From contig NZ_JAUCBM010000010.1 of NCBI RefSeq assembly GCF_030362795.1, forward strand, positions 1 through 64,000: a DNA stretch of 64,000 nt, written 5' to 3'. Under the pieces are notes generated by a model. That model saw only the letters and a program-made list of their open reading frames with translations, had not been told where the DNA came from and did not search any database. Positions 1 to 64,000 of the stretch are shown here, in pieces. A program made the translations under genes and the position numbers. Position 1 is the stretch's first letter. Each line of letters opens with the position of its first letter. Source of the stretch: Pseudochrobactrum kiredjianiae. GTDB taxonomy: Bacteria; Pseudomonadota; Alphaproteobacteria; Rhizobiales; Rhizobiaceae.

Positions 1-261
1 ACATCAGGGCCAGCGGTCATATCGTGCCGCATAAACAGGCCGGAGACATGACTGCACCCGACCCGCAAAGCTAAAACATCACCAAAATCATATTGCCAAA
101 CGGGCGCCATCCAGACATGACAGCACCTAACTTTAGTTTGACGAGAAGCATCTTAACTCGATGTCCATGAAACCGGTAGGACGCCAGTTTTTGGATATCA
201 AGATATAAACACTAATGTTCACCTTCACCCTTTAGCAGTCGTCTTAAACGGCGGCTCATTG

Positions 262-1329
262 CTATCTGCGCGATGTAATCATCTCATTGAAATCCAAGCT
301 CTCTTTTTTGATGAGTGCTTGAAAATAGGCCCCTGGTGAGCTTAAACTAGATACTTTCTCTAAGACATAAGCAACGATTACAGATGTCCCTTCCCTGCCC
401 CATCTGATTACGGATTTTTCATAACTTGACTGAGAGATCCCAAGGAAACTCTTGATTTGAGATGCTGTATCGGCCAGATCTCTCCAGGTTTTTATTTTTG
501 AAAGCGCATATTCGCTAATATCCTTGAATCTGCATAAAACAGAATCCAAATCAATTTTACAAATAATATCTTCGTTTACCTTTGCGAATTTCTTTTTCTT
601 ATAATTATATGAATTAGATTCTATATGCTGCCGCTCATTTTGGCATTCATTGCCGCTCATTCCATCTGCCGCCACATTAGTTTCTAAGGTTTCTTGAATT
701 GATACTTTGATAGCCATCAACTCATTATAGATAGTTTCTAATTCGGCTTTTGTGGCTCTTCTACGTAGTTTCGAGACAGCTGCTTCATACATAGACGCAA
801 CCTCCCCTTGCCTCCCCTCTCTTTCAATATTTTTATAAATCTCCTGACGTAGAAGCGTTACATTTTCACGAGCTAGCTTTAGTTCCATAGAAGCCTCCTG
901 ATCGCCTTCAGCTGCTTTTCTGAACTCGTGTGCGCGTGTATATAAAAGTTCTAGAGAAAAGCCATATGCAGCTTCCTGAGAGCCTTTTCGTGCGTATCTC
1001 TTACGATTAGGGCTATCTTTACGTGAGATAATGCCAACATCAACCAGAGTTGCTAGATGACGGCGCAATGTGGACTCAGGCATCCCATGTGCACGAATAG
1101 ACAATTCTGAGTTTGATGGAAAGACAATCAGATTCTGGGACGATAATTCTTTTGCTGGATAAAACGACAAAAGGGCATGCAGTACCGATAAATTACGGTC
1201 TGAGAGACCATATGCTTTTTTAGAGATGCATAGATCTCTGAAAATCATCCATTTGTTATAAGGTGATTTCTGGTTAACAGAAGTCGTTCGAACTCCTTGT
1301 GAGTTCGTTGAGGATGTCAATGATGTCAT
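262..1329 (-). CDS. repC: Plasmid replication initiator RepC
   Basis: RepC is the initiator of repABC replicons and binds the origin, which in this family lies inside the repC gene. The 355-residue protein has the RepC-type N-terminal winged-helix region (roughly residues 20-120, with a KAYGLSDRNLSVLHAL segment and the helix around ESTLRRHLATL). It is somewhat shorter than the usual 400 or so residues. The ATG at 1329 is preceded by a GGAG ribosome site. It is the last gene of repA-repB-repC, separated from repB by about 150 bases that hold an antisense RNA gene, the standard arrangement. Copy number is expected to be set by that RNA. Confidence 0.93.
   Translation of the reverse strand: MTSLTSSTNSQGVRTTSVNQKSPYNKWMIFRDLCISKKAYGLSDRNLSVLHALLSFYPAKELSSQNLIVFPSNSELSIRAHGMPESTLRRHLATLVDVGIISRKDSPNRKRYARKGSQEAAYGFSLELLYTRAHEFRKAAEGDQEASMELKLARENVTLLRQEIYKNIEREGRQGEVASMYEAAVSKLRRRATKAELETIYNELMAIKVSIQETLETNVAADGMSGNECQNERQHIESNSYNYKKKKFAKVNEDIICKIDLDSVLCRFKDISEYALSKIKTWRDLADTASQIKSFLGISQSSYEKSVIRWGREGTSVIVAYVLEKVSSLSSPGAYFQALIKKESLDFNEMITSRR
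575..640. other. AT-rich tract in repC, candidate oriV
   Basis: This part of repC is markedly AT-rich (around 585-630), unlike the rest of the gene. In characterised repABC plasmids the replication origin lies in an AT-rich stretch in the middle of repC. The assignment rests on position and composition only; no iterons were seen. Confidence 0.3.
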
Positions 1330-1390
1330 TTTTTACTCCAAAATTAGGGTAAAAAAGGCCGTTCTCTCAAAAGATATGAGAGTTCCAATA

Positions 1391-1419
1391 TTGACATCAA
1401 GAAATGAAAATGCGATTCT
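1391..1419 (+). promoter_or_regulatory. Promoter of the antisense ctRNA
   Basis: A perfect -35 TTGACA (1391-1396) is followed after 17 bases by GATTCT (1414-1419). It reads on the plus strand, opposite to repABC, and sits just upstream of a strand-specific terminator hairpin. Confidence 0.75.
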
Positions 1420-1425
1420 ACAAGT

Positions 1426-1478
1426 GCTTAAGTTATAGAAGAAGGTTTCATGACGTGATGTTGTGGGGCCTTTTTTCT
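1426..1478 (+). ncRNA. Counter-transcribed RNA (incA/ctRNA) of the repABC cassette
   Basis: repABC plasmids encode a small RNA of about 50 nt between repB and repC. It pairs with the repC leader and limits RepC synthesis, so it sets incompatibility and copy number. Here the predicted RNA starts near 1426, about 7 bases after the -10 GATTCT, and ends in a 13-bp hairpin plus a T-run near 1478. It is antisense to the repB-repC intergenic mRNA. The exact 5' end is an inference from the promoter. Confidence 0.8.
1442..1478 (+). terminator. Intrinsic terminator of ctRNA, strand-specific
   Basis: The arms 1442-1454 and 1460-1472 pair over 13 positions around a 5-base loop, followed by six Ts interrupted by C. 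Several pairs are G-U in the plus-strand RNA and would be A-C mismatches in the opposite transcript. The hairpin is therefore stable in the ctRNA and weak in the repC mRNA, so it can stop one and not the other. Confidence 0.8.
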
Positions 1479-1485
1479 TTTCTAG

Positions 1486-2481
1486 TTACTCTCCATTTTG
1501 TTTGAATTGTGCGTACAACTCTTCCAATTTGCTTGATACATAATCGCCGAAATCCTTACTCTTTTGATCGAATTTCATAGTAAGAATCTTTGAATCTTTT
1601 GTCGTTTCTACAGACAATTTATCATCCCCATCGGTATGAGCCCATAGCAATCTTACCGCTACTTTTTTAGGCCTTTTTGAAGGCTTGGATAACTTTTTGA
1701 TCTGAGTGTGTAGATAGATAAAATTGTCATCTGCATCATCGAATTCATTCGAGGCGACTACCATTAGAGCAATTTCATTGTTCTCTGGCTTTAGTAGTAG
1801 CTTTTTCAGATCTTCCCAACGATCTCGCCCTACTCTTTTGCAGCTACCTAATTTTTCTAAAATCTCATGTGGAATGGTCTCAACTACACTGATCATGCGT
1901 GAGAGAAGTGTGTCATCAACCGATAAAGATGATTTCACAATATCTTTTGACATTCCTGCGTTAAGTAGTCTTTGAGCAAACAAGGCTTTCTCAATGAATG
2001 AGAGGTTGCTTCGAGCAGTGTTTTCTTGTCCTTGTGTAACTACGTGTTCAATATCTTCCAGATTTTTGATGATAGCTCGAACTTTGATGCCTAAATCTCT
2101 AGTTGCCTGGGCGCGACGATGACCAAATACAATCATATAACGCCCCTGACCCGCTGGAGATGGTCTCACCAAAATCGGAACAGACTGACCATATTTGGAA
2201 ATAGCTTCTTTCAGTACTTCATAGTCATCTTGATCAGTGTCAGATCGATCTTTGATGAATGAACTATCCAATAAATCAGGATCTAAGGAAACAATCGCCT
2301 CGCCGTCATTCATGAGGATAGAAGCTTCGGCAAGATCATCTAGTGACTGTAGCATCGACTTAGATGCGCCACGCTTTGTGTATTCAGAGCGGATGCCGTT
2401 TGGTGTCTGAGCGACTTTCTCTAACTCATTAGCTTCATTCAATGATGAAGTGATGTTTGCCAATAGATTTTTACGAGCCAT
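1486..2481 (-). CDS. repB: Plasmid partitioning protein RepB (ParB family)
   Basis: RepB binds the parS centromere and works with the RepA ATPase to segregate the plasmid. The 331-residue protein has the ParB/Spo0J N-terminal domain (about residues 65-160, with VPILVRPSP, GRYMIVFGHRR and the QGQENTARSNLSFIEKA segment) and then a helix-turn-helix region (residues about 165-210). It starts 67 bases after repA, and that gap contains a parS-like site. It is the second gene of the repABC operon. Confidence 0.93.
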   Translation of the reverse strand: MARKNLLANITSSLNEANELEKVAQTPNGIRSEYTKRGASKSMLQSLDDLAEASILMNDGEAIVSLDPDLLDSSFIKDRSDTDQDDYEVLKEAISKYGQSVPILVRPSPAGQGRYMIVFGHRRAQATRDLGIKVRAIIKNLEDIEHVVTQGQENTARSNLSFIEKALFAQRLLNAGMSKDIVKSSLSVDDTLLSRMISVVETIPHEILEKLGSCKRVGRDRWEDLKKLLLKPENNEIALMVVASNEFDDADDNFIYLHTQIKKLSKPSKRPKKVAVRLLWAHTDGDDKLSVETTKDSKILTMKFDQKSKDFGDYVSSKLEELYAQFKQNGE

Positions 2482-2524
2482 CAGAACGCTCCTAAATAAG
2501 TGTTTTTGTTGATGAAAATCACGA

Positions 2525-2541
2525 TTTGCACGGCTGTCAAA
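2525..2541. promoter_or_regulatory. parS-like centromere site 1 (repA-repB gap)
   Basis: The imperfect palindrome TTTGCACGGCTGTCAAA lies between repA and repB. It keeps the central C-n-GC-n-G core of the repABC parS consensus. The 15-base core TTGCACGGCTGTCAA recurs exactly at 3984-3998, upstream of repA. RepB is the expected ligand. Confidence 0.7.
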
Positions 2542-2548
2542 TTATTGG

Positions 2549-3748
2549 TCATTTGCGACCCCAAGCTTTATGAACAAGTTCCACAACTTCACCGTTTACA
2601 GCATTCAAACTTTCGAGAGCGCGATCATATGTGGCGCGTGTAAAATTGTTTCTCTCAACTTCATATAATGTCTGTTTTGTGATCCCTGCATCAGAGATTG
2701 CTGTCGATTTCAGCATCTGGTTTTTCAACATTCGTTTGTTGAACAGGGCTTGTAGAAAGCCTGTCATCTGCGCTTGCGGATTGTCCTGCGGCTCATAGCG
2801 AGTTACTAGATAGCGGAACCATTTCAATTTTACGGCGGCTCCAGCTTCTTTAATAGATTCCAGAATACCGCCAAGCATCAGCAAGAATTGGGACATGGAC
2901 ATCACGTCCAGCATCTGAGGGTGTACAGTGATCAAAACAGCTGTTGAGGCACTCAAGGACGTCAGCGTCAGGTAACCTAGCTGCGGTGGGCAATCGATGA
3001 TAACCACATCATATTTGTCGTCAACCTCTTTCAGAGCGTTAGTGATGCGTGTAAAAAAGAAGCGACCATCAGATGACTTCGAAGAGGCTGCTAACGGTGT
3101 GTCATACTCATATTCCTGCAGCTCCAAGTTTGCAGGAACAATGTCTAAACCTGGAAAATTGGTTGAGCGGATTAGTCCAGAGATTGGTTTTCTCTGATCG
3201 TCATACCTGAGAGCTTCATATAATGAAGGGTTCTGATCTAATTCTGGTTGAATGCCATGAAGAGCTGTCAATGATGCCTGAGGATCTAGGTCGATAGCTA
3301 AAACGCGATGTCCTGTTAGCGCCAGATACTGTGCCAGATGAGCTGCTGTTGTTGTCTTGCCAGAGCCGCCTTTAAAATTTACAACAGAAATAACTTGTAG
3401 GATTTCACCATTTTTTCTGTGCGGAACGTATTGTTGAGATCTGCCATTTTTATCGAGATACTCACGTAGTTCCAACATCTGCTGTGCCGAGTAAAACCTG
3501 CGACCAGAAGCCGTGACCTCAGGTGAGGGACCTTTACCATCCAGATGAAGCTTTTTGATATGGTTCTGAGTTACTCCAATGAAATCTGCAACTTCGTTGG
3601 ATGAAAAAAGACGCAAGCCCTTCTGGGCATTTGGTGGGTATTGCTCAGTACGAAGAAGATTTAGCTTATCGGAAATCAATTCCCCATTTTCGAGAATTTC
3701 TTTACTAAAATCGATTTCTTCAAGACTATCAAAAAGTGGCTTCATCAT
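2549..3748 (-). CDS. repA: Plasmid partitioning ATPase RepA (ParA family)
   Basis: RepA is the Walker-type ATPase of the repABC system. It moves RepB-parS complexes and represses its own operon. The 399-residue protein has an N-terminal helix-turn-helix (around residues 45-75, FSSNEVADFIGVTQNHIKKL), the deviant Walker A KGGSGKTT near residue 125 and the Walker B-like DVVIIDCPPQLG near residue 248. Two adjacent ATGs open the frame (MMKP), so the start is uncertain by one codon. It is the first gene of the operon; an inverted repeat and a second parS-like site lie upstream. Confidence 0.94.
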   Translation of the reverse strand: MMKPLFDSLEEIDFSKEILENGELISDKLNLLRTEQYPPNAQKGLRLFSSNEVADFIGVTQNHIKKLHLDGKGPSPEVTASGRRFYSAQQMLELREYLDKNGRSQQYVPHRKNGEILQVISVVNFKGGSGKTTTAAHLAQYLALTGHRVLAIDLDPQASLTALHGIQPELDQNPSLYEALRYDDQRKPISGLIRSTNFPGLDIVPANLELQEYEYDTPLAASSKSSDGRFFFTRITNALKEVDDKYDVVIIDCPPQLGYLTLTSLSASTAVLITVHPQMLDVMSMSQFLLMLGGILESIKEAGAAVKLKWFRYLVTRYEPQDNPQAQMTGFLQALFNKRMLKNQMLKSTAISDAGITKQTLYEVERNNFTRATYDRALESLNAVNGEVVELVHKAWGRK

Positions 3749-3766
3749 ACTCGCTCTAAAGAATCA

Positions 3767-3809
3767 TAATAACGTTTCTTGTAGCCGTTACCTCATATAA
3801 GCGTTATTA
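3767..3809. promoter_or_regulatory. Inverted repeat upstream of repA, candidate operator
   Basis: TAATAACG (3767-3774) and CGTTATTA (3802-3809) form an exact 8-base inverted repeat separated by 27 bases. It sits in the leader of repA, where RepA/RepB autoregulation would act. The role is inferred from position. Confidence 0.45.
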
Positions 3810-3815
3810 AAACCT

Positions 3816-3841
3816 AAAGCTTCCGAGTCGGCAAGCTTTTT
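3816..3841. repeat. Strong hairpin upstream of repA
   Basis: AAAGCTT and AAGCTTT pair around an inner CCGA/TCGG stem, and a T-run follows on the plus strand. It has the form of an intrinsic terminator for plus-strand transcription, but no plus-strand gene ends here. It could insulate repA or be part of partition control. Confidence 0.4.
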
Positions 3842-3983
3842 ATAGTTAAAGAATGGTTAACGACTATTCGTCTGTATTCCTATGTAAGTGTATTGAGAAA
3901 AAAGAAATTGAATCTCTGTCGTCCAAATCACGGGCGCTTCATAAAGTTATTATATTATTGATATTATTGCGTTTTTTAGACGC

Positions 3984-3998
3984 TTGCACGGCTGTCAA
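3984..3998. promoter_or_regulatory. parS-like centromere site 2 (upstream of repA)
   Basis: TTGCACGGCTGTCAA is an exact second copy of the core at the repA-repB junction, about 240 bases before repA. Two identical copies flanking the partition genes support a centromere role. Confidence 0.65.
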
Positions 3999-4243
3999 TT
4001 TGCTGAATACGGGTAAGCATGGTTTATTGAAATTCTTACTTAAGGGAAAAATGGGGACCAAAAATAAATAAAGTAATCACAAATCACGTAAACGAAAATG
4101 AAGAAGTAAACGTCTTAGATGTTCTTTTTAGGGGTGTCACGGATTCAGTTCCTGTCGCCGGCATGTGTGGTTGGGTAATCCTCCCTTTAATTAAAGGTGT
4201 TTGAAAGTGGAATTTTCTCTGTTTAATAAACGAGGAGATTTTT

Positions 4244-4507
4244 ATGAAAACGACTAGATTTACCGATCCACAAATCCTTGCAATCTTACGCCAAGCTGAG
4301 GGTGGTGTGTCTGTTCCTGAGCTTTGTCGCGAACACGGCATGAGCAATTCAGCATTTTATAAATGGCGCTCGAAATATGGCGGCATGGATGCCTCGATGG
4401 TCAGCCAGATGAAATCTATAGAAGACGAGAACCGCCGGCTAAAGAGAATGTTTGCTGACCTGAGTATGCAAAATGACTTACTGAAAGAAGCTCTTGGAAA
4501 AAAATAA
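4244..4507 (+). CDS. IS3-family transposase OrfA
   Basis: OrfA is the 87-residue helix-turn-helix, leucine-zipper half of an IS3-type transposase. It contains the DNA-binding segment [20 protein letters not shown] (about residues 25-45) and a C-terminal coiled region. Its last codons are A-AAA-AAA directly followed by TAA (heptamer at 4498-4504). This is a typical slippery sequence for the -1 shift that yields the OrfAB fusion. The orfB frame is -1 relative to orfA and open across this point, which supports the shift. Confidence 0.9.
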
Positions 4508-4530
4508 CGGGGCCATCTCAACGTCGTGAG

Positions 4531-5331
4531 ATGGCTGTCATAGCTGCAAGACGGACTGATGTCAGCATTGCCTGTGCATGCCGAGCTTTTGAAGTAAGCG
4601 AAACCTGTTATCGCTATAGCCCTATCCTTCGTCATGAGAATGAAGAAATTGCAGATTTACTGATTGGACTAACGACGGCGAAAAAGACATGGGGTTTTGG
4701 ATTGTGTTTTCTTTATCTTCGTAATGTCAAAGGCTATGGCTGGAACCACAAACGCGTTTATCGTATTTATTGTGATCTGGAGCTGAACCTTCGAATTAAA
4801 CCCAGAAAACGGCTCAAGCGGGATAAACCGGACGCTCTGGCAGTCCCTGAAAAGCCCAATCTGGTCTGGTCGATGGATTTTATGGCAGATCAGTTGGCAG
4901 ACGGACGGTCATTCAGGTTATTGAATGTACTGGATGATTTTAACCGTGAGGGCTTAGGCATTGAGGTTGATTTCTCTTTGCCAACAGAACGGGTTATTCG
5001 AAGTTTGAACCAGATCATCGAATGGCGCGGCAAGCCAGAGACTATACGCGTTGATAATGGCCCGGAATATATCAGTGGTAAACTTCTGGGGTGGGCTGAA
5101 AAACGCTCTATTACCATCTTGTATATTCAACCAGGACAGCCTCAGCAAAATGCCTATATTGAACGCTATAACCGGACTGTCAGGCACGAGTGGCTAGACC
5201 AATATATCATTGAGACTATAGAAGAAGCGCAAGCCTTCGCGACAGATTGGTTATGGACTTACAACAATGAACGTCCCAATATGGGCATCGGCGGAATAAC
5301 ACCCGCGCAGAAACTGAAAATGGCAGCATAA
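4531..5331 (+). CDS. IS3-family transposase OrfB (DDE integrase domain)
   Basis: OrfB is the catalytic part, an rve-type DDE domain with D in WSMDFMAD, D in RVDNGPEY and E in NAYIERYN. The first ATG is at 4531 (266 residues). The frame is open further upstream to about 4504, so the native product is probably the OrfAB fusion made by -1 frameshifting at 4498-4504. The C-terminal sequence ends in [15 protein letters not shown], shared with the remnant ending at 61266. It appears intact. Confidence 0.92.
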
Positions 5332-5414
5332 ATTCCACGACATTACCCCGTTAAAAATGGGGGTATTACCGTTGTACTTACATCCTTGTGATGCAAACAC
5401 TAGATATAAGCTAC

Positions 5415-5480
5415 TAACGTCACCGTTTTGCGCCACAGATCATTGATCACGACGTCTGGCAGGCACCGTTACTTTAATGA
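5415..5480 (+). pseudogene. IS6-family transposase fragment
   Basis: A short plus-strand reading gives HRFAPQIIDHDVWQ, which resembles the N-terminal HRFPPEIIxHAVWLY segment of IS6-family transposases. It is followed by stops. It is a short decayed remnant directly after the IS3 element. Confidence 0.45.
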
Positions 5481-5660
5481 GAGCGAGCTTAACTCGGCCT
5501 ATGATGCTGTTCCTACCCGACTTTTAGGCACGCGATTTACGCCACATGCTGATGGCGGTTTGTCGTAACGCGCGATGATCAGTGGCGTTGAATTGATTGC
5601 GGGGAAACTGGTGAAGATTATAGATCGGATTGTTGATTGATGCGTTGACATGACCCGCTC

Positions 5661-5858
5661 TCATCGCCGTATAGGCCTATTGGAATTCTCGGCCCATGCG
5701 TGCACCGTCTTGTGAGTAACAATAATCCCTCGGTAAGCCAGCATATCTTCAACCATGCGAAAACTTAATAGCAATAGGAAATATAGCCATACTGCTTTGG
5801 CTATGATCTCAGCCGGAAAACAATGGCAGGGATAAAGCGAGACGCGAGGTTCAGTCAT
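5661..5858 (-). pseudogene. IS6-family transposase N-terminal fragment
   Basis: A 65-residue minus-strand frame contains CHCFPAEIIAKAVWLYFLL, then RMVEDMLAYRGIIVTHKTVHAW. These are the N-terminal and helix-turn-helix parts of an IS6-family (IS26-like) transposase. The DDE domain is absent. The rest of 5371-6129 holds no other gene I can support. Confidence 0.75.
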
Positions 5859-6129
5859 ACTCTATTCTCGCGGCTGATGTTTACGCTAAGATTAAGGTAA
5901 CGGTGCCGTTTTTACTCTAGTTATCACTGAGTCTGAGATAGCTTTCTCATCTGATTGTGTAAGTGCCTAACCAAATGGTAATCGATATTAAAGTAAGGCA
6001 GCTTAATCCGGTCAATAGGCGTAGTGCGAATTCTACAGTTCGGAGCAGCGCAAACTCAATATGATATTAACTTGTCTTTCAATGATGAAACGGCTAAAAA
6101 ACCAAAAATGACATAAAGACGATAATTAA

Positions 6130-7257
6130 ATGCTTTACGTATTGCCTACTGTTTTACTCCTTTTTTCATTGGCGTTTGTCATCGTTTGGGCCATTGAGAA
6201 ATTACGTTTCTACTTATTGTGGTGTGCACTTTGCTTTTTCTGCATAGGCATTGGTATGCTCTCACAATTAGTAGATATACCAGTGGATGATGGGAATAAT
6301 ACACTTGTGACTACGACCCTCTATGTTGTGGGAGCACTGGCAGGCGGCCATGGTATTCTCAGCAGGTCTTGTATTAAAATTCCGTTTTGGTTTTGTATTC
6401 TCAGTTTTTTATCAATTATCGGTGGTGTTGCTTATTTTATTTATATTCGGCCAAGCTTAATAGGGCGTATTTATGTTGTGAACTTTGGTCTTGCATGTAT
6501 GATATTGACCTATGTTTGTTATTTGCGGAAGATTGTTAATGGTCGCAAAGCAGATAAGCTTATTGTAGGTATGTTATTACTGGTGGGCATACATTTTTTC
6601 CCGCGTACATTGTTAACTGTCCATTCAATAACTGACGATACGCTCGTTGATTTCGCATTTACATCTTTTTGGCAATGGACCGTTTTTTCAACTGCGGTTG
6701 CTGTGGTAATTGCTGGTCTTGTACTGTTTGCAGCTGCAAGTTCCGATCGCTTCGAAGAGATCGCTCATGAGCGGGATAGTGATCATCTTACGGGACTTTT
6801 AAACCGGCGTGGTATGGAAACTCATATTAAAGCGCTAAGGGGTAGGGATCTTTCGGGGTGGATTGTTGCATGCGATATCGACTATTTTAAAACAATCAAC
6901 GACGATTTTGGTCATGCTGTGGGCGATATTGTCCTGAAGGAGTTTTCGGGCGTACTTCAGTCATTGGCTCAAAAAAGCAAGTTTATTGCCCGTTCTGGTG
7001 GTGAAGAGTTTATTATTTACCTGGATGATTATTCAGCGGATGATGCATTTTTACTTATTGAGAATGTTCGTGAATCTGTAAAAAAACTTAACTTATCTAG
7101 TCTTGGAATTGGCGAGAACATAACTTGCAGTTTTGGTGCTGTGAAACTTGTTCGTCAGGATCAGTTTGCGCTCGTATTGGAACGCGCGGATAAATTACTA
7201 TACGCCGCTAAAAAGGCAGGGCGGGATCGTACATTGATGGAAAGTCTAACCTCCTAA
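6130..7257 (+). CDS. Membrane diguanylate cyclase (GGDEF domain)
   Basis: It makes cyclic di-GMP from GTP. The N-terminal half (residues 1 to about 200) is hydrophobic with six or seven membrane segments and no recognised sensor domain. The GGDEF domain covers about residues 215-370. It begins DHLTGLLNRRG, carries the magnesium-binding CDIDYFKTIND stretch and has the signature GGEEF at about 290-294, so catalysis is expected. The usual inhibitory RxxD site upstream of the signature is not present (QKSKFIAR occupies that place). It stands alone between IS debris, so its local regulation is not visible. An EAL protein lies at 25033. Confidence 0.9.
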   Translation: MLYVLPTVLLLFSLAFVIVWAIEKLRFYLLWCALCFFCIGIGMLSQLVDIPVDDGNNTLVTTTLYVVGALAGGHGILSRSCIKIPFWFCILSFLSIIGGVAYFIYIRPSLIGRIYVVNFGLACMILTYVCYLRKIVNGRKADKLIVGMLLLVGIHFFPRTLLTVHSITDDTLVDFAFTSFWQWTVFSTAVAVVIAGLVLFAAASSDRFEEIAHERDSDHLTGLLNRRGMETHIKALRGRDLSGWIVACDIDYFKTINDDFGHAVGDIVLKEFSGVLQSLAQKSKFIARSGGEEFIIYLDDYSADDAFLLIENVRESVKKLNLSSLGIGENITCSFGAVKLVRQDQFALVLERADKLLYAAKKAGRDRTLMESLTS

Positions 7258-7543
7258 GTCTAATTATTCTATCGGTATACATGTGGACGTTCGTAGCCGT
7301 TATTCATCTTCATGTTGTTCTACTGCAAATCAGACCACCGATAAGGTTGTTGCCTTCTTGATATTGGTCGAATGATCAGAAACGGGCTGTGGCGCTTAAG
7401 CGGAAAATAGGGCCGAGGACGGTGTCAGGGCTTCACACATGGCATCAAGGTAATGCAGGTCGAAAATATTTTCGATGCTGACATTGAATAAGAAGTTATC
7501 ATTCAGTATGTAGTAAGTGAAAGTGTCGTAAACTTGGTAAAAG
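7258..7543. other. Intergenic region without a clear gene
   Basis: Between the cyclase and the IS6 element I see only broken reading frames and no conserved motif. Confidence 0.4.
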
Positions 7544-8371
7544 GGTTCCGTTGCAAAGTTTTGACTTAGTCGGTATATTCCTTAGCTCAGGACACAGTTA
7601 TTCTGCGAGTTCCGCAAACTGCTCGAATGGTGATTTTGCTCCCATTCGAAGCTGGCCCTTGTGGATCATGTGCGCTGTTTCAATTCCATCCAAAGTTGCT
7701 GATGCTGTGGCAAAGGATTGAAAGCCTCGCATCGGGTTGATGATTTTCTTGATGAAACGGTGATCTTGCTCAATGATGTTATTGAGATATTTGACCTACA
7801 GGATATCAATTAAATGATAAAATCCAACAAGCCAAAACAGAATATTCATATTTCGCAACCCGGCGTAATTAGCTCCACTCTTATCAATCACAACCTTGTC
7901 CGGAATGCCGTTGGTTTCAATTGTTCTTTTGAAGAAGGCTGTGGCAGCAGCCTCGCCACATCGTTCAGACAGCATGAAATCAAGTGTTTTGCCAAATTTA
8001 TCAATAGCCCGATATTGATAAAGCCACTGTCTTTTGACTCTCACATAAGTTTCACCGACACTCCAAGACTGGCTGGTGGGGGCTTTGCGCTGTCGCGCTT
8101 GTATCGCGATGAGAGGTGAATATTTTACAACCCACTAATTGAGGGTGGTGTGGTCAACATCAATGCCACGCTCCAATAGGATATTTTGCAGATCTCGGTA
8201 TGAAACTGCATAGCGCACATAAAAAAACACAGCATGCACAATGACAGATTTGGGATATTGGCTACCTTTAAAGCTGATCGTCATAAACCTGAAATCCGTA
8301 ATATTTTCATATCAGAAACAATAAACCAAGAATTTGAAAACTAGAAAACCCCAAATCTTAGCAACGGAACC
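7544..8371 (-). mobile_element. IS6-family element, degenerate (copy 1)
   Basis: GGTTCCGTTGC at 7544 and its exact inverse GCAACGGAACC ending at 8371 bound 828 bases, the normal size of an IS6-family element. The transposase reads on the minus strand but is broken. The best preserved piece (7796-8044) reads QYRAIDKFGKTLDFMLSERC and then VVIDKSGANYAGL, the IS6 DDE region. No 8-bp target duplication was found. The element is probably inactive by itself. Confidence 0.85.
7796..8044 (-). pseudogene. IS6-family transposase fragment (central DDE region)
   Basis: An 82-residue frame keeps the second catalytic Asp region (KVVIDKSGAN) of an IS6-type transposase. It loses the C-terminal part after VGFYHLIDIL through a frame break. 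It lies inside the element bounded by the 11-base inverted ends at 7544 and 8371. Confidence 0.8.
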
Positions 8372-8487
8372 GCTTTCTATGGCGAAGGATATAAGCCTGC
8401 GCATTATGACAAATAATGATGATAAAGCCTGATTATTGGTTTTCGACGAGCGCTACCCACGTTTGGTGAGATATTAATATGGCCTCA

Positions 8488-9615
8488 TTACAGCCCCGCA
8501 GCTTTTGTGAGATTGACGCGGAAACGATCGCGGTGGCGTTGATAGCGGCGTGTCATTTCGGCTGATGCGTGCCCGAGCTGTTTTTGCACATAACGCTCAT
8601 CGACATCGGCCGATGTTGCAAGACCGGCACGCAAGGAATGACCAGAAAACAAAGCCTCGCGCTCAGTCTCAGGCAAGCCACCGCGTAATCCGGCAGTGAG
8701 TGCTGTACGTTTGACCAGGCGGGCAATCTCTTTCGGGTTGAGGCGCTCTGACCCGACCGCTTTTCCTTGTCCGGTGACACGACGGAAGAGGGGGCCATGT
8801 GAAATGCGGGCAAAGTGCAGCCAGGTCTCTAAAGCAAGAATAGGGCAGGTGGCATCCGATGAGCCGCGACCGATTTCGACCTCACGCCAGCCCGTTTTAC
8901 CGCGTACAACCAACAGTAGCCCGTTATCAAACGTCTCCATCCAACCGGTACCGTCTTGTGTCTGATCGCGCGCCAGATCAAGACCCGTGATCTCAGAGCG
9001 TCGTAACCCACCGGCAAAACCGATCAGCAACATCGCCCGATCCCTTAAACCCCGCAGAGAACCGCGATCAAGGGTCTCGACCATAGCGATGATATCTTCG
9101 GCCATGACGGCTTCCTTCTGGACTGGCGGCCGAGCATGGCTATTGCGGATGCCGGCCATGACCGTCGCAATGTGGCGATCCTTTCGATCGAGTGTGAGGC
9201 CGCGTTGAGCATAGTTCCACGACAAAGAGGAAAGGCGACGCTCAATTGTCGACACAGAATTGGCCTTTATGCCCCGCTCAGCCGCACCCGACGCGCAAGC
9301 CGTGATGTAGAGGCCGACTGTTTGAGGATGCGGGGGGAGGGGAGTGAGGTTAGACCGTCGGCACCACGCAGAAAAGTGCTTCCAGTCAGCGGCATAGGCT
9401 TTGACTGTATTGACGGCGTTAGCCGCTTCGACGTAGCCGCGAGCCCGGTCGGTCAAATCTTTGAGATGCGTCAGCGACGGATGCGCATCAGCATGGGAAG
9501 GGCGCTGCCTGTCGTACGACACCTCAGAGGCTGAAACATCACACTCGGCCATCGTGCTGAGAGATGAGCTTTCGTCGTCGTGATTTTCGGTGTTTTGTTC
9601 GAAGTTTAGGGCCAT
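8488..9615 (-). CDS. Tyrosine recombinase / phage-type integrase
   Basis: It is a site-specific recombinase of 375 residues. The N-terminal SAM-like core-binding domain spans about residues 45-160 (VNTVKAYAADWKHFSAWC). The catalytic domain spans about 175-370, with Arg in GLRRSE, Lys in RGKTGW, the HSLR box, LGHAS and the nucleophilic Tyr in MTRRYQRH. All catalytic positions are present. It is divergent from a DUF1403-scpB pair, and a perfect inverted repeat lies only 16 bases upstream of its start. The same three families often occur together on alphaproteobacterial plasmids. A role in resolving multimers or integration is inferred. Confidence 0.92.
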   Translation of the reverse strand: MALNFEQNTENHDDESSSLSTMAECDVSASEVSYDRQRPSHADAHPSLTHLKDLTDRARGYVEAANAVNTVKAYAADWKHFSAWCRRSNLTPLPPHPQTVGLYITACASGAAERGIKANSVSTIERRLSSLSWNYAQRGLTLDRKDRHIATVMAGIRNSHARPPVQKEAVMAEDIIAMVETLDRGSLRGLRDRAMLLIGFAGGLRRSEITGLDLARDQTQDGTGWMETFDNGLLLVVRGKTGWREVEIGRGSSDATCPILALETWLHFARISHGPLFRRVTGQGKAVGSERLNPKEIARLVKRTALTAGLRGGLPETEREALFSGHSLRAGLATSADVDERYVQKQLGHASAEMTRRYQRHRDRFRVNLTKAAGL

Positions 9616-9630
9616 TTTTGCAGGATAACA

Positions 9631-9665
9631 AAAACGTCCGATAATGCAAGATTATCGGACGTTTT
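9631..9665. repeat. Perfect 15-bp inverted repeat, possible recombinase or operator site
   Basis: The arms AAAACGTCCGATAAT and its exact complement flank the 5-base spacer GCAAG. The repeat lies between the divergent recombinase and DUF1403 starts, so a terminator role is unlikely. The geometry of two inverted arms around a short spacer resembles core sites of tyrosine recombinases. It could equally be the operator of the divergent promoters. Confidence 0.7.
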
Positions 9666-9738
9666 ATTTACACGACAAGCGGTGCGGTTTGTGGCGATTA
9701 AACTAGTATAAAGCGCTCATATGTTCTAGAGTGACGCC

Positions 9739-10719
9739 ATGAAAAACCAACAGCAAATACACACCGCTGCGCTGGATGGTGGTTCCCCACGGCTACCGCC
9801 AGCCTATACGGTGCCAGCATGGGCGCGTCCTCAGGCGAGCGGTGACAGCCTTGAGAGCGCAGTGTTTTCGGCCGCTATTGCTATGAAATGTCTTGATGAT
9901 CTGGTGTGCTCAGATCCCGTCTGGCTTGGGTGTTGGCGTTCACACCAGGCGCTGTTGTGTGCCAATGCCACCTGCCAATGGTTACGATTGAAAGCCGATG
10001 AGCATAGTTTACGTGATGCCGTGCTGCTATGTGAACAAAGCGGAGATCCAGGGCCTGCCGGTCGTGTACTCCAGATTTACCAAAAACTGAGCCGTCGCAC
10101 ACCAGTACTGTCTTCGAAAACAGTCGCAACGCTCACGCAAGCCCTCGGCCTTCAACCACTATGCGATGCTGATCTTGCCAGCCTTGTCGAGGTCATGGAA
10201 ACCACCTTGCAAGGACGTCAACCACCACTTCTTGCGGCGGCCGCTCTCATCACGAGTTTCTTTCGCCTGCGCCCAGATGGTGAGATTTTGGGCTGGATAC
10301 TGGCTGACATAGTTTTGGCAGCGAAGCTCGGCTGGCGCGCGCCCGTGCCATTGTTGTTCCGTGCCCGTTTGGGTCCAGCCATGCGATTAAGCCAAGGCAA
10401 GGGGCAACTTAAACCCGACGATGCGGACTTTATCCGTGCTTTCTGTCTGGCTACTTGTGAGGCGAGCCAACAGGCGCTCAACAGCGCCACGACAATCGCA
10501 CGACGCGCTGAGACCTTGTTGGCGGTGGCGCCGAAATTGCGTAGCAAAGGAGCACAGACAATTATCAAGAAATTGCTGGAGGAGGATAGTATTTTAGCGA
10601 CAGCGCCTGACAGTGGGTTGTCGCGTTGGGCGGCGGCACGATTGTTTACGCGGCTCGAAGACTTTGGTGCTGTTCGCGAAGTGTCAGGCCGCTCCAGTTT
10701 TAAAATTTACGGGCTTTGA
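9739..10719 (+). CDS. DUF1403 family protein
   Basis: The 326-residue protein has no known biochemical function; I recognise it as DUF1403, found mainly on plasmids of Hyphomicrobiales and related groups. It is largely helical and rich in Leu and Ala, with no signal peptide or membrane segment. A conserved-looking run LRPDGEILGWILADIVLAAK lies near residue 180. The gene is followed directly by scpB (2-base gap) and is divergent from the tyrosine recombinase. The linkage to ScpB suggests a part in DNA organisation or plasmid segregation; that is an inference. Confidence 0.85.
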   Translation: MKNQQQIHTAALDGGSPRLPPAYTVPAWARPQASGDSLESAVFSAAIAMKCLDDLVCSDPVWLGCWRSHQALLCANATCQWLRLKADEHSLRDAVLLCEQSGDPGPAGRVLQIYQKLSRRTPVLSSKTVATLTQALGLQPLCDADLASLVEVMETTLQGRQPPLLAAAALITSFFRLRPDGEILGWILADIVLAAKLGWRAPVPLLFRARLGPAMRLSQGKGQLKPDDADFIRAFCLATCEASQQALNSATTIARRAETLLAVAPKLRSKGAQTIIKKLLEEDSILATAPDSGLSRWAAARLFTRLEDFGAVREVSGRSSFKIYGL

Positions 10720-10721
10720 TT

Positions 10722-11375
10722 ATGGCCAGAGAAAACAACAAACGAACTACACTCTATACTAAAGAACCAACAGCAACCCAGTTGCATATTGAGGGCGACC
10801 TGTTTGATCGCACTCTCGTAGATCTGCCACCAGAGCTGCGCTGGCGCGAATTCATGCGCCGCATTGAGGTGGTTTTGTTTGCAAGTTCAGAGCCGGTCAG
10901 CCGCGCATTTTTGGCACGTGTCATCGATAACGATTGCAGCATTGATTTGCTGGTCGAAGATCTGATCGAAGATTTACATGATCGGCCCTACACCGTGGTT
11001 GCGGTGGCTGGTGGCTGGCAAATGCGCACACGTCCGGCTTTTGGCGCTACCATTCGCGCAGCGCAGATGCCGGTGCGGTTTGCAGGCCCGAAACTGTCGG
11101 AGTTTGAGATGATGGTTCTGGTCACGATCGCCTATCAGCAACCGATCACTCGTAAAGCTCTGTCGACCTTGTTCGGCCGTGAGGTCAGTCGCGATCTGAT
11201 TGCCACTTTGCGTGAAGCCGCACTGATCGCAAGTGGCCCACGCAGTCCGAGCCCTGGTGCGCCATTGAGCCTGGTCACCACAACGCAATTCCTAGCAATG
11301 TTCGGGTTAAATTCACTGCGCGATCTGCCGGAGCAAGAAATGGTGGAGGAGGCGGGGTTCGTGCAAGGGGAATAG
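10722..11375 (+). CDS. scpB: Plasmid-borne ScpB (SMC-Scp complex subunit B)
   Basis: ScpB is the winged-helix kleisin partner in SMC-ScpAB chromosome condensation. The 217-residue protein has the two expected winged-helix regions. The first is around residues 45-120 (IEVVLFASSEPVSRAFLARVI and later YTVVAVAGGWQMRTRP). The second is around 125-200 (LSEFEMMVLVTIAYQQPITRKAL). The ATG at 10722 is preferred over a TTG at 10716 that overlaps the DUF1403 stop. No scpA or smc is in the window, so it must borrow chromosomal partners or act without them. Confidence 0.9.
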   Translation: MARENNKRTTLYTKEPTATQLHIEGDLFDRTLVDLPPELRWREFMRRIEVVLFASSEPVSRAFLARVIDNDCSIDLLVEDLIEDLHDRPYTVVAVAGGWQMRTRPAFGATIRAAQMPVRFAGPKLSEFEMMVLVTIAYQQPITRKALSTLFGREVSRDLIATLREAALIASGPRSPSPGAPLSLVTTTQFLAMFGLNSLRDLPEQEMVEEAGFVQGE

Positions 11376-11487
11376 GCGGGCAGACTGCTCTCAGGTACTT
11401 GGTCAAGTCATGACCAGAGAAGCCGCAGTCCTACCGGCAAACTCTTTTAAAACGGTTGAGCGGGTATTCACACGACAGCCTTGCATT

Positions 11488-11506
11488 TGTACCAATAATT
11501 GGTACA
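11488..11506. promoter_or_regulatory. Palindromic operator upstream of parD
   Basis: TGTACCAATAATTGGTACA is a perfect 9-base inverted repeat around a single A, 22 bases before the parD start. Ribbon-helix-helix antitoxins repress their own operons through such palindromes. The ribosome site AAAGGA follows it. Confidence 0.75.
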
Positions 11507-11528
11507 TTTGTAAGAAAGGAGTCATGCC

Positions 11529-11774
11529 ATGTCACGAAACACATCCTTCACGCTCGGTGATCATTTCGCTAGTTTCATTGATACACAGGTGAGGGGAGGC
11601 CGCTACGGCTCTGCCAGTGACGTCGTACGGGCAGGCTTGCGTTTACTGGAAGAACATGAGGCACGGGTAAAATCTTTACAAGATGCACTGATTGCGGGTG
11701 AAAACTCTGGCCTCCCTCGGACTCTGGATCGTGAAAACTTTCTGCGCACAATGAAAACAAAACATGCCCTTTGA
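11529..11774 (+). CDS. parD: ParD-type ribbon-helix-helix antitoxin
   Basis: The 81-residue protein starts SRNTSFTLGDHFASFIDTQV, with the ribbon-helix-helix fold and the RYGSASDVVRAGLRLLEE helices typical of ParD. The C-terminal tail would wrap the toxin. It is preceded by AAAGGA and a perfect palindromic operator. The cognate toxin starts at 11765, overlapping by ten bases, but is cut after about 29 codons by an IS3 element. The antitoxin is therefore an orphan here. Confidence 0.9.
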   Translation: MSRNTSFTLGDHFASFIDTQVRGGRYGSASDVVRAGLRLLEEHEARVKSLQDALIAGENSGLPRTLDRENFLRTMKTKHAL

Positions 11775-11851
11775 TAGCTATCAACTCACACCGTTAGCAG
11801 AAGCCGATCTTGAAGAAATATGGCTTTACACATTCCGGGAATGGTCGTTGG
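11765..11851 (+). pseudogene. parE: ParE toxin truncated by IS3 insertion
   Basis: The frame from the ATG at 11765 reads MPFDSYQLTPLAEADLEEIW, then LYTFREWSL, the start of a ParE/RelE-fold toxin, and then runs into the IS at 11852. After the IS (13101 onward) the sequence continues with CTGAACAAGAG, consistent with the next codons, but no recognisable ParE C-terminus follows. The toxin is inactive. Confidence 0.85.
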
Positions 11852-11913
11852 TGGACTTGCCCCGATAAAATGGAGGGATTTTCTGTTAACATTATAGGCA
11901 ACAGGAGAACCCG

Positions 11914-12204
11914 ATGAGTAAAAACAAGCGCCCAGTTATTACGGATGATTTCAAGAAGGAGGCCGTCCGACTTATTGTGACAAGCGGGCGTACAATCAGC
12001 CAGATTGCCGCCGACCTTGGGGTTGGCCTCTCGACACTGACGCGCTGGAAACGCCAGTTTCATGAAGCTGATCTTTTAGCTGGGCCCCATGAGGATGTGA
12101 CTAAAGAACTGGTGCGGCTGCGAAAGGAAAACGAAATCCTTCGGCAGGAACGTGAGATATTAAAACGCGCTGCAACTTTTTTCGCGAAAGAGGGAAGTCG
12201 ATGA
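11914..12204 (+). CDS. IS3-family transposase OrfA (copy B)
   Basis: A 96-residue helix-turn-helix protein: KEAVRLIVTSGRTISQIAAD, then LGVGLSTLTRWKRQF, and a C-terminal leucine-zipper-like helix (ELVRLRKENEILRQEREILK). It overlaps orfB by four bases (ATGA at 12201-12204) and orfB is in the -1 frame, so coupling or frameshifting gives the OrfAB transposase. It appears intact. Confidence 0.92.
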   Translation: MSKNKRPVITDDFKKEAVRLIVTSGRTISQIAADLGVGLSTLTRWKRQFHEADLLAGPHEDVTKELVRLRKENEILRQEREILKRAATFFAKEGSR

Positions 12205-13067
12205 AGTTCAAATTCATCGATGCTGCGAAGAAGGAATTCCCCGTCTATCGGCTTTGCTCCGTTCTTGGTGTCAGTGAAAGTGGCTACTTTTCCTGGAGGG
12301 GGCGTCCAGCCAGTTTCCGGCAGAACAGGGATATGATCTTATTGGCCCATATACGCTCTCAGTTTAAGACATCGCATGAAACTTACGGATCTCCACGCAT
12401 GCATGTGGAACTCCAGGAGGCTGGTATTGATGTTGGTCGTCATCGTGTTGCGAGACTTATGAAGGATAATAACCTGAAAGCCCTACAAAAACGGCGCTAC
12501 AAGAAGACCACAGACAGCAACCATGGTGGTCTGATTGCCCCCAACCTTCTTGAACAGGACTTTACATGCACTGGTTCAGATCAGAAATGGGGTGTTGATA
12601 TCAGCTTTATATGGACCGCTGAAGGCTGGCTCTATCTGGCAATTGTACTGGATTTATTCTCGCGGCGTATTGTTGGCTGGGCGACAAGTGACAGGCTCAA
12701 AAAAGATCTGGCATTGACGGCTTTAAATCGTGCAATTGCTCTACGCAGACCACCTTCCGGTCTGATCCAGCATTCAGACAGGGGCAGTCAATATTGCTCT
12801 TATGATTATCGAGAGCGTTTAGCCAATCACGGCATCGTTGCATCAATAAGCGCTAAAGGGAATTGTTTTGATAATGCGATGGTGGAAACCGTATTTAAAA
12901 CCATCAAATCAGAGATAGTCTGGCGTACGAGTTTCCAGACCCGAGCGGTTGCTGAAAAAGCCCTTGGCCGATACATTGATGGCTTCTATAATCCGATCCG
13001 GCGGCATTCAGCACTCGGATATAAGGCGCCCATAGCATTCGAGGCAAACAGCGAATGCGCTGAGTGA
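12201..13067 (+). CDS. IS3-family transposase OrfB (copy B, DDE)
   Basis: This 288-residue protein holds the rve integrase core: D in KWGVDISFIW, D in QHSDRGSQY and E in NAMVETVFKT. An N-terminal HTH_21-like region (SQFKTSHETYGSPRMHVEL) precedes it. All three catalytic residues are present and the frame is uninterrupted, so the element may be active. It is very similar in organisation to the OrfB at 48815. Confidence 0.94.
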   Translation: MKFKFIDAAKKEFPVYRLCSVLGVSESGYFSWRGRPASFRQNRDMILLAHIRSQFKTSHETYGSPRMHVELQEAGIDVGRHRVARLMKDNNLKALQKRRYKKTTDSNHGGLIAPNLLEQDFTCTGSDQKWGVDISFIWTAEGWLYLAIVLDLFSRRIVGWATSDRLKKDLALTALNRAIALRRPPSGLIQHSDRGSQYCSYDYRERLANHGIVASISAKGNCFDNAMVETVFKTIKSEIVWRTSFQTRAVAEKALGRYIDGFYNPIRRHSALGYKAPIAFEANSECAE

Positions 13068-13100
13068 AAGTCTCTCCACTAATTCAGGGCCAGGCCACCC

Positions 13101-13682
13101 TGGCTGAACAAGAGTTCGTGCATACGGCTTCGACAGGAATATCCCAATCATTTCTGGTCTTAAGATTTTATTGAGAATAGGATTACAATCACCGGAAAAT
13201 TCGCATACTAAACGTGATCGACTTGTTCACCCTAGGGGTATTCCTCGGCATATGCGTTCTATCGATGGCAGAGAATTCATTACCAGAACCTTGAGGCAGT
13301 GGATGCCTTTGTAGTATCAAGACGGCGTACGCCATCCCAGGTAGCTCAGGGGAGAATGGCGATTGCGAAGCTTCATTCAATGCATCATCAAATGGGCGTG
13401 TTTCATCAGTACACCTGAGGTTAAATTTATAAATATTATATGCGTGTTCGTCTGAGACATGAATAAAGATACACATTACTATCTCAGACGAACAATTTTC
13501 TGTCATCCATATGCAAAGCAGAGCCAGCGCATTCAAACTATGGCATGATTTACGTCACAAACTTCCGTATAACCTCAGATATTCCGTTCATGCTCAATCT
13601 GTTTGATCACCTAGCAATACCCGATGACCGCCCATACATCCTTTATATCTCGCTGTCTTAAAGCAGCAGGATCAAAATCGCA
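13101..13682. other. Region between the IS and DJ-1, one uncertain ORF
   Basis: After the IS the first bases continue the parE target and then lose similarity. A minus-strand frame at 13189-13536 (115 codons) has no recognisable domain, no good ribosome site and no conserved motif. I leave it as unlikely to be a gene. Confidence 0.35.
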
Positions 13683-14270
13683 CTAACTGTGTATTATCTT
13701 TGTTCCGAGCACCTTCAGGCACTCACGCATAAACGCAGCAAGAGCTGTCCACCCCTTGGCGGAAACCATGTTGCCATCAACATAGGCATCCGTCGGGCTG
13801 AGATCGATATATGTACCGCCAACGGCTGTCACCTCTGGCTCACAGGCGCCAAGACCAGCAACTTTTCTGCCTTTTAAAACACCGGGTACGGCCATCAAAA
13901 TCTGCACGCCATGGCAGATTGTGAAGATTGGCTTCCCAGTCTCATGGAAATGAAGAACCATATTCTGGATACGCTTATCAGTGCGGATATACTCCGGACC
14001 GCGTCCGCCGGCTGCATAGACGGCGTCATATTCCTCAACACGAACTTCGGAAAAAGTTTTGTTGATATCGGCATAATGGCCGAGTTTTTCCGTATATGTC
14101 TGGTCGCCTTCGAAATCGTGCAGTGAGGTTTTGATGCGATCTCCGGCCTGCTTGTCTGGGCAGACAACGTGAACCGTATGCCCTACGGCTTCCATTCCCT
14201 GTTGAAAAACGAAAATCTCATATTCCTCAGTAAATTCTCCGGTCAGCATCAGGATTTTTTTGCCGCTCAT
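13683..14270 (-). CDS. DJ-1/PfpI family protein
   Basis: It has the class I glutamine-amidotransferase-like fold, 195 residues. The nucleophilic Cys (about residue 119) lies in FTICHGVQIL and is preceded by the AAGGRGPEYIR loop; an acidic residue in GEFTEEYE near residue 15 completes the family's site. Family members act as glyoxalases/deglycases, proteases or isonitrile hydratases, and the substrate cannot be fixed from sequence. GGAG lies before the ATG. It is last in the operon gntR-rbsA-rbsC-rbsB-DJ-1, so it may process the imported substrate or detoxify an aldehyde by-product. Confidence 0.9.
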   Translation of the reverse strand: MSGKKILMLTGEFTEEYEIFVFQQGMEAVGHTVHVVCPDKQAGDRIKTSLHDFEGDQTYTEKLGHYADINKTFSEVRVEEYDAVYAAGGRGPEYIRTDKRIQNMVLHFHETGKPIFTICHGVQILMAVPGVLKGRKVAGLGACEPEVTAVGGTYIDLSPTDAYVDGNMVSAKGWTALAAFMRECLKVLGTKIIHS

Positions 14271-14329
14271 ATCATATCTCCTATTATCAATGATTGGGGT
14301 GCCCGCGACTAAGCGGGCACCAGCATGTT

Positions 14330-15298
14330 TTAAAATGGGGAATCTGGAAAATAAAACTGGTCAGCGTTTTCAGGCGTGATCAGTGGAGCACCAAGCAAAA
14401 ATGAGCCACGCATAGGTGCTTGTCCGGCAAATTGTGCTGCTGTCATATACATTGCCGATTTGACCATTGATGGTGGATAAGGAGTGGAGATCGGTGTACG
14501 TTCGTTCTTTTCCTTTACCATCTCGATGACCTGCTTCATGCCGTTACCACCGAGTGCATATTTAATGTCCTTACGACCTGCATTGTCGACGGCTTCCAGA
14601 ACACCAAGCAGCATGTCGTCGTCATTAGCCCAAACAGCATCAATTTTAGGATGTTTAGCAAGATAGTCCTGCATCAGTTTGAAGGCTTCATCTTGATTCC
14701 AGTTGGCATACTGAATATCGAGGATCTTGATATTGGACTTGTCAATAACGTCCGAAAAACCCTTGATGCGCTCGTCATCAATTACGGTCGGAATACCACG
14801 GAGCACGACAATCTCGCCCGTGCCACCGAGCTTGTCGACCAGCCAATGCGCAGTATTGGCACCGACCGCGATGTTATCGCCAGCAACATACAGATCCTGA
14901 ACACTCGGATCGGTAAGACCACGGTCAACGACAGTAATGAAGGTGCCTTTCTGTTTGACTTGCTCTACTGGGCCAGTCAGCTCCTCTGAAGTGAATGGCA
15001 GAATTACCAATGCATCAAGCTTACGGCTGGCGGAAAGATCCTCCAATGCTGAAACTTGAGCTGTTGCCGAAGGCGATGTTGTCAAAACGACTTCAATATT
15101 CGGGTAGGCTGCTTCTATTTCTTTTTTTGCCTGTTCGGCGTGATAAACAACCCCGCCAGTCCAGCCATGTGTCGCAGCCGGAATGGAAACAGCAATCGTC
15201 GCCTTCTTGTCTTCGGATTGTGCGTTGCCGAGTGGCAAAGCAAGCGCTAATGCAACGGTCGCTCCCATGAGACCGGTTTTTTGGAAAATAGACTTCAT
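14330..15298 (-). CDS. Periplasmic sugar-binding protein of an ABC importer (RbsB-like)
   Basis: This is the substrate-binding component of a carbohydrate-type (CUT2) importer. It has 322 residues with a signal peptide (LMGATVALALALPLGNAQS, cleaved near residue 27) and then a peripheral-binding-protein type 1 fold. Segments such as IAVSIPAATHGWTGGVVYHA and VWANDDDMLLGVLEA are characteristic. The ribosome site GGAGGAG is 4 bases before the ATG. It is followed by DJ-1 and preceded by the permease gene. The ligand is unknown; the linked catabolic genes suggest an alcohol- or lactone-derived compound rather than ribose. Confidence 0.92.
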   Translation of the reverse strand: MKSIFQKTGLMGATVALALALPLGNAQSEDKKATIAVSIPAATHGWTGGVVYHAEQAKKEIEAAYPNIEVVLTTSPSATAQVSALEDLSASRKLDALVILPFTSEELTGPVEQVKQKGTFITVVDRGLTDPSVQDLYVAGDNIAVGANTAHWLVDKLGGTGEIVVLRGIPTVIDDERIKGFSDVIDKSNIKILDIQYANWNQDEAFKLMQDYLAKHPKIDAVWANDDDMLLGVLEAVDNAGRKDIKYALGGNGMKQVIEMVKEKNERTPISTPYPPSMVKSAMYMTAAQFAGQAPMRGSFLLGAPLITPENADQFYFPDSPF

Positions 15299-15328
15299 GT
15301 TCTCCTCCTTTTGAAGTCAGTGCTGTTT

Positions 15329-16324
15329 TCAGCGGTTGGCAGTAAGGCGGTGCGCCAGCATGGCGATGATAATAATCGCGCCCTGCACGGCTGCGACGAG
15401 ATATTCAGAAACCATGTCCGATAGAACCATGACATTGGCGATAACTTCGAGGATGAGTGCGCCAGCTACTGTGCCGCCAATGCGCCCGCGTCCTCCGCGC
15501 AGCAGCGTGCCGCCGATCACAACGGCAGTAATGACCTGTAATTCCCAAAGCTGACCGGTCGTTGGCGTTGCGGCTCCAAGACGCGGCACGTAACAGATGG
15601 CGGCAACGGCAACGCAAACACCCTGAATGACATAGGCGAAGGTGCGAACACCAGCGACGTTAACACCGGAAAAGCGGGCAACCTCAATACTTGATCCGGC
15701 AGCTGTCAAACGACGGCCAAACTTGGTTTTGTAAAGCAGAAACGCACCCAGCATCACAACGACAAAAGTAATAAGCACCGGATATGGAATACCGAACAGA
15801 TTACCAAAATAGACCGGTCGATAAGCCTCCCGCAGGCTGCGGTCGATAGGTAGCGACCCGCCATCCGTCATGAATGTAATAAAGGCGCGAAAAATACCCA
15901 TAGTACCTAGTGTCACGATAAAGGGTTCTATTCGCCCGAGCGTCACGATGAGCCCGTTGAAAAGGCCGCACATCGCACCAACAACAAGTGCAAGTCCTGC
16001 CCCCATCGGAATAGCCCACGCACCAAATGATGGCGCGAGATAGTTCATCGCCATGATCATGATCCCGGTGACAAAGGCCATCATAGAGCCAACCGAAAGA
16101 TCCAAGCCTCCGGATGCGATAACAAAGGTTGCTCCGACCGCAATGATTGCGATGAAGGCACTGCGCGTGATGACGTTGATCAAGTTTGCAGAAGCCATGA
16201 AATTCGAATTGACCATCGCCCCGAAGAATATGATCACCGCAAGTGCAATGAAAGGTGCGAGATCAGCCCAGCGGATACGTCGTCTCTCGTCAGCGGGTAT
16301 GCTTGTTGTTACCGCTTCGGCCAT
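15329..16324 (-). CDS. ABC importer permease (RbsC-like)
   Basis: An inner-membrane CUT2 permease of about 331 residues with eight to ten hydrophobic segments. It carries the family signature region around FVIASGGLDLSVGSMMAFVT. I prefer the ATG at 16324 (MAEAVTTS) because GGGGGAG lies ahead of it; a longer frame to 16417 has no such site. The start overlaps the end of the ATPase gene by 35 bases, so translation is probably coupled. Confidence 0.92.
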   Translation of the reverse strand: MAEAVTTSIPADERRRIRWADLAPFIALAVIIFFGAMVNSNFMASANLINVITRSAFIAIIAVGATFVIASGGLDLSVGSMMAFVTGIMIMAMNYLAPSFGAWAIPMGAGLALVVGAMCGLFNGLIVTLGRIEPFIVTLGTMGIFRAFITFMTDGGSLPIDRSLREAYRPVYFGNLFGIPYPVLITFVVVMLGAFLLYKTKFGRRLTAAGSSIEVARFSGVNVAGVRTFAYVIQGVCVAVAAICYVPRLGAATPTTGQLWELQVITAVVIGGTLLRGGRGRIGGTVAGALILEVIANVMVLSDMVSEYLVAAVQGAIIIIAMLAHRLTANR

Positions 16325-17882
16325 TTTTGTTCTCCCCCACGTCTTCGCTTCCACCGACAGTGGCAGCGAAGACGACATTTTTTTCATTGATATCAGTTCC
16401 GCGAAGCTCCGTGACAAACCTACCAGCCCGCATTACAAGAACACGATCAGAAAGCCCCACCAGCTCCGGCATTTCCGACGAAATGACGATACAGGCCTTG
16501 CCTGTACGCACCATGGCGTCGATGAAGTCATAAATCTGATCTTTGTTGCCAATATCGATACCCCGTGTCGGTTCATCAATAATAACCACCAAAGGATTAG
16601 TGAGCATCACTTTGGCGAGCAGTAGCTTTTGCTGGTTACCGCCAGAAAGTTTCCCTGCCTCAAGTTGTAGGGAGCGAACGCGGATATCGTAATCCGCCAC
16701 AACCTTTTTGAGGAGCGCGAACTCTGCCGCCTTATTAATAACAGTCTCTGGATTAACCGAATCGAGCGCCTGTAGTGTCAGATTGGGACAGAGCTTCTCC
16801 TCCAGAAGCAGGCCCTTTCCCTTCCTATCCTCAGTCAGGTAGACAAGACCGGCATCCATCAACGTGCGAACCGAGCGATGCTTGATCTCGCTACCGTTGA
16901 CGATAACGCTGCTCGCATTTGACGGACGAAGGCCCATTAGTCCTTCGATGAGTTCGGTTCGACCAGAGCCAATCATACCACCAATGCCAAGAACCTCCCC
17001 GGGCCGCACATTGAAGCTCACACGATCAGCACGATGATCGACCGACAGATCAGTGACAGAGAGAAGTGGCGCAGCTTCTGTCGGCGGGCGCTTATGAGGA
17101 TAAAGCATTGCCAGCTCACGTCCGACCATAAGCTCGGCCATTTCACGCTGACTGAGATTAGCGGCTTGCCAGGTTCCGATCATGCGCCCGTCGCGCAGCA
17201 CCGTAATCCGGTCAGCAAGTGCCTGCACCTCGTCAAGACGATGCGAAATATAGAGAACGGCCACTCCATGATCGCGCAACATTTTTACAATGTCGAGCAG
17301 AGCCTCAACTTCATCATTTGCCAGAACCGCTGTCGGTTCATCGAGGATGACGACCTTTCGGTCATCCAGAAGCGCACGCGCAATCTGCACGAGCTGGCGC
17401 TGGGCAAGAGCCAAGTCGCCAACACGATCTCGCGGACGTGCCGTCGAGCCAACTCTTGCGAGAAGATCAGCGGTTCGCCGGTTCATCGTGGCATCATCTA
17501 CCATCAAACCGCGGCTAAGCTCGCGCCCTAGAAACAGATTCTCCGCAACGCTCAGATCCGGTGCGAGCAAAATCTCCTGATGAACTAAGACGATACCAGC
17601 ATCTTCTGCTTCCACCGCATTACCAAATGTTATCGGCTTGCCGTCCATCAACAACCGGCCTTGTGTCGGCGCGATATACCCGGACAACAATTTCATCAGA
17701 GTTGATTTGCCAGCTCCGTTTTCACCAATAATGGCGTGAACCTCTCCCGCGCGAATATCAAGCGAGATATCCGACAAGACAGTAATCTGACCATAGGTCT
17801 TGCTCAGACTATCAGCCTGAAGGGCTGCACACGCCTGATTAGCTGCTGATGCTAAGGGATAAGAAGCAAGGGATGTGTTCAT
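16290..17882 (-). CDS. ABC importer ATP-binding protein (RbsA-like, two domains)
   Basis: A fused double ATPase of 530 residues that powers the CUT2 importer. The first domain has Walker A GENGAGKSTL near residue 55, the LAQRQLVQIARAL signature and Walker B VVILDEPTAVL. The second has the degenerate GMIGSGRTELIEG loop, the full signature LSGGNQQKLLLAK near residue 420 and IIDEPTRGIDIG. This asymmetry is normal for RbsA. It overlaps gntR by four bases (ATGA) and the permease by 35, forming a tight operon. Confidence 0.95.
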   Translation of the reverse strand: MNTSLASYPLASAANQACAALQADSLSKTYGQITVLSDISLDIRAGEVHAIIGENGAGKSTLMKLLSGYIAPTQGRLLMDGKPITFGNAVEAEDAGIVLVHQEILLAPDLSVAENLFLGRELSRGLMVDDATMNRRTADLLARVGSTARPRDRVGDLALAQRQLVQIARALLDDRKVVILDEPTAVLANDEVEALLDIVKMLRDHGVAVLYISHRLDEVQALADRITVLRDGRMIGTWQAANLSQREMAELMVGRELAMLYPHKRPPTEAAPLLSVTDLSVDHRADRVSFNVRPGEVLGIGGMIGSGRTELIEGLMGLRPSNASSVIVNGSEIKHRSVRTLMDAGLVYLTEDRKGKGLLLEEKLCPNLTLQALDSVNPETVINKAAEFALLKKVVADYDIRVRSLQLEAGKLSGGNQQKLLLAKVMLTNPLVVIIDEPTRGIDIGNKDQIYDFIDAMVRTGKACIVISSEMPELVGLSDRVLVMRAGRFVTELRGTDINEKNVVFAATVGGSEDVGENKNGRSGNNKHTR

Positions 17883-18565
17883 TCAAAAGCCGAAAGCAAT
17901 CTGTCGCGCGAGCGCTCGATGTGGATAAGCATAGCGTCAAATGCCGCCTGCGGGTCACCTGTACGAAATGCTGAAAGTAAATCTTCGTGCTCCTCAAGAG
18001 CCTCCTTCGTTACGCGGGTGTGAAACATCAAGCGGAAAATATGCAGATGAACATGCTGACTGGACAGGGCATTACTGATCACATCATTACCAACGACCTG
18101 AAGGATAGCATCATGAAAATGCGCATCCGCCCGGGCAAAACGTGAATAGCGCGTGTTACGATCAACAGGAGCGTCGCCGTTTCCCATATCTGCTGCAGCA
18201 TTTTCAAGAATTTCAAGATCCTTGGGCGTCATATTGAGCGTTGCAAGTCTGGCCATCTCGGGCTCGACGAGCAAACGGAACGCATAAAGGTCTTCGAACT
18301 GTTTTCTTGTCCACTGAGGTGATGCACTGTAGCCGACAAGATGCTCTTTACGCACCAGTCCCTCCCGCTCAAGGCGGCTCAATGCCTCACGGATAGGTGT
18401 TTGAGAAACACCGATTTCCCTCGCCAATACGTCGATCGGAATTCGCGCGCCGGGAGCGATCTCCAATGACATAAGCCGGTGGTATATATTGTCATAGACA
18501 CCATCCACCACGCTGCTCGGGCGAACTACCGCCCTGATTTTTTCTCGCTCTGCTGTAAATATCAC
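17879..18565 (-). CDS. GntR-family regulator, FCD (FadR-like) type
   Basis: A DNA-binding regulator of 228 residues. The N-terminal winged helix (residues about 20-85) contains IDVLAREIGVSQTPIREALS, the GntR signature. The C-terminal FCD ligand domain (about 90-215) carries metal-binding His residues in DAHFHDAI and HIFRLMFH. It is the first gene of the importer operon and divergent from the dehydrogenase genes. It very likely controls both arms through the palindromes at 18613-18644. FCD regulators usually respond to a pathway acid or hydroxy-acid. Confidence 0.93.
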   Translation of the reverse strand: MIFTAEREKIRAVVRPSSVVDGVYDNIYHRLMSLEIAPGARIPIDVLAREIGVSQTPIREALSRLEREGLVRKEHLVGYSASPQWTRKQFEDLYAFRLLVEPEMARLATLNMTPKDLEILENAAADMGNGDAPVDRNTRYSRFARADAHFHDAILQVVGNDVISNALSSQHVHLHIFRLMFHTRVTKEALEEHEDLLSAFRTGDPQAAFDAMLIHIERSRDRLLSAFE

Positions 18566-18585
18566 TCAAATTCTCCGGCAGCTTC

Positions 18586-18644
18586 TTGACATGTTGGTAT
18601 TTGTTGCAAATAACATATCATATGTCAAATACTATATCATATAC
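18586..18644 (+). promoter_or_regulatory. Divergent control region: promoter and twin palindromic operators
   Basis: A -35 TTGACA (18586-18591) with a weak -10 AATAAC 17 bases later reads toward the dehydrogenase genes. Immediately after it are two palindromes, ACATATCATATGT (18613-18625) and TATATCATATA (18633-18643), with centres 19 bases apart. They sit where a repressor would block transcription. The GntR regulator encoded beside them is the expected ligand. Confidence 0.6.
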
Positions 18645-18809
18645 GATCTGAAATGTGATATTAAAATGATCTGCGATTAGTTCGCCCTAACAAGCAAGAA
18701 AATCACAGGAAAGGGCTGCGCAGTAAGAAAAATGTAGCAACTGTGCCAGCCGCTTTTGAGAAATATTTTTGGCACTCGAAGCCGCCTGAATTATCGGAGG
18801 AAAAACAGA

Positions 18810-20009
18810 ATGATTATTTTCGGGACATTGAGAGCGCCACGAGAATTGCTTTTCGGCGCAGGACAAAGACATGCCCTTGGCAGCATTGCCGCCAAACTTG
18901 GCAACCGCGCGCTGATCATCACAGACAGCCGTCTTGCTTCAGATGCAGATTTTCTGCTGATGGTTCAGCAACTCGAAGACAATAGTGTCGTGGTTATGAT
19001 TGATAGCTCTACGCTGCCGGATGTTCCCGTCGAATCTGCAGTGAGCTGCGCGCAAAAAGCCAGACAATTTGCACCAGACCTTGTCATCGGTATTGGGGGG
19101 GGCTCTTGCCTCGACATGGCCAAATGCGTGGCTCTGCTACTTACGCATGGTGGACGGCCGCAGGATTATTATGGTGAATACGCCGTCCCGGGGCCTGTGA
19201 TGCCATTAATAGCAATCCCCACCACCGCCGGAACTGGCTCTGAAGTAACGCCCGTTGCTGTGCTTTCCGATTCCGAACGGAGCCTGAAGGTCGGCATTTC
19301 CAGCCCGCATCTTATCCCCACAGTCTCCATCTGCGATCCGGATCTCACCTTGTCTTGTCCACCCGGACTTACTGCAATTGCGGGCGCCGATGCACTGACC
19401 CATGCTCTCGAGGCTTTCACCGCAATAAGACGTGAACCAGTACCTGGCATTGCGCAACAGCGCGTTTTCGTAGGCAAGAATGAACTGTCCGATCATTTCG
19501 CGTTAAACGCCATCGCATTGCTGTGGCAGGGACTGGAAGCTGCATGTAAAAATGGTACTGACCACACAGCGCGTGAAAAGGTCATGCTTGGTGCAACGCT
19601 CGCAGGTCTTGCCTTCGGCGTAGCCGGTACCGCCGCAGCCCACGCCATTCAATATCCCGTTGGCGCGCTCACCCACACCGCTCATGGTCTCGGCGTTGCC
19701 TGCCTTATGCCCTATGTGATGACATGGAATGCGCCGGTTATTGGCAGCGAGCTTGCCAAAATAGCGCAAGCTGCCGGATTGGACGGACCAGACAATGTCA
19801 TTCCAGCGCTTTCTGCTCTTTTTGCGCGGATCGGCATCCCGTCAACGCTTCGTGAACTTGGCCTTGAAGAAAGCCGGATAGGTTGGGTGGCAGAACAAAG
19901 TATCGGCATTACGCGTCTTATTCAGAACAATCCCCGCCCCCTGAACCTCAATGAAATGCACAGTCTCATCGCCGCTGCCTATCACGGTGACCGTTCACGC
20001 CTGAAATGA
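18810..20009 (+). CDS. Iron-containing alcohol dehydrogenase (group III type)
   Basis: An NAD-dependent metal alcohol dehydrogenase of 399 residues. The nucleotide-binding GGGSCLDMAK motif lies near residue 97. The metal ligands are in DALTHALEAF and in the HAIQYPVGALTHTAHGLGV stretch (about residues 265-285). The ATG at 18810 is chosen because GGAGG precedes it; an upstream in-frame ATG at 18756 has none. Family members include 4-hydroxybutyrate dehydrogenase and maleylacetate reductase. Followed directly by an aldehyde dehydrogenase, it probably oxidises a terminal alcohol to an aldehyde. Confidence 0.93.
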   Translation: MIIFGTLRAPRELLFGAGQRHALGSIAAKLGNRALIITDSRLASDADFLLMVQQLEDNSVVVMIDSSTLPDVPVESAVSCAQKARQFAPDLVIGIGGGSCLDMAKCVALLLTHGGRPQDYYGEYAVPGPVMPLIAIPTTAGTGSEVTPVAVLSDSERSLKVGISSPHLIPTVSICDPDLTLSCPPGLTAIAGADALTHALEAFTAIRREPVPGIAQQRVFVGKNELSDHFALNAIALLWQGLEAACKNGTDHTAREKVMLGATLAGLAFGVAGTAAAHAIQYPVGALTHTAHGLGVACLMPYVMTWNAPVIGSELAKIAQAAGLDGPDNVIPALSALFARIGIPSTLRELGLEESRIGWVAEQSIGITRLIQNNPRPLNLNEMHSLIAAAYHGDRSRLK

Positions 20010-20023
20010 AAAGGACTCCTATC

Positions 20024-21487
20024 ATGACAACTTATGCAAGATTCACCGGCTATGCCGCTCCCGCACTTCACACGGAGGGTCTTTACATCGGCGGCAAATG
20101 GCATAAGGGCAGCGGAATAGTCGTAACGGACCCTTCAACAGGCGAAAAGCTGGGTGAAGTTGCAGACGCCTCCGTCGAAGATGCAATGCTTGCCATCGAT
20201 GCTGCGGATGCAGCTGCTTTTTCATGGCGTAACACCCCATCGCGTCAACGCTCCGAAATTCTGCGCCGTTGGTTCCAACTAATGACGCAACATGCAGAGG
20301 AGCTTGCTCTGCTTGTCTCGCTGGAAAATGGCAAGGCCTTGCCCGACGCACGTGGTGAAGTTGCCTATGCGGCCGAGTTTTTGCGCTGGTATGCTGAAGA
20401 AGCCGTGCGTATTCCCGGTGAATACCGGCACACGCCTTCGGGCTCTCATCACATCATTGTTGACCACGAGCCAATCGGCATCGCAGTTCTGATTACGCCT
20501 TGGAATTTTCCGGCAGCAATGGCGACCCGCAAAATCGGTCCAGCTCTTGCGGCAGGCTGCACAGTGATCCTCAAACCAGCTTCCGAAACGCCGCTCACAG
20601 CTTACGCCATGGCACGGCTTGGCGAAGAGGCTGGAGTGCCAGCCGGCGTTATCAATGTTATCACAACAAGCAAACCAGGTGCGATAACGAACGCCATGCT
20701 TGCCGATCCGCGTGTACGCAAACTTTCTTTCACCGGCTCGACTGGTGTTGGCCGTACGCTTCTCGCCGAGGCCGCGAAATCGGTCATCAATTGTTCGATG
20801 GAGCTTGGCGGCAACGCCCCTTTCTTCGTCTTTGATGATGCAGACCTGGAAGCCGCTCTCGACGGTGCCATGGTCGCCAAGATGCGCAATGCAGGCGAAG
20901 CATGTACTGCCGCCAATCGCTTTTATGTTCAGTCAGGTATATATAATGCATTTGTTGCTGGCCTTACAGAACGCATGGCAGCACTCAACGTTGGCGCGGG
21001 TTATGATCCTGCAACCCAATGCGGCCCCATGATCACGACAAATGCTGTTCATAAGATTGACAGGTTGGTAATGGATGCGATTTCGTTAGGCGCACGTGCG
21101 ACAACCGGTGGCAAACCCGTTACGGAAAATGGTTTCTTCTACCCGCCGACAGTGCTCGAAAATGTGCCCATCGATGCCGCTATCGCCCGTGAGGAAATTT
21201 TTGGCCCTGTCGCACCGGTTTACAAATTCGTGAGTGAGGATGAGGCTGTCCACCTCGCCAACAATACCGAATATGGTCTTGCTGCCTATATTTACAGTCG
21301 TGATCTGAAACGAGCCATGCGGGTTGGCAAGCGACTTGAAACGGGCATGCTCGGCATCAACAGAGGGCTGATGTCAGACCCTGCTGCACCCTTTGGTGGC
21401 GTCAAACAAAGCGGTCTTGGCCGTGAAGGCGGGGTTACAGGCATTCTGGAATTCATGGAAGCCAAATATTACGCAGTGGATTACTGA
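20024..21487 (+). CDS. Aldehyde dehydrogenase, succinate-semialdehyde dehydrogenase type
   Basis: It oxidises an aldehyde to the acid with NAD(P). The 487-residue protein has the catalytic Cys at about 294 (GEACTAANR), the general base Glu at about 260 (MELGGNAPF), the cofactor loop FTGSTGVGR and the anchor TPWNFPAAM. The overall pattern is closest to GabD-like enzymes. The start at 20024 follows AAAAGGA; a longer frame from 20006 overlaps the upstream stop. Placed after a Fe-dehydrogenase, it would complete an alcohol-to-acid oxidation, possibly 4-hydroxybutyrate to succinate. Confidence 0.94.
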   Translation: MTTYARFTGYAAPALHTEGLYIGGKWHKGSGIVVTDPSTGEKLGEVADASVEDAMLAIDAADAAAFSWRNTPSRQRSEILRRWFQLMTQHAEELALLVSLENGKALPDARGEVAYAAEFLRWYAEEAVRIPGEYRHTPSGSHHIIVDHEPIGIAVLITPWNFPAAMATRKIGPALAAGCTVILKPASETPLTAYAMARLGEEAGVPAGVINVITTSKPGAITNAMLADPRVRKLSFTGSTGVGRTLLAEAAKSVINCSMELGGNAPFFVFDDADLEAALDGAMVAKMRNAGEACTAANRFYVQSGIYNAFVAGLTERMAALNVGAGYDPATQCGPMITTNAVHKIDRLVMDAISLGARATTGGKPVTENGFFYPPTVLENVPIDAAIAREEIFGPVAPVYKFVSEDEAVHLANNTEYGLAAYIYSRDLKRAMRVGKRLETGMLGINRGLMSDPAAPFGGVKQSGLGREGGVTGILEFMEAKYYAVDY

Positions 21488-21507
21488 GTTTAAAGGAACG
21501 TACCATA

Positions 21508-22344
21508 ATGTCCGAAGACCTCTACCGCATTCGCGATTACGTACCTGATTTCGATGCTATTGCTCATGAATATACAGAGCGAAGCCGTGAGCTTTCAGCA
21601 AAGCAGAAGATGCTAGTCGATATACGCTACGGGCAACGTGAAAGAGAGGTCTTGGACATTATATTACCTGATCGTCTCAAGAGTGGCGCACCAATACATG
21701 TGTTCGTCCACGGTGGTTATTGGCGTTCCGGTGAAAAAGAAAGTTACCGTTTTTTAGCAACGCCGGTTCTTGCAGCCGACGGCATTGCTGTAATCGTTGA
21801 ATATGATCTAATGCCAGATCAGCGCCTTGATGTGCTGGTCGATCAGGTAAGACGAGCCATAGGCTGGGTTGAGAAACATGCGGATGATTTCGGCGCGGAC
21901 CCACGCAGACTAACAGTCAGCGGTCATTCGGCAGGCGCACATCTTATCTCTTTCCTTGCGGCCAGAGGCTCAGCAGAAAGTACAATGCCTGCCCTGCCCG
22001 CCATTAAAGGGCTACTGTTAGTGAGCGGCATTTATGATTTATCGGGCATTCCGGATAGTTTTTTGCGTGATGAAGCCAAAATGACAGTGACAGAAGCGCA
22101 AAACTGGTCACCCTTGATGTCAACGCAGCATCCATGCCCGCAGCGTATCATTGCATTTGGCAGTTTAGAAACGCCCCCTTTTCACCAACAGGCCGCTGCA
22201 TTAAAAGCCCAGCTCAGTTTTCAAAACAGCGCTGCAGAGTTGGTACCAGTGATTAACCTGAACCATATGAGTATTGTGCTAGATCTGGCAGACCCAACTA
22301 CTTATCTGGGCAAGCGTCTTGCAGATATGGTGGCATCAAGTTGA
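21508..22344 (+). CDS. Alpha/beta hydrolase, arylformamidase/esterase-like
   Basis: A 278-residue serine hydrolase. The oxyanion motif HGGYW starts at about residue 68, as in kynurenine formamidase. The nucleophile elbow GHSAGA places the Ser near 141, and the catalytic His is near 253 in NLNHMS. No signal peptide is seen, so it is cytoplasmic. It is the third gene of the dehydrogenase operon, 20 bases after the aldehyde dehydrogenase. In this setting it may open an ester, amide or lactone to release the hydroxy compound for the dehydrogenases. The true substrate is unknown. Confidence 0.9.
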   Translation: MSEDLYRIRDYVPDFDAIAHEYTERSRELSAKQKMLVDIRYGQREREVLDIILPDRLKSGAPIHVFVHGGYWRSGEKESYRFLATPVLAADGIAVIVEYDLMPDQRLDVLVDQVRRAIGWVEKHADDFGADPRRLTVSGHSAGAHLISFLAARGSAESTMPALPAIKGLLLVSGIYDLSGIPDSFLRDEAKMTVTEAQNWSPLMSTQHPCPQRIIAFGSLETPPFHQQAAALKAQLSFQNSAAELVPVINLNHMSIVLDLADPTTYLGKRLADMVASS

Positions 22345-22479
22345 AGAAGCAGCAATTTTAAACGGGACTGTAACTATATCCTGATTGCTGACGCGGTTGG
22401 ATATTCGCACTATTGTTACGCGGATTTCAAGCTCGCAATTTCACGCCATATTTCGGTTGCGGCTTGACGCAATTCACGG

Positions 22480-23090
22480 TGATTAGGCTCAGGACCCATT
22501 GATTTCAGTGTGCAGAGCAAATTCAATACCCTTTGAGGAGATTGATCAATGAGTAATCTTTACTGGCTGAGCGAAGTACAAATGTCACGCCTTCACCCCT
22601 TTTTCCCCAAGAGCCATGGACGTCCACGCGTTGATGACAAGCGTGTTTTGAGTGGAATTATATTCATTCTTCGCAATGGGTTACGATGGTGTAATTCCCC
22701 TATAAAACGCGTTATAATCGTTGGAGCCGTTGGTGTCACAAGGGGATATTAGCGCAGATATTGGAAGGCCTGTCTTCAAAGTCATCAGTCGGCAAGACTG
22801 TGATGATGGATGCGACCTATTTGAAAGCACACCGTATGGCTTCAAGCTTGCGGTTTAAAAAGGGGGCGGTGAACGTCTGATTGGCTCAGAAAAGGGTTAA
22901 AAGACAAATAGATAAAGTCGTGTATCTTGGGGCGCATAAACCGCAAGAAAGCTATCAAGTATGATAAGCGCCGTTACACGCGGCGCAATCGTATCGAAAT
23001 CATGTTTGGCAGATTGAAAGACTGGCGAAGAATTGCCACCCGTTATGATCGTTGCACGGTCGTGTTCCGAGTAGCTATAGAATACGCAGC
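22480..23090 (+). pseudogene. IS5-family transposase, internally deleted
   Basis: The start at 22549 reads MSNLYWLSEVQMSRLHPFFP and GRPRVDDKRVLSGI, the N-terminus of an IS5-family (IS427-like) transposase. After about 22700 the frame breaks, skips most of the catalytic core and resumes with KKAIKYDKRRYTRRNRIEIM and FGRLKDWRRIATRYDR, the C-terminal part. TVMMDATYLKAH is still readable near 22800. An IS6 element abuts the end at 23093. Confidence 0.85.
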
Positions 23091-23092
23091 TG

Positions 23093-23907
23093 GGTTATGT
23101 CGCAAACTTTTCATGTCTGATGATCTGTGCAAGGGATTGTGCCGATTTCAGATTGAAGCGAGGCATTTAGCATGGTTGATTTCAAGGGGACGCATTTCCC
23201 TAAAAGTGTCATCCTTTTTGCCGTTTTTTCTATGTTCGTTATTCAGTTTCGTATCGTGACCTTCAGGAAATAATGGCCGAACGAGGCATAGAAATTGACC
23301 ATGCAACCTTGAACCGATGGGTTGTTAAATACTCACCGCAGATTGCTGCTCAGGCACAATGAAGCAAACGCCCAACACTTGGCTCGTGGCGTATTGATGA
23401 GACCTATATAAAGGTTAAAGGCAAATGGACCTATCTGTATCGAGCTGTTGATCGAAACGGCCAAACCCTTGATTTCATGCTATCTGAGCGCAGAAATCTC
23501 GGCGCTGCACGACGTTTCTTTAGAAAGGCTATCGCAATCAATGGTATTCCAAACAAGATTGTCATTGATAAAAGCGGGGCCAATTTGGCTGGTGCGCAGG
23601 CTATAAGCAATATCCTGAAGATCACAGGTACGGACAAGCTGATTGAAATCCTACAGGTCAAATACCTCAACAATATTCTTGAACTGGACAATCGGTTCAT
23701 CAAGCGGATCACCAGACACATGTTAGGCTTCAAAGCCTTTCATTCAGCATCAGCTACAATCGCTGGCATCGAAGTCGCTCGCATGATCCGCAAGAAGCAA
23801 TTCGCAAACGACAATCGTTCGCCATTCGAAGTATTTGCGGAACTCGCAGCATAACTGTGTCCAGAGATAAGGCAGCTTATAACCCACTCAAAAATTTGCG
23901 ACAGAAC
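23093..23907 (+). mobile_element. IS6-family element, degenerate (copy 2)
   Basis: The left end GGTTATGTCGCAAAC and right end GCGACAGAACC (inverse GGTTCTGTCGC) bound 815 bases. The transposase frame is on the plus strand. It begins near 23172 (DFKGTHFPKSVIL) and is damaged by a frame break and an in-frame stop after QIAAQAQ. It is then well preserved from 23477 to 23854. No flanking 8-bp duplication was found. Confidence 0.88.
23172..23854 (+). pseudogene. IS6-family transposase with internal stops
   Basis: The N-terminal part (FYVRYSVSYRDLQEIMAERG) shifts frame and meets TGA after the AQAQ segment. The rest reads WRIDETYIKVKGKWTYLYRA, VIDKSGANLAGAQ and FIKRITRHMLGFKAFHSASA through to ELAA. 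The DDE residues are readable, but the broken frame makes it non-functional without suppression. Confidence 0.85.
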
Positions 23908-24128
23908 CTCTTGAACTCCGTCTGAATTTGCAGCGGTTTATTGTTTGGTTTTAATCCAATTCACTACATGTGTCCTATTGAAAGTAAATTCAATTTTCGT
24001 CCTCATGGAGGGCAACTCGAAATGGAAAGCTGGCTTGATTTCGGGCAAAAATCTACAAATTACGGGCTATGTTGGCGTCGATAAGGGACACACGCTAAGG
24101 ATCTTGACTGGCTATTAGCATCAATAAG
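23908..24128. other. Short region without a supported gene
   Basis: A plus-strand frame around 24000-24115 (GNSKWKAGLISGKN...GYVGVDKGHTLRI) looks like a coding remnant, but I do not recognise the family and no start is visible. Confidence 0.3.
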
Positions 24129-24145
24129 CTTGCGCATAACGCAAG
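24129..24145. promoter_or_regulatory. Inverted repeat upstream of parDE, candidate operator
   Basis: CTTGCG and CGCAAG flank a CATAA spacer. A TTGACA (24166-24171) with AATATG 17 bases later lies between this repeat and parD. ParD-type antitoxins autorepress through such sites. Confidence 0.45.
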
Positions 24146-24216
24146 GTGAAGAGCGGATAACAAATTGACAAACTTTGCCAATCTGTGAATATGGCTTGCA
24201 GAGACAGGAGAGTTTG

Positions 24217-24471
24217 ATGGCAACGATGAATGTATCGCTCCCTCACCCTATGAAAGAATGGGTTGAGGCTCAGGCCAAAACAGGACGCTATTCGAACGCG
24301 AGTGACTATGTTCGCGACTTGATCCGTAAGGATCAGATGCGTGGCGATAAGATCGCAGCAATGCAGCAATTTGTCGATGAGGGCCTACAAAGTGGAAAGG
24401 GAACTCGTTCACGGGAAGATCTTTTCACTATGGCAATTGCTAACGCCGAAAAGTCTCTGAAACGCAACTGA
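24217..24471 (+). CDS. parD: ParD-type antitoxin (ribbon-helix-helix)
   Basis: An 84-residue antitoxin. The N-terminus MATMNVSLPHPMKEWVEAQA and RYSNASDYVRDLIRKDQ are the ribbon-helix-helix domain of ParD; the rest forms the toxin-binding tail. I place the start at 24217 because CAGGAGAG precedes it, not at the upstream in-frame ATG at 24175. Its stop overlaps the parE start by one base (TGATG), so the pair is translationally coupled. Unlike the pair at 11529, this module is complete. Confidence 0.92.
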   Translation: MATMNVSLPHPMKEWVEAQAKTGRYSNASDYVRDLIRKDQMRGDKIAAMQQFVDEGLQSGKGTRSREDLFTMAIANAEKSLKRN

Positions 24472-24764
24472 TGGAATTAAATCTCTCGGTTCAGGCGGAA
24501 GAAGATATCATTGCTATTGCTGAGCACGGTATCGCAATGTTTGGATCCCTACAGGCTAAACGATATCATTCGGACTTGTTTAACACGTTGGATCTGATTG
24601 CCAAAAATCCACAAATGGATCGCGAACGGGAAGAAATCTCTCCACCTGTTCGTATTCATCCATTTAAAGCTCATCTGATTATTTATCAAATAGAACAAAA
24701 CGAAACCGTATTCGTAATTAGGATACGGAATGCATTTGAAGACTGGATTAGCGAACCTTTCTAA
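24471..24764 (+). CDS. parE: ParE/RelE-superfamily toxin
   Basis: A 97-residue toxin of the RelE/ParE fold: LSVQAEEDIIAIAEHGIAMF at the N-terminus, RIHPFKAHLIIYQIE in the central sheet and IRIRNAFEDWISEPF near the end. ParE proteins usually poison DNA gyrase. It follows parD with a one-base overlap. A 10-bp hairpin downstream may terminate the operon. It probably helps retain the replicon. Confidence 0.92.
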   Translation: MELNLSVQAEEDIIAIAEHGIAMFGSLQAKRYHSDLFNTLDLIAKNPQMDREREEISPPVRIHPFKAHLIIYQIEQNETVFVIRIRNAFEDWISEPF

Positions 24765-24837
24765 CGCTTGTTCTGATCTCAGAAATCTTGGGAAAAGCAG
24801 TAGCTGTTGCTGACTAATCTTTCCGAAGTTGCAGGCC

Positions 24838-24866
24838 TGTTCTTGACTGTCTTATTGTCAAGAACA
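24838..24866 (+). terminator. Hairpin downstream of parDE
   Basis: TGTTCTTGAC and GTCAAGAACA form a perfect 10-bp stem with a 9-base loop, followed by a short CTTTG tract. The T-run is weak, so termination may be incomplete. Confidence 0.5.
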
Positions 24867-25032
24867 CTTTGTCTGCTAAACCGTTCTTTGAATCACCGAC
24901 AAAATAGAATGCTCATTGTGTCAAAATCTCTGATCAAGTGATTCAAATCGTAAATAGGTAATTAAATGCTGATTTAGCAATTTCAAAAGTGTATAGAAAG
25001 TCATCTCCACACGCCAAATAAGTAAGATTAAA

Positions 25033-26358
25033 TTGAATAATTCGTCTAGCGGTTCTTATAACGCACGCATTCAACGTCTCCAATTGGCTTGTCGTCAGGC
25101 CTTGCCTGCTGCTGTTTTAGTAAGTGGCATTTGGATACCAGTATTTGCGTTTTTTCAGCACTGGCATCTGGTCGTACTGGAAGCGGTATTGAGCGCTTGT
25201 ATCATTTTCAGTTGGATGCTCGTAAGACGGGGAGCGGTCACAACGGGGATGATAATAGCTCAAGCGGTTTGCATTGCGTTTATAGTGATTTTTTCGACGC
25301 TTTTTGATATTCCAAGTCCAGATATTCCGAGGGTTTCTCACTTGTATCTGCTGCTTATCGCATTGGCAGGGTATGTAAACTTTCAACGCGTTGGGGGGAA
25401 GGTACAGCTTTCTCTGATTGTCACTTCTCTGGCATTATTTATCATATTCTCTAGTACGTCCTTTAATTCTACATTTGCTCGTCCGCTTCCAGACGAAACT
25501 CGCTTTTTTACGTCTTGGGTTCATGCGTGTTTTGTAACGATCCTTTTGTGTATTGGGTTCGCACTAGTTGAGGATGAGTTATCCGAAGACAGGAAATTTA
25601 TCGGGGATTTTCGCCAAGCGATCAACAACGGCCAATTTGAGCTTTTGTATCAGCCGCAAGTCGATGAATCTGGAAATCTGATTGGAGCGGAGGCACTTAT
25701 TCGATGGAACCATCCACAAAAAGGAATTATTCGACCGGATTCCTTTATACCTGTTGCCGAGCGTACTGGATTTATGCCTGAATTAGGTAATTGGGTTTTA
25801 GACAATGCTTTAAATACGCTGGCTCATTGGCGCAATGATGTAAGTACTAGGCATCTAACGATGGCAGTGAATGTTAGTCCAGATCACTTTTTAGAAACAG
25901 ATTTTGCGATAAATGTCATTAGAAAGCTCAAGTTGTTAGAGATTGCGCCTTCAAACTTAAAACTCGAATTAACGGAGGGGATGTTTGTTTCCGAAGTTGA
26001 TGACTTAGTCGAGAAAATGAATGTTTTGAAAAGTGCAGGCGTGGGTCTGGCATTGGATGATTTTGGGACGGGCTACTCTTCTTTGAGTTACTTACGTCGA
26101 CTCCCGTTCGATCAGCTCAAAATTGATCGCAGTTTTGTTTTAGGCATAACTGAAGGGAAACGAGGCGAGTCGTTGGCGAAAAGCATTACGCAAATGGGAA
26201 TTGATTTGGATTTGCAAATGCTTGCCGAGGGCATTGAAACGAACGAGCAGTTTCAGTTTATGCTCTCATGTGGCTGCACAGCCTTTCAAGGTTATCACTT
26301 CGATCGACCAATTAGTCTTGAAGATTTTATAGAACGAGTGAAGCTTTATCCAATGTGA
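25033..26358 (+). CDS. Membrane cyclic-di-GMP phosphodiesterase (EAL domain)
   Basis: It hydrolyses cyclic di-GMP. The first 185 or so residues hold five or six membrane segments. The EAL domain covers about 195-435, with EALIRW (residue about 220), LKLELTEG, DDFGTGYSS, LKIDRSF and AEGIET all present, so activity is expected. The frame opens with TTG at 25033; no ATG is available before the membrane region. It lacks a GGDEF partner domain; a separate cyclase is at 6130. Its C-terminal codons overlap a convergent minus-strand ORF. Confidence 0.88.
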   Translation: MNNSSSGSYNARIQRLQLACRQALPAAVLVSGIWIPVFAFFQHWHLVVLEAVLSACIIFSWMLVRRGAVTTGMIIAQAVCIAFIVIFSTLFDIPSPDIPRVSHLYLLLIALAGYVNFQRVGGKVQLSLIVTSLALFIIFSSTSFNSTFARPLPDETRFFTSWVHACFVTILLCIGFALVEDELSEDRKFIGDFRQAINNGQFELLYQPQVDESGNLIGAEALIRWNHPQKGIIRPDSFIPVAERTGFMPELGNWVLDNALNTLAHWRNDVSTRHLTMAVNVSPDHFLETDFAINVIRKLKLLEIAPSNLKLELTEGMFVSEVDDLVEKMNVLKSAGVGLALDDFGTGYSSLSYLRRLPFDQLKIDRSFVLGITEGKRGESLAKSITQMGIDLDLQMLAEGIETNEQFQFMLSCGCTAFQGYHFDRPISLEDFIERVKLYPM

Positions 26359-26611
26359 CGCGCATCAACTCGTTGTTTTGATCAAAGGCCTGTTCGCCAG
26401 AAAGCCAAAATTGCCTATTGTAATGCGATACGGAATAGATGCCTGTTTTTTTTGCAAGTTCTGTTGATTTTCTCTCAAAATCTTTAGCCATCGATAAGAT
26501 AATTCCTTGGCTATATTGGAATCTGAGGCTTGTTCTTGGGTTAAGTATTTGTTTGAACATCGTGTAAGCCTGACGGATAGTCAATATAACTGCAGCGTCA
26601 CGATCCCTCAT
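26327..26611 (-). CDS. Hypothetical protein
   Basis: I do not recognise this 94-residue frame. It is charged and soluble with no motif (segment SMAKDFERKSTELAKKTGIY), and it overlaps the end of the EAL gene by 32 bases on the opposite strand. The composition is plausible for a real protein, but the start has no clear ribosome site. Confidence 0.35.
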   Translation of the reverse strand: MRDRDAAVILTIRQAYTMFKQILNPRTSLRFQYSQGIILSMAKDFERKSTELAKKTGIYSVSHYNRQFWLSGEQAFDQNNELMRVTLDKASLVL

Positions 26612-26737
26612 CGCGTTTAAAAATTGCGAAATAACTTCTCGCCCGAGTGTTATAGATTTTCAATCAGATGATTTTATTCGTTGATAGCAATATTCTTTCT
26701 CAAAGCGATCCGTGAAACTGATAGCGTTGTTTCTTTA

Positions 26738-27115
26738 TTAACTGTGAAGCGGCTCGTAAAGGCGTGCGCCGGCTTTATCTGCCGCAACCTTTAAACGCTT
26801 ATCTCGGGTCCATAGTGATGTTCGCCGGTCAAGGAGTACTGATGCCAGCAGCTGAGCATCAGTATAGCCTATACCCATGCTAAAAATGCAATGCTTTTCA
26901 ATCATGGTCATGACTTCGTCATGTGTTGCGACTTGAGCTTCACGCTGCGCCTTCAAAAAAGCCAAGACACTCGTCCTGTCTCGGAGACTGCCCAGAGCAA
27001 GTTCACCAATAATCGCTGGATGACAAAGCAAAAGATCATCACCGATAATCTTGATAAGCTCATTATCGCCGGCGCGGAAGTGGTCAATCCAAATTGAAGT
27101 GTCTGCCAGTATCAC
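26738..27115 (-). CDS. vapC: VapC-type PIN-domain toxin ribonuclease
   Basis: A 125-residue PIN nuclease. The acidic metal-binding residues are in MILADTSIWIDHF (Asp5), GELALG (Glu, about 38), GYTDAQLLA (Asp, about 84) and WTRDKRL. VapC toxins cleave tRNA or rRNA. Its start overlaps the vapB stop by four bases (27112-27115). It forms a complete toxin-antitoxin pair with the upstream gene. Confidence 0.93.
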   Translation of the reverse strand: MILADTSIWIDHFRAGDNELIKIIGDDLLLCHPAIIGELALGSLRDRTSVLAFLKAQREAQVATHDEVMTMIEKHCIFSMGIGYTDAQLLASVLLDRRTSLWTRDKRLKVAADKAGARLYEPLHS

Positions 27116-27312
27116 TTCTCCACTGAGCTCCTACGGCGAGGAGCTGCTTCAACGTCTGGCATCGTGCCTCCAAGGGCAATCAGGCGTTTCCCAGTTTCCA
27201 TTCGCACTAGTGTCTCTAGCGCTTGTCTGACTAGAGCGGCTGTCTCTTTCGTGCCGGTCAACAATCTGGCTTTTTCTAAAAGATTGTCATCAAGGTTGAT
27301 GGTTGAGCGCAT
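27112..27312 (-). CDS. vapB: VapB-type antitoxin
   Basis: A 66-residue ribbon-helix-helix antitoxin: MRSTINLDDNLLEKARLLTG, then TKETAALVRQALETLV. This is the DUF2191/VapB pattern usually paired with VapC. The ATG at 27312 follows AAGGAG by a good distance; a longer frame to 27369 has no ribosome site. The stop overlaps vapC. Confidence 0.9.
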   Translation of the reverse strand: MRSTINLDDNLLEKARLLTGTKETAALVRQALETLVRMETGKRLIALGGTMPDVEAAPRRRSSVEK

Positions 27313-27772
27313 AATCTGACTCCTTGCTAAGTCGCCATAAATAGCACCAAATGATGCTAATATCAACATGCTTCCGATGACTTATTCTAACGATCATGAC
27401 GGGTATTTTCTAACAAAAGTATTCTACAGGTTACAACCGCCCGAGATACGCTGGGTATTCTTGACACTTACTCTGGATCAAAGGGGATTGATACGTCTGG
27501 CTTGATGCGGATACTGATGTTCTTGACTTGAAATCAGAAACACAATTCGTCTCTCGATTTGCTGCACTTGCCACAAATGGAGCGAAGCTAGACGTTGTTC
27601 GAGTTCGCACGTGCTCGATCTTTTAAGATGCAAAGTTAAGTTGTTTTTTCTTAAGCAATAATAAATGGGAGCTTTAGGGATTATGAGAGATGAAACCATA
27701 TAAAGATTGTTAAGATTAACGATGGTCACCACATTTGACCATCGTTGATTCGAGCATTAAAATTATTCAAAC
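27313..27772. other. Region without an intact gene
   Basis: Apart from the vapB leader, a plus-strand stretch around 27470-27600 gives protein-like sequence (DADTDVLDLKSETQFVSRFA) only after a frame change. I could not assign it. No promoter or RNA is evident. Confidence 0.3.
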
Positions 27773-28351
27773 CTATAGATAACGACTGCGCTCACGTTGC
27801 ACTTCATCAGTCGTGTATGGTGCAGCGGCCGTATCAAATCGCTGCCAACCATCCTCAGTGTATATGCGGCGGCGTTCTACAAGATCGACACGATTTGCGC
27901 GGGAGAGAATGGCTTCCGCCTCAGCATAGCGATCTTCAGACACTTTTGCAGTTACCACAGTGCCGCCACGTCTTACGCCTTCCGCATAGAGATGTGCATC
28001 CTCTTCAGGCACTCCAGCTTCAGTGAACGCGCCGATTAATCCACCTGTTGCACCACCAACTACGGCACCTCCAACTGCACCAGTAAGAGTCGCTGCTAAC
28101 CAACCAGCCGCAACGACAGGTCCGACACCTGGAATGGCCATAATACCAAGACCAGTAAGCAATCCACCCGCGCCACCGACGGCGGCACCTATACCTGCAC
28201 CAACGCCAGCACCTTCAGCAGCATTGCTTTCTTTCTCATCGTCACGTGAAACAATACTGATGTCATCCGATGGAATGCCAGCAGACTCCAGTTCTGAAAC
28301 AGCTACCTTAGCTGATGAATAAACGTCAAACAGACCTGTAACGGTTCGCAT
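27773..28351 (-). CDS. General stress protein, glycine-zipper type (YsnF/Gsp17M-like)
   Basis: A 192-residue protein. The N-terminal domain (about 1-60, TVTGLFDVYSSAKVAVSELE) resembles the heat-induced YflT/Gsp17M module. The middle (about 60-125) is a Gly/Ala-rich zipper likely to be membrane-associated. The C-terminal part (GGTVVTAKVSEDRYAEAEAI) repeats the alpha-beta motif. GGGAG is seven bases before the ATG at 28351, better placed than the ATG at 28357. It follows the PepSY-like gene by 37 bases and is probably driven by the stress promoter at 28748-28772. The function is not established. Confidence 0.82.
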   Translation of the reverse strand: MRTVTGLFDVYSSAKVAVSELESAGIPSDDISIVSRDDEKESNAAEGAGVGAGIGAAVGGAGGLLTGLGIMAIPGVGPVVAAGWLAATLTGAVGGAVVGGATGGLIGAFTEAGVPEEDAHLYAEGVRRGGTVVTAKVSEDRYAEAEAILSRANRVDLVERRRIYTEDGWQRFDTAAAPYTTDEVQRERSRYL

Positions 28352-28388
28352 TTTCATCTCCCTTAATTAAATGATTTCTCAGGTTAAG

Positions 28389-28703
28389 TTACATAGCTTG
28401 TTTTGTAACATTGCCCTGATAGTCGAGCTGAACGGAAACCTTGTTCGCTCCGTTCATTGCTGTAGCTTCCCAGATCCCAGCTTCTGTCAGTTTAAGATCG
28501 CTTATTTGCGAATAGCCTGCTTCTTCGAAACGCTCTTTTGCTTGCTCTTCTGTGAAGCTATTTTTACCTGCTACCGGAGCACTTGAGTTGTTAGTTTGTG
28601 GTGCTGAAACTGCCGGCGTTTCCGGACTTTTTGTGTCCTGCGAAAAGGCAAAAGTTGGCGCGAATGCTATCGCGCTAGCTAAGGCTAACGTTATGATTCT
28701 CAT
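28389..28703 (-). CDS. Secreted PepSY-like small protein
   Basis: A 104-residue exported protein. The signal peptide IITLALASAIAFAPTFAFSQ is followed by a linker rich in Ser, Pro and Ala. A PepSY-like domain follows (NSFTEEQAKERFEEAGYSQI, then GIWEATAMNGANKVSVQLDY). Such domains occur in periplasmic stress or inhibitor proteins. GGGAG precedes the ATG. An exact GGAAC-N16-CGTT promoter lies 45 bases upstream, which indicates control by the general stress sigma factor EcfG. Confidence 0.8.
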   Translation of the reverse strand: MRIITLALASAIAFAPTFAFSQDTKSPETPAVSAPQTNNSSAPVAGKNSFTEEQAKERFEEAGYSQISDLKLTEAGIWEATAMNGANKVSVQLDYQGNVTKQAM

Positions 28704-28747
28704 AATATTTCTCCCAGATTTTGGACTGACGGTATCAGTAATAAGAA

Positions 28748-28772
28748 AACGTTCTAGACCCCATTGAGTTCC
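28748..28772 (-). promoter_or_regulatory. EcfG-type general stress promoter
   Basis: Read on the minus strand this is GGAAC, 16 bases, CGTT: the -35 and -10 of alphaproteobacterial EcfG/RpoE2 sigma factors. It precedes the PepSY-like and YsnF-like genes. Confidence 0.8.
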
Positions 28773-29332
28773 ACGTTGTTTTCATAGTTGGCATAAAATT
28801 TGGGTTTCTAATGCCAACTAGTTCTTAAGCCCTTTTTCAACAAATCCGAGTTGAAGCTCGTCAGATACTAATTTAATTGCCGGCACAGTTATTGTGGGCG
28901 CCCAGCCAGCGTTGATGGCTTCGTTCATCAGGTTGCAAACACCAAGATACTCGCTCCCAAAACAACTGCATCAGCATCTTCTTCAGAACGCCCAATTAGA
29001 TTGTACTGTTTAATAATGTTTACAATACTAGGCTATATAGCGTCTTTGCAATCGCGATGCCGGCTGTGATAATCAGCCGCTGATTTGAGACGTTTCATTA
29101 GCGCACTTCTTCATACTTAATTGGACAAGTTTAGTCTCCAGATCGATCTTTGTATGGCTCGTTTGGAACCTGCTTTTTTTAGCTTACAGGAGCGACCCCT
29201 TGCTCATGTGTAGGTCGCATCTCTTGATCTCTAGGCTCAACAGATGTTGAGTCTGCTGATTTATCCGGACGATGTAAATCAGGATTAGACCTAGGGGGCT
29301 TTTTCTTATTGATTCTTCTCTTCAATGAATAA
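28773..29332. other. Region with a decayed minus-strand gene remnant
   Basis: Between about 28820 and 29010 the minus strand reads IGRSEEDADAVVLGASIL and, after one frame change, CNLMNEAINAGWAPTITVPA and IKLVSDELQLG. The pattern is vaguely like the C-terminal half of Asp/Glu/hydantoin racemases. The frame is broken and no start remains. Nothing else is supported in 29020-29332. Confidence 0.3.
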
Positions 29333-29352
29333 AACCCCGCCGAAGCGGGGTT
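29333..29352 (-). terminator. Intrinsic terminator after the YciE-like gene
   Basis: AACCCCGC and GCGGGGTT pair over eight bases around a four-base loop (TTCG in the transcript), followed on the minus strand by TTATT. It lies just after the stop codon at 29360. Confidence 0.85.
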
Positions 29353-29359
29353 ATTCGAG

Positions 29360-29857
29360 TTAAGCAGCTTTTAAATTTATTTTTGTTTCTGCAAGCTTGG
29401 TGAGATCCTTGTCGGTCTGACCTTCTTCCTGAAGCGTGGCATCTAACAGCTTGGCAATCTCTTTATGCCCAAGCTCTGAAGCCCACCGCTTGAGGGTGCC
29501 ATAGCGGGTAATCTCATAGTGTTCGACGGCCTGAGCCGATGAAATGAGGCCAGCATCAAGCGCCTTAGTTCCCTTGAACTCATCGATGATTTCTTCGGCT
29601 TCAGCAATAATGCCCTCGATGGCATCACATGTTTTGCCTTGAGCTCGTTTACCCAGCAATTCAAATGCCTGCTGTAGGCGTTCAATGTGTTCTTGGGTTT
29701 GGTCTTTATGCTTTTCAAAGGCCGTTTTAAGCTCAGGAGACGATGCTGCGCGTGCCATCTTTGGTAGCGCTTTTACAATTTTTCGCTCAGCGTAATAGAT
29801 GTCTTTGAGCGTATCGTAAAAAAGATCGTTGAGCGTTTTCTCTTTTGACGTTGGCAT
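29360..29857 (-). CDS. YciE/YciF-type ferritin-like stress protein (DUF892)
   Basis: A 165-residue four-helix bundle of the ferritin-like superfamily. LNDLFYDTLKDIYYAERKIV supplies the first helix with a metal-ligand Glu. KHKDQTQEHIERLQ and later SAQAVEHYEITRYGTLKRWA carry the ExxH patterns. Family proteins are induced by osmotic and general stress and may bind iron; the reaction is not settled. AGGGAGAG precedes the ATG. Upstream at 29902-29926 is a near-match to an EcfG promoter, and a strong terminator follows. Confidence 0.9.
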   Translation of the reverse strand: MPTSKEKTLNDLFYDTLKDIYYAERKIVKALPKMARAASSPELKTAFEKHKDQTQEHIERLQQAFELLGKRAQGKTCDAIEGIIAEAEEIIDEFKGTKALDAGLISSAQAVEHYEITRYGTLKRWASELGHKEIAKLLDATLQEEGQTDKDLTKLAETKINLKAA

Positions 29858-29901
29858 AATTCTCTCCCTAAAATTTGGTAAAAAAACCCCCGCTTAGTAG
29901 T

Positions 29902-29926
29902 AATGCAATTGCAACTCATAAGTTCC
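29902..29926 (-). promoter_or_regulatory. EcfG-like promoter, one mismatch
   Basis: On the minus strand it reads GGAAC, 16 bases, CATT (consensus CGTT), 45 bases before the YciE-like gene. The mismatch lowers confidence. Confidence 0.45.
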
Positions 29927-30075
29927 GCGACTTCCATGAAGTCTGCGGGTGAACCGTTTATGAAGCAAATATAATATCGACGGGCACGCAACAAAAAACT
30001 TGATTGCCCGATATTTTAAAATGCGATGCTCAGGTAAAGAATTTTCTATACCTGTATGCATCCTCTTATATGTGC

Positions 30076-30306
30076 TTAATCACAGCTGCTATTTGTTTGA
30101 ACGCCAATTAGATGAACGGCCTCTGAAATAAGATTGTCCGTGCCTTTGACTTCGAATTGATCGACGTGTTCTATTAATAGCGAAATTGTCGTCTCAACGA
30201 TTTTCAGTCTTAAACGCTCGTTCGGTGTGTAGAAGCTCGCTTTGTTATATAGCAACTGCCTCAAATTGAACGGGTCGATGTCGCATGCAGTATTGGGGAG
30301 AACCAT
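30076..30306 (-). CDS. Small hypothetical protein
   Basis: A 76-residue protein I cannot name. It contains NLRQLLYNKASFYTPNERLR and VETTISLLIEHVDQF, largely helical and soluble. The start at 30306 (MVLPNTACD) has a strong GGAGGAG ribosome site, unlike the longer frame to 30339, so the gene is probably real. It lies between stress genes, but no EcfG motif was found directly upstream. Confidence 0.65.
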   Translation of the reverse strand: MVLPNTACDIDPFNLRQLLYNKASFYTPNERLRLKIVETTISLLIEHVDQFEVKGTDNLISEAVHLIGVQTNSSCD

Positions 30307-30656
30307 AGTGCTCCTCCTTCCTAGCAGGCAAGAGCACATATGAACCCTCAGCCGTCACCGCCTACGTATTCGGTTTGGTGACGATGCAACAAGCATACGC
30401 TGAGACAATCTAGAGTCAACCGCTTGCGCATATGCGGGTAAGAGAGCGATTCTGTCTGAACTTGCAGTCACTATATCGAACTGCATTTCCTTCCAGTTCG
30501 CCATAGGGTTGCGTTCTTTAGCCGTGGGTCTCGAATGAACAAATAATGGAAATCCGAGATCAATGCGCTGGAGCTGTAATGACTAAATTATTCTCCTAAT
30601 AGAATTACGTTTAGCGTGTATCTGTCTGGCAGACAGCATCCTTCCCAATTTCCAAT
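30307..30656. other. Intergenic region
   Basis: No gene or recognisable element was found here. CGCCTACG-type short repeats near 30350 are not convincing structure. Confidence 0.35.
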
Positions 30657-30681
30657 GGAACCTTAGCATTAAAAGAGGGTT
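30657..30681 (+). promoter_or_regulatory. EcfG-like promoter, GGAAC-N16-GGTT
   Basis: It keeps the -35 GGAAC and the GTT of the -10, with 16-base spacing, and lies 35 bases before the ATG at 30716. One base differs from CGTT. Confidence 0.5.
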
Positions 30682-30715
30682 GATATTTATAGAAAACACA
30701 ATTGGAGGAATTGTT

Positions 30716-30966
30716 ATGAAAATCACTGCCCTTCTTCTTGCCAACGCAATGGCGCTCGTACCAGCAATTACCGGTGCACAGGCAACTCAAACACCCAATA
30801 TGATGCGCCACGTGCGACGGACACTCTGACGCATGATAAAGACGTTAAGTTTTTAACAGAAAAACCTGATTTTTCGCCACTTCAGTCGAAAGAACTGATT
30901 GAGTTACTCGGGTGTGATCACTCGGATTTGCTACAAGAAACTAAGAAATCCAAAGATGAGACCTGA
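30716..30966 (+). pseudogene. Exported small protein with a DUF3606-like tail, frameshifted
   Basis: GGAGG precedes an ATG at 30716 that opens a signal peptide (KITALLLANAMALVPAITGA), but this frame stops at 30829 after 37 codons. The next frame over continues with QYDAPRATDTLTHDKDVKFL, then FSPLQSKELIELLGCDHSDL, resembling the intact DUF3606 protein at 56157, and ends near 30966. The two halves probably belonged to one gene before a frameshift around 30785-30810. Two separate small genes remain possible, but the second half has no start codon. Confidence 0.5.
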
Positions 30967-31108
30967 AGAGTATGAGAGAAATAACTCTTTTATCAAGACT
31001 TATTGAATACGGAAATTCTTAGGAATTATAATGCGTTACGTCTAGGAAATGCGATTTTTCATTGATGCAGGCGTCTAGAAATCTTGGTTACAGGTGCGGT
31101 ATGCGGCT

Positions 31109-33790
31109 ATGGCAACAGATAAGCTATCTTTGTACAGAAGTAAGCGTGACTTCAGCTTAACGACTGAACCGAAGAATTCAACGTTAAAAAACCGTTCAAA
31201 ACTAAGACGTTTCGTCATTCAGAAACACGACGCGACCCGACTTCACTATGATCTTCGACTTGAACTGGATGGCGTTTTCAAATCCTGGGCGGTCACAAAA
31301 GGGCCGTCACTTGATCCTCATGACAAGCGCTTTGCAGTCGAAGTTGAGGATCACCCGCTCGATTACGGCGACTTCGAAGGAATAATCCCAAAGAAGCAAT
31401 ATGGTGGTGGTACCGTTATGCTATGGGACCGGGGTTACTGGGAACCTGAAGGCATTAGAACACCTCAAGAAGCCCTTGAGAAGGGCGATCTTAAGTTCAC
31501 CCTTGAGGGTGACCACTTACATGGCAATTTCGTGCTGGTGCGCATGCGCCATGATCGCAATGGTAGTAACCGCATTAACTGGCTGCTGATCAAACAGGAA
31601 GATGAGTTCTCCGTGGCGGAGAATGGGGCAGGGGTCCTCGAGAAGTACTTTAAGTCGGTTGCATCTGGACGAACGATGGAGGCTATTGCGTCTGGCACAG
31701 GCAGAAAACCAAAGCCATTTATGACGAAGAGTGCCGGTGTCAAGGCAGATGCTGTCTGGGATAGCAGTCGTGGCTTAGCCCCTGAGGAGCGCAGGACCGA
31801 TGGAAGAGTTAAGCCTCCCCCTGAAAAGCGGGACGAAAAATTGGCTTCTGTTCGTCGTCAGATTGCGGGTAACGCATCAGTTATTCCTGCATTTATACCA
31901 CCGCAATTGTGCAAGACCTTGGCGCGGCCGCCATCTGCCCCTGGCTGGCTACATGAAATCAAGTTTGATGGCTATCGGGTGCAGATGCGTGTCGAAAACG
32001 GCACGGTTACCCTGAAGACGAGAAAAGGCCTCGATTGGACGATAAAGTTCCATGCCATCGAAAGAGCAGCATGCATGCTTCCCGATGCAATTATCGATGG
32101 AGAAATTTGCGCGCTTGATGACCACGGGACCCCGGACTTAGCGATCCTGCAGGCAGGTCTTTCAAAAGAGCAAACAGATGCCTTAGTATTTTTTGCCTTT
32201 GATATGCTGTTTGAAGGCGATGAGGACATACGCGAACTGCCGCTTTTTGAGCGCAAGCACAGGCTTGAGACGCTTTTATCAGATGCAGGTGAGACTACGC
32301 GTATTCGATTTGTTGAGCATTATGAAACCGGCGGAGATGCCGTTCTCAAATCCGCCTGCCGCTTGTCACTTGAGGGGATAGTTTCCAAAAAGGCCGATGC
32401 GCCCTATCGCTCAGGCAGGAGCCAGTCCTGGACGAAATCCAAATGCCGTGCCGGTCATGAGGTGGTAATTGGTGCTTACGCTAAAACCAATGGCAAGTTT
32501 CGGTCTTTGTTGGTAGGCGTCAATCGCGGTGGCCAATTCGTCTATGTTGGTCGTGTCGGCACGAGGTATAGTGCCAAAGTGGTGCAGGCCATTTTGCCGA
32601 AATTGCAAGCGCTGGAAACATCTAAGTCGCCGTTTACGGGCTTAGGTCCTCCAAAAAACCATGAGGATATCGTCTGGCTTGAGCCCGAATTGGTAGCCGA
32701 GATCGAATTCGCCGGATGGACAGGAGACGGTCAGATACGTCAGGCGTCATTCAAGGGCTTGCGCGAAGACAAACCTGCGAAGGAGGTTGAGGCGGAGACA
32801 CCAGCCGATCCTGAAGACACGGATGTGCTTGGACCGGAGAGGGCGAGACGCCAGCCCGCGCGTTCCGCCAAAGGCGGTAAGGCCAAGGTGATGGGGGTTT
32901 TGATTTCCCATCCCAACAAGCCTTTATGGCCCGATACTGAGGATTGCGAGGCGGTTAGCAAGGTTGAGCTTGCACGATATTACGAGACCATAGGCCCCTG
33001 GATGATAGAACATCTAAAGGGTAGGCCATGTTCGATCCTGCGGACACCCGATGGCATTGAGAGTGAACAATTTTTTCAGCGTCATGCCATGAAAGGCATT
33101 TCAAATCTCCTGGAACTTGTCACCATAAGCGGTGACCGCAAGCCCTATCTGCAGATCGACCGGATTGAGGGGCTCGCTGCTATCGCTCAGATCGGTGGTA
33201 CAGAGCTTCATCCGTGGAATTGCCACCCGGGCAAACCCGATAATCCAGGCCGTCTGGTCTTCGATCTGGACCCCGGTCCTGGTGTCGCGTTTGCAAATAT
33301 CGTTGCCGCGGCGCGAGAGATACGTGACCGGCTGGAGGAACTTGGTCTTTTGAGCTTTTGTAAGACCACCGGCGGTAAAGGCTTGCATGTGGTCACGCCG
33401 CTTGCCTGGTACAAAGGAAAGGGCGAAGGCTGGGATGCGGCAAAGATGTTTGCTCACGATATTTGTAAGCAGATGGCACGAGACAATCCAGACCTTTACT
33501 TGATCCAGATGGCGAAGAACCAACGCCAGGGCCGTATTTACCTCGATTATCTGCGAAATGACCGCATGGCGACAGCTGTTGCGCCGCTTTCACCACGCGG
33601 CCGCCCGGGCGCTCCCGTCTCCATGCCACTTAATTGGTCGCAGGTCACACCCGACCTCGATCCGAAACGTTTCACTATTCGCACCGTGCCAAGGCTTTTA
33701 TCAAACACAACTGCGTGGCAGGATTATAATCAGAGCCAACGGCCGCTTGCAGAGGCGATAAAACGGCTAGCCAATGTCAACTGCGCATGA
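31109..33790 (+). CDS. ligD: DNA ligase D, multifunctional NHEJ enzyme
   Basis: LigD seals double-strand breaks in bacterial non-homologous end joining. The domain order is phosphoesterase (about 20-190: [35 protein letters not shown]), ATP-dependent ligase (about 240-530, nucleotidyl Lys 285 in [10 protein letters not shown], then DGEICALDD) and polymerase/primase (about 590-880, catalytic DLDPG with TTGGKGLHV). At 893 residues this is the full-length PE-LIG-POL form. An ATG at 31109 is used; a GTG at 31094 is the alternative. It is convergent with two ku genes. Confidence 0.96.
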
Positions 33791-33807
33791 AGTATCAACG
33801 GCAAGAT

Positions 33808-34617
33808 TTACTTCCGCAGAGGCTTTTGGCCAGCGAGGGATTTGCGTAACGCATCCATGATATTGATCACATTGTCAGCTGGTTCGGAGGACTGTTTTTT
33901 TGTTCTGCTTTTCGCCGGCTTTTTAAGCATTTTTTTCCGAGTTTCAATAATATCGAGCAACCGATCCTGCACGGGATCAATCACCACACTAGCATCCCAA
34001 TCCCGTGTCTGGCTTTTAATTAGTTTCTGTACCAACTGCATCGTATCGGCATCAGATTTTTCTTTACCGACAACTTTAAAATAACTCTTCTCATCACGAA
34101 CTTCGTCACCGTAGCGCAGGGTCCAGAGCACTATGCCTCTGCCCCGTGGCTCCAGCATCACAGCGCGTTCGCGGCGGGCGATAACCAGCTGAGATATGCC
34201 TACCATTTTCTGCGCTTCCATCGCATCACGAATGACGGAGAATGCCTCCCGGCCGACCGGTTCATTCGGAGACAGATAATAAGGCGTATCGAGCCAAATC
34301 CATTCAATGCTGTCGCGCAGTGTGAAGGTTGAAATATCAATGGTTTTCGTACTGTCGAGGGACACATTCTCCAACTCGTCATCTTCAAGCATCACGTAGT
34401 CATCTTCACCGCGCGAATAGCCTTTGACCTCGTCTTCCTCCTTGACGGTTTTACCTGTCACTGAATCTACATATTGGCTAACGACACGATTGCCGGTTGG
34501 CCGATTTAGCGTGTGGAAACGAACCCGCTCGCTTTCGGATGTTGCGGGTACCATTTGAACTCCGCAGGTCACGAGTGACAGCTTCAGATACCCTTTCCAG
34601 TAAGAACGAATTGCCAT
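33808..34617 (-). CDS. ku: Ku-type DNA end-binding protein (first copy)
   Basis: Bacterial Ku binds DNA ends as a homodimer (or heterodimer of paralogues) and recruits LigD. The 269-residue protein has the Ku core (about 5-190: YWKGYLKLSLVTCGVQMVPA, NRVVSQYVDSVTGKTV, PYYLSPNEPVGREAF). It ends in a Lys-rich tail (KKMLKKPAKSRTKKQ) of the kind that mediates bridging or LigD contact. It starts 12 bases after the other ku gene, in the same operon. The stop codons of ligD and this gene face each other with an 18-base gap. Confidence 0.95.
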   Translation of the reverse strand: MAIRSYWKGYLKLSLVTCGVQMVPATSESERVRFHTLNRPTGNRVVSQYVDSVTGKTVKEEDEVKGYSRGEDDYVMLEDDELENVSLDSTKTIDISTFTLRDSIEWIWLDTPYYLSPNEPVGREAFSVIRDAMEAQKMVGISQLVIARRERAVMLEPRGRGIVLWTLRYGDEVRDEKSYFKVVGKEKSDADTMQLVQKLIKSQTRDWDASVVIDPVQDRLLDIIETRKKMLKKPAKSRTKKQSSEPADNVINIMDALRKSLAGQKPLRK

Positions 34618-34629
34618 GGTGAGTTCCTA

Positions 34630-35517
34630 TCAGCTTGCCTTGCGGCCCTTCGGAGCGTCACGGTTTGGTTTTTCGGCAGGCTTTTGCCCTTGTTCGCCGC
34701 TGTTGACATTGGCGGATGGACGCTTGGACTTTGTTTTGTTCGCATCCATAGCAGCACTTTCACGTAACGCCTTTAAAAGATCGGCTGGCTTTGAGGCAGC
34801 GGGAGTTTTTCTTCTTGGAATCGACCGGCCTTCCATCTTGGCTTTTACAAGTTCATTCAGCGCCTCGTCGTAGCGGTCTTCAAACTTGGTGATATCAAAT
34901 GAGCTGGTCATCGTTCTGATGATATGCTTTGCCAGTTCGAGCATCTCACCTTTGATCTTGAGATCGGGAAGTTCCTCGAAGGCTTCTTCGGATGCGCGTA
35001 CTTCATAATCGAAATTCAGCGTTGTGGCGATCAACCCTTCACTGTGCGGACGGATTAAGACCGTTCGCAGCCGACGAAACAGCACGGTTCTCGCAACCGC
35101 TGCAACCTTTTGCTTTTTCATGCCGTCGCGTAAAAGTACAAAGGCTTCTATGCCTCTTTTATCGGGTGCGAGGTAGTAGGGTTTGTCAAAGTAAACATTG
35201 TCGACCTGCGAGCAGGGAATGAATGTATCAATCATCAGGGTCTTGTCGCTGTCTGGGACTGCTGCTGATATTTCATCCGGCTCCAACACGACATAGCGAC
35301 CATCGTCGATCTCATAACCCTTGACCTGTTCGTCGCGATCCACAACATCACCGGTTTCGCTATCGACGAACTCCCGTCTTACACGGTTTCCGGTTTTGCG
35401 ATTCAGAATGTTAAAACTTATCCTGTCTGAAGTAGATGCTGCAGTGTAAAGCGCCACGGGGCAGGACACTTTACCGAATTTGATGAAACCTTTCCAGTTC
35501 ACTCGCGGAGCCACCAT
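34630..35517 (-). CDS. ku: Ku-type DNA end-binding protein (second copy)
   Basis: A 295-residue Ku paralogue. The core includes VNWKGFIKFGKVSCPVALYT, NRVRREFVDSETGDVVDRDE and PYYLAPDKRGIEAFVLL; the tail (about 235-295) is long, basic and Pro-rich. The ATG at 35517 has AGGAGG at proper spacing; the longer frame to 35538 would start inside that site. Two diverged Ku genes in tandem could form a heterodimer, as reported for some rhizobia. The operon probably continues from the SDR gene and the startless ORF upstream. Confidence 0.95.
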   Translation of the reverse strand: MVAPRVNWKGFIKFGKVSCPVALYTAASTSDRISFNILNRKTGNRVRREFVDSETGDVVDRDEQVKGYEIDDGRYVVLEPDEISAAVPDSDKTLMIDTFIPCSQVDNVYFDKPYYLAPDKRGIEAFVLLRDGMKKQKVAAVARTVLFRRLRTVLIRPHSEGLIATTLNFDYEVRASEEAFEELPDLKIKGEMLELAKHIIRTMTSSFDITKFEDRYDEALNELVKAKMEGRSIPRRKTPAASKPADLLKALRESAAMDANKTKSKRPSANVNSGEQGQKPAEKPNRDAPKGRKAS

Positions 35518-35608
35518 GGTGGTATTCCTCCTGTTCATCCCAGCAATAAAAGCGAGAGATTGACTGCCACTAATTCTCAGAGATCATGGGTGAGGGCTCA
35601 ACTTTTCC

Positions 35609-35855
35609 GACGCTGAACGCAATTTGCTCACTGATTGATCAATCATCTGGATATCTTCCACCGTGACGACCGGTATGGGATAGGACGCCATAGCCTCCAA
35701 GACATCTGTAGAAAGACAGCCCTTTCGCAAGACCCACTCCATAGCCTCGCGCGTTTCCCGCTCAGCACGGAGCTGGGCATAAAGGGCAAGGATGAGCCGA
35801 TCGCGCGCATCAAATGACTTTCCCTGCGATTTTATGGGCTTTTTGACATGGCCAT
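35609..35855 (-). pseudogene. Startless conserved-looking ORF between SDR and ku
   Basis: The minus strand is open for about 85 codons: KKPIKSQGKSFDARDRLILA, QLRAERETREAMEWVLRKGC and IPVVTVEDIQMIDQSVSKLR, ending at 35609. No ATG, GTG or TTG opens this frame before a TAG at its 5' end. An ATG in the next frame (ATGTCAAAAAGC, just upstream) would fit after a one-base shift in the A-run. The codon pattern suggests a real gene that has lost or shifted its start. The family is not recognised. Confidence 0.45.
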
Positions 35856-35865
35856 TGTCCTACAA

Positions 35866-36762
35866 TTACCCTATTCCGCGACCGCCTGTTGCACCGTAAA
35901 CCTCTCCATTGATGAAGCTTGCCTCCTGCGAAGCGAGCAAGACGTAAATGGGGGCTATCTCAACAGGTTGACCGGGGCGTCCAAAGTCACTGTTTTCTCC
36001 AAAATGGCGCACCTTTTCATCGGGTTGCCCGCCACTTGGTTGAAGCACTGTCCAGAAGGGGCCGGGTGCCACAGCATTGACACGCACACCTTTCTCAATG
36101 AGTTGTTTAGAAAGGGCTTTGGTGTAAGCAACAATGCCTGCTTTGGTCGTAGCGTAATCCAATAGGATAGGTGAAGGGTCATATGCCTGGATTGATGCGG
36201 TAGTAATAACCGAAGCCCCTGCATAAAGGTGCGGGGTGGCCGCCTGGGTAATCCAATGAAGCGCATAGAGATTTGTTTTCATTGTTTTGTCAAAGTCAGC
36301 GCTCGTCAATTCGCTGATATCCTCGCGGTATTGTTGTCTGGCGGCATTGATAACGAGGATGTCCAAGCCACCAAGATCACTAACGGCCATTTCCACCATA
36401 TTTCGGCACCATGCCTCGTCTGATACGTCGCCAGGAAGCGCTACGCCAATCTGACCTTCTGCATTTATAATATCGATTACGGTTTCCGCATCGGATTCTT
36501 CTTCCTCAAGGTACGAAATCGCTACATCGGCACCTTCGCGAGCAAACGCAATTGCCACTGCACGACCTATCCCTGAATCACCTCCGGTGATCAGAGCCTT
36601 TCGTCCTGCCAGCCTCCCTGTGCCTTTATAGCTTTCCTCTCCATGATCTGGGGCTGGAAACATGTTTTCAACCAGTCCCGGCATCGATTGTGGTTGCGCA
36701 TCAAAGGGTGGAGCCGGATACTGAATGCGTGGATCCTGTTTTGTAAGGCGGTCCCTCATCAT
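35866..36762 (-). CDS. SDR-family oxidoreductase (YghA/YhdF-like, extended N-terminus)
   Basis: An NAD(P)-dependent short-chain dehydrogenase of 298 residues. A roughly 50-residue N-terminal extension (PRIQYPAPPFDAQPQSMPGL) precedes the Rossmann motif GGDSGIGRA near residue 60. The catalytic Ser lies in TTASIQAY and the YATTK motif near 205. This subfamily is common among general-stress genes. An exact EcfG promoter lies 78 bases upstream, and the gene heads a likely operon with the startless ORF and both ku genes. Confidence 0.92.
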   Translation of the reverse strand: MMRDRLTKQDPRIQYPAPPFDAQPQSMPGLVENMFPAPDHGEESYKGTGRLAGRKALITGGDSGIGRAVAIAFAREGADVAISYLEEEESDAETVIDIINAEGQIGVALPGDVSDEAWCRNMVEMAVSDLGGLDILVINAARQQYREDISELTSADFDKTMKTNLYALHWITQAATPHLYAGASVITTASIQAYDPSPILLDYATTKAGIVAYTKALSKQLIEKGVRVNAVAPGPFWTVLQPSGGQPDEKVRHFGENSDFGRPGQPVEIAPIYVLLASQEASFINGEVYGATGGRGIG

Positions 36763-36839
36763 AATTGTCCTCCATATTGCGAATTAAAGGCTCGCTCGAA
36801 TTGCACGTCGGATGCGAGTAATTAAATGCTTATAAAGGT

Positions 36840-36864
36840 AACGTCCGCCTTCTCACGTCGTTCC
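36840..36864 (-). promoter_or_regulatory. EcfG-type general stress promoter (SDR-ku-ku)
   Basis: On the minus strand it reads GGAAC, 16 bases, CGTT. It lies just before the SDR gene and would drive SDR and, by read-through, the two ku genes. Confidence 0.8.
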
Positions 36865-36894
36865 ACAATTTGAGGGGATTTTAAGCATAAGCTG

Positions 36895-38121
36895 TCATTT
36901 TAGCGCAAATAACTCCGCGTCGGGGTCTCGAGCTCCATTAATTGCGCTGGAGACCATCTCCGCAGCAATCTGACTGAAAGTAATGCCGTTACCGCCAAAT
37001 CCCATCACACAGTAGACATTCTGCATATCAGGTACTGGACCAATCAGCGGCAGCCCTGTGGATGTTGAGCCGAAAGCGGCAGCCCATCGGTATTCTACGG
37101 GTCCGATATCAACACCCAGCAGTTTGCTGACTTTTTGCTGGATTGTCTTTTCTTTTGTATGAAGCTTTGCTTGAGAGTGATAAGCGCTAGGACTGTTCTC
37201 GTCTTCACCGCCAACAATCAAACGTCCCTTATTATCTGTTCTGAGATAAAGATAGGGATCAGATGCTTCCCACAGGATATGGTTATTCAGCCAGTTGGGC
37301 AGCGCGATGCCAGCTCTACTTGCTATAGCCCATGTTGAAATGATCTCGTGTTTTTTGTTATCAAGGCTCTTCAGAAATTCGTAACCGGTACAGAATACGA
37401 CATGTTCAGCGGTTACGAGCTTACCTGCTGCAGTTCCAAGAACCACGTTCTCTTTGAAGGACTTTATGTCAGTGATTTCTACTCCGCTCACGATTTCAGC
37501 CCCAAGCTTGGCAGCGTGACGCAGCAGTCCCGCGGTCAACTGTCCGGGGTTGGCGGATGCGGATATGTCACTCAAAATGGCGCCACTACTCTCAATTTCG
37601 TAGAGCTTTTTCATACCAGCCTTATCAATGAACTTCGCGCCAATCCCAGCTTTTACCCGCGCTTCCATCTCATTTTTAAGGACGCGAGCTCCCATTTCAT
37701 CACCTGCAACATAGAGTGCCTGTTTGCGTTGCATGGAGCAGGAAATTTCAAGCGATCGAACAATATCTTCCAGTTTCAGCACAGCTTTTGCAGAACGCAA
37801 CCAAGCCCTGTTTGCCTGTTCTTCTCCGATCATTGTTTGAAGCTTATGTAAGGGCACATCAATTTCGTGCTGGATCATTGCCGTGCTGGCAATACTACTG
37901 CCATGAACAGGAGAGCGTTTATCAATGATGAGCACGGACGTGCCGGGCTTGACGAGAGCTTGCGCAACGAGCGCCCCGCTAATACCCGCGCCGACGATCA
38001 CAATATCGTAGTGATCCATGCCAATGGAGCTTTTGCTTCGTACAGTTATACGAGGGCTATCGATCCATAGGGGACGAGAATCTCGCAGATCACGAGTCTT
38101 CGTAAGTTTTTGTTCTGTCAT
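36895..38121 (-). CDS. FAD-dependent oxidoreductase (DAO family)
   Basis: A 408-residue flavoprotein. The dinucleotide-binding motif IVGAGISGALVAQAL is near residue 42 and is followed by LIIDKRSPVHGSS. The C-terminal FAD contact GFGGNGITFSQIAAEM is near 380. The fold matches glycine/D-amino-acid oxidase relatives, but the substrate cannot be told. No signal peptide is seen. It follows the TIGR02588 gene by 22 bases and is probably the last gene of that transcript. Confidence 0.88.
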   Translation of the reverse strand: MTEQKLTKTRDLRDSRPLWIDSPRITVRSKSSIGMDHYDIVIVGAGISGALVAQALVKPGTSVLIIDKRSPVHGSSIASTAMIQHEIDVPLHKLQTMIGEEQANRAWLRSAKAVLKLEDIVRSLEISCSMQRKQALYVAGDEMGARVLKNEMEARVKAGIGAKFIDKAGMKKLYEIESSGAILSDISASANPGQLTAGLLRHAAKLGAEIVSGVEITDIKSFKENVVLGTAAGKLVTAEHVVFCTGYEFLKSLDNKKHEIISTWAIASRAGIALPNWLNNHILWEASDPYLYLRTDNKGRLIVGGEDENSPSAYHSQAKLHTKEKTIQQKVSKLLGVDIGPVEYRWAAAFGSTSTGLPLIGPVPDMQNVYCVMGFGGNGITFSQIAAEMVSSAINGARDPDAELFALK

Positions 38122-38143
38122 GACGCTCTTTCATGTGCAGCTA

Positions 38144-38551
38144 TTATGGCTCTTTGTAGCCGACCACATGGATAGTAAGTGTGCCGGACGATGGATTGGT
38201 TTTAAAAAACAAGATCCCGGTCTCCTGGGATTCAGACGCGACGTAATCGAACGTTATGTCAGAGCTTTCAGTGCTGCTGGATGAGGAAATGTCTCCCCGA
38301 ACATGCACATGGGCGGCTGTTGAAAGAGAAGTGTTACGGAGATCGAACGTTACGCGGTAAACTTTGTTCATAGAGTTTATCGACATGATCGATATGTCGA
38401 ACTCAGGCTCTTGAACTTCATATCGATAAATGTCCCAGCCAATCCATACGAAAAGGGCAGTGACCAACAAAGTGCAAATTCCGCCTACCACCCATTCTAA
38501 CCAATGAGGTTGAGCGGTTTCGGTATGTTTATTGCCTGTGGATTTTGTCAT
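38144..38551 (-). CDS. TIGR02588 family membrane-anchored protein
   Basis: A 135-residue protein with one N-terminal membrane helix (WVVGGICTLLVTALFVWIGW, about residues 22-41). A periplasmic beta-rich domain follows (VYRVTFDLRNTSLSTAAHVH). I recognise it as TIGR02588, which in Hyphomicrobiales is normally the neighbour of TIGR02587, as here (7-base gap). The function is unknown. Expression is probably from the EcfG promoter at 39445-39469. Confidence 0.85.
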   Translation of the reverse strand: MTKSTGNKHTETAQPHWLEWVVGGICTLLVTALFVWIGWDIYRYEVQEPEFDISIMSINSMNKVYRVTFDLRNTSLSTAAHVHVRGDISSSSSTESSDITFDYVASESQETGILFFKTNPSSGTLTIHVVGYKEP

Positions 38552-38558
38552 CGGTCAA

Positions 38559-39416
38559 TCACAATATGAGACGTGCGGCGGCAGCGCCGATGGAGGCCGG
38601 CAATCCGAGAATGACGGCCGCAGTAAGTATTTGAGAGAGGGATGTGTGATCGAGGCGTTCAAAAGTCCACAAGGTATAAATGCTGACCATAATGGCAATG
38701 ACATATCCAGGCATCGTGAAACGGATGAAGGGTTGCCACCACCGCATTCCCTCTGAGAGGCTATGAGAGCCCTTAAAATGGAGCGCGTAAACAAAACCGT
38801 GGATGAGCACGACGGAAAGAAGGGCGATACACGCGGTATGAAACGGAGTGATCTTATACGCAATTAGGATCATCTCATCAGTTGGGGCGACGTTAAGACT
38901 GAGAAACAGCGCCCCAACAAACATCATGAAAAGCTCATGAAGATATCCGGTTTCGCCTTCGTATTCACCGTCTTGTTTGTCCCTTTCTTCCGAACGCAAT
39001 CCAAGCTGACTGCGTCCCAGCAGTGCGCCGATACTGGCTGGCACAGACTGCAAAGCAATTTTGGCCACCATTATGCTGATGGTCAACTGGTCGTCAATAA
39101 CGCCCAGAATAAGCAAAATGGCTGCACTTACGGCGATACCCAGCCCATAAGCTAATACGGCATCACGCAATGCTTCATGCCAAGTGGTGGTCTTTTCAAA
39201 ACCTATCCGCCTAGCGAGCACCCAAAGCAAAGGCAAATTGAGAATGCAAAGTACCAGCAGACGCGTTCTATTTACGTATTGGCCAAGGAACCACATTTCC
39301 ATAGTCATCAACATCGGCAGAGCGAAAAGAAGTGCTCCTGCAATTCCTCGCGAGATGCCAATAATAAAGTGACTGGCTTTATGGTCCCCAGGTCTGCCTG
39401 CTGCAATTACCACCAT
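38559..39416 (-). CDS. TIGR02587 family integral membrane protein
   Basis: A 285-residue protein with about seven hydrophobic segments (for instance IAGALLFALPMLMTMEMWFL and ILTAAVILGLPASIGAAAAR). It is the usual partner of TIGR02588. I place the start at 39416 because GGAGG precedes it. The longer frame to 39443 would start only two bases from the -10 of the EcfG promoter, upstream of the expected transcript. The function is unknown; the pair is a stress-linked membrane module. Confidence 0.87.
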   Translation of the reverse strand: MVVIAAGRPGDHKASHFIIGISRGIAGALLFALPMLMTMEMWFLGQYVNRTRLLVLCILNLPLLWVLARRIGFEKTTTWHEALRDAVLAYGLGIAVSAAILLILGVIDDQLTISIMVAKIALQSVPASIGALLGRSQLGLRSEERDKQDGEYEGETGYLHELFMMFVGALFLSLNVAPTDEMILIAYKITPFHTACIALLSVVLIHGFVYALHFKGSHSLSEGMRWWQPFIRFTMPGYVIAIMVSIYTLWTFERLDHTSLSQILTAAVILGLPASIGAAAARLIL

Positions 39417-39444
39417 GAAAAGCCTCCAGCTCCATGTCAGCATT

Positions 39445-39469
39445 AACGCTTGTCTCAGACACTGGTTCC
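39445..39469 (-). promoter_or_regulatory. EcfG-type general stress promoter (TIGR02587/02588)
   Basis: On the minus strand: GGAAC, 16 bases, CGTT. It lies in the short gap after the DUF296 gene and sets the downstream start at 39416. Confidence 0.8.
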
Positions 39470-39473
39470 CGGC

Positions 39474-39914
39474 TCAGCTCGACGTATCGATAAGTGCGAT
39501 ACCAAACTCTGGATGATAGCGACGTCGCAACTGTTGATTTGTCTCTCTTATGATCACTTCGAGTGTTGGCCTTACATAACCTTTGACAAAATGCCCGCCC
39601 CGCGTGTGGCCGTCTGCCAGACCCAAAACGGCATGCAAATGTGGATTTGGTTTTCCCTTCTCATCCAGCGTGATATCGCCTATAAGGCTCAAAACCTCGC
39701 TTTGAGCGTCGACAGGGATATTTACATAAGATTTTGATGTCAGATCGAAGAAGGCTAGCATGGCAGTCTCGAACGCGCCGATGGCTGTAACTGAAGCTGC
39801 AGTAATATCTTGTTTGATTGAGAAGTCTCTAATGGTTCCGAAAGCTTCTTCACCGGGGTCAACGATAAGCATAAAAACACGTTCATCGTCGTTTAATAAC
39901 AGTTTGCTTTGCAT
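39474..39914 (-). CDS. DUF296 / PPC-domain protein
   Basis: A 146-residue protein made of one PPC (DUF296) domain: FMLIVDPGEEAFGTIRDFSI, ITAASVTAIGAFETAMLAFF and the conserved PNPHLHAVLGLADGHTRGGH with possible metal-binding His residues. In plants this domain follows AT-hooks; bacterial copies stand alone and their role is unknown. It lies between a DJ-1 gene and the TIGR02587 gene on the same strand. Confidence 0.88.
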   Translation of the reverse strand: MQSKLLLNDDERVFMLIVDPGEEAFGTIRDFSIKQDITAASVTAIGAFETAMLAFFDLTSKSYVNIPVDAQSEVLSLIGDITLDEKGKPNPHLHAVLGLADGHTRGGHFVKGYVRPTLEVIIRETNQQLRRRYHPEFGIALIDTSS

Positions 39915-39984
39915 AATATTAATCCCTTTCTCTCCAGTAGAGGGCTACCAACCAAGTAAGTTACCAGAGAAGATATGCAATTTG

Positions 39985-40545
39985 TCAGCTAACGCGGCGC
40001 AGATGACGCCCTTCTTCGATTTCTTCGACGATCTTGTTCACAAATGCATCAAGATCGTCCGGCGAACGGGATGTGATAATACCTTGATCGACTACAACCT
40101 TTTCGTCCGACCACACGCCACCGGCATTTCGCACATCTGTCTTAATTGAGCCGTAGGAAGTTACATTTCGTCCTCTGATCGCATCTGCTTCTATCAACAA
40201 CCAGGGCGCATGGCATATCGCGGCAACGATTTTACCAGATTGGGTAAATTCGTGCACAACACGCATGGCGTTTTCATCCGTTCGCAGTTTATCAGGATTA
40301 ATCTGACCACCAGGCAGCACAAGCGCATCAAAGTCTTCAACATTAACATTCTCTGCCAAAAGATCGACATTGACTGAATCACCCCAATTGGAGTTGTCCC
40401 AACTCTTGATCGCACCGCTTTGAATGGATGCGATTTTTACGTTTGCACCACGGCGCTGCAATTCTTCATAAGGAACACGGAGCTCTGAACGTTCATAACC
40501 GTCAGTTGCCAGAATAATGATTTTTGCATTTTTTATAGCTGTCAT
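39985..40545 (-). CDS. DJ-1/PfpI family protein, YhbO/Pfp1 type
   Basis: A 186-residue class I amidotransferase-fold protein. The nucleophile Cys at about 111 is in AAICHAPWLL; Glu is near 19 (DGYERSEL) and His follows the Cys as in PfpI. It is closer to the YhbO group than the DJ-1 protein at 13683. Such proteins protect against oxidative or carbonyl stress. AAGGAC precedes the ATG. An exact EcfG promoter is about 230 bases upstream with no intervening terminator. Confidence 0.92.
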   Translation of the reverse strand: MTAIKNAKIIILATDGYERSELRVPYEELQRRGANVKIASIQSGAIKSWDNSNWGDSVNVDLLAENVNVEDFDALVLPGGQINPDKLRTDENAMRVVHEFTQSGKIVAAICHAPWLLIEADAIRGRNVTSYGSIKTDVRNAGGVWSDEKVVVDQGIITSRSPDDLDAFVNKIVEEIEEGRHLRRVS

Positions 40546-40772
40546 ATTTTAGTCCTTTCCAATTTCTCGGTATTTGATCGATGTCCTTGAATTGCAGAAA
40601 AATTAGACATCTTAGCATTTGTATCTATTGAGAATTTCTAGCGGGCGGAGCGCGCACCGGACGGGTAAGAAGCTCGTCTGCCGTTTCGTTGGCCATCAAG
40701 GGAAAACGGAAAAATCCTGATGTTCTTCAGCACCGTCGAGTCCGTTTGACACAGCGCGGCTCCTGTTAAACC
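40546..40772 (-). other. Long leader between EcfG promoter and DJ-1 gene
   Basis: About 220 bases separate the promoter from the DJ-1 gene. A 23-codon frame (40625-40696, minus) lies inside it without a clear ribosome site. I see no terminator. The length is unusual compared with the other EcfG promoters here. Confidence 0.35.
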
Positions 40773-40797
40773 AACGTAAGCAAAGAGGGATTGTTCC
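40773..40797 (-). promoter_or_regulatory. EcfG-type general stress promoter (DJ-1)
   Basis: On the minus strand: GGAAC, 16 bases, CGTT. The first downstream gene on that strand is the DJ-1/PfpI protein. Confidence 0.75.
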
Positions 40798-41216
40798 GTA
40801 GATTGTGCCAGTCCGTCTTATTAAACTTTTTTAAATAGGGGCGGCGGAGCTGAGTTTGATTTATTAAGCAAATAGTTCGAAAGCTCAGAGATTTTAAACA
40901 AGCACCAATTCGGGTTGAAGTTATCTCAACGTTTGCTAAGCCATCGCTGGCTGAACACTCTTTAGGCTGGTATTTCAATACCTCTGAAGCACTATGAAAT
41001 GGCAAAATATTGCGTGTTACAAAAATATATGTCTACTAGTGCACTGACGTGTTTATAGCTTTAAGCTATTGATTTGACCTTATTAATGAGCGGGGTACGA
41101 ATCATGCTGTTGTGTTGCGCTCAAGCGCCTCAGTATGCGATAAGTTTTTCAAGGCTTTCAAAGCATCATGGCTGTTATTTCAGTCAGTGCAACTGCAACA
41201 TCGCCGCGAGACAGCC
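40798..41216. other. Intergenic region upstream of the kinase operon
   Basis: No gene is supported here. The kinase frame is open back to a GTG at 41112, but that stretch lacks a ribosome site and domain similarity. Confidence 0.4.
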
Positions 41217-44200
41217 ATGAAAACAAGCCACCGTTTCATCCGGTCAGGAAGGCTTTTAGGCCTTGATTTCGGTGTGGCAATGGGCCTCGCTGCCGCTTTA
41301 TTGTTTTTTGCGATAAGCGGCGTTCTGACCTATTTCAATTTTCAAGGTATCCGCGAAGCAAACCAGAAAATTGTTCAGACCCATCAGGCTATTGTCTCCC
41401 TGCAAAGCCTTTTATCAAAGCTGCAGGATGCAGAAACGGGCCAGAGAGGATATCTTTTAACTGGTGAGGTCAGTTACCTTGCCCCTTACCAGACCGCACG
41501 CAGCGCGATCGATAATGAAATCGCAAAGGTTGCTGAACGCACCGGCGAAAACTTAGCACAAAGCGAAAGGCTTGATAGTCTCAAGCAGCATGTCAACGCT
41601 AAGCTCGGGGAATTGGCCGATGCAATTGCGCTCAGGAGAAGCGGTGGATTTGATGCCGCGCTCACTCTGGTTCGCTCTGATCGCGGTAAGCTCGAAATGG
41701 ATGCTATTCGCGATGGTATTGACGCTATGTCAGAGGTCGAGAACAATGTACGCAGCGAACGCCTATCAGAAATGGCAAAGGCGCAGCAACAAGCGCTAAT
41801 AAGTACGGTTCTTGCGGCAGTCCTCGGTATAATTCTTACATTGGTAGTCGGGTACCTCATTCGGAACGCATCCCTTCGTCAATACCGCGATGAATGGCTG
41901 CAGACTGGTGAAATTGGCCTCGCATCAGCAACGATCGGCGATCAGCGCATTGATGATCTGGGTAAAAATATCCTCGACTATCTGACGCAATATACGGGCG
42001 CTGTGGCGGGGGCTTTTTTCAGCGGCAGTGGTGGCCAATATCGACTGGGCGCTGTTTTGGGCGTACCAGACACGAATAGTGTGCCTGAAGCTTTTGCTAC
42101 ACGCCAAGGATTGTTAGGGCAAGCGGCGGCAAAAGGGGATTTAATTGTTCTCAACGATGTTCCAGACGGATATCTGGCCTTTGGATCAGCTCTTGGCAGG
42201 GACAAACCACGTCATCTCGTCATCATTCCAGCGGCCTTAAATGGCACGGTCAACTCAGTAGTAGAACTTGGTTTTCTGGAACGAGTAGACGAAAATGTAA
42301 TGACGCTGTTGAAAAGGGCTGCTGAAACAATCGCGGAGAGCGTTCAAGCTGCAGCATATCGTGATGAGTTGCAGAATTTGCTCGAGGAAACACAGCAACA
42401 GTCTGAAGAGTTGCAGGCTCAGGGCGAAGAGCTCCGTGTTTCCAATGAGGAACTCGAAGAGCAAAGCCGGGTCTTGAAAGAATCGCAGTCGCGGCTCGAA
42501 CAACAACAAGCTGAACTTGAGCAAACTAACAGCCAACTCGAAGAGCAGGCAAATCAACTCGAACTACAGCGGAGTGATCTGGAACGTGCCCACGCGTCGG
42601 TGCAAACGAAAGCCGAAGAACTGGAACGCTCCAGCCAGTATAAATCTGATTTTTTGGCGAACATGTCGCACGAGCTGCGCACACCGCTCAATTCGTCGTT
42701 GATCCTTGCTAAGCTTCTTGCGGACAATCCCGACGATAACTTGACCCAAGAGCAGGTCAAATATGCGCGAACCATTCAGTCTTCAGGCAATGATCTTCTC
42801 CATCTTATCAACGACATTCTTGATTTATCAAAAATCGAGGCCGGGCACGTTGAAATTCATCCGGAAGTCACGCCTCTTGCACGTCTTTCGACGGGTCTGA
42901 AGCAGCTGTTTCAGCCATTGGCAGATGAAAAAGACCTTAAGCTTGTTATCGACATTGATGATCGTCTGCCGAAATCGTTAGTCACAGACCCTCAGCGACT
43001 GGAGCAAATACTTAAAAATCTTCTCGCCAATGCCCTCAAATTCACCGAACGGGGACAAGTTACGCTGTCAATCCGACTACAGGAAGGGCAACAAATCAGC
43101 TTTTCCGTAAAAGATAGTGGCATTGGGATATCTTCAGACCAGCTCAAAAGTATCTTCGAAGCATTTCATCAGGCAGACAGCACTATCAGCCGACGATTTG
43201 GCGGCACTGGACTTGGTCTGTCTATCTCAAGGCAGCTTGCCAGATTGTTGGGTGGCGCAATCAGGGTGGAAAGCACCCTCGGAGAAGGCAGCAATTTCAC
43301 CGTCACTTTGCCGCTGCAATATGAGCCTGGCGGGAACAGCGCATTGCCCCTCACGCAGATTGTTGCGGCGGGAGAAACGCCCACGAACATGCCAGTTACA
43401 TCCAAGATCTTGCCACAACCTTATCATTTGGAAGACGATCGTGATGCGCTCACTGATGACAAGCGTGTTCTTCTGGTTATCGAAGATGATGACACATTCG
43501 CCGCAATTGTGCGCGATCTGTCTCGTGAGATGGGATTTCATTCTGTTGTGGCCCGCACAGCAGAGGAGGCCGTACGCTTAGCGCGTGAGTTTTCGCCAAA
43601 TGCTATCGTGTTGGATGTTGGCCTGCCCGACGAGTCCGGTTTATCAGTTCTCGATCGGTTAAAAAACGACGTGCGCACCCGTCATATCCCAATCCATGTC
43701 ATTTCTGCTGGCGATCATACCAGAACCGCTTACGCGCTTGGCGCTGTTGGTTATCTTAACAAACCAGTCAGTCGTGAGGAGCTTGTTAATGTTCTGAGCC
43801 AGTTGCAAAATCGAATAACCAAACGTGTACATAAGGTTCTCATCGTTGAAGATGATGAGCGGCAGCGTGAAGCGGTTGCAAAACTTTTAAGTTCAAGCGA
43901 TGTTGAGACTACAACTGCCGGCAATGTGGCCGAATGCCTCGATCTGCTGCGAGAGCAGACTTTCGATTGCATGGTGCTGGATCTTTCTTTGCCCGATGAA
44001 TCAGGCTTCTCACTGCTTGAAACACTTAGCAATGAAACTGCCTACGCATTTCCACCGGTGATTGTTTATACTGGAAGAGAACTTTCCAGCGAAAGTGAGC
44101 AGAAACTCCGGCGGTATTCCAAGTCAATTATCATTAAAGGTGCAAAGTCCCCCGAGCGACTGCTCGACGAAGTCAGTCTTTTCCTGCATCAGATCATTTC

Positions 44201-44648
44201 TGAATTGCCTGCAGAACAGCAACAGATGATCCGCAAAGCGCGTCATCGCGATGCGATGCTTGAGGGGCGTCGTATTCTCGTCGTTGAGGATGACATCCGT
44301 AACGTTTACGCACTCACGAATATATTGGAGCCGCGTGGTGCCCAGGTCATTATTGCCCGCAACGGCCAGGAGGCTATCGAAGTACTCAATCGGTCGCTCG
44401 AAAATGCCGAGGCACGTATTGATCTTGTATTGATGGATGTGATGATGCCTGTCATGGATGGATTGACAGCTACAAAGGAAATTCGTCGAAATCCAACCTG
44501 GAAGAAACTGCCAATTGTAACGCTGACGGCCAAAGCGATGCCTGATGATCAGCAACGCTGTATTGAAGCCGGCGCAAATGACTACATGGCGAAGCCGCTG
44601 GATGTTGATAAACTCTTGTCACTTGTTCGGGTCTGGATGCCGAAATGA
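41217..44648 (+). CDS. Hybrid histidine kinase: CHASE3-GAF-coiled coil-HisKA-HATPase-three receivers
   Basis: A 1143-residue membrane sensor kinase. TM1 (about 15-40), a CHASE3 sensor domain (about 45-185, QDAETGQRGYLLTGEVSYLA), TM2 and a GAF-like domain (about 230-380) are followed by a long Gln/Glu-rich coiled coil (about 385-475). HisKA has the phospho-acceptor His485 (SHELRTPLN). HATPase has NLLANALKFTE, DSGIGIS and FGGTGLGLSIS. The three receiver domains carry acceptor Asp800, Asp922 and Asp1074. The second receiver has KGAKS in place of the usual KP. It starts at ATG 41217 and overlaps cheR by four bases. Confidence 0.93.
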   Translation: MKTSHRFIRSGRLLGLDFGVAMGLAAALLFFAISGVLTYFNFQGIREANQKIVQTHQAIVSLQSLLSKLQDAETGQRGYLLTGEVSYLAPYQTARSAIDNEIAKVAERTGENLAQSERLDSLKQHVNAKLGELADAIALRRSGGFDAALTLVRSDRGKLEMDAIRDGIDAMSEVENNVRSERLSEMAKAQQQALISTVLAAVLGIILTLVVGYLIRNASLRQYRDEWLQTGEIGLASATIGDQRIDDLGKNILDYLTQYTGAVAGAFFSGSGGQYRLGAVLGVPDTNSVPEAFATRQGLLGQAAAKGDLIVLNDVPDGYLAFGSALGRDKPRHLVIIPAALNGTVNSVVELGFLERVDENVMTLLKRAAETIAESVQAAAYRDELQNLLEETQQQSEELQAQGEELRVSNEELEEQSRVLKESQSRLEQQQAELEQTNSQLEEQANQLELQRSDLERAHASVQTKAEELERSSQYKSDFLANMSHELRTPLNSSLILAKLLADNPDDNLTQEQVKYARTIQSSGNDLLHLINDILDLSKIEAGHVEIHPEVTPLARLSTGLKQLFQPLADEKDLKLVIDIDDRLPKSLVTDPQRLEQILKNLLANALKFTERGQVTLSIRLQEGQQISFSVKDSGIGISSDQLKSIFEAFHQADSTISRRFGGTGLGLSISRQLARLLGGAIRVESTLGEGSNFTVTLPLQYEPGGNSALPLTQIVAAGETPTNMPVTSKILPQPYHLEDDRDALTDDKRVLLVIEDDDTFAAIVRDLSREMGFHSVVARTAEEAVRLAREFSPNAIVLDVGLPDESGLSVLDRLKNDVRTRHIPIHVISAGDHTRTAYALGAVGYLNKPVSREELVNVLSQLQNRITKRVHKVLIVEDDERQREAVAKLLSSSDVETTTAGNVAECLDLLREQTFDCMVLDLSLPDESGFSLLETLSNETAYAFPPVIVYTGRELSSESEQKLRRYSKSIIIKGAKSPERLLDEVSLFLHQIISELPAEQQQMIRKARHRDAMLEGRRILVVEDDIRNVYALTNILEPRGAQVIIARNGQEAIEVLNRSLENAEARIDLVLMDVMMPVMDGLTATKEIRRNPTWKKLPIVTLTAKAMPDDQQRCIEAGANDYMAKPLDVDKLLSLVRVWMPK

Positions 44649-45484
44649 CAGGGCCATTTGAGCACGGCTCCGCTGAAGAAATTGAGATCCGGTTGTTGCT
44701 GGAGGCACTGTACCTTCGATACCATTATGACTTCCGAAGCTATTCGCTTAGTTCGATCAAGCGTCGGCTTCGGCAGGCACGCGAACAGATGGGCTTTGCC
44801 AGTTTTTCTGCGATGCAGGAAAGTGTGTTGCATGATGCAAATATGCTTCCGCATTTGCTGCGCTACCTCACAGTTCAAGTCAGCGATATGTTCCGTGATC
44901 CAAGCTATTTTCGAGCCATTCGCGAGCATGTTGTGCCGCATTTGCGAACTTATCCCTCACTCAAGGTTTGGATTGCTGGATGCTCGAGTGGCGAGGAGCT
45001 TTACTCCATGGTCATTCTTTTTCGTGAAGAGGGTTTGGAGGAGCGAACGCTCTTTTACGCCACCGATATTAATCCGGAGGCACTCCAAGCGGCCGAGGCC
45101 GGTGTCTATCCGATTGATCGCGTGCAGTCGTTCACTTCCAATCACCAGCAATCAGGCGGTTTGACATCGCTATCTGACTATTATCAAGCTGCATATGGTA
45201 GGGTTTCGTTTGATAGGTCACTGCGTCGAAACGTTGTGTTCTCGGATCACAGCCTCGCTACCGATGCTGTTTTTGGAGAGATGCACCTGATTTCATGCCG
45301 CAACGTGCTCATCTATTTTGATCACGACCTGAAAAATCACGTACTGGGCTTGTTCAAAAGTTCCTTAGCCCATCGTGGATTTCTTGGATTGGGGGCAAAA
45401 GAAAGCGTACGCTTTTCTCGTTACGCGGACACATTCGCTGATTTTGTGCGTGAGGATAAAATTTATCAGAAGGTTTCGTCATGA
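44645..45484 (+). CDS. CheR-type protein-glutamate methyltransferase
   Basis: It transfers methyl groups from S-adenosylmethionine to Glu side chains. The 279-residue protein has the N-terminal all-helical domain (SYSLSSIKRRLRQAREQMGF) and the SAM-binding domain (WIAGCSSGEELYSMVILFRE, then LFYATDINPEALQAAEAGVY; ISCRNVLIYFD). No chemoreceptor is nearby, so it probably modifies the neighbouring kinase, whose coiled coil is Gln/Glu-rich. It overlaps both neighbours by four bases (ATGA). Confidence 0.92.
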   Translation: MTGPFEHGSAEEIEIRLLLEALYLRYHYDFRSYSLSSIKRRLRQAREQMGFASFSAMQESVLHDANMLPHLLRYLTVQVSDMFRDPSYFRAIREHVVPHLRTYPSLKVWIAGCSSGEELYSMVILFREEGLEERTLFYATDINPEALQAAEAGVYPIDRVQSFTSNHQQSGGLTSLSDYYQAAYGRVSFDRSLRRNVVFSDHSLATDAVFGEMHLISCRNVLIYFDHDLKNHVLGLFKSSLAHRGFLGLGAKESVRFSRYADTFADFVREDKIYQKVSS

Positions 45485-46047
45485 CGGTCTCCAAAACGCA
45501 GGCCGTAGTCATCGGTGCGTCGGCGGGAGCCTTTGATGCATTGTCGGCAATCCTGCCCTCTCTCCCTATCAGTTTCCAATTGCCTGTAATGGTTGTGGTG
45601 CATCTTCCGCCAGACAAGCGCAGCTTGATGGCCGGTCTTTTTCGGCACAAATGCAATCTGTTAGTGGAAGAGGCAGAAGATAAGCAGCCACTGTGTTCTG
45701 GCACAATTTATTTCGCGCCACCTGATTATCATATGCTTGTTGAAAGGGATCATACACTGTCGCTTTCCCAAGATGCGCCAGTTCTCTATTCGCGCCCATC
45801 TATCGACGTTCTTTTTGAAAGCGCGTCCGATATCTTCGGATCCACACTTCTGGGCATCGTGCTAACAGGGGGCAATGAAGACGGTGCCAAGGGTTTACAA
45901 TCTATAACGGCGGCAGGTGGTAAAGCACTTGTTCAGGACCCCCAAAGCGCTTTCGTACCGACGATGCCAGAAGCTGCTATCACGTCTTGTCCGGATGCCA
46001 AAATTTTATCGCTTAAAGCGATAGCGCAATATTTGAGAGAGGTTTAG
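45481..46047 (+). CDS. CheB-type methylesterase, no receiver domain
   Basis: It removes methyl or amide groups added to Glu/Gln. The 188-residue protein is the catalytic domain alone. The Ser lies in VIGASAGAFDAL (about residue 14), the His in VVVHLPPDKRS (about 41) and the Asp in TGGNEDGAKGL (about 133). Lacking the usual N-terminal receiver, its activity is not controlled by phosphorylation in the standard way. It overlaps cheR by four bases and is followed after eight bases by the HWE kinase. Confidence 0.92.
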   Translation: MTVSKTQAVVIGASAGAFDALSAILPSLPISFQLPVMVVVHLPPDKRSLMAGLFRHKCNLLVEEAEDKQPLCSGTIYFAPPDYHMLVERDHTLSLSQDAPVLYSRPSIDVLFESASDIFGSTLLGIVLTGGNEDGAKGLQSITAAGGKALVQDPQSAFVPTMPEAAITSCPDAKILSLKAIAQYLREV

Positions 46048-46055
46048 GTCAACAC

Positions 46056-47114
46056 ATGGAACCCATTTCGTTTCTTCTCGTTGACGATCTTGAGGAAAAT
46101 CTTATCGCATTGGAGGCGTTGCTTCGTAGGGAGGGTTTGAGGATACTGAAAGCCAATTCTGGTGATCAGGCACTTGAACTCCTTCTTCAACACGATATTG
46201 CTCTTGCTCTTGTCGATGTTCACATGCCTGGGCTTGACGGTTTTCAGCTCGCAGAACTAATGCGCGGAAACGAGCGCACCCGTCACGTTCCAATTATTTT
46301 CGTAACGGCTGGTGGTAGTGGACAGCGACGCTTTCAGGGTTATGAAGCAGGAGCAGTAGACTTCATACAGAAACCTATCGAACCCGATATCTTGCGCAGC
46401 AAGGCCGATGTTTTTTATGAATTATTTCGGCAGCGTCAACAGCTTGCTTTTCAACGCGACGAACTCGCTGTTCAGGCTGCGGCCTTGCGCCAATCAGCGC
46501 AGGAAAAAGACATTCTTCTTCAGGAAATCAATCACCGCATTAAAAACTTGTTTGGCTTGACATCTGGCTTGATATCACTCAGCGCTCGATCCACAGACAA
46601 CATAGATGACCTTGTCACCAACTTGCGGTCTCGCATGCAAGCCCTTGCGCGCGCGCACGAACTCACCCTTCCTATACCCGGAACGAATGAAGCCAACGAG
46701 AGATCCACATCCGTGGTGGCGCTTATTGAAGCCATCCTCGCACCGCACATTAGCGAACAAAAGTCGGCTGTTACAATTACCGGAACCGATGCAGTCCTTT
46801 CCGGTAAGGCACTGACGTCCCTGGCTCTTTTGTTGCACGAGTTGACCACGAACTCTGCAAAGTATGGCGCGCTTTCTTCACCAGAAGGCCAACTGGCGAT
46901 TGAGATTAATCTGGAAGCAGAACTCCTTCACCTTCATTGGAGAGAGATAGGCGTTAAAATGCTATCCAAACAACCTGAGCGTCAAGGATTTGGGGCCACG
47001 CTTGAAAAGGCCACTGTGCAAGGTTTGAATGGGAAGATCTCTCGTGATTGGTGTCCAGATGGATTGTCTTTGGTTCTTAAAGTTCCATCAGCCCAACTTA
47101 ATGCCCATCTTTAA
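46056..47114 (+). CDS. Response regulator-HWE histidine kinase
   Basis: A 352-residue soluble protein. An N-terminal receiver domain (about 1-125) has the acceptor Asp in ALVDVHMPGLDG and Lys in FIQKPIEPD. It is followed by a short coiled coil and an HWE/HisKA_2 kinase (about 155-350). The phospho-acceptor His is in EINHRIKNLFGL, the N box in LLHELTTNSAKYGAL and the family W-x-E in LHWREIG. HWE kinases often feed PhyR in the general stress response, which would fit the EcfG promoters in this window. That link is an inference. Confidence 0.92.
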   Translation: MEPISFLLVDDLEENLIALEALLRREGLRILKANSGDQALELLLQHDIALALVDVHMPGLDGFQLAELMRGNERTRHVPIIFVTAGGSGQRRFQGYEAGAVDFIQKPIEPDILRSKADVFYELFRQRQQLAFQRDELAVQAAALRQSAQEKDILLQEINHRIKNLFGLTSGLISLSARSTDNIDDLVTNLRSRMQALARAHELTLPIPGTNEANERSTSVVALIEAILAPHISEQKSAVTITGTDAVLSGKALTSLALLLHELTTNSAKYGALSSPEGQLAIEINLEAELLHLHWREIGVKMLSKQPERQGFGATLEKATVQGLNGKISRDWCPDGLSLVLKVPSAQLNAHL

Positions 47115-47200
47115 AATTAAATTTAAAAATAGTCAGTTGGCGAGGGATCGTTTTAGCTTGATGCGTGTTGTCAGTTTGAAAAGCATTTTAAGGAAATTTA

Positions 47201-47614
47201 ATGACTGACAATAGCATTCCCTATGCCCTGGTGGCTGAAGATGACGTAATAATTCGTATGGATGCCATAGATATTCTAGAAACAGCAGGTTTTCGCATCA
47301 TAGAAGCCAGTAATGTCGAAGAAGCATTAAAATTGCTGAATGACGATGCAGAAAAATTCGATCTTTTGTTCACAGACGTACAAATGCCGCCAAGTGAGCA
47401 GACTGGCTTTGATCTCGCGCGTCATTGTTCAAAACATTGGCCTCACATAAGAATTTTAATTGCTTCCGGGATGATGGTGTCAGAAGACAATGATGTACCT
47501 GATGGAGCGATTTTTGTAAGAAAGCCATTCTGTGCGCACGTGATCTATAATCATCTTCAAGTTATTCTGCCTGACAGTAAGAGACCTGAGCTACTAAAAA
47601 AAATGGTTATTTAA
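47201..47614 (+). CDS. Single-domain response regulator
   Basis: A 137-residue receiver without an output domain. The acidic pocket is EDD near residue 10, the acceptor Asp lies in LLFTDVQMPPSE (about 59) and the switch Lys in FVRKPFC (about 104). It lies 86 bases after the HWE kinase and is its likely phosphate acceptor or sink, as is common beside HWE kinases. The start has a weak AAGGAAA site. Confidence 0.9.
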   Translation: MTDNSIPYALVAEDDVIIRMDAIDILETAGFRIIEASNVEEALKLLNDDAEKFDLLFTDVQMPPSEQTGFDLARHCSKHWPHIRILIASGMMVSEDNDVPDGAIFVRKPFCAHVIYNHLQVILPDSKRPELLKKMVI

Positions 47615-48029
47615 TTTAATCCTTAAAGAAAACGCTCGGAGCGTGAATATAACCCTTCTTGCTCACTTTTCAGATCAACACTGCCTTGAACTGAATAAGC
47701 GAGCGAAATTACCGTGGAAGGTACATCTCCTCTATACTTTTTTGAAAGTTTACCCTAATCATAAAGCCAATATTGTCTGGTTAAATTCGCAACACGACTT
47801 TGGTACGTGTAACGTGTCCATCTTTCAAAGTGAATTGTACTGACATACCTGAAGATCGGGGGAAACCGTACTCAATTACGTTACAATTATTAAGAATGCC
47901 TGTCTCCCAGATGTGTTTGAAAATAATGCGGATCAATTAAATCCGGTGAATAAACCTTCTGAGTGCCTCACTTATTTGCTCGATAGCAGATATTGTGAAA
48001 CTGATAGAATGTCCCAAATAGCTTTGGAC
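47615..48029. other. Region without a supported gene
   Basis: An open plus-strand frame at 47643-47843 starts without a ribosome site and matches nothing I know. Confidence 0.35.
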
Positions 48030-48480
48030 CCATTTCGATCATTATAAATCGGGAGCTGACAAGGTTCGCGCCATCTGCGATTTTGTAAACTCACATTTGA
48101 AATTCTCATATGGATCCGCCTGTTAAACGCGAACCCCACTTGAGACCTAAAATGAGCGAGTGGGTGGGTGCAGAGATTTCGCGCACTTGGCTATTACGCT
48201 CTGTCGTGAACTCAATATGCCCCTGCGCTATGCAAACGGTTTTATGGGCGCTATTGGAGTTCCCGCTGATCCATCACCAATGGACTACAATGCTTGGGTT
48301 GAAGTTTACCTCGATGGAAGGTGGTTTACTGTTGATGCCCGTCATAACCAGCCAAGGATAGGGCGGATTCTCGTGGCGCGTGGCAGAGACGACAGCGACA
48401 TTCCGCTATTTTCAACCTTTGGGTCGCATTAGCTTAACAGGTTTGAAGTATGGACCGAAGAATACAAAGGCCTCAATACA
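48030..48480 (+). pseudogene. Transglutaminase-like protein, decayed
   Basis: The frame reads KVRAICDFVNSHLKFSYGSA, then meets TAA at 48124 and again at 48148, and continues NERVGGCRDFAHLAITLCRE with the catalytic Cys kept. Further on, DYNAWVEVYLDGRWFTVDAR has Asn where the catalytic His should be (normally HAW). It ends RIGRILVARGRDDSD and a stop at 48430. Two nonsense codons and the lost His show a dead gene. An IS3 element follows nearby. Confidence 0.85.
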
Positions 48481-48814
48481 AATATCAGCAATCACACCCG
48501 CCCATTGCGTTTAACAACTGCGCCCTTTGGGCCAGCTGGGCGATCCCCGTATAATTTTAGGCGTGAGTCAATTTAGTAATGCTCTTATTTAAAAATGTGA
48601 CATTTATCCTCAAACGCATTGTTGAAACATCGAATAGATTTTCCAAGGCTTTTGGTGCTTATCATCTTTTTCTTCCTGCTTCTTAGTCTATCAATTCATG
48701 ATAGGGCGTTATGCTAGGTTGGGTTCTATTCTATTAATAATGCCCTCCGGATCTCGACGCTGATTTCAGAGTACTGTGGACTTGCACCGGTTGTTTTCCG
48801 GTCATGTGCTCATG

Positions 48815-49672
48815 TTATGCGGCTTTTTTCTCGAAGGCCACAGGTGATTTCCAGCCGAGCGTTGAATGTCTTCGGCGTGGATTATAAAAACCGTTTATAT
48901 ATTCGAAGATTGCAACCTCAACATCACGCCTGGTTTGCCAGCGCCTGCGCCAAACCAGCTCTGCCTTTAATGATTTAAAGAAACTTTCTACTGCAGAATT
49001 ATCGAAGCAATTACCTTTCCCGCTCATTGATGGCACCAGTTTGTGCTGACGTAAAAGCTTCTGATAGTCATGGGCGCAGTATTGGCTTCCGCGGTCTGTG
49101 TGTTGAATACAACCCGGGGGTGGTTTGCGTAAAGCCAACGCCATATTAAGTGCCCTCAGTGCGAGATCCTGCTTTAATCGATCACTGATTGCCCATCCAA
49201 TCACTCGGCGTGAATACAGATCAAGGATAACTGCAAGATAGACCCATCCTTCTCTGGTCCAAACATAAGTGATATCGCCTGCCCATTTCTGGTTGGTTGC
49301 GCTCGTGCTAAAGTCTTGCTTCAATAGGTTTGGTGTGATGTTGAAGGTATGATTACTATCAGTTGTACGTTTGAATTTGCGCGTTCGAACAACAGTAATG
49401 TTATTTTGACGCATCAAACGCCCGACCCGACGCTGTCCGACCTGCAGGCCCAGCGCTTTCAATTCTTCTGTCATACGTGGCCTGCCATAACTTCCCAGAC
49501 ACAGCCGATGCTGCTCGCGTATATGCGCCAGAAGAATAAGATCACGGCGCTGGCGTAGTGATGGAGGACGGCGTTTCCAAGCGCGTAAGCCGCGATCTGT
49601 TACACCCATCAAAAGGCATATGCGTGAACGTGAGAGGAAACCACGGTAATCCGTAATAAACTGAAATCTCAC
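48815..49672 (-). CDS. IS3-family transposase OrfB (copy C, DDE)
   Basis: A 285-residue integrase-domain protein with D in WAGDITYVW, D in QHTDRGSQY and E in NSAVESFFKSL, all intact. It overlaps orfA by four bases and lies in the -1 frame, so it is made as an OrfAB fusion or by coupling. An HTH_21-like part (HIREQHRLCLGSYGRPRMTE) lies near the N-terminus. Confidence 0.95.
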   Translation of the reverse strand: MRFQFITDYRGFLSRSRICLLMGVTDRGLRAWKRRPPSLRQRRDLILLAHIREQHRLCLGSYGRPRMTEELKALGLQVGQRRVGRLMRQNNITVVRTRKFKRTTDSNHTFNITPNLLKQDFSTSATNQKWAGDITYVWTREGWVYLAVILDLYSRRVIGWAISDRLKQDLALRALNMALALRKPPPGCIQHTDRGSQYCAHDYQKLLRQHKLVPSMSGKGNCFDNSAVESFFKSLKAELVWRRRWQTRRDVEVAIFEYINGFYNPRRRHSTLGWKSPVAFEKKAA

Positions 49673-49965
49673 GGCTTTTGAGCCGCGAAGAATATTGCAG
49701 CCTTTTTTAAAATTTCCCTCTCCTCGCGAAGTATGCGGTTCTCTTTACGCAAACGCTCATTCTCACGCAGAAAATCAGCATCGTGTGCCGGAACCTTAGC
49801 CTCATCGGAAATACTTGCGATCCATTTCCCAAGTGTCGAAAGACCAATACTTAAATCCGATGCAACTTGACGGCGCGTCAAGCCACTAGTGAGCGCAATG
49901 CGAACCGCATCACGCTTGAACTCATCACTATGTTTTAACGACATATAGGGTCTCCTTGATGACAA
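49669..49965 (-). CDS. IS3-family transposase OrfA (copy C)
   Basis: A 98-residue helix-turn-helix protein (KRDAVRIALTSGLTRRQVAS, then LSIGLSTLGKWI) with a C-terminal leucine zipper (ENERLRKENRILREEREILK). In the codons for Leu-Lys-Lys the minus strand has A-AAA-AAG (49702-49708), the canonical slippery heptamer for -1 frameshifting in this family, in the correct phase. Confidence 0.95.
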   Translation of the reverse strand: MSSRRPYMSLKHSDEFKRDAVRIALTSGLTRRQVASDLSIGLSTLGKWIASISDEAKVPAHDADFLRENERLRKENRILREEREILKKAAIFFAAQKP

Positions 49966-50035
49966 CTATTGCTCTCAAAAAGACCGGAACGAAACCGATG
50001 CAAGTCCACTGTACCTTGAAAATCAAAACTCCCTT

Positions 50036-50060
50036 GGAACAAATTTTAGTGATTATCGTT
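50036..50060 (+). promoter_or_regulatory. EcfG-type general stress promoter (CsbD)
   Basis: GGAAC (50036-50040), 16 bases, CGTT (50057-50060), 44 bases before the CsbD start. It is an exact match to the consensus. Confidence 0.82.
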
Positions 50061-50103
50061 CTTATAATAGAGTACAAAATAGTAGTTTAGGGAGATATTT
50101 AAA

Positions 50104-50295
50104 ATGAGCAGTACCTCAGATAAGGTATCCGGCAAGGCTAACGAAATCGCTGGTAAGGCTAAGCAGTCAATTGGCAAAGCCATTGATAACAAAGAGATGC
50201 AAGCCAAAGGGCTGGCTCAGGAAGCCAAGGGCGATGCACAGCAGGCCAAGGGTAAGGCAAAAGATGCCGTAAAGAGCGTTATCGATAAAGCCTAA
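50104..50295 (+). CDS. CsbD family stress protein
   Basis: A 63-residue hydrophilic, Lys/Ala-rich protein with the repeating pattern of CsbD (KVSGKANEIAGKAKQSIGKA, then AQEAKGDAQQAKGKAKDAV). CsbD proteins accumulate in general stress; the molecular role is unknown. GGGAG precedes the ATG. It has its own exact EcfG promoter and a strong terminator, so it is a single-gene stress unit. Confidence 0.93.
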   Translation: MSSTSDKVSGKANEIAGKAKQSIGKAIDNKEMQAKGLAQEAKGDAQQAKGKAKDAVKSVIDKA

Positions 50296-50312
50296 TCGAT
50301 TGTGCCCCGTGG

Positions 50313-50343
50313 AAAAGCTTACTGCTTTAAGCAGTAAGCTTTT
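50313..50343 (+). terminator. Intrinsic terminator after csbD-like gene
   Basis: A perfect 14-bp stem (AAAAGCTTACTGCT and its complement) with a 3-base loop, ending in a T-run. Confidence 0.9.
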
Positions 50344-50518
50344 TGTGCATCGTGGTGAACCCGATATCTGGTTTACTTTGTCGAAGAGCGGCAGTTGTAC
50401 AAATTAAAGCCCAGTCAATATTTTCGTCGCCAACACTCTTTTCAAATACTTTGCTATTTTAAATGCCAGCTCTACCTAACAATTTGCGGAATAAGAACAC
50501 GAACTAATAAGAGGCATC

Positions 50519-52447
50519 ATGCAGCGCGGACTTGGACGTGGTAACCACTCTTTAGCTGTAGCGCCCGAACAATCACGGTTGCCCGCACTTGCTGCCGTCG
50601 CTGCAGTCGTTGCTATCCTCTATTTTGCTCAGGATGTGTTTTTACCCTTAGCCATTGCTGTACTTTTAACCTTCATGCTGGCGCCGATTGTCTCTTTTCT
50701 CAGACGTATTGGTTTGCCGCGTTTGCCTGCCATAATTACCAGCGTTACTGCCGGGTTTCTGATTATTGGGCTGTTTGGTGCAATTCTGGCATTTCAGGTC
50801 AATGAAGTCGGTCAGAACATCGCGACCTATCAATATAATATCATCGAAAAAATTCGTACGCTAAAAGAAACTGGCACCGATAATGGTCTTCTTAATCGCC
50901 TGAATAGCTTTGCAGAACGTATTGGCACGGAAATTAGTCAGGACGAGGAAAAAACAACCGATACGGCCGTCTCAGGACAGCCTGAGCGTAAGCCCATTCT
51001 AGTGGAAATATTTTCACAGCGAAATCCCGTTCAAACGCTTGAAACAATCGTAGGGCCGCTTATCGGGCCGCTAGCTACTCTGGGACTTGTTATTGTGGTG
51101 GTGGTCTTCATGCTTCTCGAGAGAGAAGAATTACGAGATCGCTTTATTCGTCTGGTGGGCCATGGCGATCTGCATCGCACGACGTCAGCTTTACAGGAGG
51201 CGGGCACGCGTGTGGGGCGCTATCTGCTCACACAGCTCGTCGTGAATATTAGCTATGGTGTGCCCCTGGGCATAGGGCTTTGGATTTTAGGAGTTCCGAA
51301 CGCACTTTTGTGGGGAATGCTGGCAATTGTCTTGCGATTTGCGCCATATATTGGGCCGGTGATCGCAGCGATAATGCCACTCTTTCTGGCATTTGCCATA
51401 GCACCTGGATGGGATCTTCTTTTATGGACCATCGCGCTTTTTGTTCTGATCGAACTCATCAGCAACAATGTAATTGAGCCGTGGCTCTATGGATCGCGAA
51501 CCGGCCTGTCGCCTTTAGCAATTATCGTTTCTGCTATTTTCTGGACGTGGTTGTGGGGTCCTATTGGGTTGATACTCTCAACACCACTAACCGTATGTCT
51601 GGTCGTTCTGGGGCGCTATGTTCCGCAGTTTCGGTTTCTTGAAATTCTGTTTGGCTCAGAACCGGTACTCAATCCCGAAGAGAGGCTTTATCAACGACTT
51701 CTGGCTGGTGATCCTAATGAGGCCACCGACAACGCGCTTGAATTATTATCAGAGCAATTTTTAGTGGAATATTATGGCAACGTAGCCATTCCAGCGCTTC
51801 TTATTGCAGAACAGGATCGCATACGCGGCGTTCTCAGTGACACACAGCTACAACAGATTTCACAGAGTTCCAGAATACTGGTCGCAAATCTCAAGCAAAT
51901 AGCGGATGAAGAAGAGGATAATGAAGAAACTATATCTGTTGATGCATTTTCACACACCGAGGATGGCGAAACGTTGCAAATTCCTTCAGGTGAAAACAAA
52001 ACCATAATTTGTCTCGGCGGTCGTGGTCCTTGGGATGATGTGACGGCTGCAATGTTGGCGCAGGTTTTGTCGGCTCAGACGGCAGAAACCAAGGTCATTG
52101 ATCAGGAGCAATCTCAACCCAGTAAATTGGGCAAGGCAGACGTGGAGGGTGCCACAGCGATTGTTCTTTGCGTCTTGGGCTTAGACTCCGCACGTCGCGC
52201 CAAGTTTTCTTTACGGCGTTTGAGACGTCTCAATCCGGCGGCCCGTATCGGACTGGTACTATGGGAGACAACCACCAACGAGACGACATTTGATCGCAAG
52301 AAATTGCAACAGGAAAGCCAAGCTGATTTTCTGGCACTCAATCTCCTGGAAGCTACAATTGAATGTCTTTCCGATGCCAAGCCAGAAGTATTTGAAAATC
52401 CACGACCAATAATCTTAAGGAAGCTTCCCGGTAAACCGAACAGGTAG
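50519..52447 (+). CDS. AI-2E family transporter with long C-terminal extension
   Basis: A 642-residue membrane protein. The N-terminal 350 or so residues form an AI-2E/PerM-type exporter domain (PF01594) with about eight membrane segments: AVVAILYFAQDVFLPLAIAV near the start, later FAPYIGPVIAAIMPLFLAFA and NVIEPWLYGSRTGLSPLAII. The last 280 or so residues are cytoplasmic, acidic and then Rossmann-like (KTIICLGGRGPWDDVTAAML; IVLCVLGLDSARRAKFSLRR). The family exports signals or ions; the substrate here is unknown. It stands alone behind the csbD terminator. Confidence 0.9.
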   Translation: MQRGLGRGNHSLAVAPEQSRLPALAAVAAVVAILYFAQDVFLPLAIAVLLTFMLAPIVSFLRRIGLPRLPAIITSVTAGFLIIGLFGAILAFQVNEVGQNIATYQYNIIEKIRTLKETGTDNGLLNRLNSFAERIGTEISQDEEKTTDTAVSGQPERKPILVEIFSQRNPVQTLETIVGPLIGPLATLGLVIVVVVFMLLEREELRDRFIRLVGHGDLHRTTSALQEAGTRVGRYLLTQLVVNISYGVPLGIGLWILGVPNALLWGMLAIVLRFAPYIGPVIAAIMPLFLAFAIAPGWDLLLWTIALFVLIELISNNVIEPWLYGSRTGLSPLAIIVSAIFWTWLWGPIGLILSTPLTVCLVVLGRYVPQFRFLEILFGSEPVLNPEERLYQRLLAGDPNEATDNALELLSEQFLVEYYGNVAIPALLIAEQDRIRGVLSDTQLQQISQSSRILVANLKQIADEEEDNEETISVDAFSHTEDGETLQIPSGENKTIICLGGRGPWDDVTAAMLAQVLSAQTAETKVIDQEQSQPSKLGKADVEGATAIVLCVLGLDSARRAKFSLRRLRRLNPAARIGLVLWETTTNETTFDRKKLQQESQADFLALNLLEATIECLSDAKPEVFENPRPIILRKLPGKPNR

Positions 52448-52515
52448 GCTCTATGCATCATGTTTAAAACTATCAAAATTAAAATCAGCGATTATTAAGA
52501 GCGGATGACTTTCGA

Positions 52516-52731
52516 TCAGATCAGTGCATAAATCACTGAATTCAACTTTATACTGAGCGATGAAATATAAATAAGTTTGCGGATAACTTCGATATGCCGG
52601 AAGCCTTCAGCTATGGATGACTGATCACTATATCCAGTCATGAAGATGAATGAAATTTCGCGTTCTGAAAGTTGCTCTGCAACAGCTTCAGACGTAACGC
52701 ATTGAAGATTATAGGTAAATGCACCAATCAA
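52516..52731 (-). pseudogene. Receiver-domain (response regulator) C-terminal fragment
   Basis: The frame reads LSEREISFIFMTGYSDQSSI, then EGFRHIEVIRKLIYISSL. This is the second half of a receiver domain with the conserved switch Lys, but without the phospho-acceptor Asp half. The usual KP is KL. It is a truncated remnant facing the AI-2E gene. Confidence 0.6.
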
Positions 52732-52984
52732 GCTTATTAAAAATGTTCTTTACTGGCAGACATCAAAATTAAGTGAAGTACATCGCAAGATTTAAAGTCA
52801 TCAATGCCGGCTCTTTATGGAGTCTGTCACTTTTCGCCCACCAAATAATACACTGCGAAAAAAATCAGTACAAGTGCCAGATAGAGCTAGCCCTCGATGG
52901 TACAGATATATCTTATATCAGGGCCCTATATCTGATCGGGACCAGTGCATGTTAAGTCCTGGACACTAATAAAATCATATGAGC

Positions 52985-53095
52985 TGGGCGATAGCTTTCT
53001 TGAAGCCATCCATAATAACGGGGCGTTTGCTTCTACTAATAGGGTTTTCCTGTTGGATTAAATGTTAACAGAAAATCCCTCGATTATATCAGTGT
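52985..53095 (-). mobile_element. Left-end remnant of the copy-B IS3 element
   Basis: Read on the minus strand it matches the left end of the element at 11852, from near TGTTAACAG (11883) through the start of orfA, with many substitutions. It lies in inverse orientation to the C-terminal fragment at 54358. Confidence 0.65.
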
Positions 53096-53226
53096 AAGTC
53101 CAATAAGAGAAGATTTTGGTGTTAGCACCTTTGGTAGAGCTGTTTGCCAATCCAAAACACCTGAGCTACGTTGATTTATAAAATCGGATGTCAATCGGAT
53201 GGCTTCAAACGCAATCGAGGAATCAA

Positions 53227-54162
53227 ATGTCTTTTGAAATACTTCAGCTTTGCCCTCTAACGCCCGCTTTGGAAGCTCGATTACGCGTGCTGTATAAAGT
53301 TCATCGATGGTTTGAAATGTCAGATCAGTAAGCATTTTTAAGAGAAAATGCACACGCCATCAAAGGAGTTGTTACTGGTGGTCAAGTTGGCATTGCAAGT
53401 GAGTTGGCTGTGCGCTTACCCAATCTTGAAATTGTAGCCATTAACGGTGTGGGATTCGACAAAATAGATCTGTCACAAGCGCGAATGCTGGGCTACCGCG
53501 TGACTAACACGCCAGACGTATTGACTGCAGATGTGGCTGACACGGCCATTGGTTTGATCATTGCACAGGCTCGTCATATTACGCGGGCAGATAGTCATGT
53601 ACGTATGGGGGAATGGCAAAAATCTTCACTCGACCTTGGTACGCGCGTGACGGGCAGGCGTTATGGCATTTTCGGTCTTGGCCGTATTGGTACTGCTATT
53701 GCCAAGCGGCTGGAAGGTTTCGATGGACAGATCAGCTATATGGGGCGCACTAAACAGGACGTACCATATACTTATTATCCGAGCCTGATGGAGCTTGCTA
53801 AGAATTGTGATGTGCTGGTTATTGCTGCTTCGGCAAGTGGTGAAAACCGCCATATAGTGAATGAAGATGTGCTAACAGCGCTTAGTCCGCAGGGTGTATT
53901 GATTAACATTGCACGTGGCTCTTTGATTGATGAAACCGCATTAGTTCGGGCATTACAATCAGGCCAGCTTGGCGGGGCCGGACTGGATGTTTTTGAAAAT
54001 GAACCAACAGTTCCTACTGAATTATTTGATTTACAGAATGTTGTTTTAACGCCCCATATTGGCAGTGCGACGCATCAGTCACGCACAGCTATGGGAGAAT
54101 TAGTCTTGGATAATCTGGCGGCACATATTGCAGGTAAAGATCTGATCTCACCAGTCGTTTAA
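53227..54162 (+). pseudogene. D-isomer 2-hydroxyacid dehydrogenase with a nonsense codon 35
   Basis: The gene starts at ATG 53227 (MSFEILQLCPLTPALEARLR, VLYKVHRWFEMSDQ), hits TAA at 53329-53331, and continues in the same frame FLRENAHAIKGVVTGGQVGI to a normal C-terminus at 54162, about 311 codons. The Rossmann motif FGLGRIGTA, catalytic Arg (NIARGS), Glu (FENEP) and His (TPHIGSAT) are intact. The stop in frame makes the full enzyme unavailable unless read through. A shortened product from the TTG at 53404 would lack the N-terminal lobe. It is related to hydroxypyruvate/phenylpyruvate reductases. Confidence 0.85.
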
Positions 54163-54216
54163 GACATTATATTGGAAACTAAGGAGGCAGTTAATAATTG
54201 TAAGGTGCTGTTACTT

Positions 54217-54320
54217 GCGGGACATCTCAGTTACAATTTTCTGAGAGCTTCATAAGGGGTTTTGCCGTTGTGGGCGTGATACGGTCTAATAAAATTATAA
54301 ATTGCTTTTATTCAGCCATT
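54217..54320 (-). pseudogene. Transposase C-terminal remnant
   Basis: A minus-strand reading AIYNFIRPYHAHNGKTPYEA, then LRKL and a stop, resembles the C-terminus of IS3/IS481-type transposases (RPHxALGYKTPxEAL). No other part of the gene remains. Confidence 0.5.
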
Positions 54321-54357
54321 TTTACTTCGATATCGACATCCCCTTTGCAACACAACC

Positions 54358-54530
54358 GTGGAAAGCATATTTAAATCCATCAAATCAGAGATAGTCTGGC
54401 GTATAAGTTGTCAGAGCAAGCGATTACTGAAAATGCTGTTGGCCGATAAATTCATGGCTTTTATCTGTCAATACGGCGACATACCTCACTCAAATATAGA
54501 TCGCCGACTGAATTTGAGATCACCACAGAC
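54358..54530 (+). pseudogene. IS3 copy-B OrfB C-terminal remnant
   Basis: The DNA is similar to 12889-13060 (the segment encoding FKTIKSEIVWRTSFQTRAV and onward) but carries substitutions and frame breaks. It is a decayed fragment of the same element type as copy B. Confidence 0.7.
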
Positions 54531-54547
54531 TGTATAGAGTCCAAGTC

Positions 54548-55362
54548 GGTTCTGTCGCAAACTTTTCATGCCTGATGATCTGTGCAATGAATTGTGTCGA
54601 TTGCAGACGGACACGTGGCATTTAGCATGGTCGATTTCAAAGGAACGCATTTCCTCAAAAGTGTCACTCTTTATGCAGCTTTCTTCTACGTTCGTTATTC
54701 AGTTTCGTATCGTGATCTAAAGGAAATAAAGGCTGAACCTGGCTTTGGGATTGACCATGAGATATTGATCCGGTTGGTGGTTAAATTCTAGCCGCAGATT
54801 GCTACTCAGGCATAAAGACTCAAACGACCAACGCTTGGCGCGTTGATGAAACTTATATAAGAGTCAAAGGAAAATGGACTTATCTATATCGTGCCGTCGA
54901 TCGTGACGCCCAGACACTGGATTTGATGCTGTCTGAATGCCGGAACCTCGCCGCTTCACGACGTTTATTTAGAATAAGGCGTCTCAAGCAATGATGTTCC
55001 GCAGAAGAATGTTATTGATAAAAGCGGAGCCAATTTGGCTGGTGCACAGACTATAAACAGTATACTCAACTTCACCGATACGGGCAATCTGATTGAAGTC
55101 CTACACTTTAAATACCTGAACAACCTCCTTGTACAAGATCATCATTTTATCAAGCGGATCACCACGTCTATGATGGCTTTCAGCGCGTTTCATTCAGCCT
55201 CGGTTACAATCGCTGACAGCGAAGTGTCCCCCTAAGATTTATAAAAACCAATTGGCCAATGATAACTGGTTCCTATTTCAAATCTTCGCGGAACTCGCAT
55301 TATAATGGCATCCAGAATTAGCCTACTTCTAACCTAAACAAAACTTTGCCATATAAGCCATA
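54548..55362 (+). mobile_element. IS6-family element, degenerate (copy 3)
   Basis: The left end GGTTCTGTCGCAAAC is well kept; the right end near 55362 is degenerate. The plus-strand transposase is fragmented: VDFKGTHFLKSVTLYAAFFY, VRYSVSYRDLKEIKAEPGF, then after breaks WRVDETYIRVKGKWTYLYRA-like sequence and FIKRITTSMMAFSAFHSASV. It is closely related to copy 2 but more decayed. Confidence 0.82.
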
Positions 55363-55411
55363 AAATTGACAGTAACCCTCTCAACTGCGTTTTAACAGGC
55401 ATATTTTTTAA

Positions 55412-55436
55412 GGAACCATTCCAGCGCAAGAAAGTT
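55412..55436 (+). promoter_or_regulatory. EcfG-like promoter, GGAAC-N16-AGTT
   Basis: It keeps GGAAC and GTT with 16-base spacing, one base off CGTT, 35 bases before the PRC-barrel gene. Confidence 0.5.
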
Positions 55437-55470
55437 AGCAATATGCAACATACGTGCAAAGGAGATAGTT

Positions 55471-56068
55471 ATGTTAAAAGCGACACTTCTGGCAACGTCG
55501 TGTGCCTTATTTATTGGTAGTGCGGCCTATGCTGAGACAAGCGATACCACTACCGCACCAAGTGCGCCCACGGAACAACAACCACAGGCTTCCATTAAAA
55601 CTGAAAATATGTTCGGAAGCCCGTCATCAGACACTGCAACGGAAACCAATAAGGTCGGCTTTTTAGAAGCAAAACCGGGGCAGTTGCTGGTATCGTCCTT
55701 TATTGGGCAAAGTGTTTACGAGAGCGATGCAAACGACGCAAAATCCGTTGGCAAATTAAATGATCTCATTACAAGCCCAGATGGCCAGATTGATGCTGCG
55801 GTTATTGGTGTCGGGGGGTTTTCTGGGGGTTGGTGAAAAAGATGTAGCGGTTAGCCCTGATCAACTGCAACTCGCAATGCGTAGTGATGGGAAGAAATGG
55901 CTCGTTATCAAAGCAACTAAAGACGAGTTGAGCGCTGCCCCTTCTTTTGACCGCTCATCACTTTTCTCAGAAGGTGTAGCTGATCCAGCGGCGGCAGTAA
56001 AAGAAGCCAACCCTGAAATGCCCGCATCAACGCCACCGGCTGCTCCTCAAACAAATACAACACCATAG
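55471..56068 (+). pseudogene. Exported PRC-barrel protein, single-base frameshift
   Basis: AAGGAG precedes the ATG. A signal peptide (LLATSCALFIGSAAYAETS) and a Ser/Thr/Pro/Gln-rich linker lead into a PRC-barrel domain (LVSSFIGQSVYESDANDAKS, DGQIDAAVIGVGGF). At the tract GGGGGGTTTTCTGGGGG (55814-55830) one extra T shifts the frame and stops it at 55836. The next frame continues exactly as expected (LGVGEKDVAVSPDQLQLAMR, KKWLVIKATKDELSAAP) to 56068. Removing one T would restore about 198 codons. PRC-barrel exported proteins are common stress-regulon members. Confidence 0.85.
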
Positions 56069-56156
56069 TTTGAGGAAACATAAATTGACTGCCTGCAAAA
56101 ATATGCGGGCAGTCTCTGTTTCATTATCAGCACTCATTTTACAGGCAGGCAATCTC

Positions 56157-56324
56157 ATGACAGATGACAATAATACTGAGCCACTTACTAAAGATGAAGA
56201 CGTTAAATTCCTGGCTGAAAATTCAGACATTTCTCCATTACAAGCTTTGGAACTTATCAAGAAATACGGCCGTGACAGAGAAATTCTTCTAAAAGAAGCA
56301 CTAAAATTCAAAGCGGAAGGTTAA
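56157..56324 (+). CDS. DUF3606 family protein
   Basis: A 55-residue protein: LTKDEDVKFLAENSDISPLQ, then LELIKKYGRDREILLKEA, the compact DUF3606 pattern. The function is unknown; members occur among stress genes of rhizobia. I place the start at 56157 (MTDDNN), not the longer frame from 56070. It follows the PRC-barrel gene on the same strand and may share its promoter. A related sequence is at 30790-30966. Confidence 0.8.
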   Translation: MTDDNNTEPLTKDEDVKFLAENSDISPLQALELIKKYGRDREILLKEALKFKAEG

Positions 56325-56385
56325 AGATCATGGAAACGCATGAATAGAAACTCCCTACTTTAATTACACATCAACGGAGGGTGCT

Positions 56386-56703
56386 ATGTCCCAAGGAGAT
56401 AAATCAAAGTATACGGACAAACAAAAACGCAAAGCTGAGCATATTGCTGATAGCTATGAAAAACACGGCATCCCTGAAAAAGAGGCAGAAGCTCGCGCCT
56501 GGGCAACTGTGAATAAGGACGATGGCGGTGGAAACAAACCTGGCGGGTCAGGATACGGTAAAAAGACCGCAAATCCCGCTGCGCATAAAGGTGGCGAAAA
56601 GGGCGGTCAGGCAAGCGCCTCCAGAACACCTGAGCAACGCTCTGTCTCCGCTAAAAAAGCTGCTGAAACACGCAGGAAAAATAAAGAAAAATCAAATAAT
56701 TAA
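56386..56703 (+). CDS. KGG-type protein annotated in relatives as plasmid stabilization protein
   Basis: A 105-residue very hydrophilic, basic protein. The N-terminal half (KYTDKQKRKAEHIADSYEKH, then IPEKEAEARAWATVNKDDGG) is conserved in many rhizobial genomes. The C-terminal half is Gly/Lys-rich with KGGEKGGQASAS and RRKNKEKSNN, resembling KGG stress repeats. GGAGGG precedes the ATG. The name 'plasmid stabilization' is historical; a stress or DNA-binding role is as likely. Confidence 0.8.
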   Translation: MSQGDKSKYTDKQKRKAEHIADSYEKHGIPEKEAEARAWATVNKDDGGGNKPGGSGYGKKTANPAAHKGGEKGGQASASRTPEQRSVSAKKAAETRRKNKEKSNN

Positions 56704-56802
56704 ATCAAAGAATAGTATTGCCAAGTTATAAAACTTGATATGATTTATCCGGTTTGCAGGGCTAGACTGACAGAATAAATTTCAAGTCAGCGAGGTAAAA
56801 TG

Positions 56803-57030
56803 ATGGCATTTTCAGGCAAGCAGTACAGCGGAACATTTACGCCCGGGCAAGTCACCATTCTGCAATCAACATATGATGAAGTTTGCAGAATACTAGGTCG
56901 TTGTCCGACAACAGACACGAATAAAGAACAGCTTGCACGCGCAATAATCAGTATGTTTGAACAAGGGAATACAGATCCCAAATATATGGCCGGCAACATT
57001 ATACAGGCTGAATATTATTTGAAAAAATGA
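56803..57030 (+). CDS. Small conserved-looking hypothetical protein
   Basis: A 75-residue protein: AFSGKQYSGTFTPGQVTILQ, TYDEVCRILGRC, QLARAIISMFEQGNTDPKYM. The pattern resembles small proteins that are widespread in Hyphomicrobiales and have no assigned function. GAGG is seven bases before the ATG at 56803; an ATG at 56800 is the alternative. It is not exported. Confidence 0.7.
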   Translation: MAFSGKQYSGTFTPGQVTILQSTYDEVCRILGRCPTTDTNKEQLARAIISMFEQGNTDPKYMAGNIIQAEYYLKK

Positions 57031-57934
57031 TCAGAGCACATAGCTTTTTGGCACATAAGAAGCCAGATGTAGGTGGCACTCAATCAACAAAAACACGTCA
57101 AAGCATATAGATCGTCCGGATTGCTGAGTCTGTTAATTAACTCTTTGCCGCTCTTTTCTCGTCTAAAATTCTGGTAAGCACAGAATGCGCTTCTTCTTAT
57201 CCGGCAACAATGCTCGATGTCTATCACTACACACGACCTAAAATCTGCTTTTCTTTGCCGACATATGAAAGAATGTGTTGGTAATTGTGACCCACAAGCG
57301 AGCGAGAAAAGCCATACTTTGTTTGCTTTTCTTACGACAGAGGCATCCTCTCTTAGAGATCAGGACATTCCCATTTCACTCACTACCGATAATACTGACC
57401 AAAAAAGATGATCGGGATGTTTGGATTACGGCTTGTTGGTACACTGCCAAGCCGCTCCATCGTCGTTTTGAGGAGCCATAACTGATCTATTCATAAAATT
57501 GATCGCTATTTGTTTTTCATTGATGGTAATCACAGACAATGAATACCACTCTGACAAGGATAAACATTGAATACAATCAAGATTTAATCCTTGAGTTAAG
57601 TCATTGGAAAAATGATAAAGGCTCACTTTCAAAGCATGCATTTTTTGACTTGGGCGGAACGCTGCTGAATATCGCTTCAGCACCGTAAAAATATAATTCC
57701 CGCAACAATTACATGATATTCTACCTCATTTGCACTGGCATCTTGATGGCGCATTAGTACTCATAACAGGACACGTGGTTTGCTTTGCCGATACAATGTT
57801 CATTTCACATTGCTTTGACATTGCAAGACTGCGTGCCGCACAAATTCGTAATAGCGACAGGAGTATAAGCGCTCTTATGCAAATTTTAACAGTTTCAAAG
57901 CGGCCATTACTGGACGTACTTATACTGCGCGCTC
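57031..57934. other. 900-base region without a supported gene
   Basis: Several short frames exist (57217-57411 plus, 57426-57683 minus, 57730-57939 plus), but none has a ribosome site, a known motif or convincing composition. It looks like decayed DNA between stress genes and IS6 debris. Confidence 0.4.
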
Positions 57935-58525
57935 CGTAAAGACTTCGAAGGGTGAGCGATTATCGTTTGCAAATTGGTTCTTGCGGATCGCATGCGTCGT
58001 CTTCGACGCATGCGATTGTTGCAACTGCACTGTGTAATGCTTTGATACCCATCATAGGCTTGGTGATCCGCTTAATGAAACGATGGCCCTGCTCAAGGTT
58101 ATTGTTGGTACCGCTTTTATTAATGACGTCCTTGTGAAGAACGCCGATGGCTTGTGATACCTTTTTAAAGAAATACCGACCAGCATCGAGATTTCAGCGC
58201 TCCTAGAGTATAAACTCAAGCGTTTATCCGTCGCGATCCACCGTCAAATAATGATAGTTTCATATTCCTTTGATTTTTATATAGGTCTCATCAACACGCC
58301 ATTAACAATTGGTTAGCGTTTGCGTATCTGCGCCTGAAGCACAATCTGCGGTGAGTATCGAACAACTGCCGGTTCAATGTCGCATGATCGATCTCTACTC
58401 CGCGCTCAGCCATTATTTACTGAGATCTCGAGATGAAACTGAATAGCGAAGATAAAAGAAAACAGCATACAGAATGACACCTTTAAGGTAATCGACGCAC
58501 TTGAAATCAACCGTCATCCGCTAAC
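57935..58525 (-). pseudogene. IS6-family transposase, heavily decayed (copy 4)
   Basis: On the minus strand, pieces of the transposase are readable across frames: DFKCVDYLKGVILYAVFFYL, then WRVDETYIKIKG, RDG-TLEFIL and GHRFIKRITKPMMGIKALHS. Many stops and shifts are present. No clear inverted ends were found. Confidence 0.75.
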
Positions 58526-58571
58526 TCCACAATTAGTTATCAAATCCAAAGGTTTCATCGATCAACAGAAG

Positions 58572-58769
58572 TGTAATATTTGCGACAAAGCCGATAACAA
58601 CGACACTGGTGTATTAATGCTTTCGCAGTTTGCACATGCTTCACGTGAATTGAATAGCGCTCTTCTGGTCAACCCTTACGAGAATGAGTTTGTTTCGAAA
58701 GCTATTCATCATAGATTGATCAAGCCCTTGGAGGAAAATGATAAATCATTGGTGTGCGAATTATCTTGA
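58572..58769 (+). pseudogene. otsA: Trehalose-6-phosphate synthase (OtsA) C-terminal fragment
   Basis: A 65-codon frame without a start reads TGVLMLSQFAHASRELNSAL, then LVNPYENEFVSKAIHHRLIK and PLEENDKSL. This is the C-terminal nucleotide-sugar-binding part of GT20 trehalose-phosphate synthases (VLxLSxFAGAAxEL, ALxVNPYD). The preceding DNA is IS6 debris, so the rest of the gene has been lost. It suggests a former osmoprotection gene. Confidence 0.75.
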
Positions 58770-58950
58770 CGAATTGCGATGTACTTAGGCTGAGCCCTTC
58801 GTTATTTTCATGTTCAAGATATGCGGACACCTTAGGTTATTATATAATATAGCGCAGACTGCTTCAAAATAGCAGTTTCCATTTTTTTGAGGAACAGAAC
58901 CCTACTTCCGTTAGTTAATCAATCAAAGGTTCTAACGGAAGGAGTGTCCC

Positions 58951-59139
58951 ATGAAAGAAATTCCACCGCAAAAAGCCCGTCAAGGTGGAAAAGGCAGGCC
59001 TGTTCTGATCGTTTTAATCTCAAGCCTAATTATTGTTGCTTTGGTTTGGTTCGGCGCAGAAATTTATGGAAGCCATATTTCTGAAAGTGAGAACACTATG
59101 GAGTCAAATTCTTCAAATGAAGAAAGTTTGCGAAACTAA
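58951..59139 (+). CDS. Small single-pass membrane protein
   Basis: A 62-residue protein with a basic N-terminus (KEIPPQKARQGGKGRP), one membrane helix (VLIVLISSLIIVALVWFGAE, about 18-37) and an acidic tail. The GGAAGGAG ribosome site is strong. A GGAAC with AGTT 17 bases later at 58891-58916 is a weak EcfG-like promoter. The family is not recognised; similar small proteins accompany stress genes. Confidence 0.65.
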   Translation: MKEIPPQKARQGGKGRPVLIVLISSLIIVALVWFGAEIYGSHISESENTMESNSSNEESLRN

Positions 59140-59242
59140 ATTGACAAAAAATGGCTCAGATCATTTATGCGATATCGCTTATACGTTTAGATATATTAGC
59201 ATAATATTCTATGCCATTTGTAAAACGTATTGGGAGAAAGCA

Positions 59243-59458
59243 ATGGATTGGAATGAAATAAAAACGGATTGGCAACGTTATAAAGTTAATATTCGCGAAC
59301 AATGGGGCAACTTAACAACTGAAGAGATTGACGAAATTGCCGGTGAAGAGCACGCTTTAGAAAAAAAAATACAAGAACGTTATAGCCTGACCCCAGAGCA
59401 AGTTAGAGAGCAAATCAATCAGTGGGTCAAAAAATATCTAAAAGCTTCTAACAACTAG
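59243..59458 (+). CDS. CsbD/YjbJ-family stress protein
   Basis: A 71-residue protein: MDWNEIKTDWQRYKVNIREQ, WGNLTTEEIDEIAGEEHALE, then IQERYSLTPEQVREQI. This is the YjbJ/CsbD-like pattern (UPF0337). It starts at 59243 after GGGAGAA, not at the long frame from 59033. It accumulates in stress in relatives; the molecular role is unknown. It lies 103 bases after the small membrane protein. Confidence 0.82.
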   Translation: MDWNEIKTDWQRYKVNIREQWGNLTTEEIDEIAGEEHALEKKIQERYSLTPEQVREQINQWVKKYLKASNN

Positions 59459-59504
59459 CTATCAAATGATTGAATGAAATAAATTTTTTCATGTTAATAA
59501 AACT

Positions 59505-59945
59505 GGTTGTGTTGCAAAAATTCGATTTGAACGGAGTTCGGCTTTTCTCTGGACACAGTTATGCAGCGAGTGCTTCGGACTGTTGTTTGATTGAGAGTGC
59601 TTTTTGATCTGCTAAGACGCCTTGCTGTTTGCGCATCATGTGAATGAGTTCGATACCGGCGAGCGTGATGCCGGCTGCGGCTTCTGACTTGAACCCAAGC
59701 ATGGAGCGTGTGCGTCTTTTGATGCGACGATGATCCTGCTCAATCATGTTGTTCATGTATTTGTTGGAGCAGATGGCAATAGGTTTGCAAGTCTGGCTAA
59801 GCCCGCTTTCTGCATCACATCGTAGAATAGCAATCCTGTTGGTCTCGCTTCCATCAACGGTAATGCGCACTGGCCTGCCATGGCGGGCCAGTGCCTTGCG
59901 GATAAAGCGTTTAGCAGCACTCAGATCACGATGCTGGCTGAAATA
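59505..59945 (-). pseudogene. IS6-family transposase C-terminal part (copy 5)
   Basis: The inverted end GGTTGTGTTGC at 59505 and a minus-strand frame (SQHRDLSAAKRFIRKALARH, VDGSETNRIAILRCDAES, RIKRRTRSMLGFKSEAAAGI) show the C-terminal half of an IS6-family transposase of a different subgroup from copies 1-3. It ends abruptly against the IS110 gene near 59945. Confidence 0.8.
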
Positions 59946-60855
59946 GAACGACGCAAATCTCCAGCTTCAGCTAAGATCGTCAAGGCGTTGATAGGGCCAA
60001 TGCCGGGAATGGTCGTCAGAAGTTGGTAATCCGAATCATCTTTAAGTAACGCGATAGCCCGATCTTCTATTGCATTACGCTGAGCAATCAGGCTGCGCCC
60101 TTCCGCCAGAACAAGCCGAAACATTCGGATCGCTTCAGATTGTGCCGTGACTGGTAGCCCCACAGAGGTTTTGGCTGTCTCATAAATATCTGACAATAAA
60201 CGTTCTTTTGCAACACGACGACCAACGACGGTCCAAGCATTTTCTACGAACTAGTCATTGCGGTTATGATGTAGGGCGAAGGATATCGTTCGAGAAAGGC
60301 AAAGAACCAGTCACTGCGAGAACTGCGATGGAAGCGTCCAGCTTCGGGGAAATACAGCGGAAGGTAATGCGTTAGCACTCTATGCCAGAGTTCGGTTTTT
60401 GATCGCGATATAATCTCATGAGTTTTGGATAATTCCTGAAGGTCATTAGTCCCGCACAATAATGGATCGTGATAAAACTGTTCGTTCCCGATTTGCATCA
60501 TATGCAGAATAACCTGCGCATCCTTAGGATCATTTTTATCCCAACTGTTATGCAGTGCTTCACGCGTCCTGGCGAGTGCCACGGAAGATATCAGCTTCAC
60601 GTCAAATCCAGCTGTGGCAAGATGGTAAGCCAGTGCCCGATGATAATTGCCTGTAGCCTCAAAGGCCACACGGACTGGGCGACCATATTCTGACAGTATT
60701 GCAATCAATCTGTTAAAATCATCAAGCTGGTTTAAAATGGTCAGACGTCGACGACGCTTCTTATCGGTCAGGTCGATTAAAACCTCGTGACGTGTCATCG
60801 AAATATCGATTGCCACCAAAATCGGTGCAGTCTGTGAGATAATGTTATTGGTCAT
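59946..60855 (-). pseudogene. IS110-family transposase, frameshifted and truncated
   Basis: The N-terminal DEDD part (60244-60855) reads ILVAIDISMTRHEVLIDLTD, VAFEATGNYHRALAYHLATA and NDPKDAQVILHMMQIG. Near 60250 a frame shift produces a stop. The next frame continues AWTVVGRRVAKERLLSDIYE and the C-terminal IPGIGPINALTILAEAGDLR. The tail is lost at the junction with the IS6 fragment near 59945. It is therefore inactive. Confidence 0.88.
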
Positions 60856-60983
60856 GCTGGTCTCCCTTGTGGTGTGATTTTTGACAAAACCACTATAGGG
60901 ACCTTAGACCCGGTTATGACCACCTGTCGCATGCAATTTAAGGCTGCGCAGGCGGTCATAGCCGCTCGACTGACAGCATTCCG

Positions 60984-61304
60984 AATGTGTTATGGACCTG
61001 AGTATGTCAGTGGCAAGTTCATGGAATGGGCTGAAAAACAAGGCGTTACCATCAGTCACATCCAACCAGGAAAGCCGCAACAAAACGCTTATGTCGAACG
61101 CTATAACCGAACTGTTCGTCACGAATGGCTAGACCAACACATCATTGAAAGCATCGAAGAGGCTCAGGAATTCGCTACACAATGGCTCTGGACGTATAAA
61201 AACGAACGGCCCAATATGGGCATCGGCGGCATAACACCCGCACAGAAACTAAAAATGGCTGCGTAAATTCTACTGCAGAGCCCCATTAAAAACGGGGGAT
61301 TACC
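60984..61304 (+). mobile_element. 3' remnant of an IS3-family element related to copy A
   Basis: The orfB C-terminal part ([53 protein letters not shown]) ends at 61266, and the inverted end ATTACC lies at 61299-61304. The 5' part is missing, replaced by sequence next to IS110. It is related to copy A but clearly diverged. Confidence 0.85.
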
Positions 61305-61365
61305 AATGCAACTGTATGAGATGCAAAATCTTCTATTAATTTTCCCAAAAATCTCGGAAATTTTA

Positions 61366-62535
61366 TTATGATTTCTGAGTGGTTGTGTCGATTATCCAAT
61401 TAATTACATTCTCAATCGCTTCCTTCTCCGATCCCTTTGATAAAGCATCCAGATAAATCTTCATCTGCATGTCTGCTGAGCTGCCATTTAGTAAAATGTC
61501 ACGGCACTGCGCAATTTCTGCTTCACAATTTAGGATTTGTGCATCCTCTGCTACCATGGCGAGAGTTTTCTCTAGAAAATTTTCTATTTTCTCTTCGCCT
61601 TTTTTTGTAACGAAAACAGTTTTTGTGCCATAGCGTTGCACTCGCCATTTGTTTTCTACAATTAACGCTCTATCCACGCTATCAATGTCCGCATTGCAAT
61701 TTACGTTATAAAAAAGGTGGCGAATGAGGGCGCGATAAAGTGCTGCAACAGACAATGCATCCTCTACCCGCGTACAGGAATCCGGAGCGCGCAACTCCAA
61801 TGTGGGGTACTTTACAGAGGGGCGTATCATCCACCATAGGTGTGAGGCATCGGGCATTACGGCAGCATTTACTAAACTCTCCACATAAATCTCATATTCA
61901 GCCGTATCACCAAAAAGCTCAGGAATACCGGTGCGTGGAAGCTCGTCATAGGCAGCAAGCCGATATCCTTTGAGACCGGTAGGACGTGAATGCCAAAAAG
62001 GCGAAGACGTTGATAACGCTAACAATAAAGGTAAGTAAGGGAGAACGCGCCGCATAATGTCGACGCGACGTGTTGGGTCAGGAAGCTCCACATGGACATG
62101 CATACCACATAGAAGATTGCGCTCTCCAATCATCTGTAGGCTATCCATCACACGGTTATAGCGTTCTTTATCGCTTTGAACTGCGTTTTGCCAATTACCC
62201 TCTGGATGGGTACCGCACGCGAGAATAGCGAGATTATGCTCCTTGGCATATGCAGCTAATACGCGCCTGATATATAACATTTCCGTACGCGCTTCTTTGA
62301 AACAATAGAGAGGCGGAGTAGCGACTTCAACCTGACTTTGTAAAAACTCTCTATCCACTCTCCCATCTGTAGCAACATGGGCAGCTTCAAATAATTCATC
62401 AGGTGTATGAACACTTATTTCACCCGAATTTAGATTAGAGAGGAAAAACTCCTCTTCAATTCCAAAGGAGAATGAAGCTTGATCACGATTTGCAATTTCA
62501 AAACCGCTCAATCGGTGCAGGTCTGTCAGTGACAT
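61366..62535 (-). CDS. YbdK-type carboxylate-amine ligase (GCS2 family)
   Basis: It is an ATP-dependent ligase of the glutamate-cysteine ligase 2 family that joins an amine to a carboxylate. The 389-residue protein has the metal/ATP motif FGIEEEFFL near residue 28, CGMHVHVELPDP near 150 and the C-terminal LELRAPDSCTRVEDAL region. The start at 62535 follows GGGAGG; the longer frame to 62583 is less likely. It follows the NAGGN amidotransferase gene by 16 bases, so the two are co-transcribed. The substrate is unknown. Confidence 0.9.
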   Translation of the reverse strand: MSLTDLHRLSGFEIANRDQASFSFGIEEEFFLSNLNSGEISVHTPDELFEAAHVATDGRVDREFLQSQVEVATPPLYCFKEARTEMLYIRRVLAAYAKEHNLAILACGTHPEGNWQNAVQSDKERYNRVMDSLQMIGERNLLCGMHVHVELPDPTRRVDIMRRVLPYLPLLLALSTSSPFWHSRPTGLKGYRLAAYDELPRTGIPELFGDTAEYEIYVESLVNAAVMPDASHLWWMIRPSVKYPTLELRAPDSCTRVEDALSVAALYRALIRHLFYNVNCNADIDSVDRALIVENKWRVQRYGTKTVFVTKKGEEKIENFLEKTLAMVAEDAQILNCEAEIAQCRDILLNGSSADMQMKIYLDALSKGSEKEAIENVINWIIDTTTQKS

Positions 62536-62551
62536 TGTTAATCCTCCCTTA

Positions 62552-64000
62552 TTAAATTCCATGTGACTGCAACCAGAGTTCAAGAGAACCGATCTGCCAA
62601 AGCTTGGAATGGCCTTTAGGGGTTAGAGCTGCGTCTGGCGCTGCCAATAATCCATCAATGTAAGCCGCATTAAATAGACCGCGCGAACGAGCAGCTGGTT
62701 GATTTAAAATCATTTTGATGAAAGTTAGATAACCCCCTTGGATATATTTCAAGGCTGGTACGGGAAAATATCCTTTTGGACGATCTATAACTTCTGCCGG
62801 TAAAATCTTTCGCGCAGCTTCTTTCAAAATGTATTTTCCGCCATGCCCGACTTTTAACTGAGAAGGAATGCGTGCAGCGAGCTCTACGAGCTCATGGTCA
62901 AGAAACGGAACTCTTGCCTCTACACCGAAGGCCATTGTCATATTATCAACACGCTTAACGGGATCATCAACCAGCATAATGTCTGTATCAATTTGAAGTG
63001 CTTTGTTGATCGGTGAAGACGCACTTAATTTTTCAAAGTACTCCTCAACAAAAATTCTGCTGTGGTCGTCGCCAATATAGTCTGGAGAGAGCGTCTTTTG
63101 CATCTCTGCATGATCTCTGTCAAAATAAAGCTTCGCATAATCATCCAGAGGATTTTGTGAGTTTTCCAGCTTAGGATACCAATGATATCCTCCGAAAACC
63201 TCATCCGCGCCTTGCCCGCTTTGGACAACTTTAGCGTTTTTAGTAACTTGCTGGGAGAGCAAATAAAAGCCAACAGAGTCATGGCTCATCATAGGTTCCG
63301 ACATCGTCCCGACTGCTGCTGGTAATGCAGAAAGCGTTTCTTCCGGGCTTACATGAATTCGAGTATGCTCTGTCCCATATTGCTCGGCGATAAGGTCTGA
63401 ATATTTATACTCATTACCGGTAATACCGTTAACATCATCAAAGCCAACAGAAAAAGTTTTGAGATCACTTTGGCCGTTTCGCACCAGTAATGCTACGATA
63501 AGCGAGCTATCCAGTCCGCCTGACAACAGGACGCCGGTTGGAACATCCGCAATCTGACGTCGCATGACGGCTAGCTCAACGGCATCAAATACCATCTCTT
63601 GCCAATCCTGTTTCGAATACTGTTCATCGGCAGAGCGTATCCCAATATTCAAAGACCAATAGCGATGCTCTTCACGTTTGCCCGTTCGGTCAATCACTAT
63701 GTAAGTGGCTGGTGGTAACTTGCGAATGCCTTTTAATATAGTGAAAGGCGCAGGCACCGCCGCATGAAAGCTCATATAGTAATGCAGAGCAACGCTATCT
63801 ATGGACGTGTCCACATCCCCACATTCCAATAATGCGGGAAGTGTTGAAGCAAACCGAAAATACTTGGTATTCTCATTATAATATAGAGGTTTAATACCAA
63901 GGCGGTCGCGCACCAATATCGTTCGCCCACGATCTCGTTCCCAAATTGCAAAAGCAAACATCCCGATGAGCTTGTTTAAACAGTCCACTCCCCAAGCATG
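62552..64000 (-). CDS. N-acetylglutaminylglutamine amidotransferase (asparagine-synthase fold), 5' end outside window
   Basis: It converts N-acetylglutaminylglutamine to its amide, the osmoprotectant NAGGN. The frame is open to the window edge, so the N-terminal glutaminase residues are missing. Visible parts are the end of the glutaminase domain (RDRLGIKPLYYN), the ATP-pyrophosphatase loop VLLSGGLDSSLIVALL, then MSEPMMSHDSVGFYLLSQQV and VQSGQGADEVFGGYHWYP, which favour the NAGGN subfamily over plain AsnB. It pairs with the YbdK-type ligase downstream. Confidence 0.82.
   Translation of the reverse strand, partial: HAWGVDCLNKLIGMFAFAIWERDRGRTILVRDRLGIKPLYYNENTKYFRFASTLPALLECGDVDTSIDSVALHYYMSFHAAVPAPFTILKGIRKLPPATYIVIDRTGKREEHRYWSLNIGIRSADEQYSKQDWQEMVFDAVELAVMRRQIADVPTGVLLSGGLDSSLIVALLVRNGQSDLKTFSVGFDDVNGITGNEYKYSDLIAEQYGTEHTRIHVSPEETLSALPAAVGTMSEPMMSHDSVGFYLLSQQVTKNAKVVQSGQGADEVFGGYHWYPKLENSQNPLDDYAKLYFDRDHAEMQKTLSPDYIGDDHSRIFVEEYFEKLSASSPINKALQIDTDIMLVDDPVKRVDNMTMAFGVEARVPFLDHELVELAARIPSQLKVGHGGKYILKEAARKILPAEVIDRPKGYFPVPALKYIQGGYLTFIKMILNQPAARSRGLFNAAYIDGLLAAPDAALTPKGHSKLWQIGSLELWLQSHGI

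Follow-up and report, generated by a model that had tools for sequence, protein, structure and literature searches.

A composite inverted-repeat site in a recombinase–DUF1403–scpB module of repABC plasmids: a candidate cer-like site for multimer resolution

Results

Across Rhizobiales and Rhodobacterales, repABC plasmids repeatedly carry a module of genes for a tyrosine recombinase, DUF1403 and ScpB, in which a known type of recombination core is accompanied by a second inverted repeat, here termed element 2. On balance, and with a little over even confidence, we read this arrangement as a composite site that, like cer, serves to resolve plasmid multimers: a Cre-like recombinase would act at the core, while DUF1403/ScpB would act at element 2, in cis or in trans. 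The composite architecture, its conservation, its single copy per plasmid and the natural junctions at the site are all seen in the sequence. Element 2 and the composite arrangement are new here, while the core type was already known from IntA.

In the window (the whole stretch of DNA analysed, 64,000 nucleotides), the gene for a 375-aa Cre/Xer-like tyrosine recombinase (8488-9615, minus strand; Pfam Phage_integrase, E = 3e-13) is divergent from the gene for DUF1403 (9739-10719, plus strand; 326 aa; Pfam DUF1403, E = 4e-83) and from scpB of the ScpB family, located directly 3' of it (10716-11375, plus strand; Pfam SMC_ScpB, E = 1.5e-31). This layout and its coordinates agree with an earlier note on the same DNA. 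As read from the sequence, the ATG at 10722 is a likelier scpB start than the listed TTG. The replication/partition operon of the replicon (repC, repB, repA) occupies positions 262-3748 on the minus strand.

Between the divergent genes, 16 bases from the recombinase start, lies the perfect 15-bp inverted repeat with a 5-base spacer (9631-9645/9651-9665) that the earlier note had described. The resulting 35-bp inverted repeat (9631-9665) contains a 29-bp core with an 11-7-11 organisation, ACGTCCGATAA TGCAAGA TTATCGGACGT (9634-9662). Positions 9637-9659 carry the same arms as the palindromic IntA-type att site with its 7 central bases, TCCGATAA-N7-TTATCGGA, which is the experimentally proven 23-bp site of Rhizobium etli IntA (PMC4928290); the repeat is thus of a recombinase target type, as had been supposed. 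This core pattern matched once in the window at ≤2 mismatches (0.01 expected) and once in the whole 4.46-Mb genome, with 0 mismatches. Since a reversed control pattern gave 2 genome-wide matches at ≤2 mismatches, only the perfect core match counts at that scale.

An unbiased palindrome search 5' of DUF1403 reached 10–11 paired positions of 11 in 42 of 88 loci, as against 0 of 88 shuffles, and 39 of these 42 high-scoring palindromes were the core (duplicate loci included). The repeat is therefore kept beside DUF1403, and it recurs with recombinase and scpB, which is the co-conservation that the earlier note had suggested searching for; its concern that the repeat might be unconserved beside homologous recombinases was not borne out. 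The arms of the site track DUF1403 about as well as they track the recombinase (partial Mantel 0.20 vs 0.21, 36 loci), so that coevolution gave no preference for either as the core-binding protein. Of 32 loci that have no recombinase start within 230 bp, 31 retain the GCAA centre. Five of these loci have <500 bp upstream and are ambiguous; the 27 with >500 bp upstream all retain it, although in some of them the region may serve another divergent gene. On this ground, we rejected the view that the asymmetry of the core centre reflects only a −35 box serving the recombinase.

Judged from sequence, a second conserved inverted repeat, missed by the earlier note, belongs to the same site as the core. 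In the window this element 2 (9682-9718), a probable accessory-protein site, consists of GTGCGGTT (9682-9689) and AAGCGCTC (9711-9718) separated by 21 bases, the general form across loci being GTGCGGTT-N20/21-AACCGCAC. It is present in 65 of 73 distinct upstream regions, against a null of 1.5%. Its centre lies 52.0 bp from the core centre in 48 loci and 51.5 bp in 3, among the 51 that possess a core and score at least 12 for element 2. A core plus a second repeat resembling a protein site at fixed spacing is, by sequence, a cer-like geometry. An ungapped alignment of 57 loci revealed further conserved columns: a GACAAGC box between core and element 2 (9674-9680, plus strand; columns +26 to +32), and columns +79, +80 and +84 of a −10-like TAGAGT (9727-9732, plus strand), a putative promoter element of DUF1403-scpB. 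The right half of element 2 falls just upstream of this −10-like box, and the DUF1403 ATG at 9739 follows so soon after that its start is possibly leaderless. A promoter region could also account for the fixed spacing, but element 2 is retained where DUF1403 is absent: in 19 of 20 clear cases where DUF1403 does not follow the core, all from genomes chosen for DUF1403, element 2 is kept at the same offset. A scan of viral contigs with the composite pattern one base shorter (18 N instead of 19) returned 1 match.

A survey of DUF1403 across the window's own class was too sparse (3/387 at E 0.001, 2 of them over the cut-off), and the later survey was therefore centred on G417. Site and recombinase were associated among DUF1403 loci (p = 4e-6): both occurred in 47 (six of them similar copies within a single R. 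altiplani assembly), the site alone in 10, the recombinase alone in 3 and neither in 13 (14 by a second tally). In 10 loci that have the site and no less than 3 kb of upstream sequence, no intact recombinase was found. At the genome level, 28 of 29 genomes with the composite site carried DUF1403, compared with 42 of 170 without it (p = 6e-14), and the exact composite pattern was missing in 42 of 70 DUF1403 genomes. Together with the site-only and neither-type loci, this last figure indicates that the parts are separable or that the pattern is too strict.

All 20 complete plasmids examined that carried module or site had one composite position each, the one-site-per-plasmid layout of cer, and of the 63 loci with no less than 9 kb of upstream sequence, 39 included rep genes. 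Related loci often cease to be homologous at the edges of the composite. Left ends of homology blocks fell at −8 to −17 in 45 of 101 interior cases, 14 of 21 right ends lay near element 2 in the bin at +50, and a second cluster of 27 left ends marked the end of the recombinase gene (−1150 and −1200). These breaks would also fit an exchange of the whole module at once, or insertions next to it. Among co-resident site pairs, 34 of 46 had a common crossover centre (8.3 expected, p = 5e-5), although three genomes supplied 22 of the 34, and common descent may link the plasmids of one cell. The geometry, the single copy per plasmid and the natural junctions all fit the multimer-resolution type of site that the earlier note had put forward, as far as sequence can indicate.

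The window recombinase retains all six catalytic residues (R205, K240, H326, R329, H349 and Y358), each conserved in at least 47 of 50 aligned recombinases, and its only sequence match to a solved structure at E 0.001 was Cre (7rhz, E = 8e-5). On p42a of R. etli, a core-type site lies 108 bp from an integrase, which was taken as IntA by position; the window recombinase is 29% identical to it over 300 aligned positions and so is not a close homologue of IntA. The IntA/attA-attD system of p42a/p42d (PMC4928290) resembles ours in pairing a tyrosine recombinase with a palindromic core on a rhizobial plasmid, but differs in this divergent recombinase and in a p42a att site without element 2, for which reason that site was rejected as the same composite; within the 50 kb of p42a examined, DUF1403 and scpB had no match. 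RinQ belongs to the invertase/resolvase family (PMC10194956) and was thus rejected as the same recombinase, being different from the window's tyrosine recombinase. A serine recombinase as a general replacement was likewise dismissed, with one found in 1 of 15 loci that had the site and lacked the tyrosine recombinase.

DUF1403, which is named in no paper of the literature searched, gave an AF2 model with a mean pLDDT of 93.3. Foldseek aligned this model with the Fic protein SO_4266 (PDB 3eqx; E = 2e-5, probability 1.00, TM 0.60–0.64, ~335 columns), and the protein is accordingly predicted to combine a Fic fold with a C-terminal winged helix. Although alike in predicted fold, it differs from Fic enzymes in its motif: HPFx(D/E)GNGR, invariant in 8/8 Fic proteins compared, is absent from the DUF1403 consensus of 65 sequences, where RPDAExLAW stands at the place expected for it, as judged by eye. 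Pfam did not detect Fic in DUF1403 up to E 1 and profile comparison gave a probability of 4%, the Fic relation resting on predicted structure. By sequence, the best match among solved structures had E = 0.59, and a search of a viral fold library yielded no match at E 0.001. The model thus predicts an inactive-looking Fic-fold protein, possibly a DNA-binding accessory protein.

The plasmid ScpB matches the family's domain profile and is homologous to solved ScpB, scoring 71.5 bits in the window, below the NCBIfam ScpB equivalog cut-off of 89.2. It is an orphan there, as the earlier note stated: its neighbour is DUF1403, with no ScpA beside it, and scpB comes next after DUF1403 in 74 of 79 loci. 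It thereby shares the ScpB-family profile with chromosomal SMC-ScpAB but is partnered by DUF1403 instead of scpA. A separate scpA-scpB pair exists elsewhere in the same genome (contig C5), and the chromosomal ScpB shares only 30% identity with the plasmid one. DUF1403 as a disguised ScpA/kleisin was rejected on sequence (hhalign, 0.3% against 18 ScpA).

Discussion

In the mechanism we propose, the recombinase would bind the two 11-bp core arms and exchange strands in the 7-bp centre, and this exchange would resolve plasmid multimers into monomers, like ColE1 cer or P1 Cre/loxP. DUF1403 and/or ScpB may bind element 2, 52 bp (about five helical turns) from the core; together they would build a synaptic complex that confines recombination to pairs of sites within a single molecule, and would in addition act as repressors of their own probable promoter, which holds the right half of element 2. 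The biasing of recombination by DUF1403/ScpB that the earlier note suggested is made plausible by the second repeat at fixed spacing. Recombination at this kind of core has been demonstrated by others in a distant relative; that it takes place here and serves resolution, that DUF1403 and/or ScpB occupy element 2, and that a topological gate operates are our inferences.

ColE1 cer, with XerCD, PepA and ArgR, provides a precedent for accessory-site control of recombination. It is alike (PMC2409434, PMC5357621) in its ~30-bp core, 11-bp arms and accessory-protein site on one side, and its accessory pair of an enzyme and a DNA-binding repressor offers an analogy for DUF1403 and ScpB. It differs in relying on host XerCD, whereas the window module has its own plasmid recombinase; in distance, its Arg-box lying 98 bp away from the XerC site, against 52 bp between core centre and accessory repeat here; and in its other accessory proteins, the topological selectivity of the window module being proposed by analogy. 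In P1 Cre/loxP and XerS/difSL, too, the recombinase gene adjoins its own site (PMC2409434, PMC5357621), but the present system has an accessory repeat at conserved spacing and includes, at other places in the genome, sites that have no module of their own.

That the site instead serves replicon fusion seems rather unlikely. Here, IntA-like joining and separating of co-resident plasmids would enable transfer or shuffling of non-conjugative replicons, with DUF1403/ScpB setting the timing. IntA does join p42a and p42d into cointegrates at this type of core (PMC4928290), sites within one genome have common centres, and the flanks of related loci switch at the site. Element 2 nevertheless sets the present system apart, p42a having no composite site and an att site without this element. 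Moreover, resolution sites usually occur once per plasmid near replication genes, the layout found here.

We regard two further readings as improbable, to a similar degree. As in the earlier note's as yet unsupported suggestion of host SMC recruitment, ScpB, with DUF1403, might recruit chromosomal Smc-ScpA at element 2 near repABC and align sister plasmids, leaving the recombinase to resolve the remaining links; a clear ScpB-family member, an existing host ScpA, one composite site per plasmid and rep genes in 39 of 63 loci would suit this, while the profile of DUF1403, which is not ScpA-like, and the mere 30% identity of plasmid to chromosomal ScpB speak against it. Marginally less probable still is pure regulation, with core and element 2 as operators through which the recombinase and DUF1403/ScpB control their own genes. 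Both repeats do lie between divergent genes, the right half of element 2 falls shortly before the −10-like box, and the consensus core centre reads TTGCA on the minus strand, like a −35 box; yet 31 of 32 loci that lack a nearby recombinase start retain the GCAA centre, composite sites without DUF1403 hold element 2 at the same offset, the core is of a proven recombination site type, and homology breaks at the site.

Within the multimer-resolution reading, we more tentatively envisage, as a possibility well short of probable, a cell-wide system acting in trans: participating repABC replicons would share the composite site, only some would carry recombinase, DUF1403 and ScpB, and a dead Fic protein with a captured SMC subunit would form a topological gate that keeps identical crossovers from fusing replicons.

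To our knowledge, little has been described of how large repABC replicons such as symbiosis plasmids and chromids remain monomers and keep apart from one another within a cell. The present analysis supplies the DUF1403 family with a predicted fold, a DNA element and a candidate function that can be tested, and it puts an SMC-type subunit next to a site-specific recombinase. Accessory pairs for topological selectivity are known mainly from PepA with ArgR or ArcA; if our reading is true, DUF1403 and ScpB would be a new such pair, and the module would offer a compact new recombination tool for rhizobia.

The module in the window and its proteins

The genes and the perfect 15-bp inverted repeat described in the earlier note are present as stated, according to gene calls, sequence and Pfam profiles: a tyrosine recombinase gene (8488–9615, minus strand) is divergent from DUF1403 (9739–10719, plus strand) and scpB (10716–11375, plus strand), with the repeat between them, on the same replicon as repABC (262–3748). 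In the intergenic region we distinguish a 29-bp candidate recombination site (the core, 9634–9662; 11-bp arms, 7-bp centre) and a second inverted repeat (element 2, 9682–9718), together termed the composite site. The repeat core had a single match in the window at ≤2 mismatches (0.01 expected) and matched once only, with 0 mismatches, in the whole 4.46-Mb genome, where the reversed core pattern gave 2 matches at ≤2 mismatches. The genome holds one copy of DUF1403, and a second ScpB gene adjoins scpA on a different contig. Directly after scpB, positions 11480–11680 contain an inverted repeat and, judged by eye, the apparent start of a ribbon-helix-helix antitoxin gene; toxin–antitoxin genes are frequent in the module on other plasmids. 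The contig shared with repABC also encodes a LigD-type multidomain DNA ligase (31094–33790).

The window recombinase has the full set of catalytic residues, and Cre was its sole match by sequence among solved structures at an E-value threshold of 0.001; the accessible part of PMC10194956 reports a recombinase termed Cre-like, with toxin–antitoxin genes, downstream of repABC on rhizobial plasmids. The best PDB matches of the DUF1403 AlphaFold model (mean pLDDT 93.3) were the Shewanella Fic proteins 3eqx and 3zcn (E 2e-5, probability 1.00; TM 0.60–0.64 over ~335 columns). Sequence profiles gave the DUF1403–Fic relation a probability of only 4%, and the Fic motif was not found in a DUF1403 consensus of 65 sequences. 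Invariant arginines in its C-terminal part (R296, R301, R305, R313 and R318) would fit DNA binding through a winged helix in the model. Two Rhodobacterales plasmids carry annotated Fic-family genes just downstream of the module (L008, 7706–8809; L011, 9837–10955), near the Fic-fold DUF1403. The window ScpB matches solved ScpB but scores under the NCBIfam ScpB cut-off. It carries the RWRE stretch invariant in module ScpB, which is absent from the chromosomal ScpB of its own genome; the two proteins share 30% identity.

In the searched literature of non-subscription papers, DUF1403 is named in no paper. Nor does any paper combine repABC, ScpB and plasmids; ScpB, plasmids, integrases and alphaproteobacteria; or repABC and 'segregation and condensation protein'.

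Conservation of the module and its composite site

The recombinase–DUF1403–scpB module is widespread. Of 72,556 plasmid records, 738 had relatives of ScpB by tblastn, 692 of DUF1403 and 1797 of the recombinase, some of the ScpB and recombinase relatives possibly standing outside the module. The three genes lay near each other in 8/8 diverse annotated plasmids, often accompanied by VapBC or ParDE genes; all but pRtrCIAT899a also had repC or repABC in the part read. Across 80 named loci collected by DUF1403, scpB stood behind it in 74 of the 79 evaluated, and rep genes were within the locus in 39 of 63 with at least 9 kb upstream. In one Rhizobium altiplani assembly, six contigs (L083–L088) carry modules with identical scores and a common variant core, GGTAA-TGGAAGG-TTACC; three of these stand beside rep genes differing in identity to those of the window.

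Co-conservation of triad and repeat across plasmids, which the earlier note had proposed looking for, was borne out: the core is kept beside DUF1403 and the site tracks the recombinase. When the best palindrome with 11-bp arms was sought without bias upstream of DUF1403 in 88 loci (a few of them duplicates), 42 loci had one with 10 or 11 positions paired, compared with 0/88 shuffles; 39 of the 42 were the core, and three loci (L046, L067, L070) had other palindromes. The consensus of 52 distinct sites was AYGWMYGATAA-TGCAANM-TTATCRRTCRT. Site and recombinase occurred together in 47 loci (six being like copies from one assembly), site only in 10, recombinase only in 3 and neither in 13 (p = 4e-6). 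By HMM search, the site-only loci lacked an intact recombinase; two retained fragments (L069, L077) and one a short tblastn match (L082).

Element 2 (GTGCGGTT-N-AACCGCAC, 18–22 bases between halves), with its position left free over 120 bp, reached at least 12 of 16 in 65/73 distinct upstream regions versus 1.5% of shuffles, among them 12/14 loci without core and recombinase. Of the 51 loci with both a core and such an element 2, 48 had the two centres 52.0 bp apart and 3 had them 51.5 bp apart, a distance that would correspond to about five helical turns. In an ungapped alignment of 57 loci, the sequence between core and element 2 varies at about +18 to +25, and a GACA box stands at +26; both half-sites of element 2 are visible, as is a -10-like TA...T immediately before the ATG. 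The composite site is not described, among the matches listed, in the portions available of the repABC dimer- or multimer-resolution, tyrosine-recombinase or RinQ literature, nor in those of PMC3794950, PMC13342612 and PMC12153318.

Composite sites without DUF1403

Searched by itself, the core pattern occurred at 70 places, spread over 40 of 49 genomes or records, against 2 for the control pattern. Of these places 51 were fetched, from genomes or records picked for carrying DUF1403; in 49 of them element 2 scored at least 11 and kept the fixed offset to within one base, as a random position does with frequency 0.0014. No DUF1403 was found at 22 of the 51; after dropping L160 (truncated at a contig end) and L166 (decayed DUF1403 start), 19 of the remaining 20 kept an element 2 score of at least 12 (exception L133). 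A complete Pararhizobium gei plasmid has a site with no annotated DUF1403 or scpB within 2.5 kb. At L184, L187 and L190, the gene left of the composite, ~400 bp off, encodes a ~305-aa serine recombinase, adjoined by TniQ in L184 and L187, in the position that the tyrosine recombinase occupies at other loci (2.5 kb read on the left side).

In a wider draw of 199 genomes around genome G417, the exact composite pattern was found in 29 and DUF1403 in 70 (68 over the curated cut-off), with both in 28 (p = 6e-14; 2e-13 with G417 left out); 42 of the 70 DUF1403 genomes were missing the exact pattern. Five genomes had solo sites only, and four of them carried DUF1403 elsewhere (p = 0.017), G417 and a few others of the draw, including two of those four (G443, G454), having previously been reached through DUF1403.

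Signs of recombination and copy number

We compared homology blocks (at least 200 bp, 78% identity) between loci, 74/87 sites having enough flank; the locus pairs are not independent. Interior left ends fell at -8 to -17 from the core centre in 45 of 101 cases and in the -1150 and -1200 bins, at the end of the recombinase gene, in 27, while 14 of 21 right ends fell in the +50 bin; of these, twelve lay between +41 and +69 and extended back beyond -200. Blocks thus often start or stop at the composite edges, which may be a sign of recombination at the site; the same pattern would result if the module were exchanged as one unit, or from insertions beside it. TniA/TniB/TniQ transposition genes occur in 10/56 site loci (L015, at 11.5–15 kb, L057, L066, L071, L072, L073, L074, L017, L026 and L091), and in six of the ten begin 1755–1771 bp right of the composite, just past scpB. 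Tn5053/Tn402-type elements prefer resolution sites.

Strand exchange by tyrosine recombinases requires matching centres. Of 46 pairs of co-resident sites from 18 genomes, 34 had the 7-bp centre in common, where 8.3 were expected (p = 5e-5). Three genomes account for 22 of these 34 pairs; in two-site genomes the proportion was 8/13. Co-resident sites should therefore be compatible. Their arms are also somewhat alike, differing by a mean of 1.6 and 2.1 bases versus 2.4 and 2.6 expected, and plasmid relatedness may contribute to the shared centres. With a relaxed composite pattern, 20 of 21 complete plasmids, those carrying module or site, had one position each (three counted on both strands); the Rhizobium etli plasmid p42a had none.

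Comparison with known systems

Judged from its sequence, the window core is of a known recombination-site type, that of the R. etli IntA site as presented in the accessible text of PMC4928290, which is matched by TCCGATAATGCAAGATTATCGGA (window 9637–9659). On p42a a core copy with one mismatch (2595–2617) lies 108 bp from an integrase gene, whose product is taken, by position, to be IntA and has just 29% identity with the window recombinase.

The nearest described logic for the window module would, by analogy, be that of cer, the ColE1 multimer-resolution site, where a 30-bp core is accompanied by accessory sequences to which PepA and ArgR bind, and recombination is limited to direct repeats on one molecule (available parts of PMC2409434 and PMC5357621). 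Unlike in cer, the window plasmid supplies its own recombinase, and it would also supply its own accessory pair, DUF1403 and ScpB. The p42a site, in contrast, is without element 2, and IntA fuses plasmids. Taking the two systems together, the accessory element may turn an IntA-like recombinase into a resolvase.
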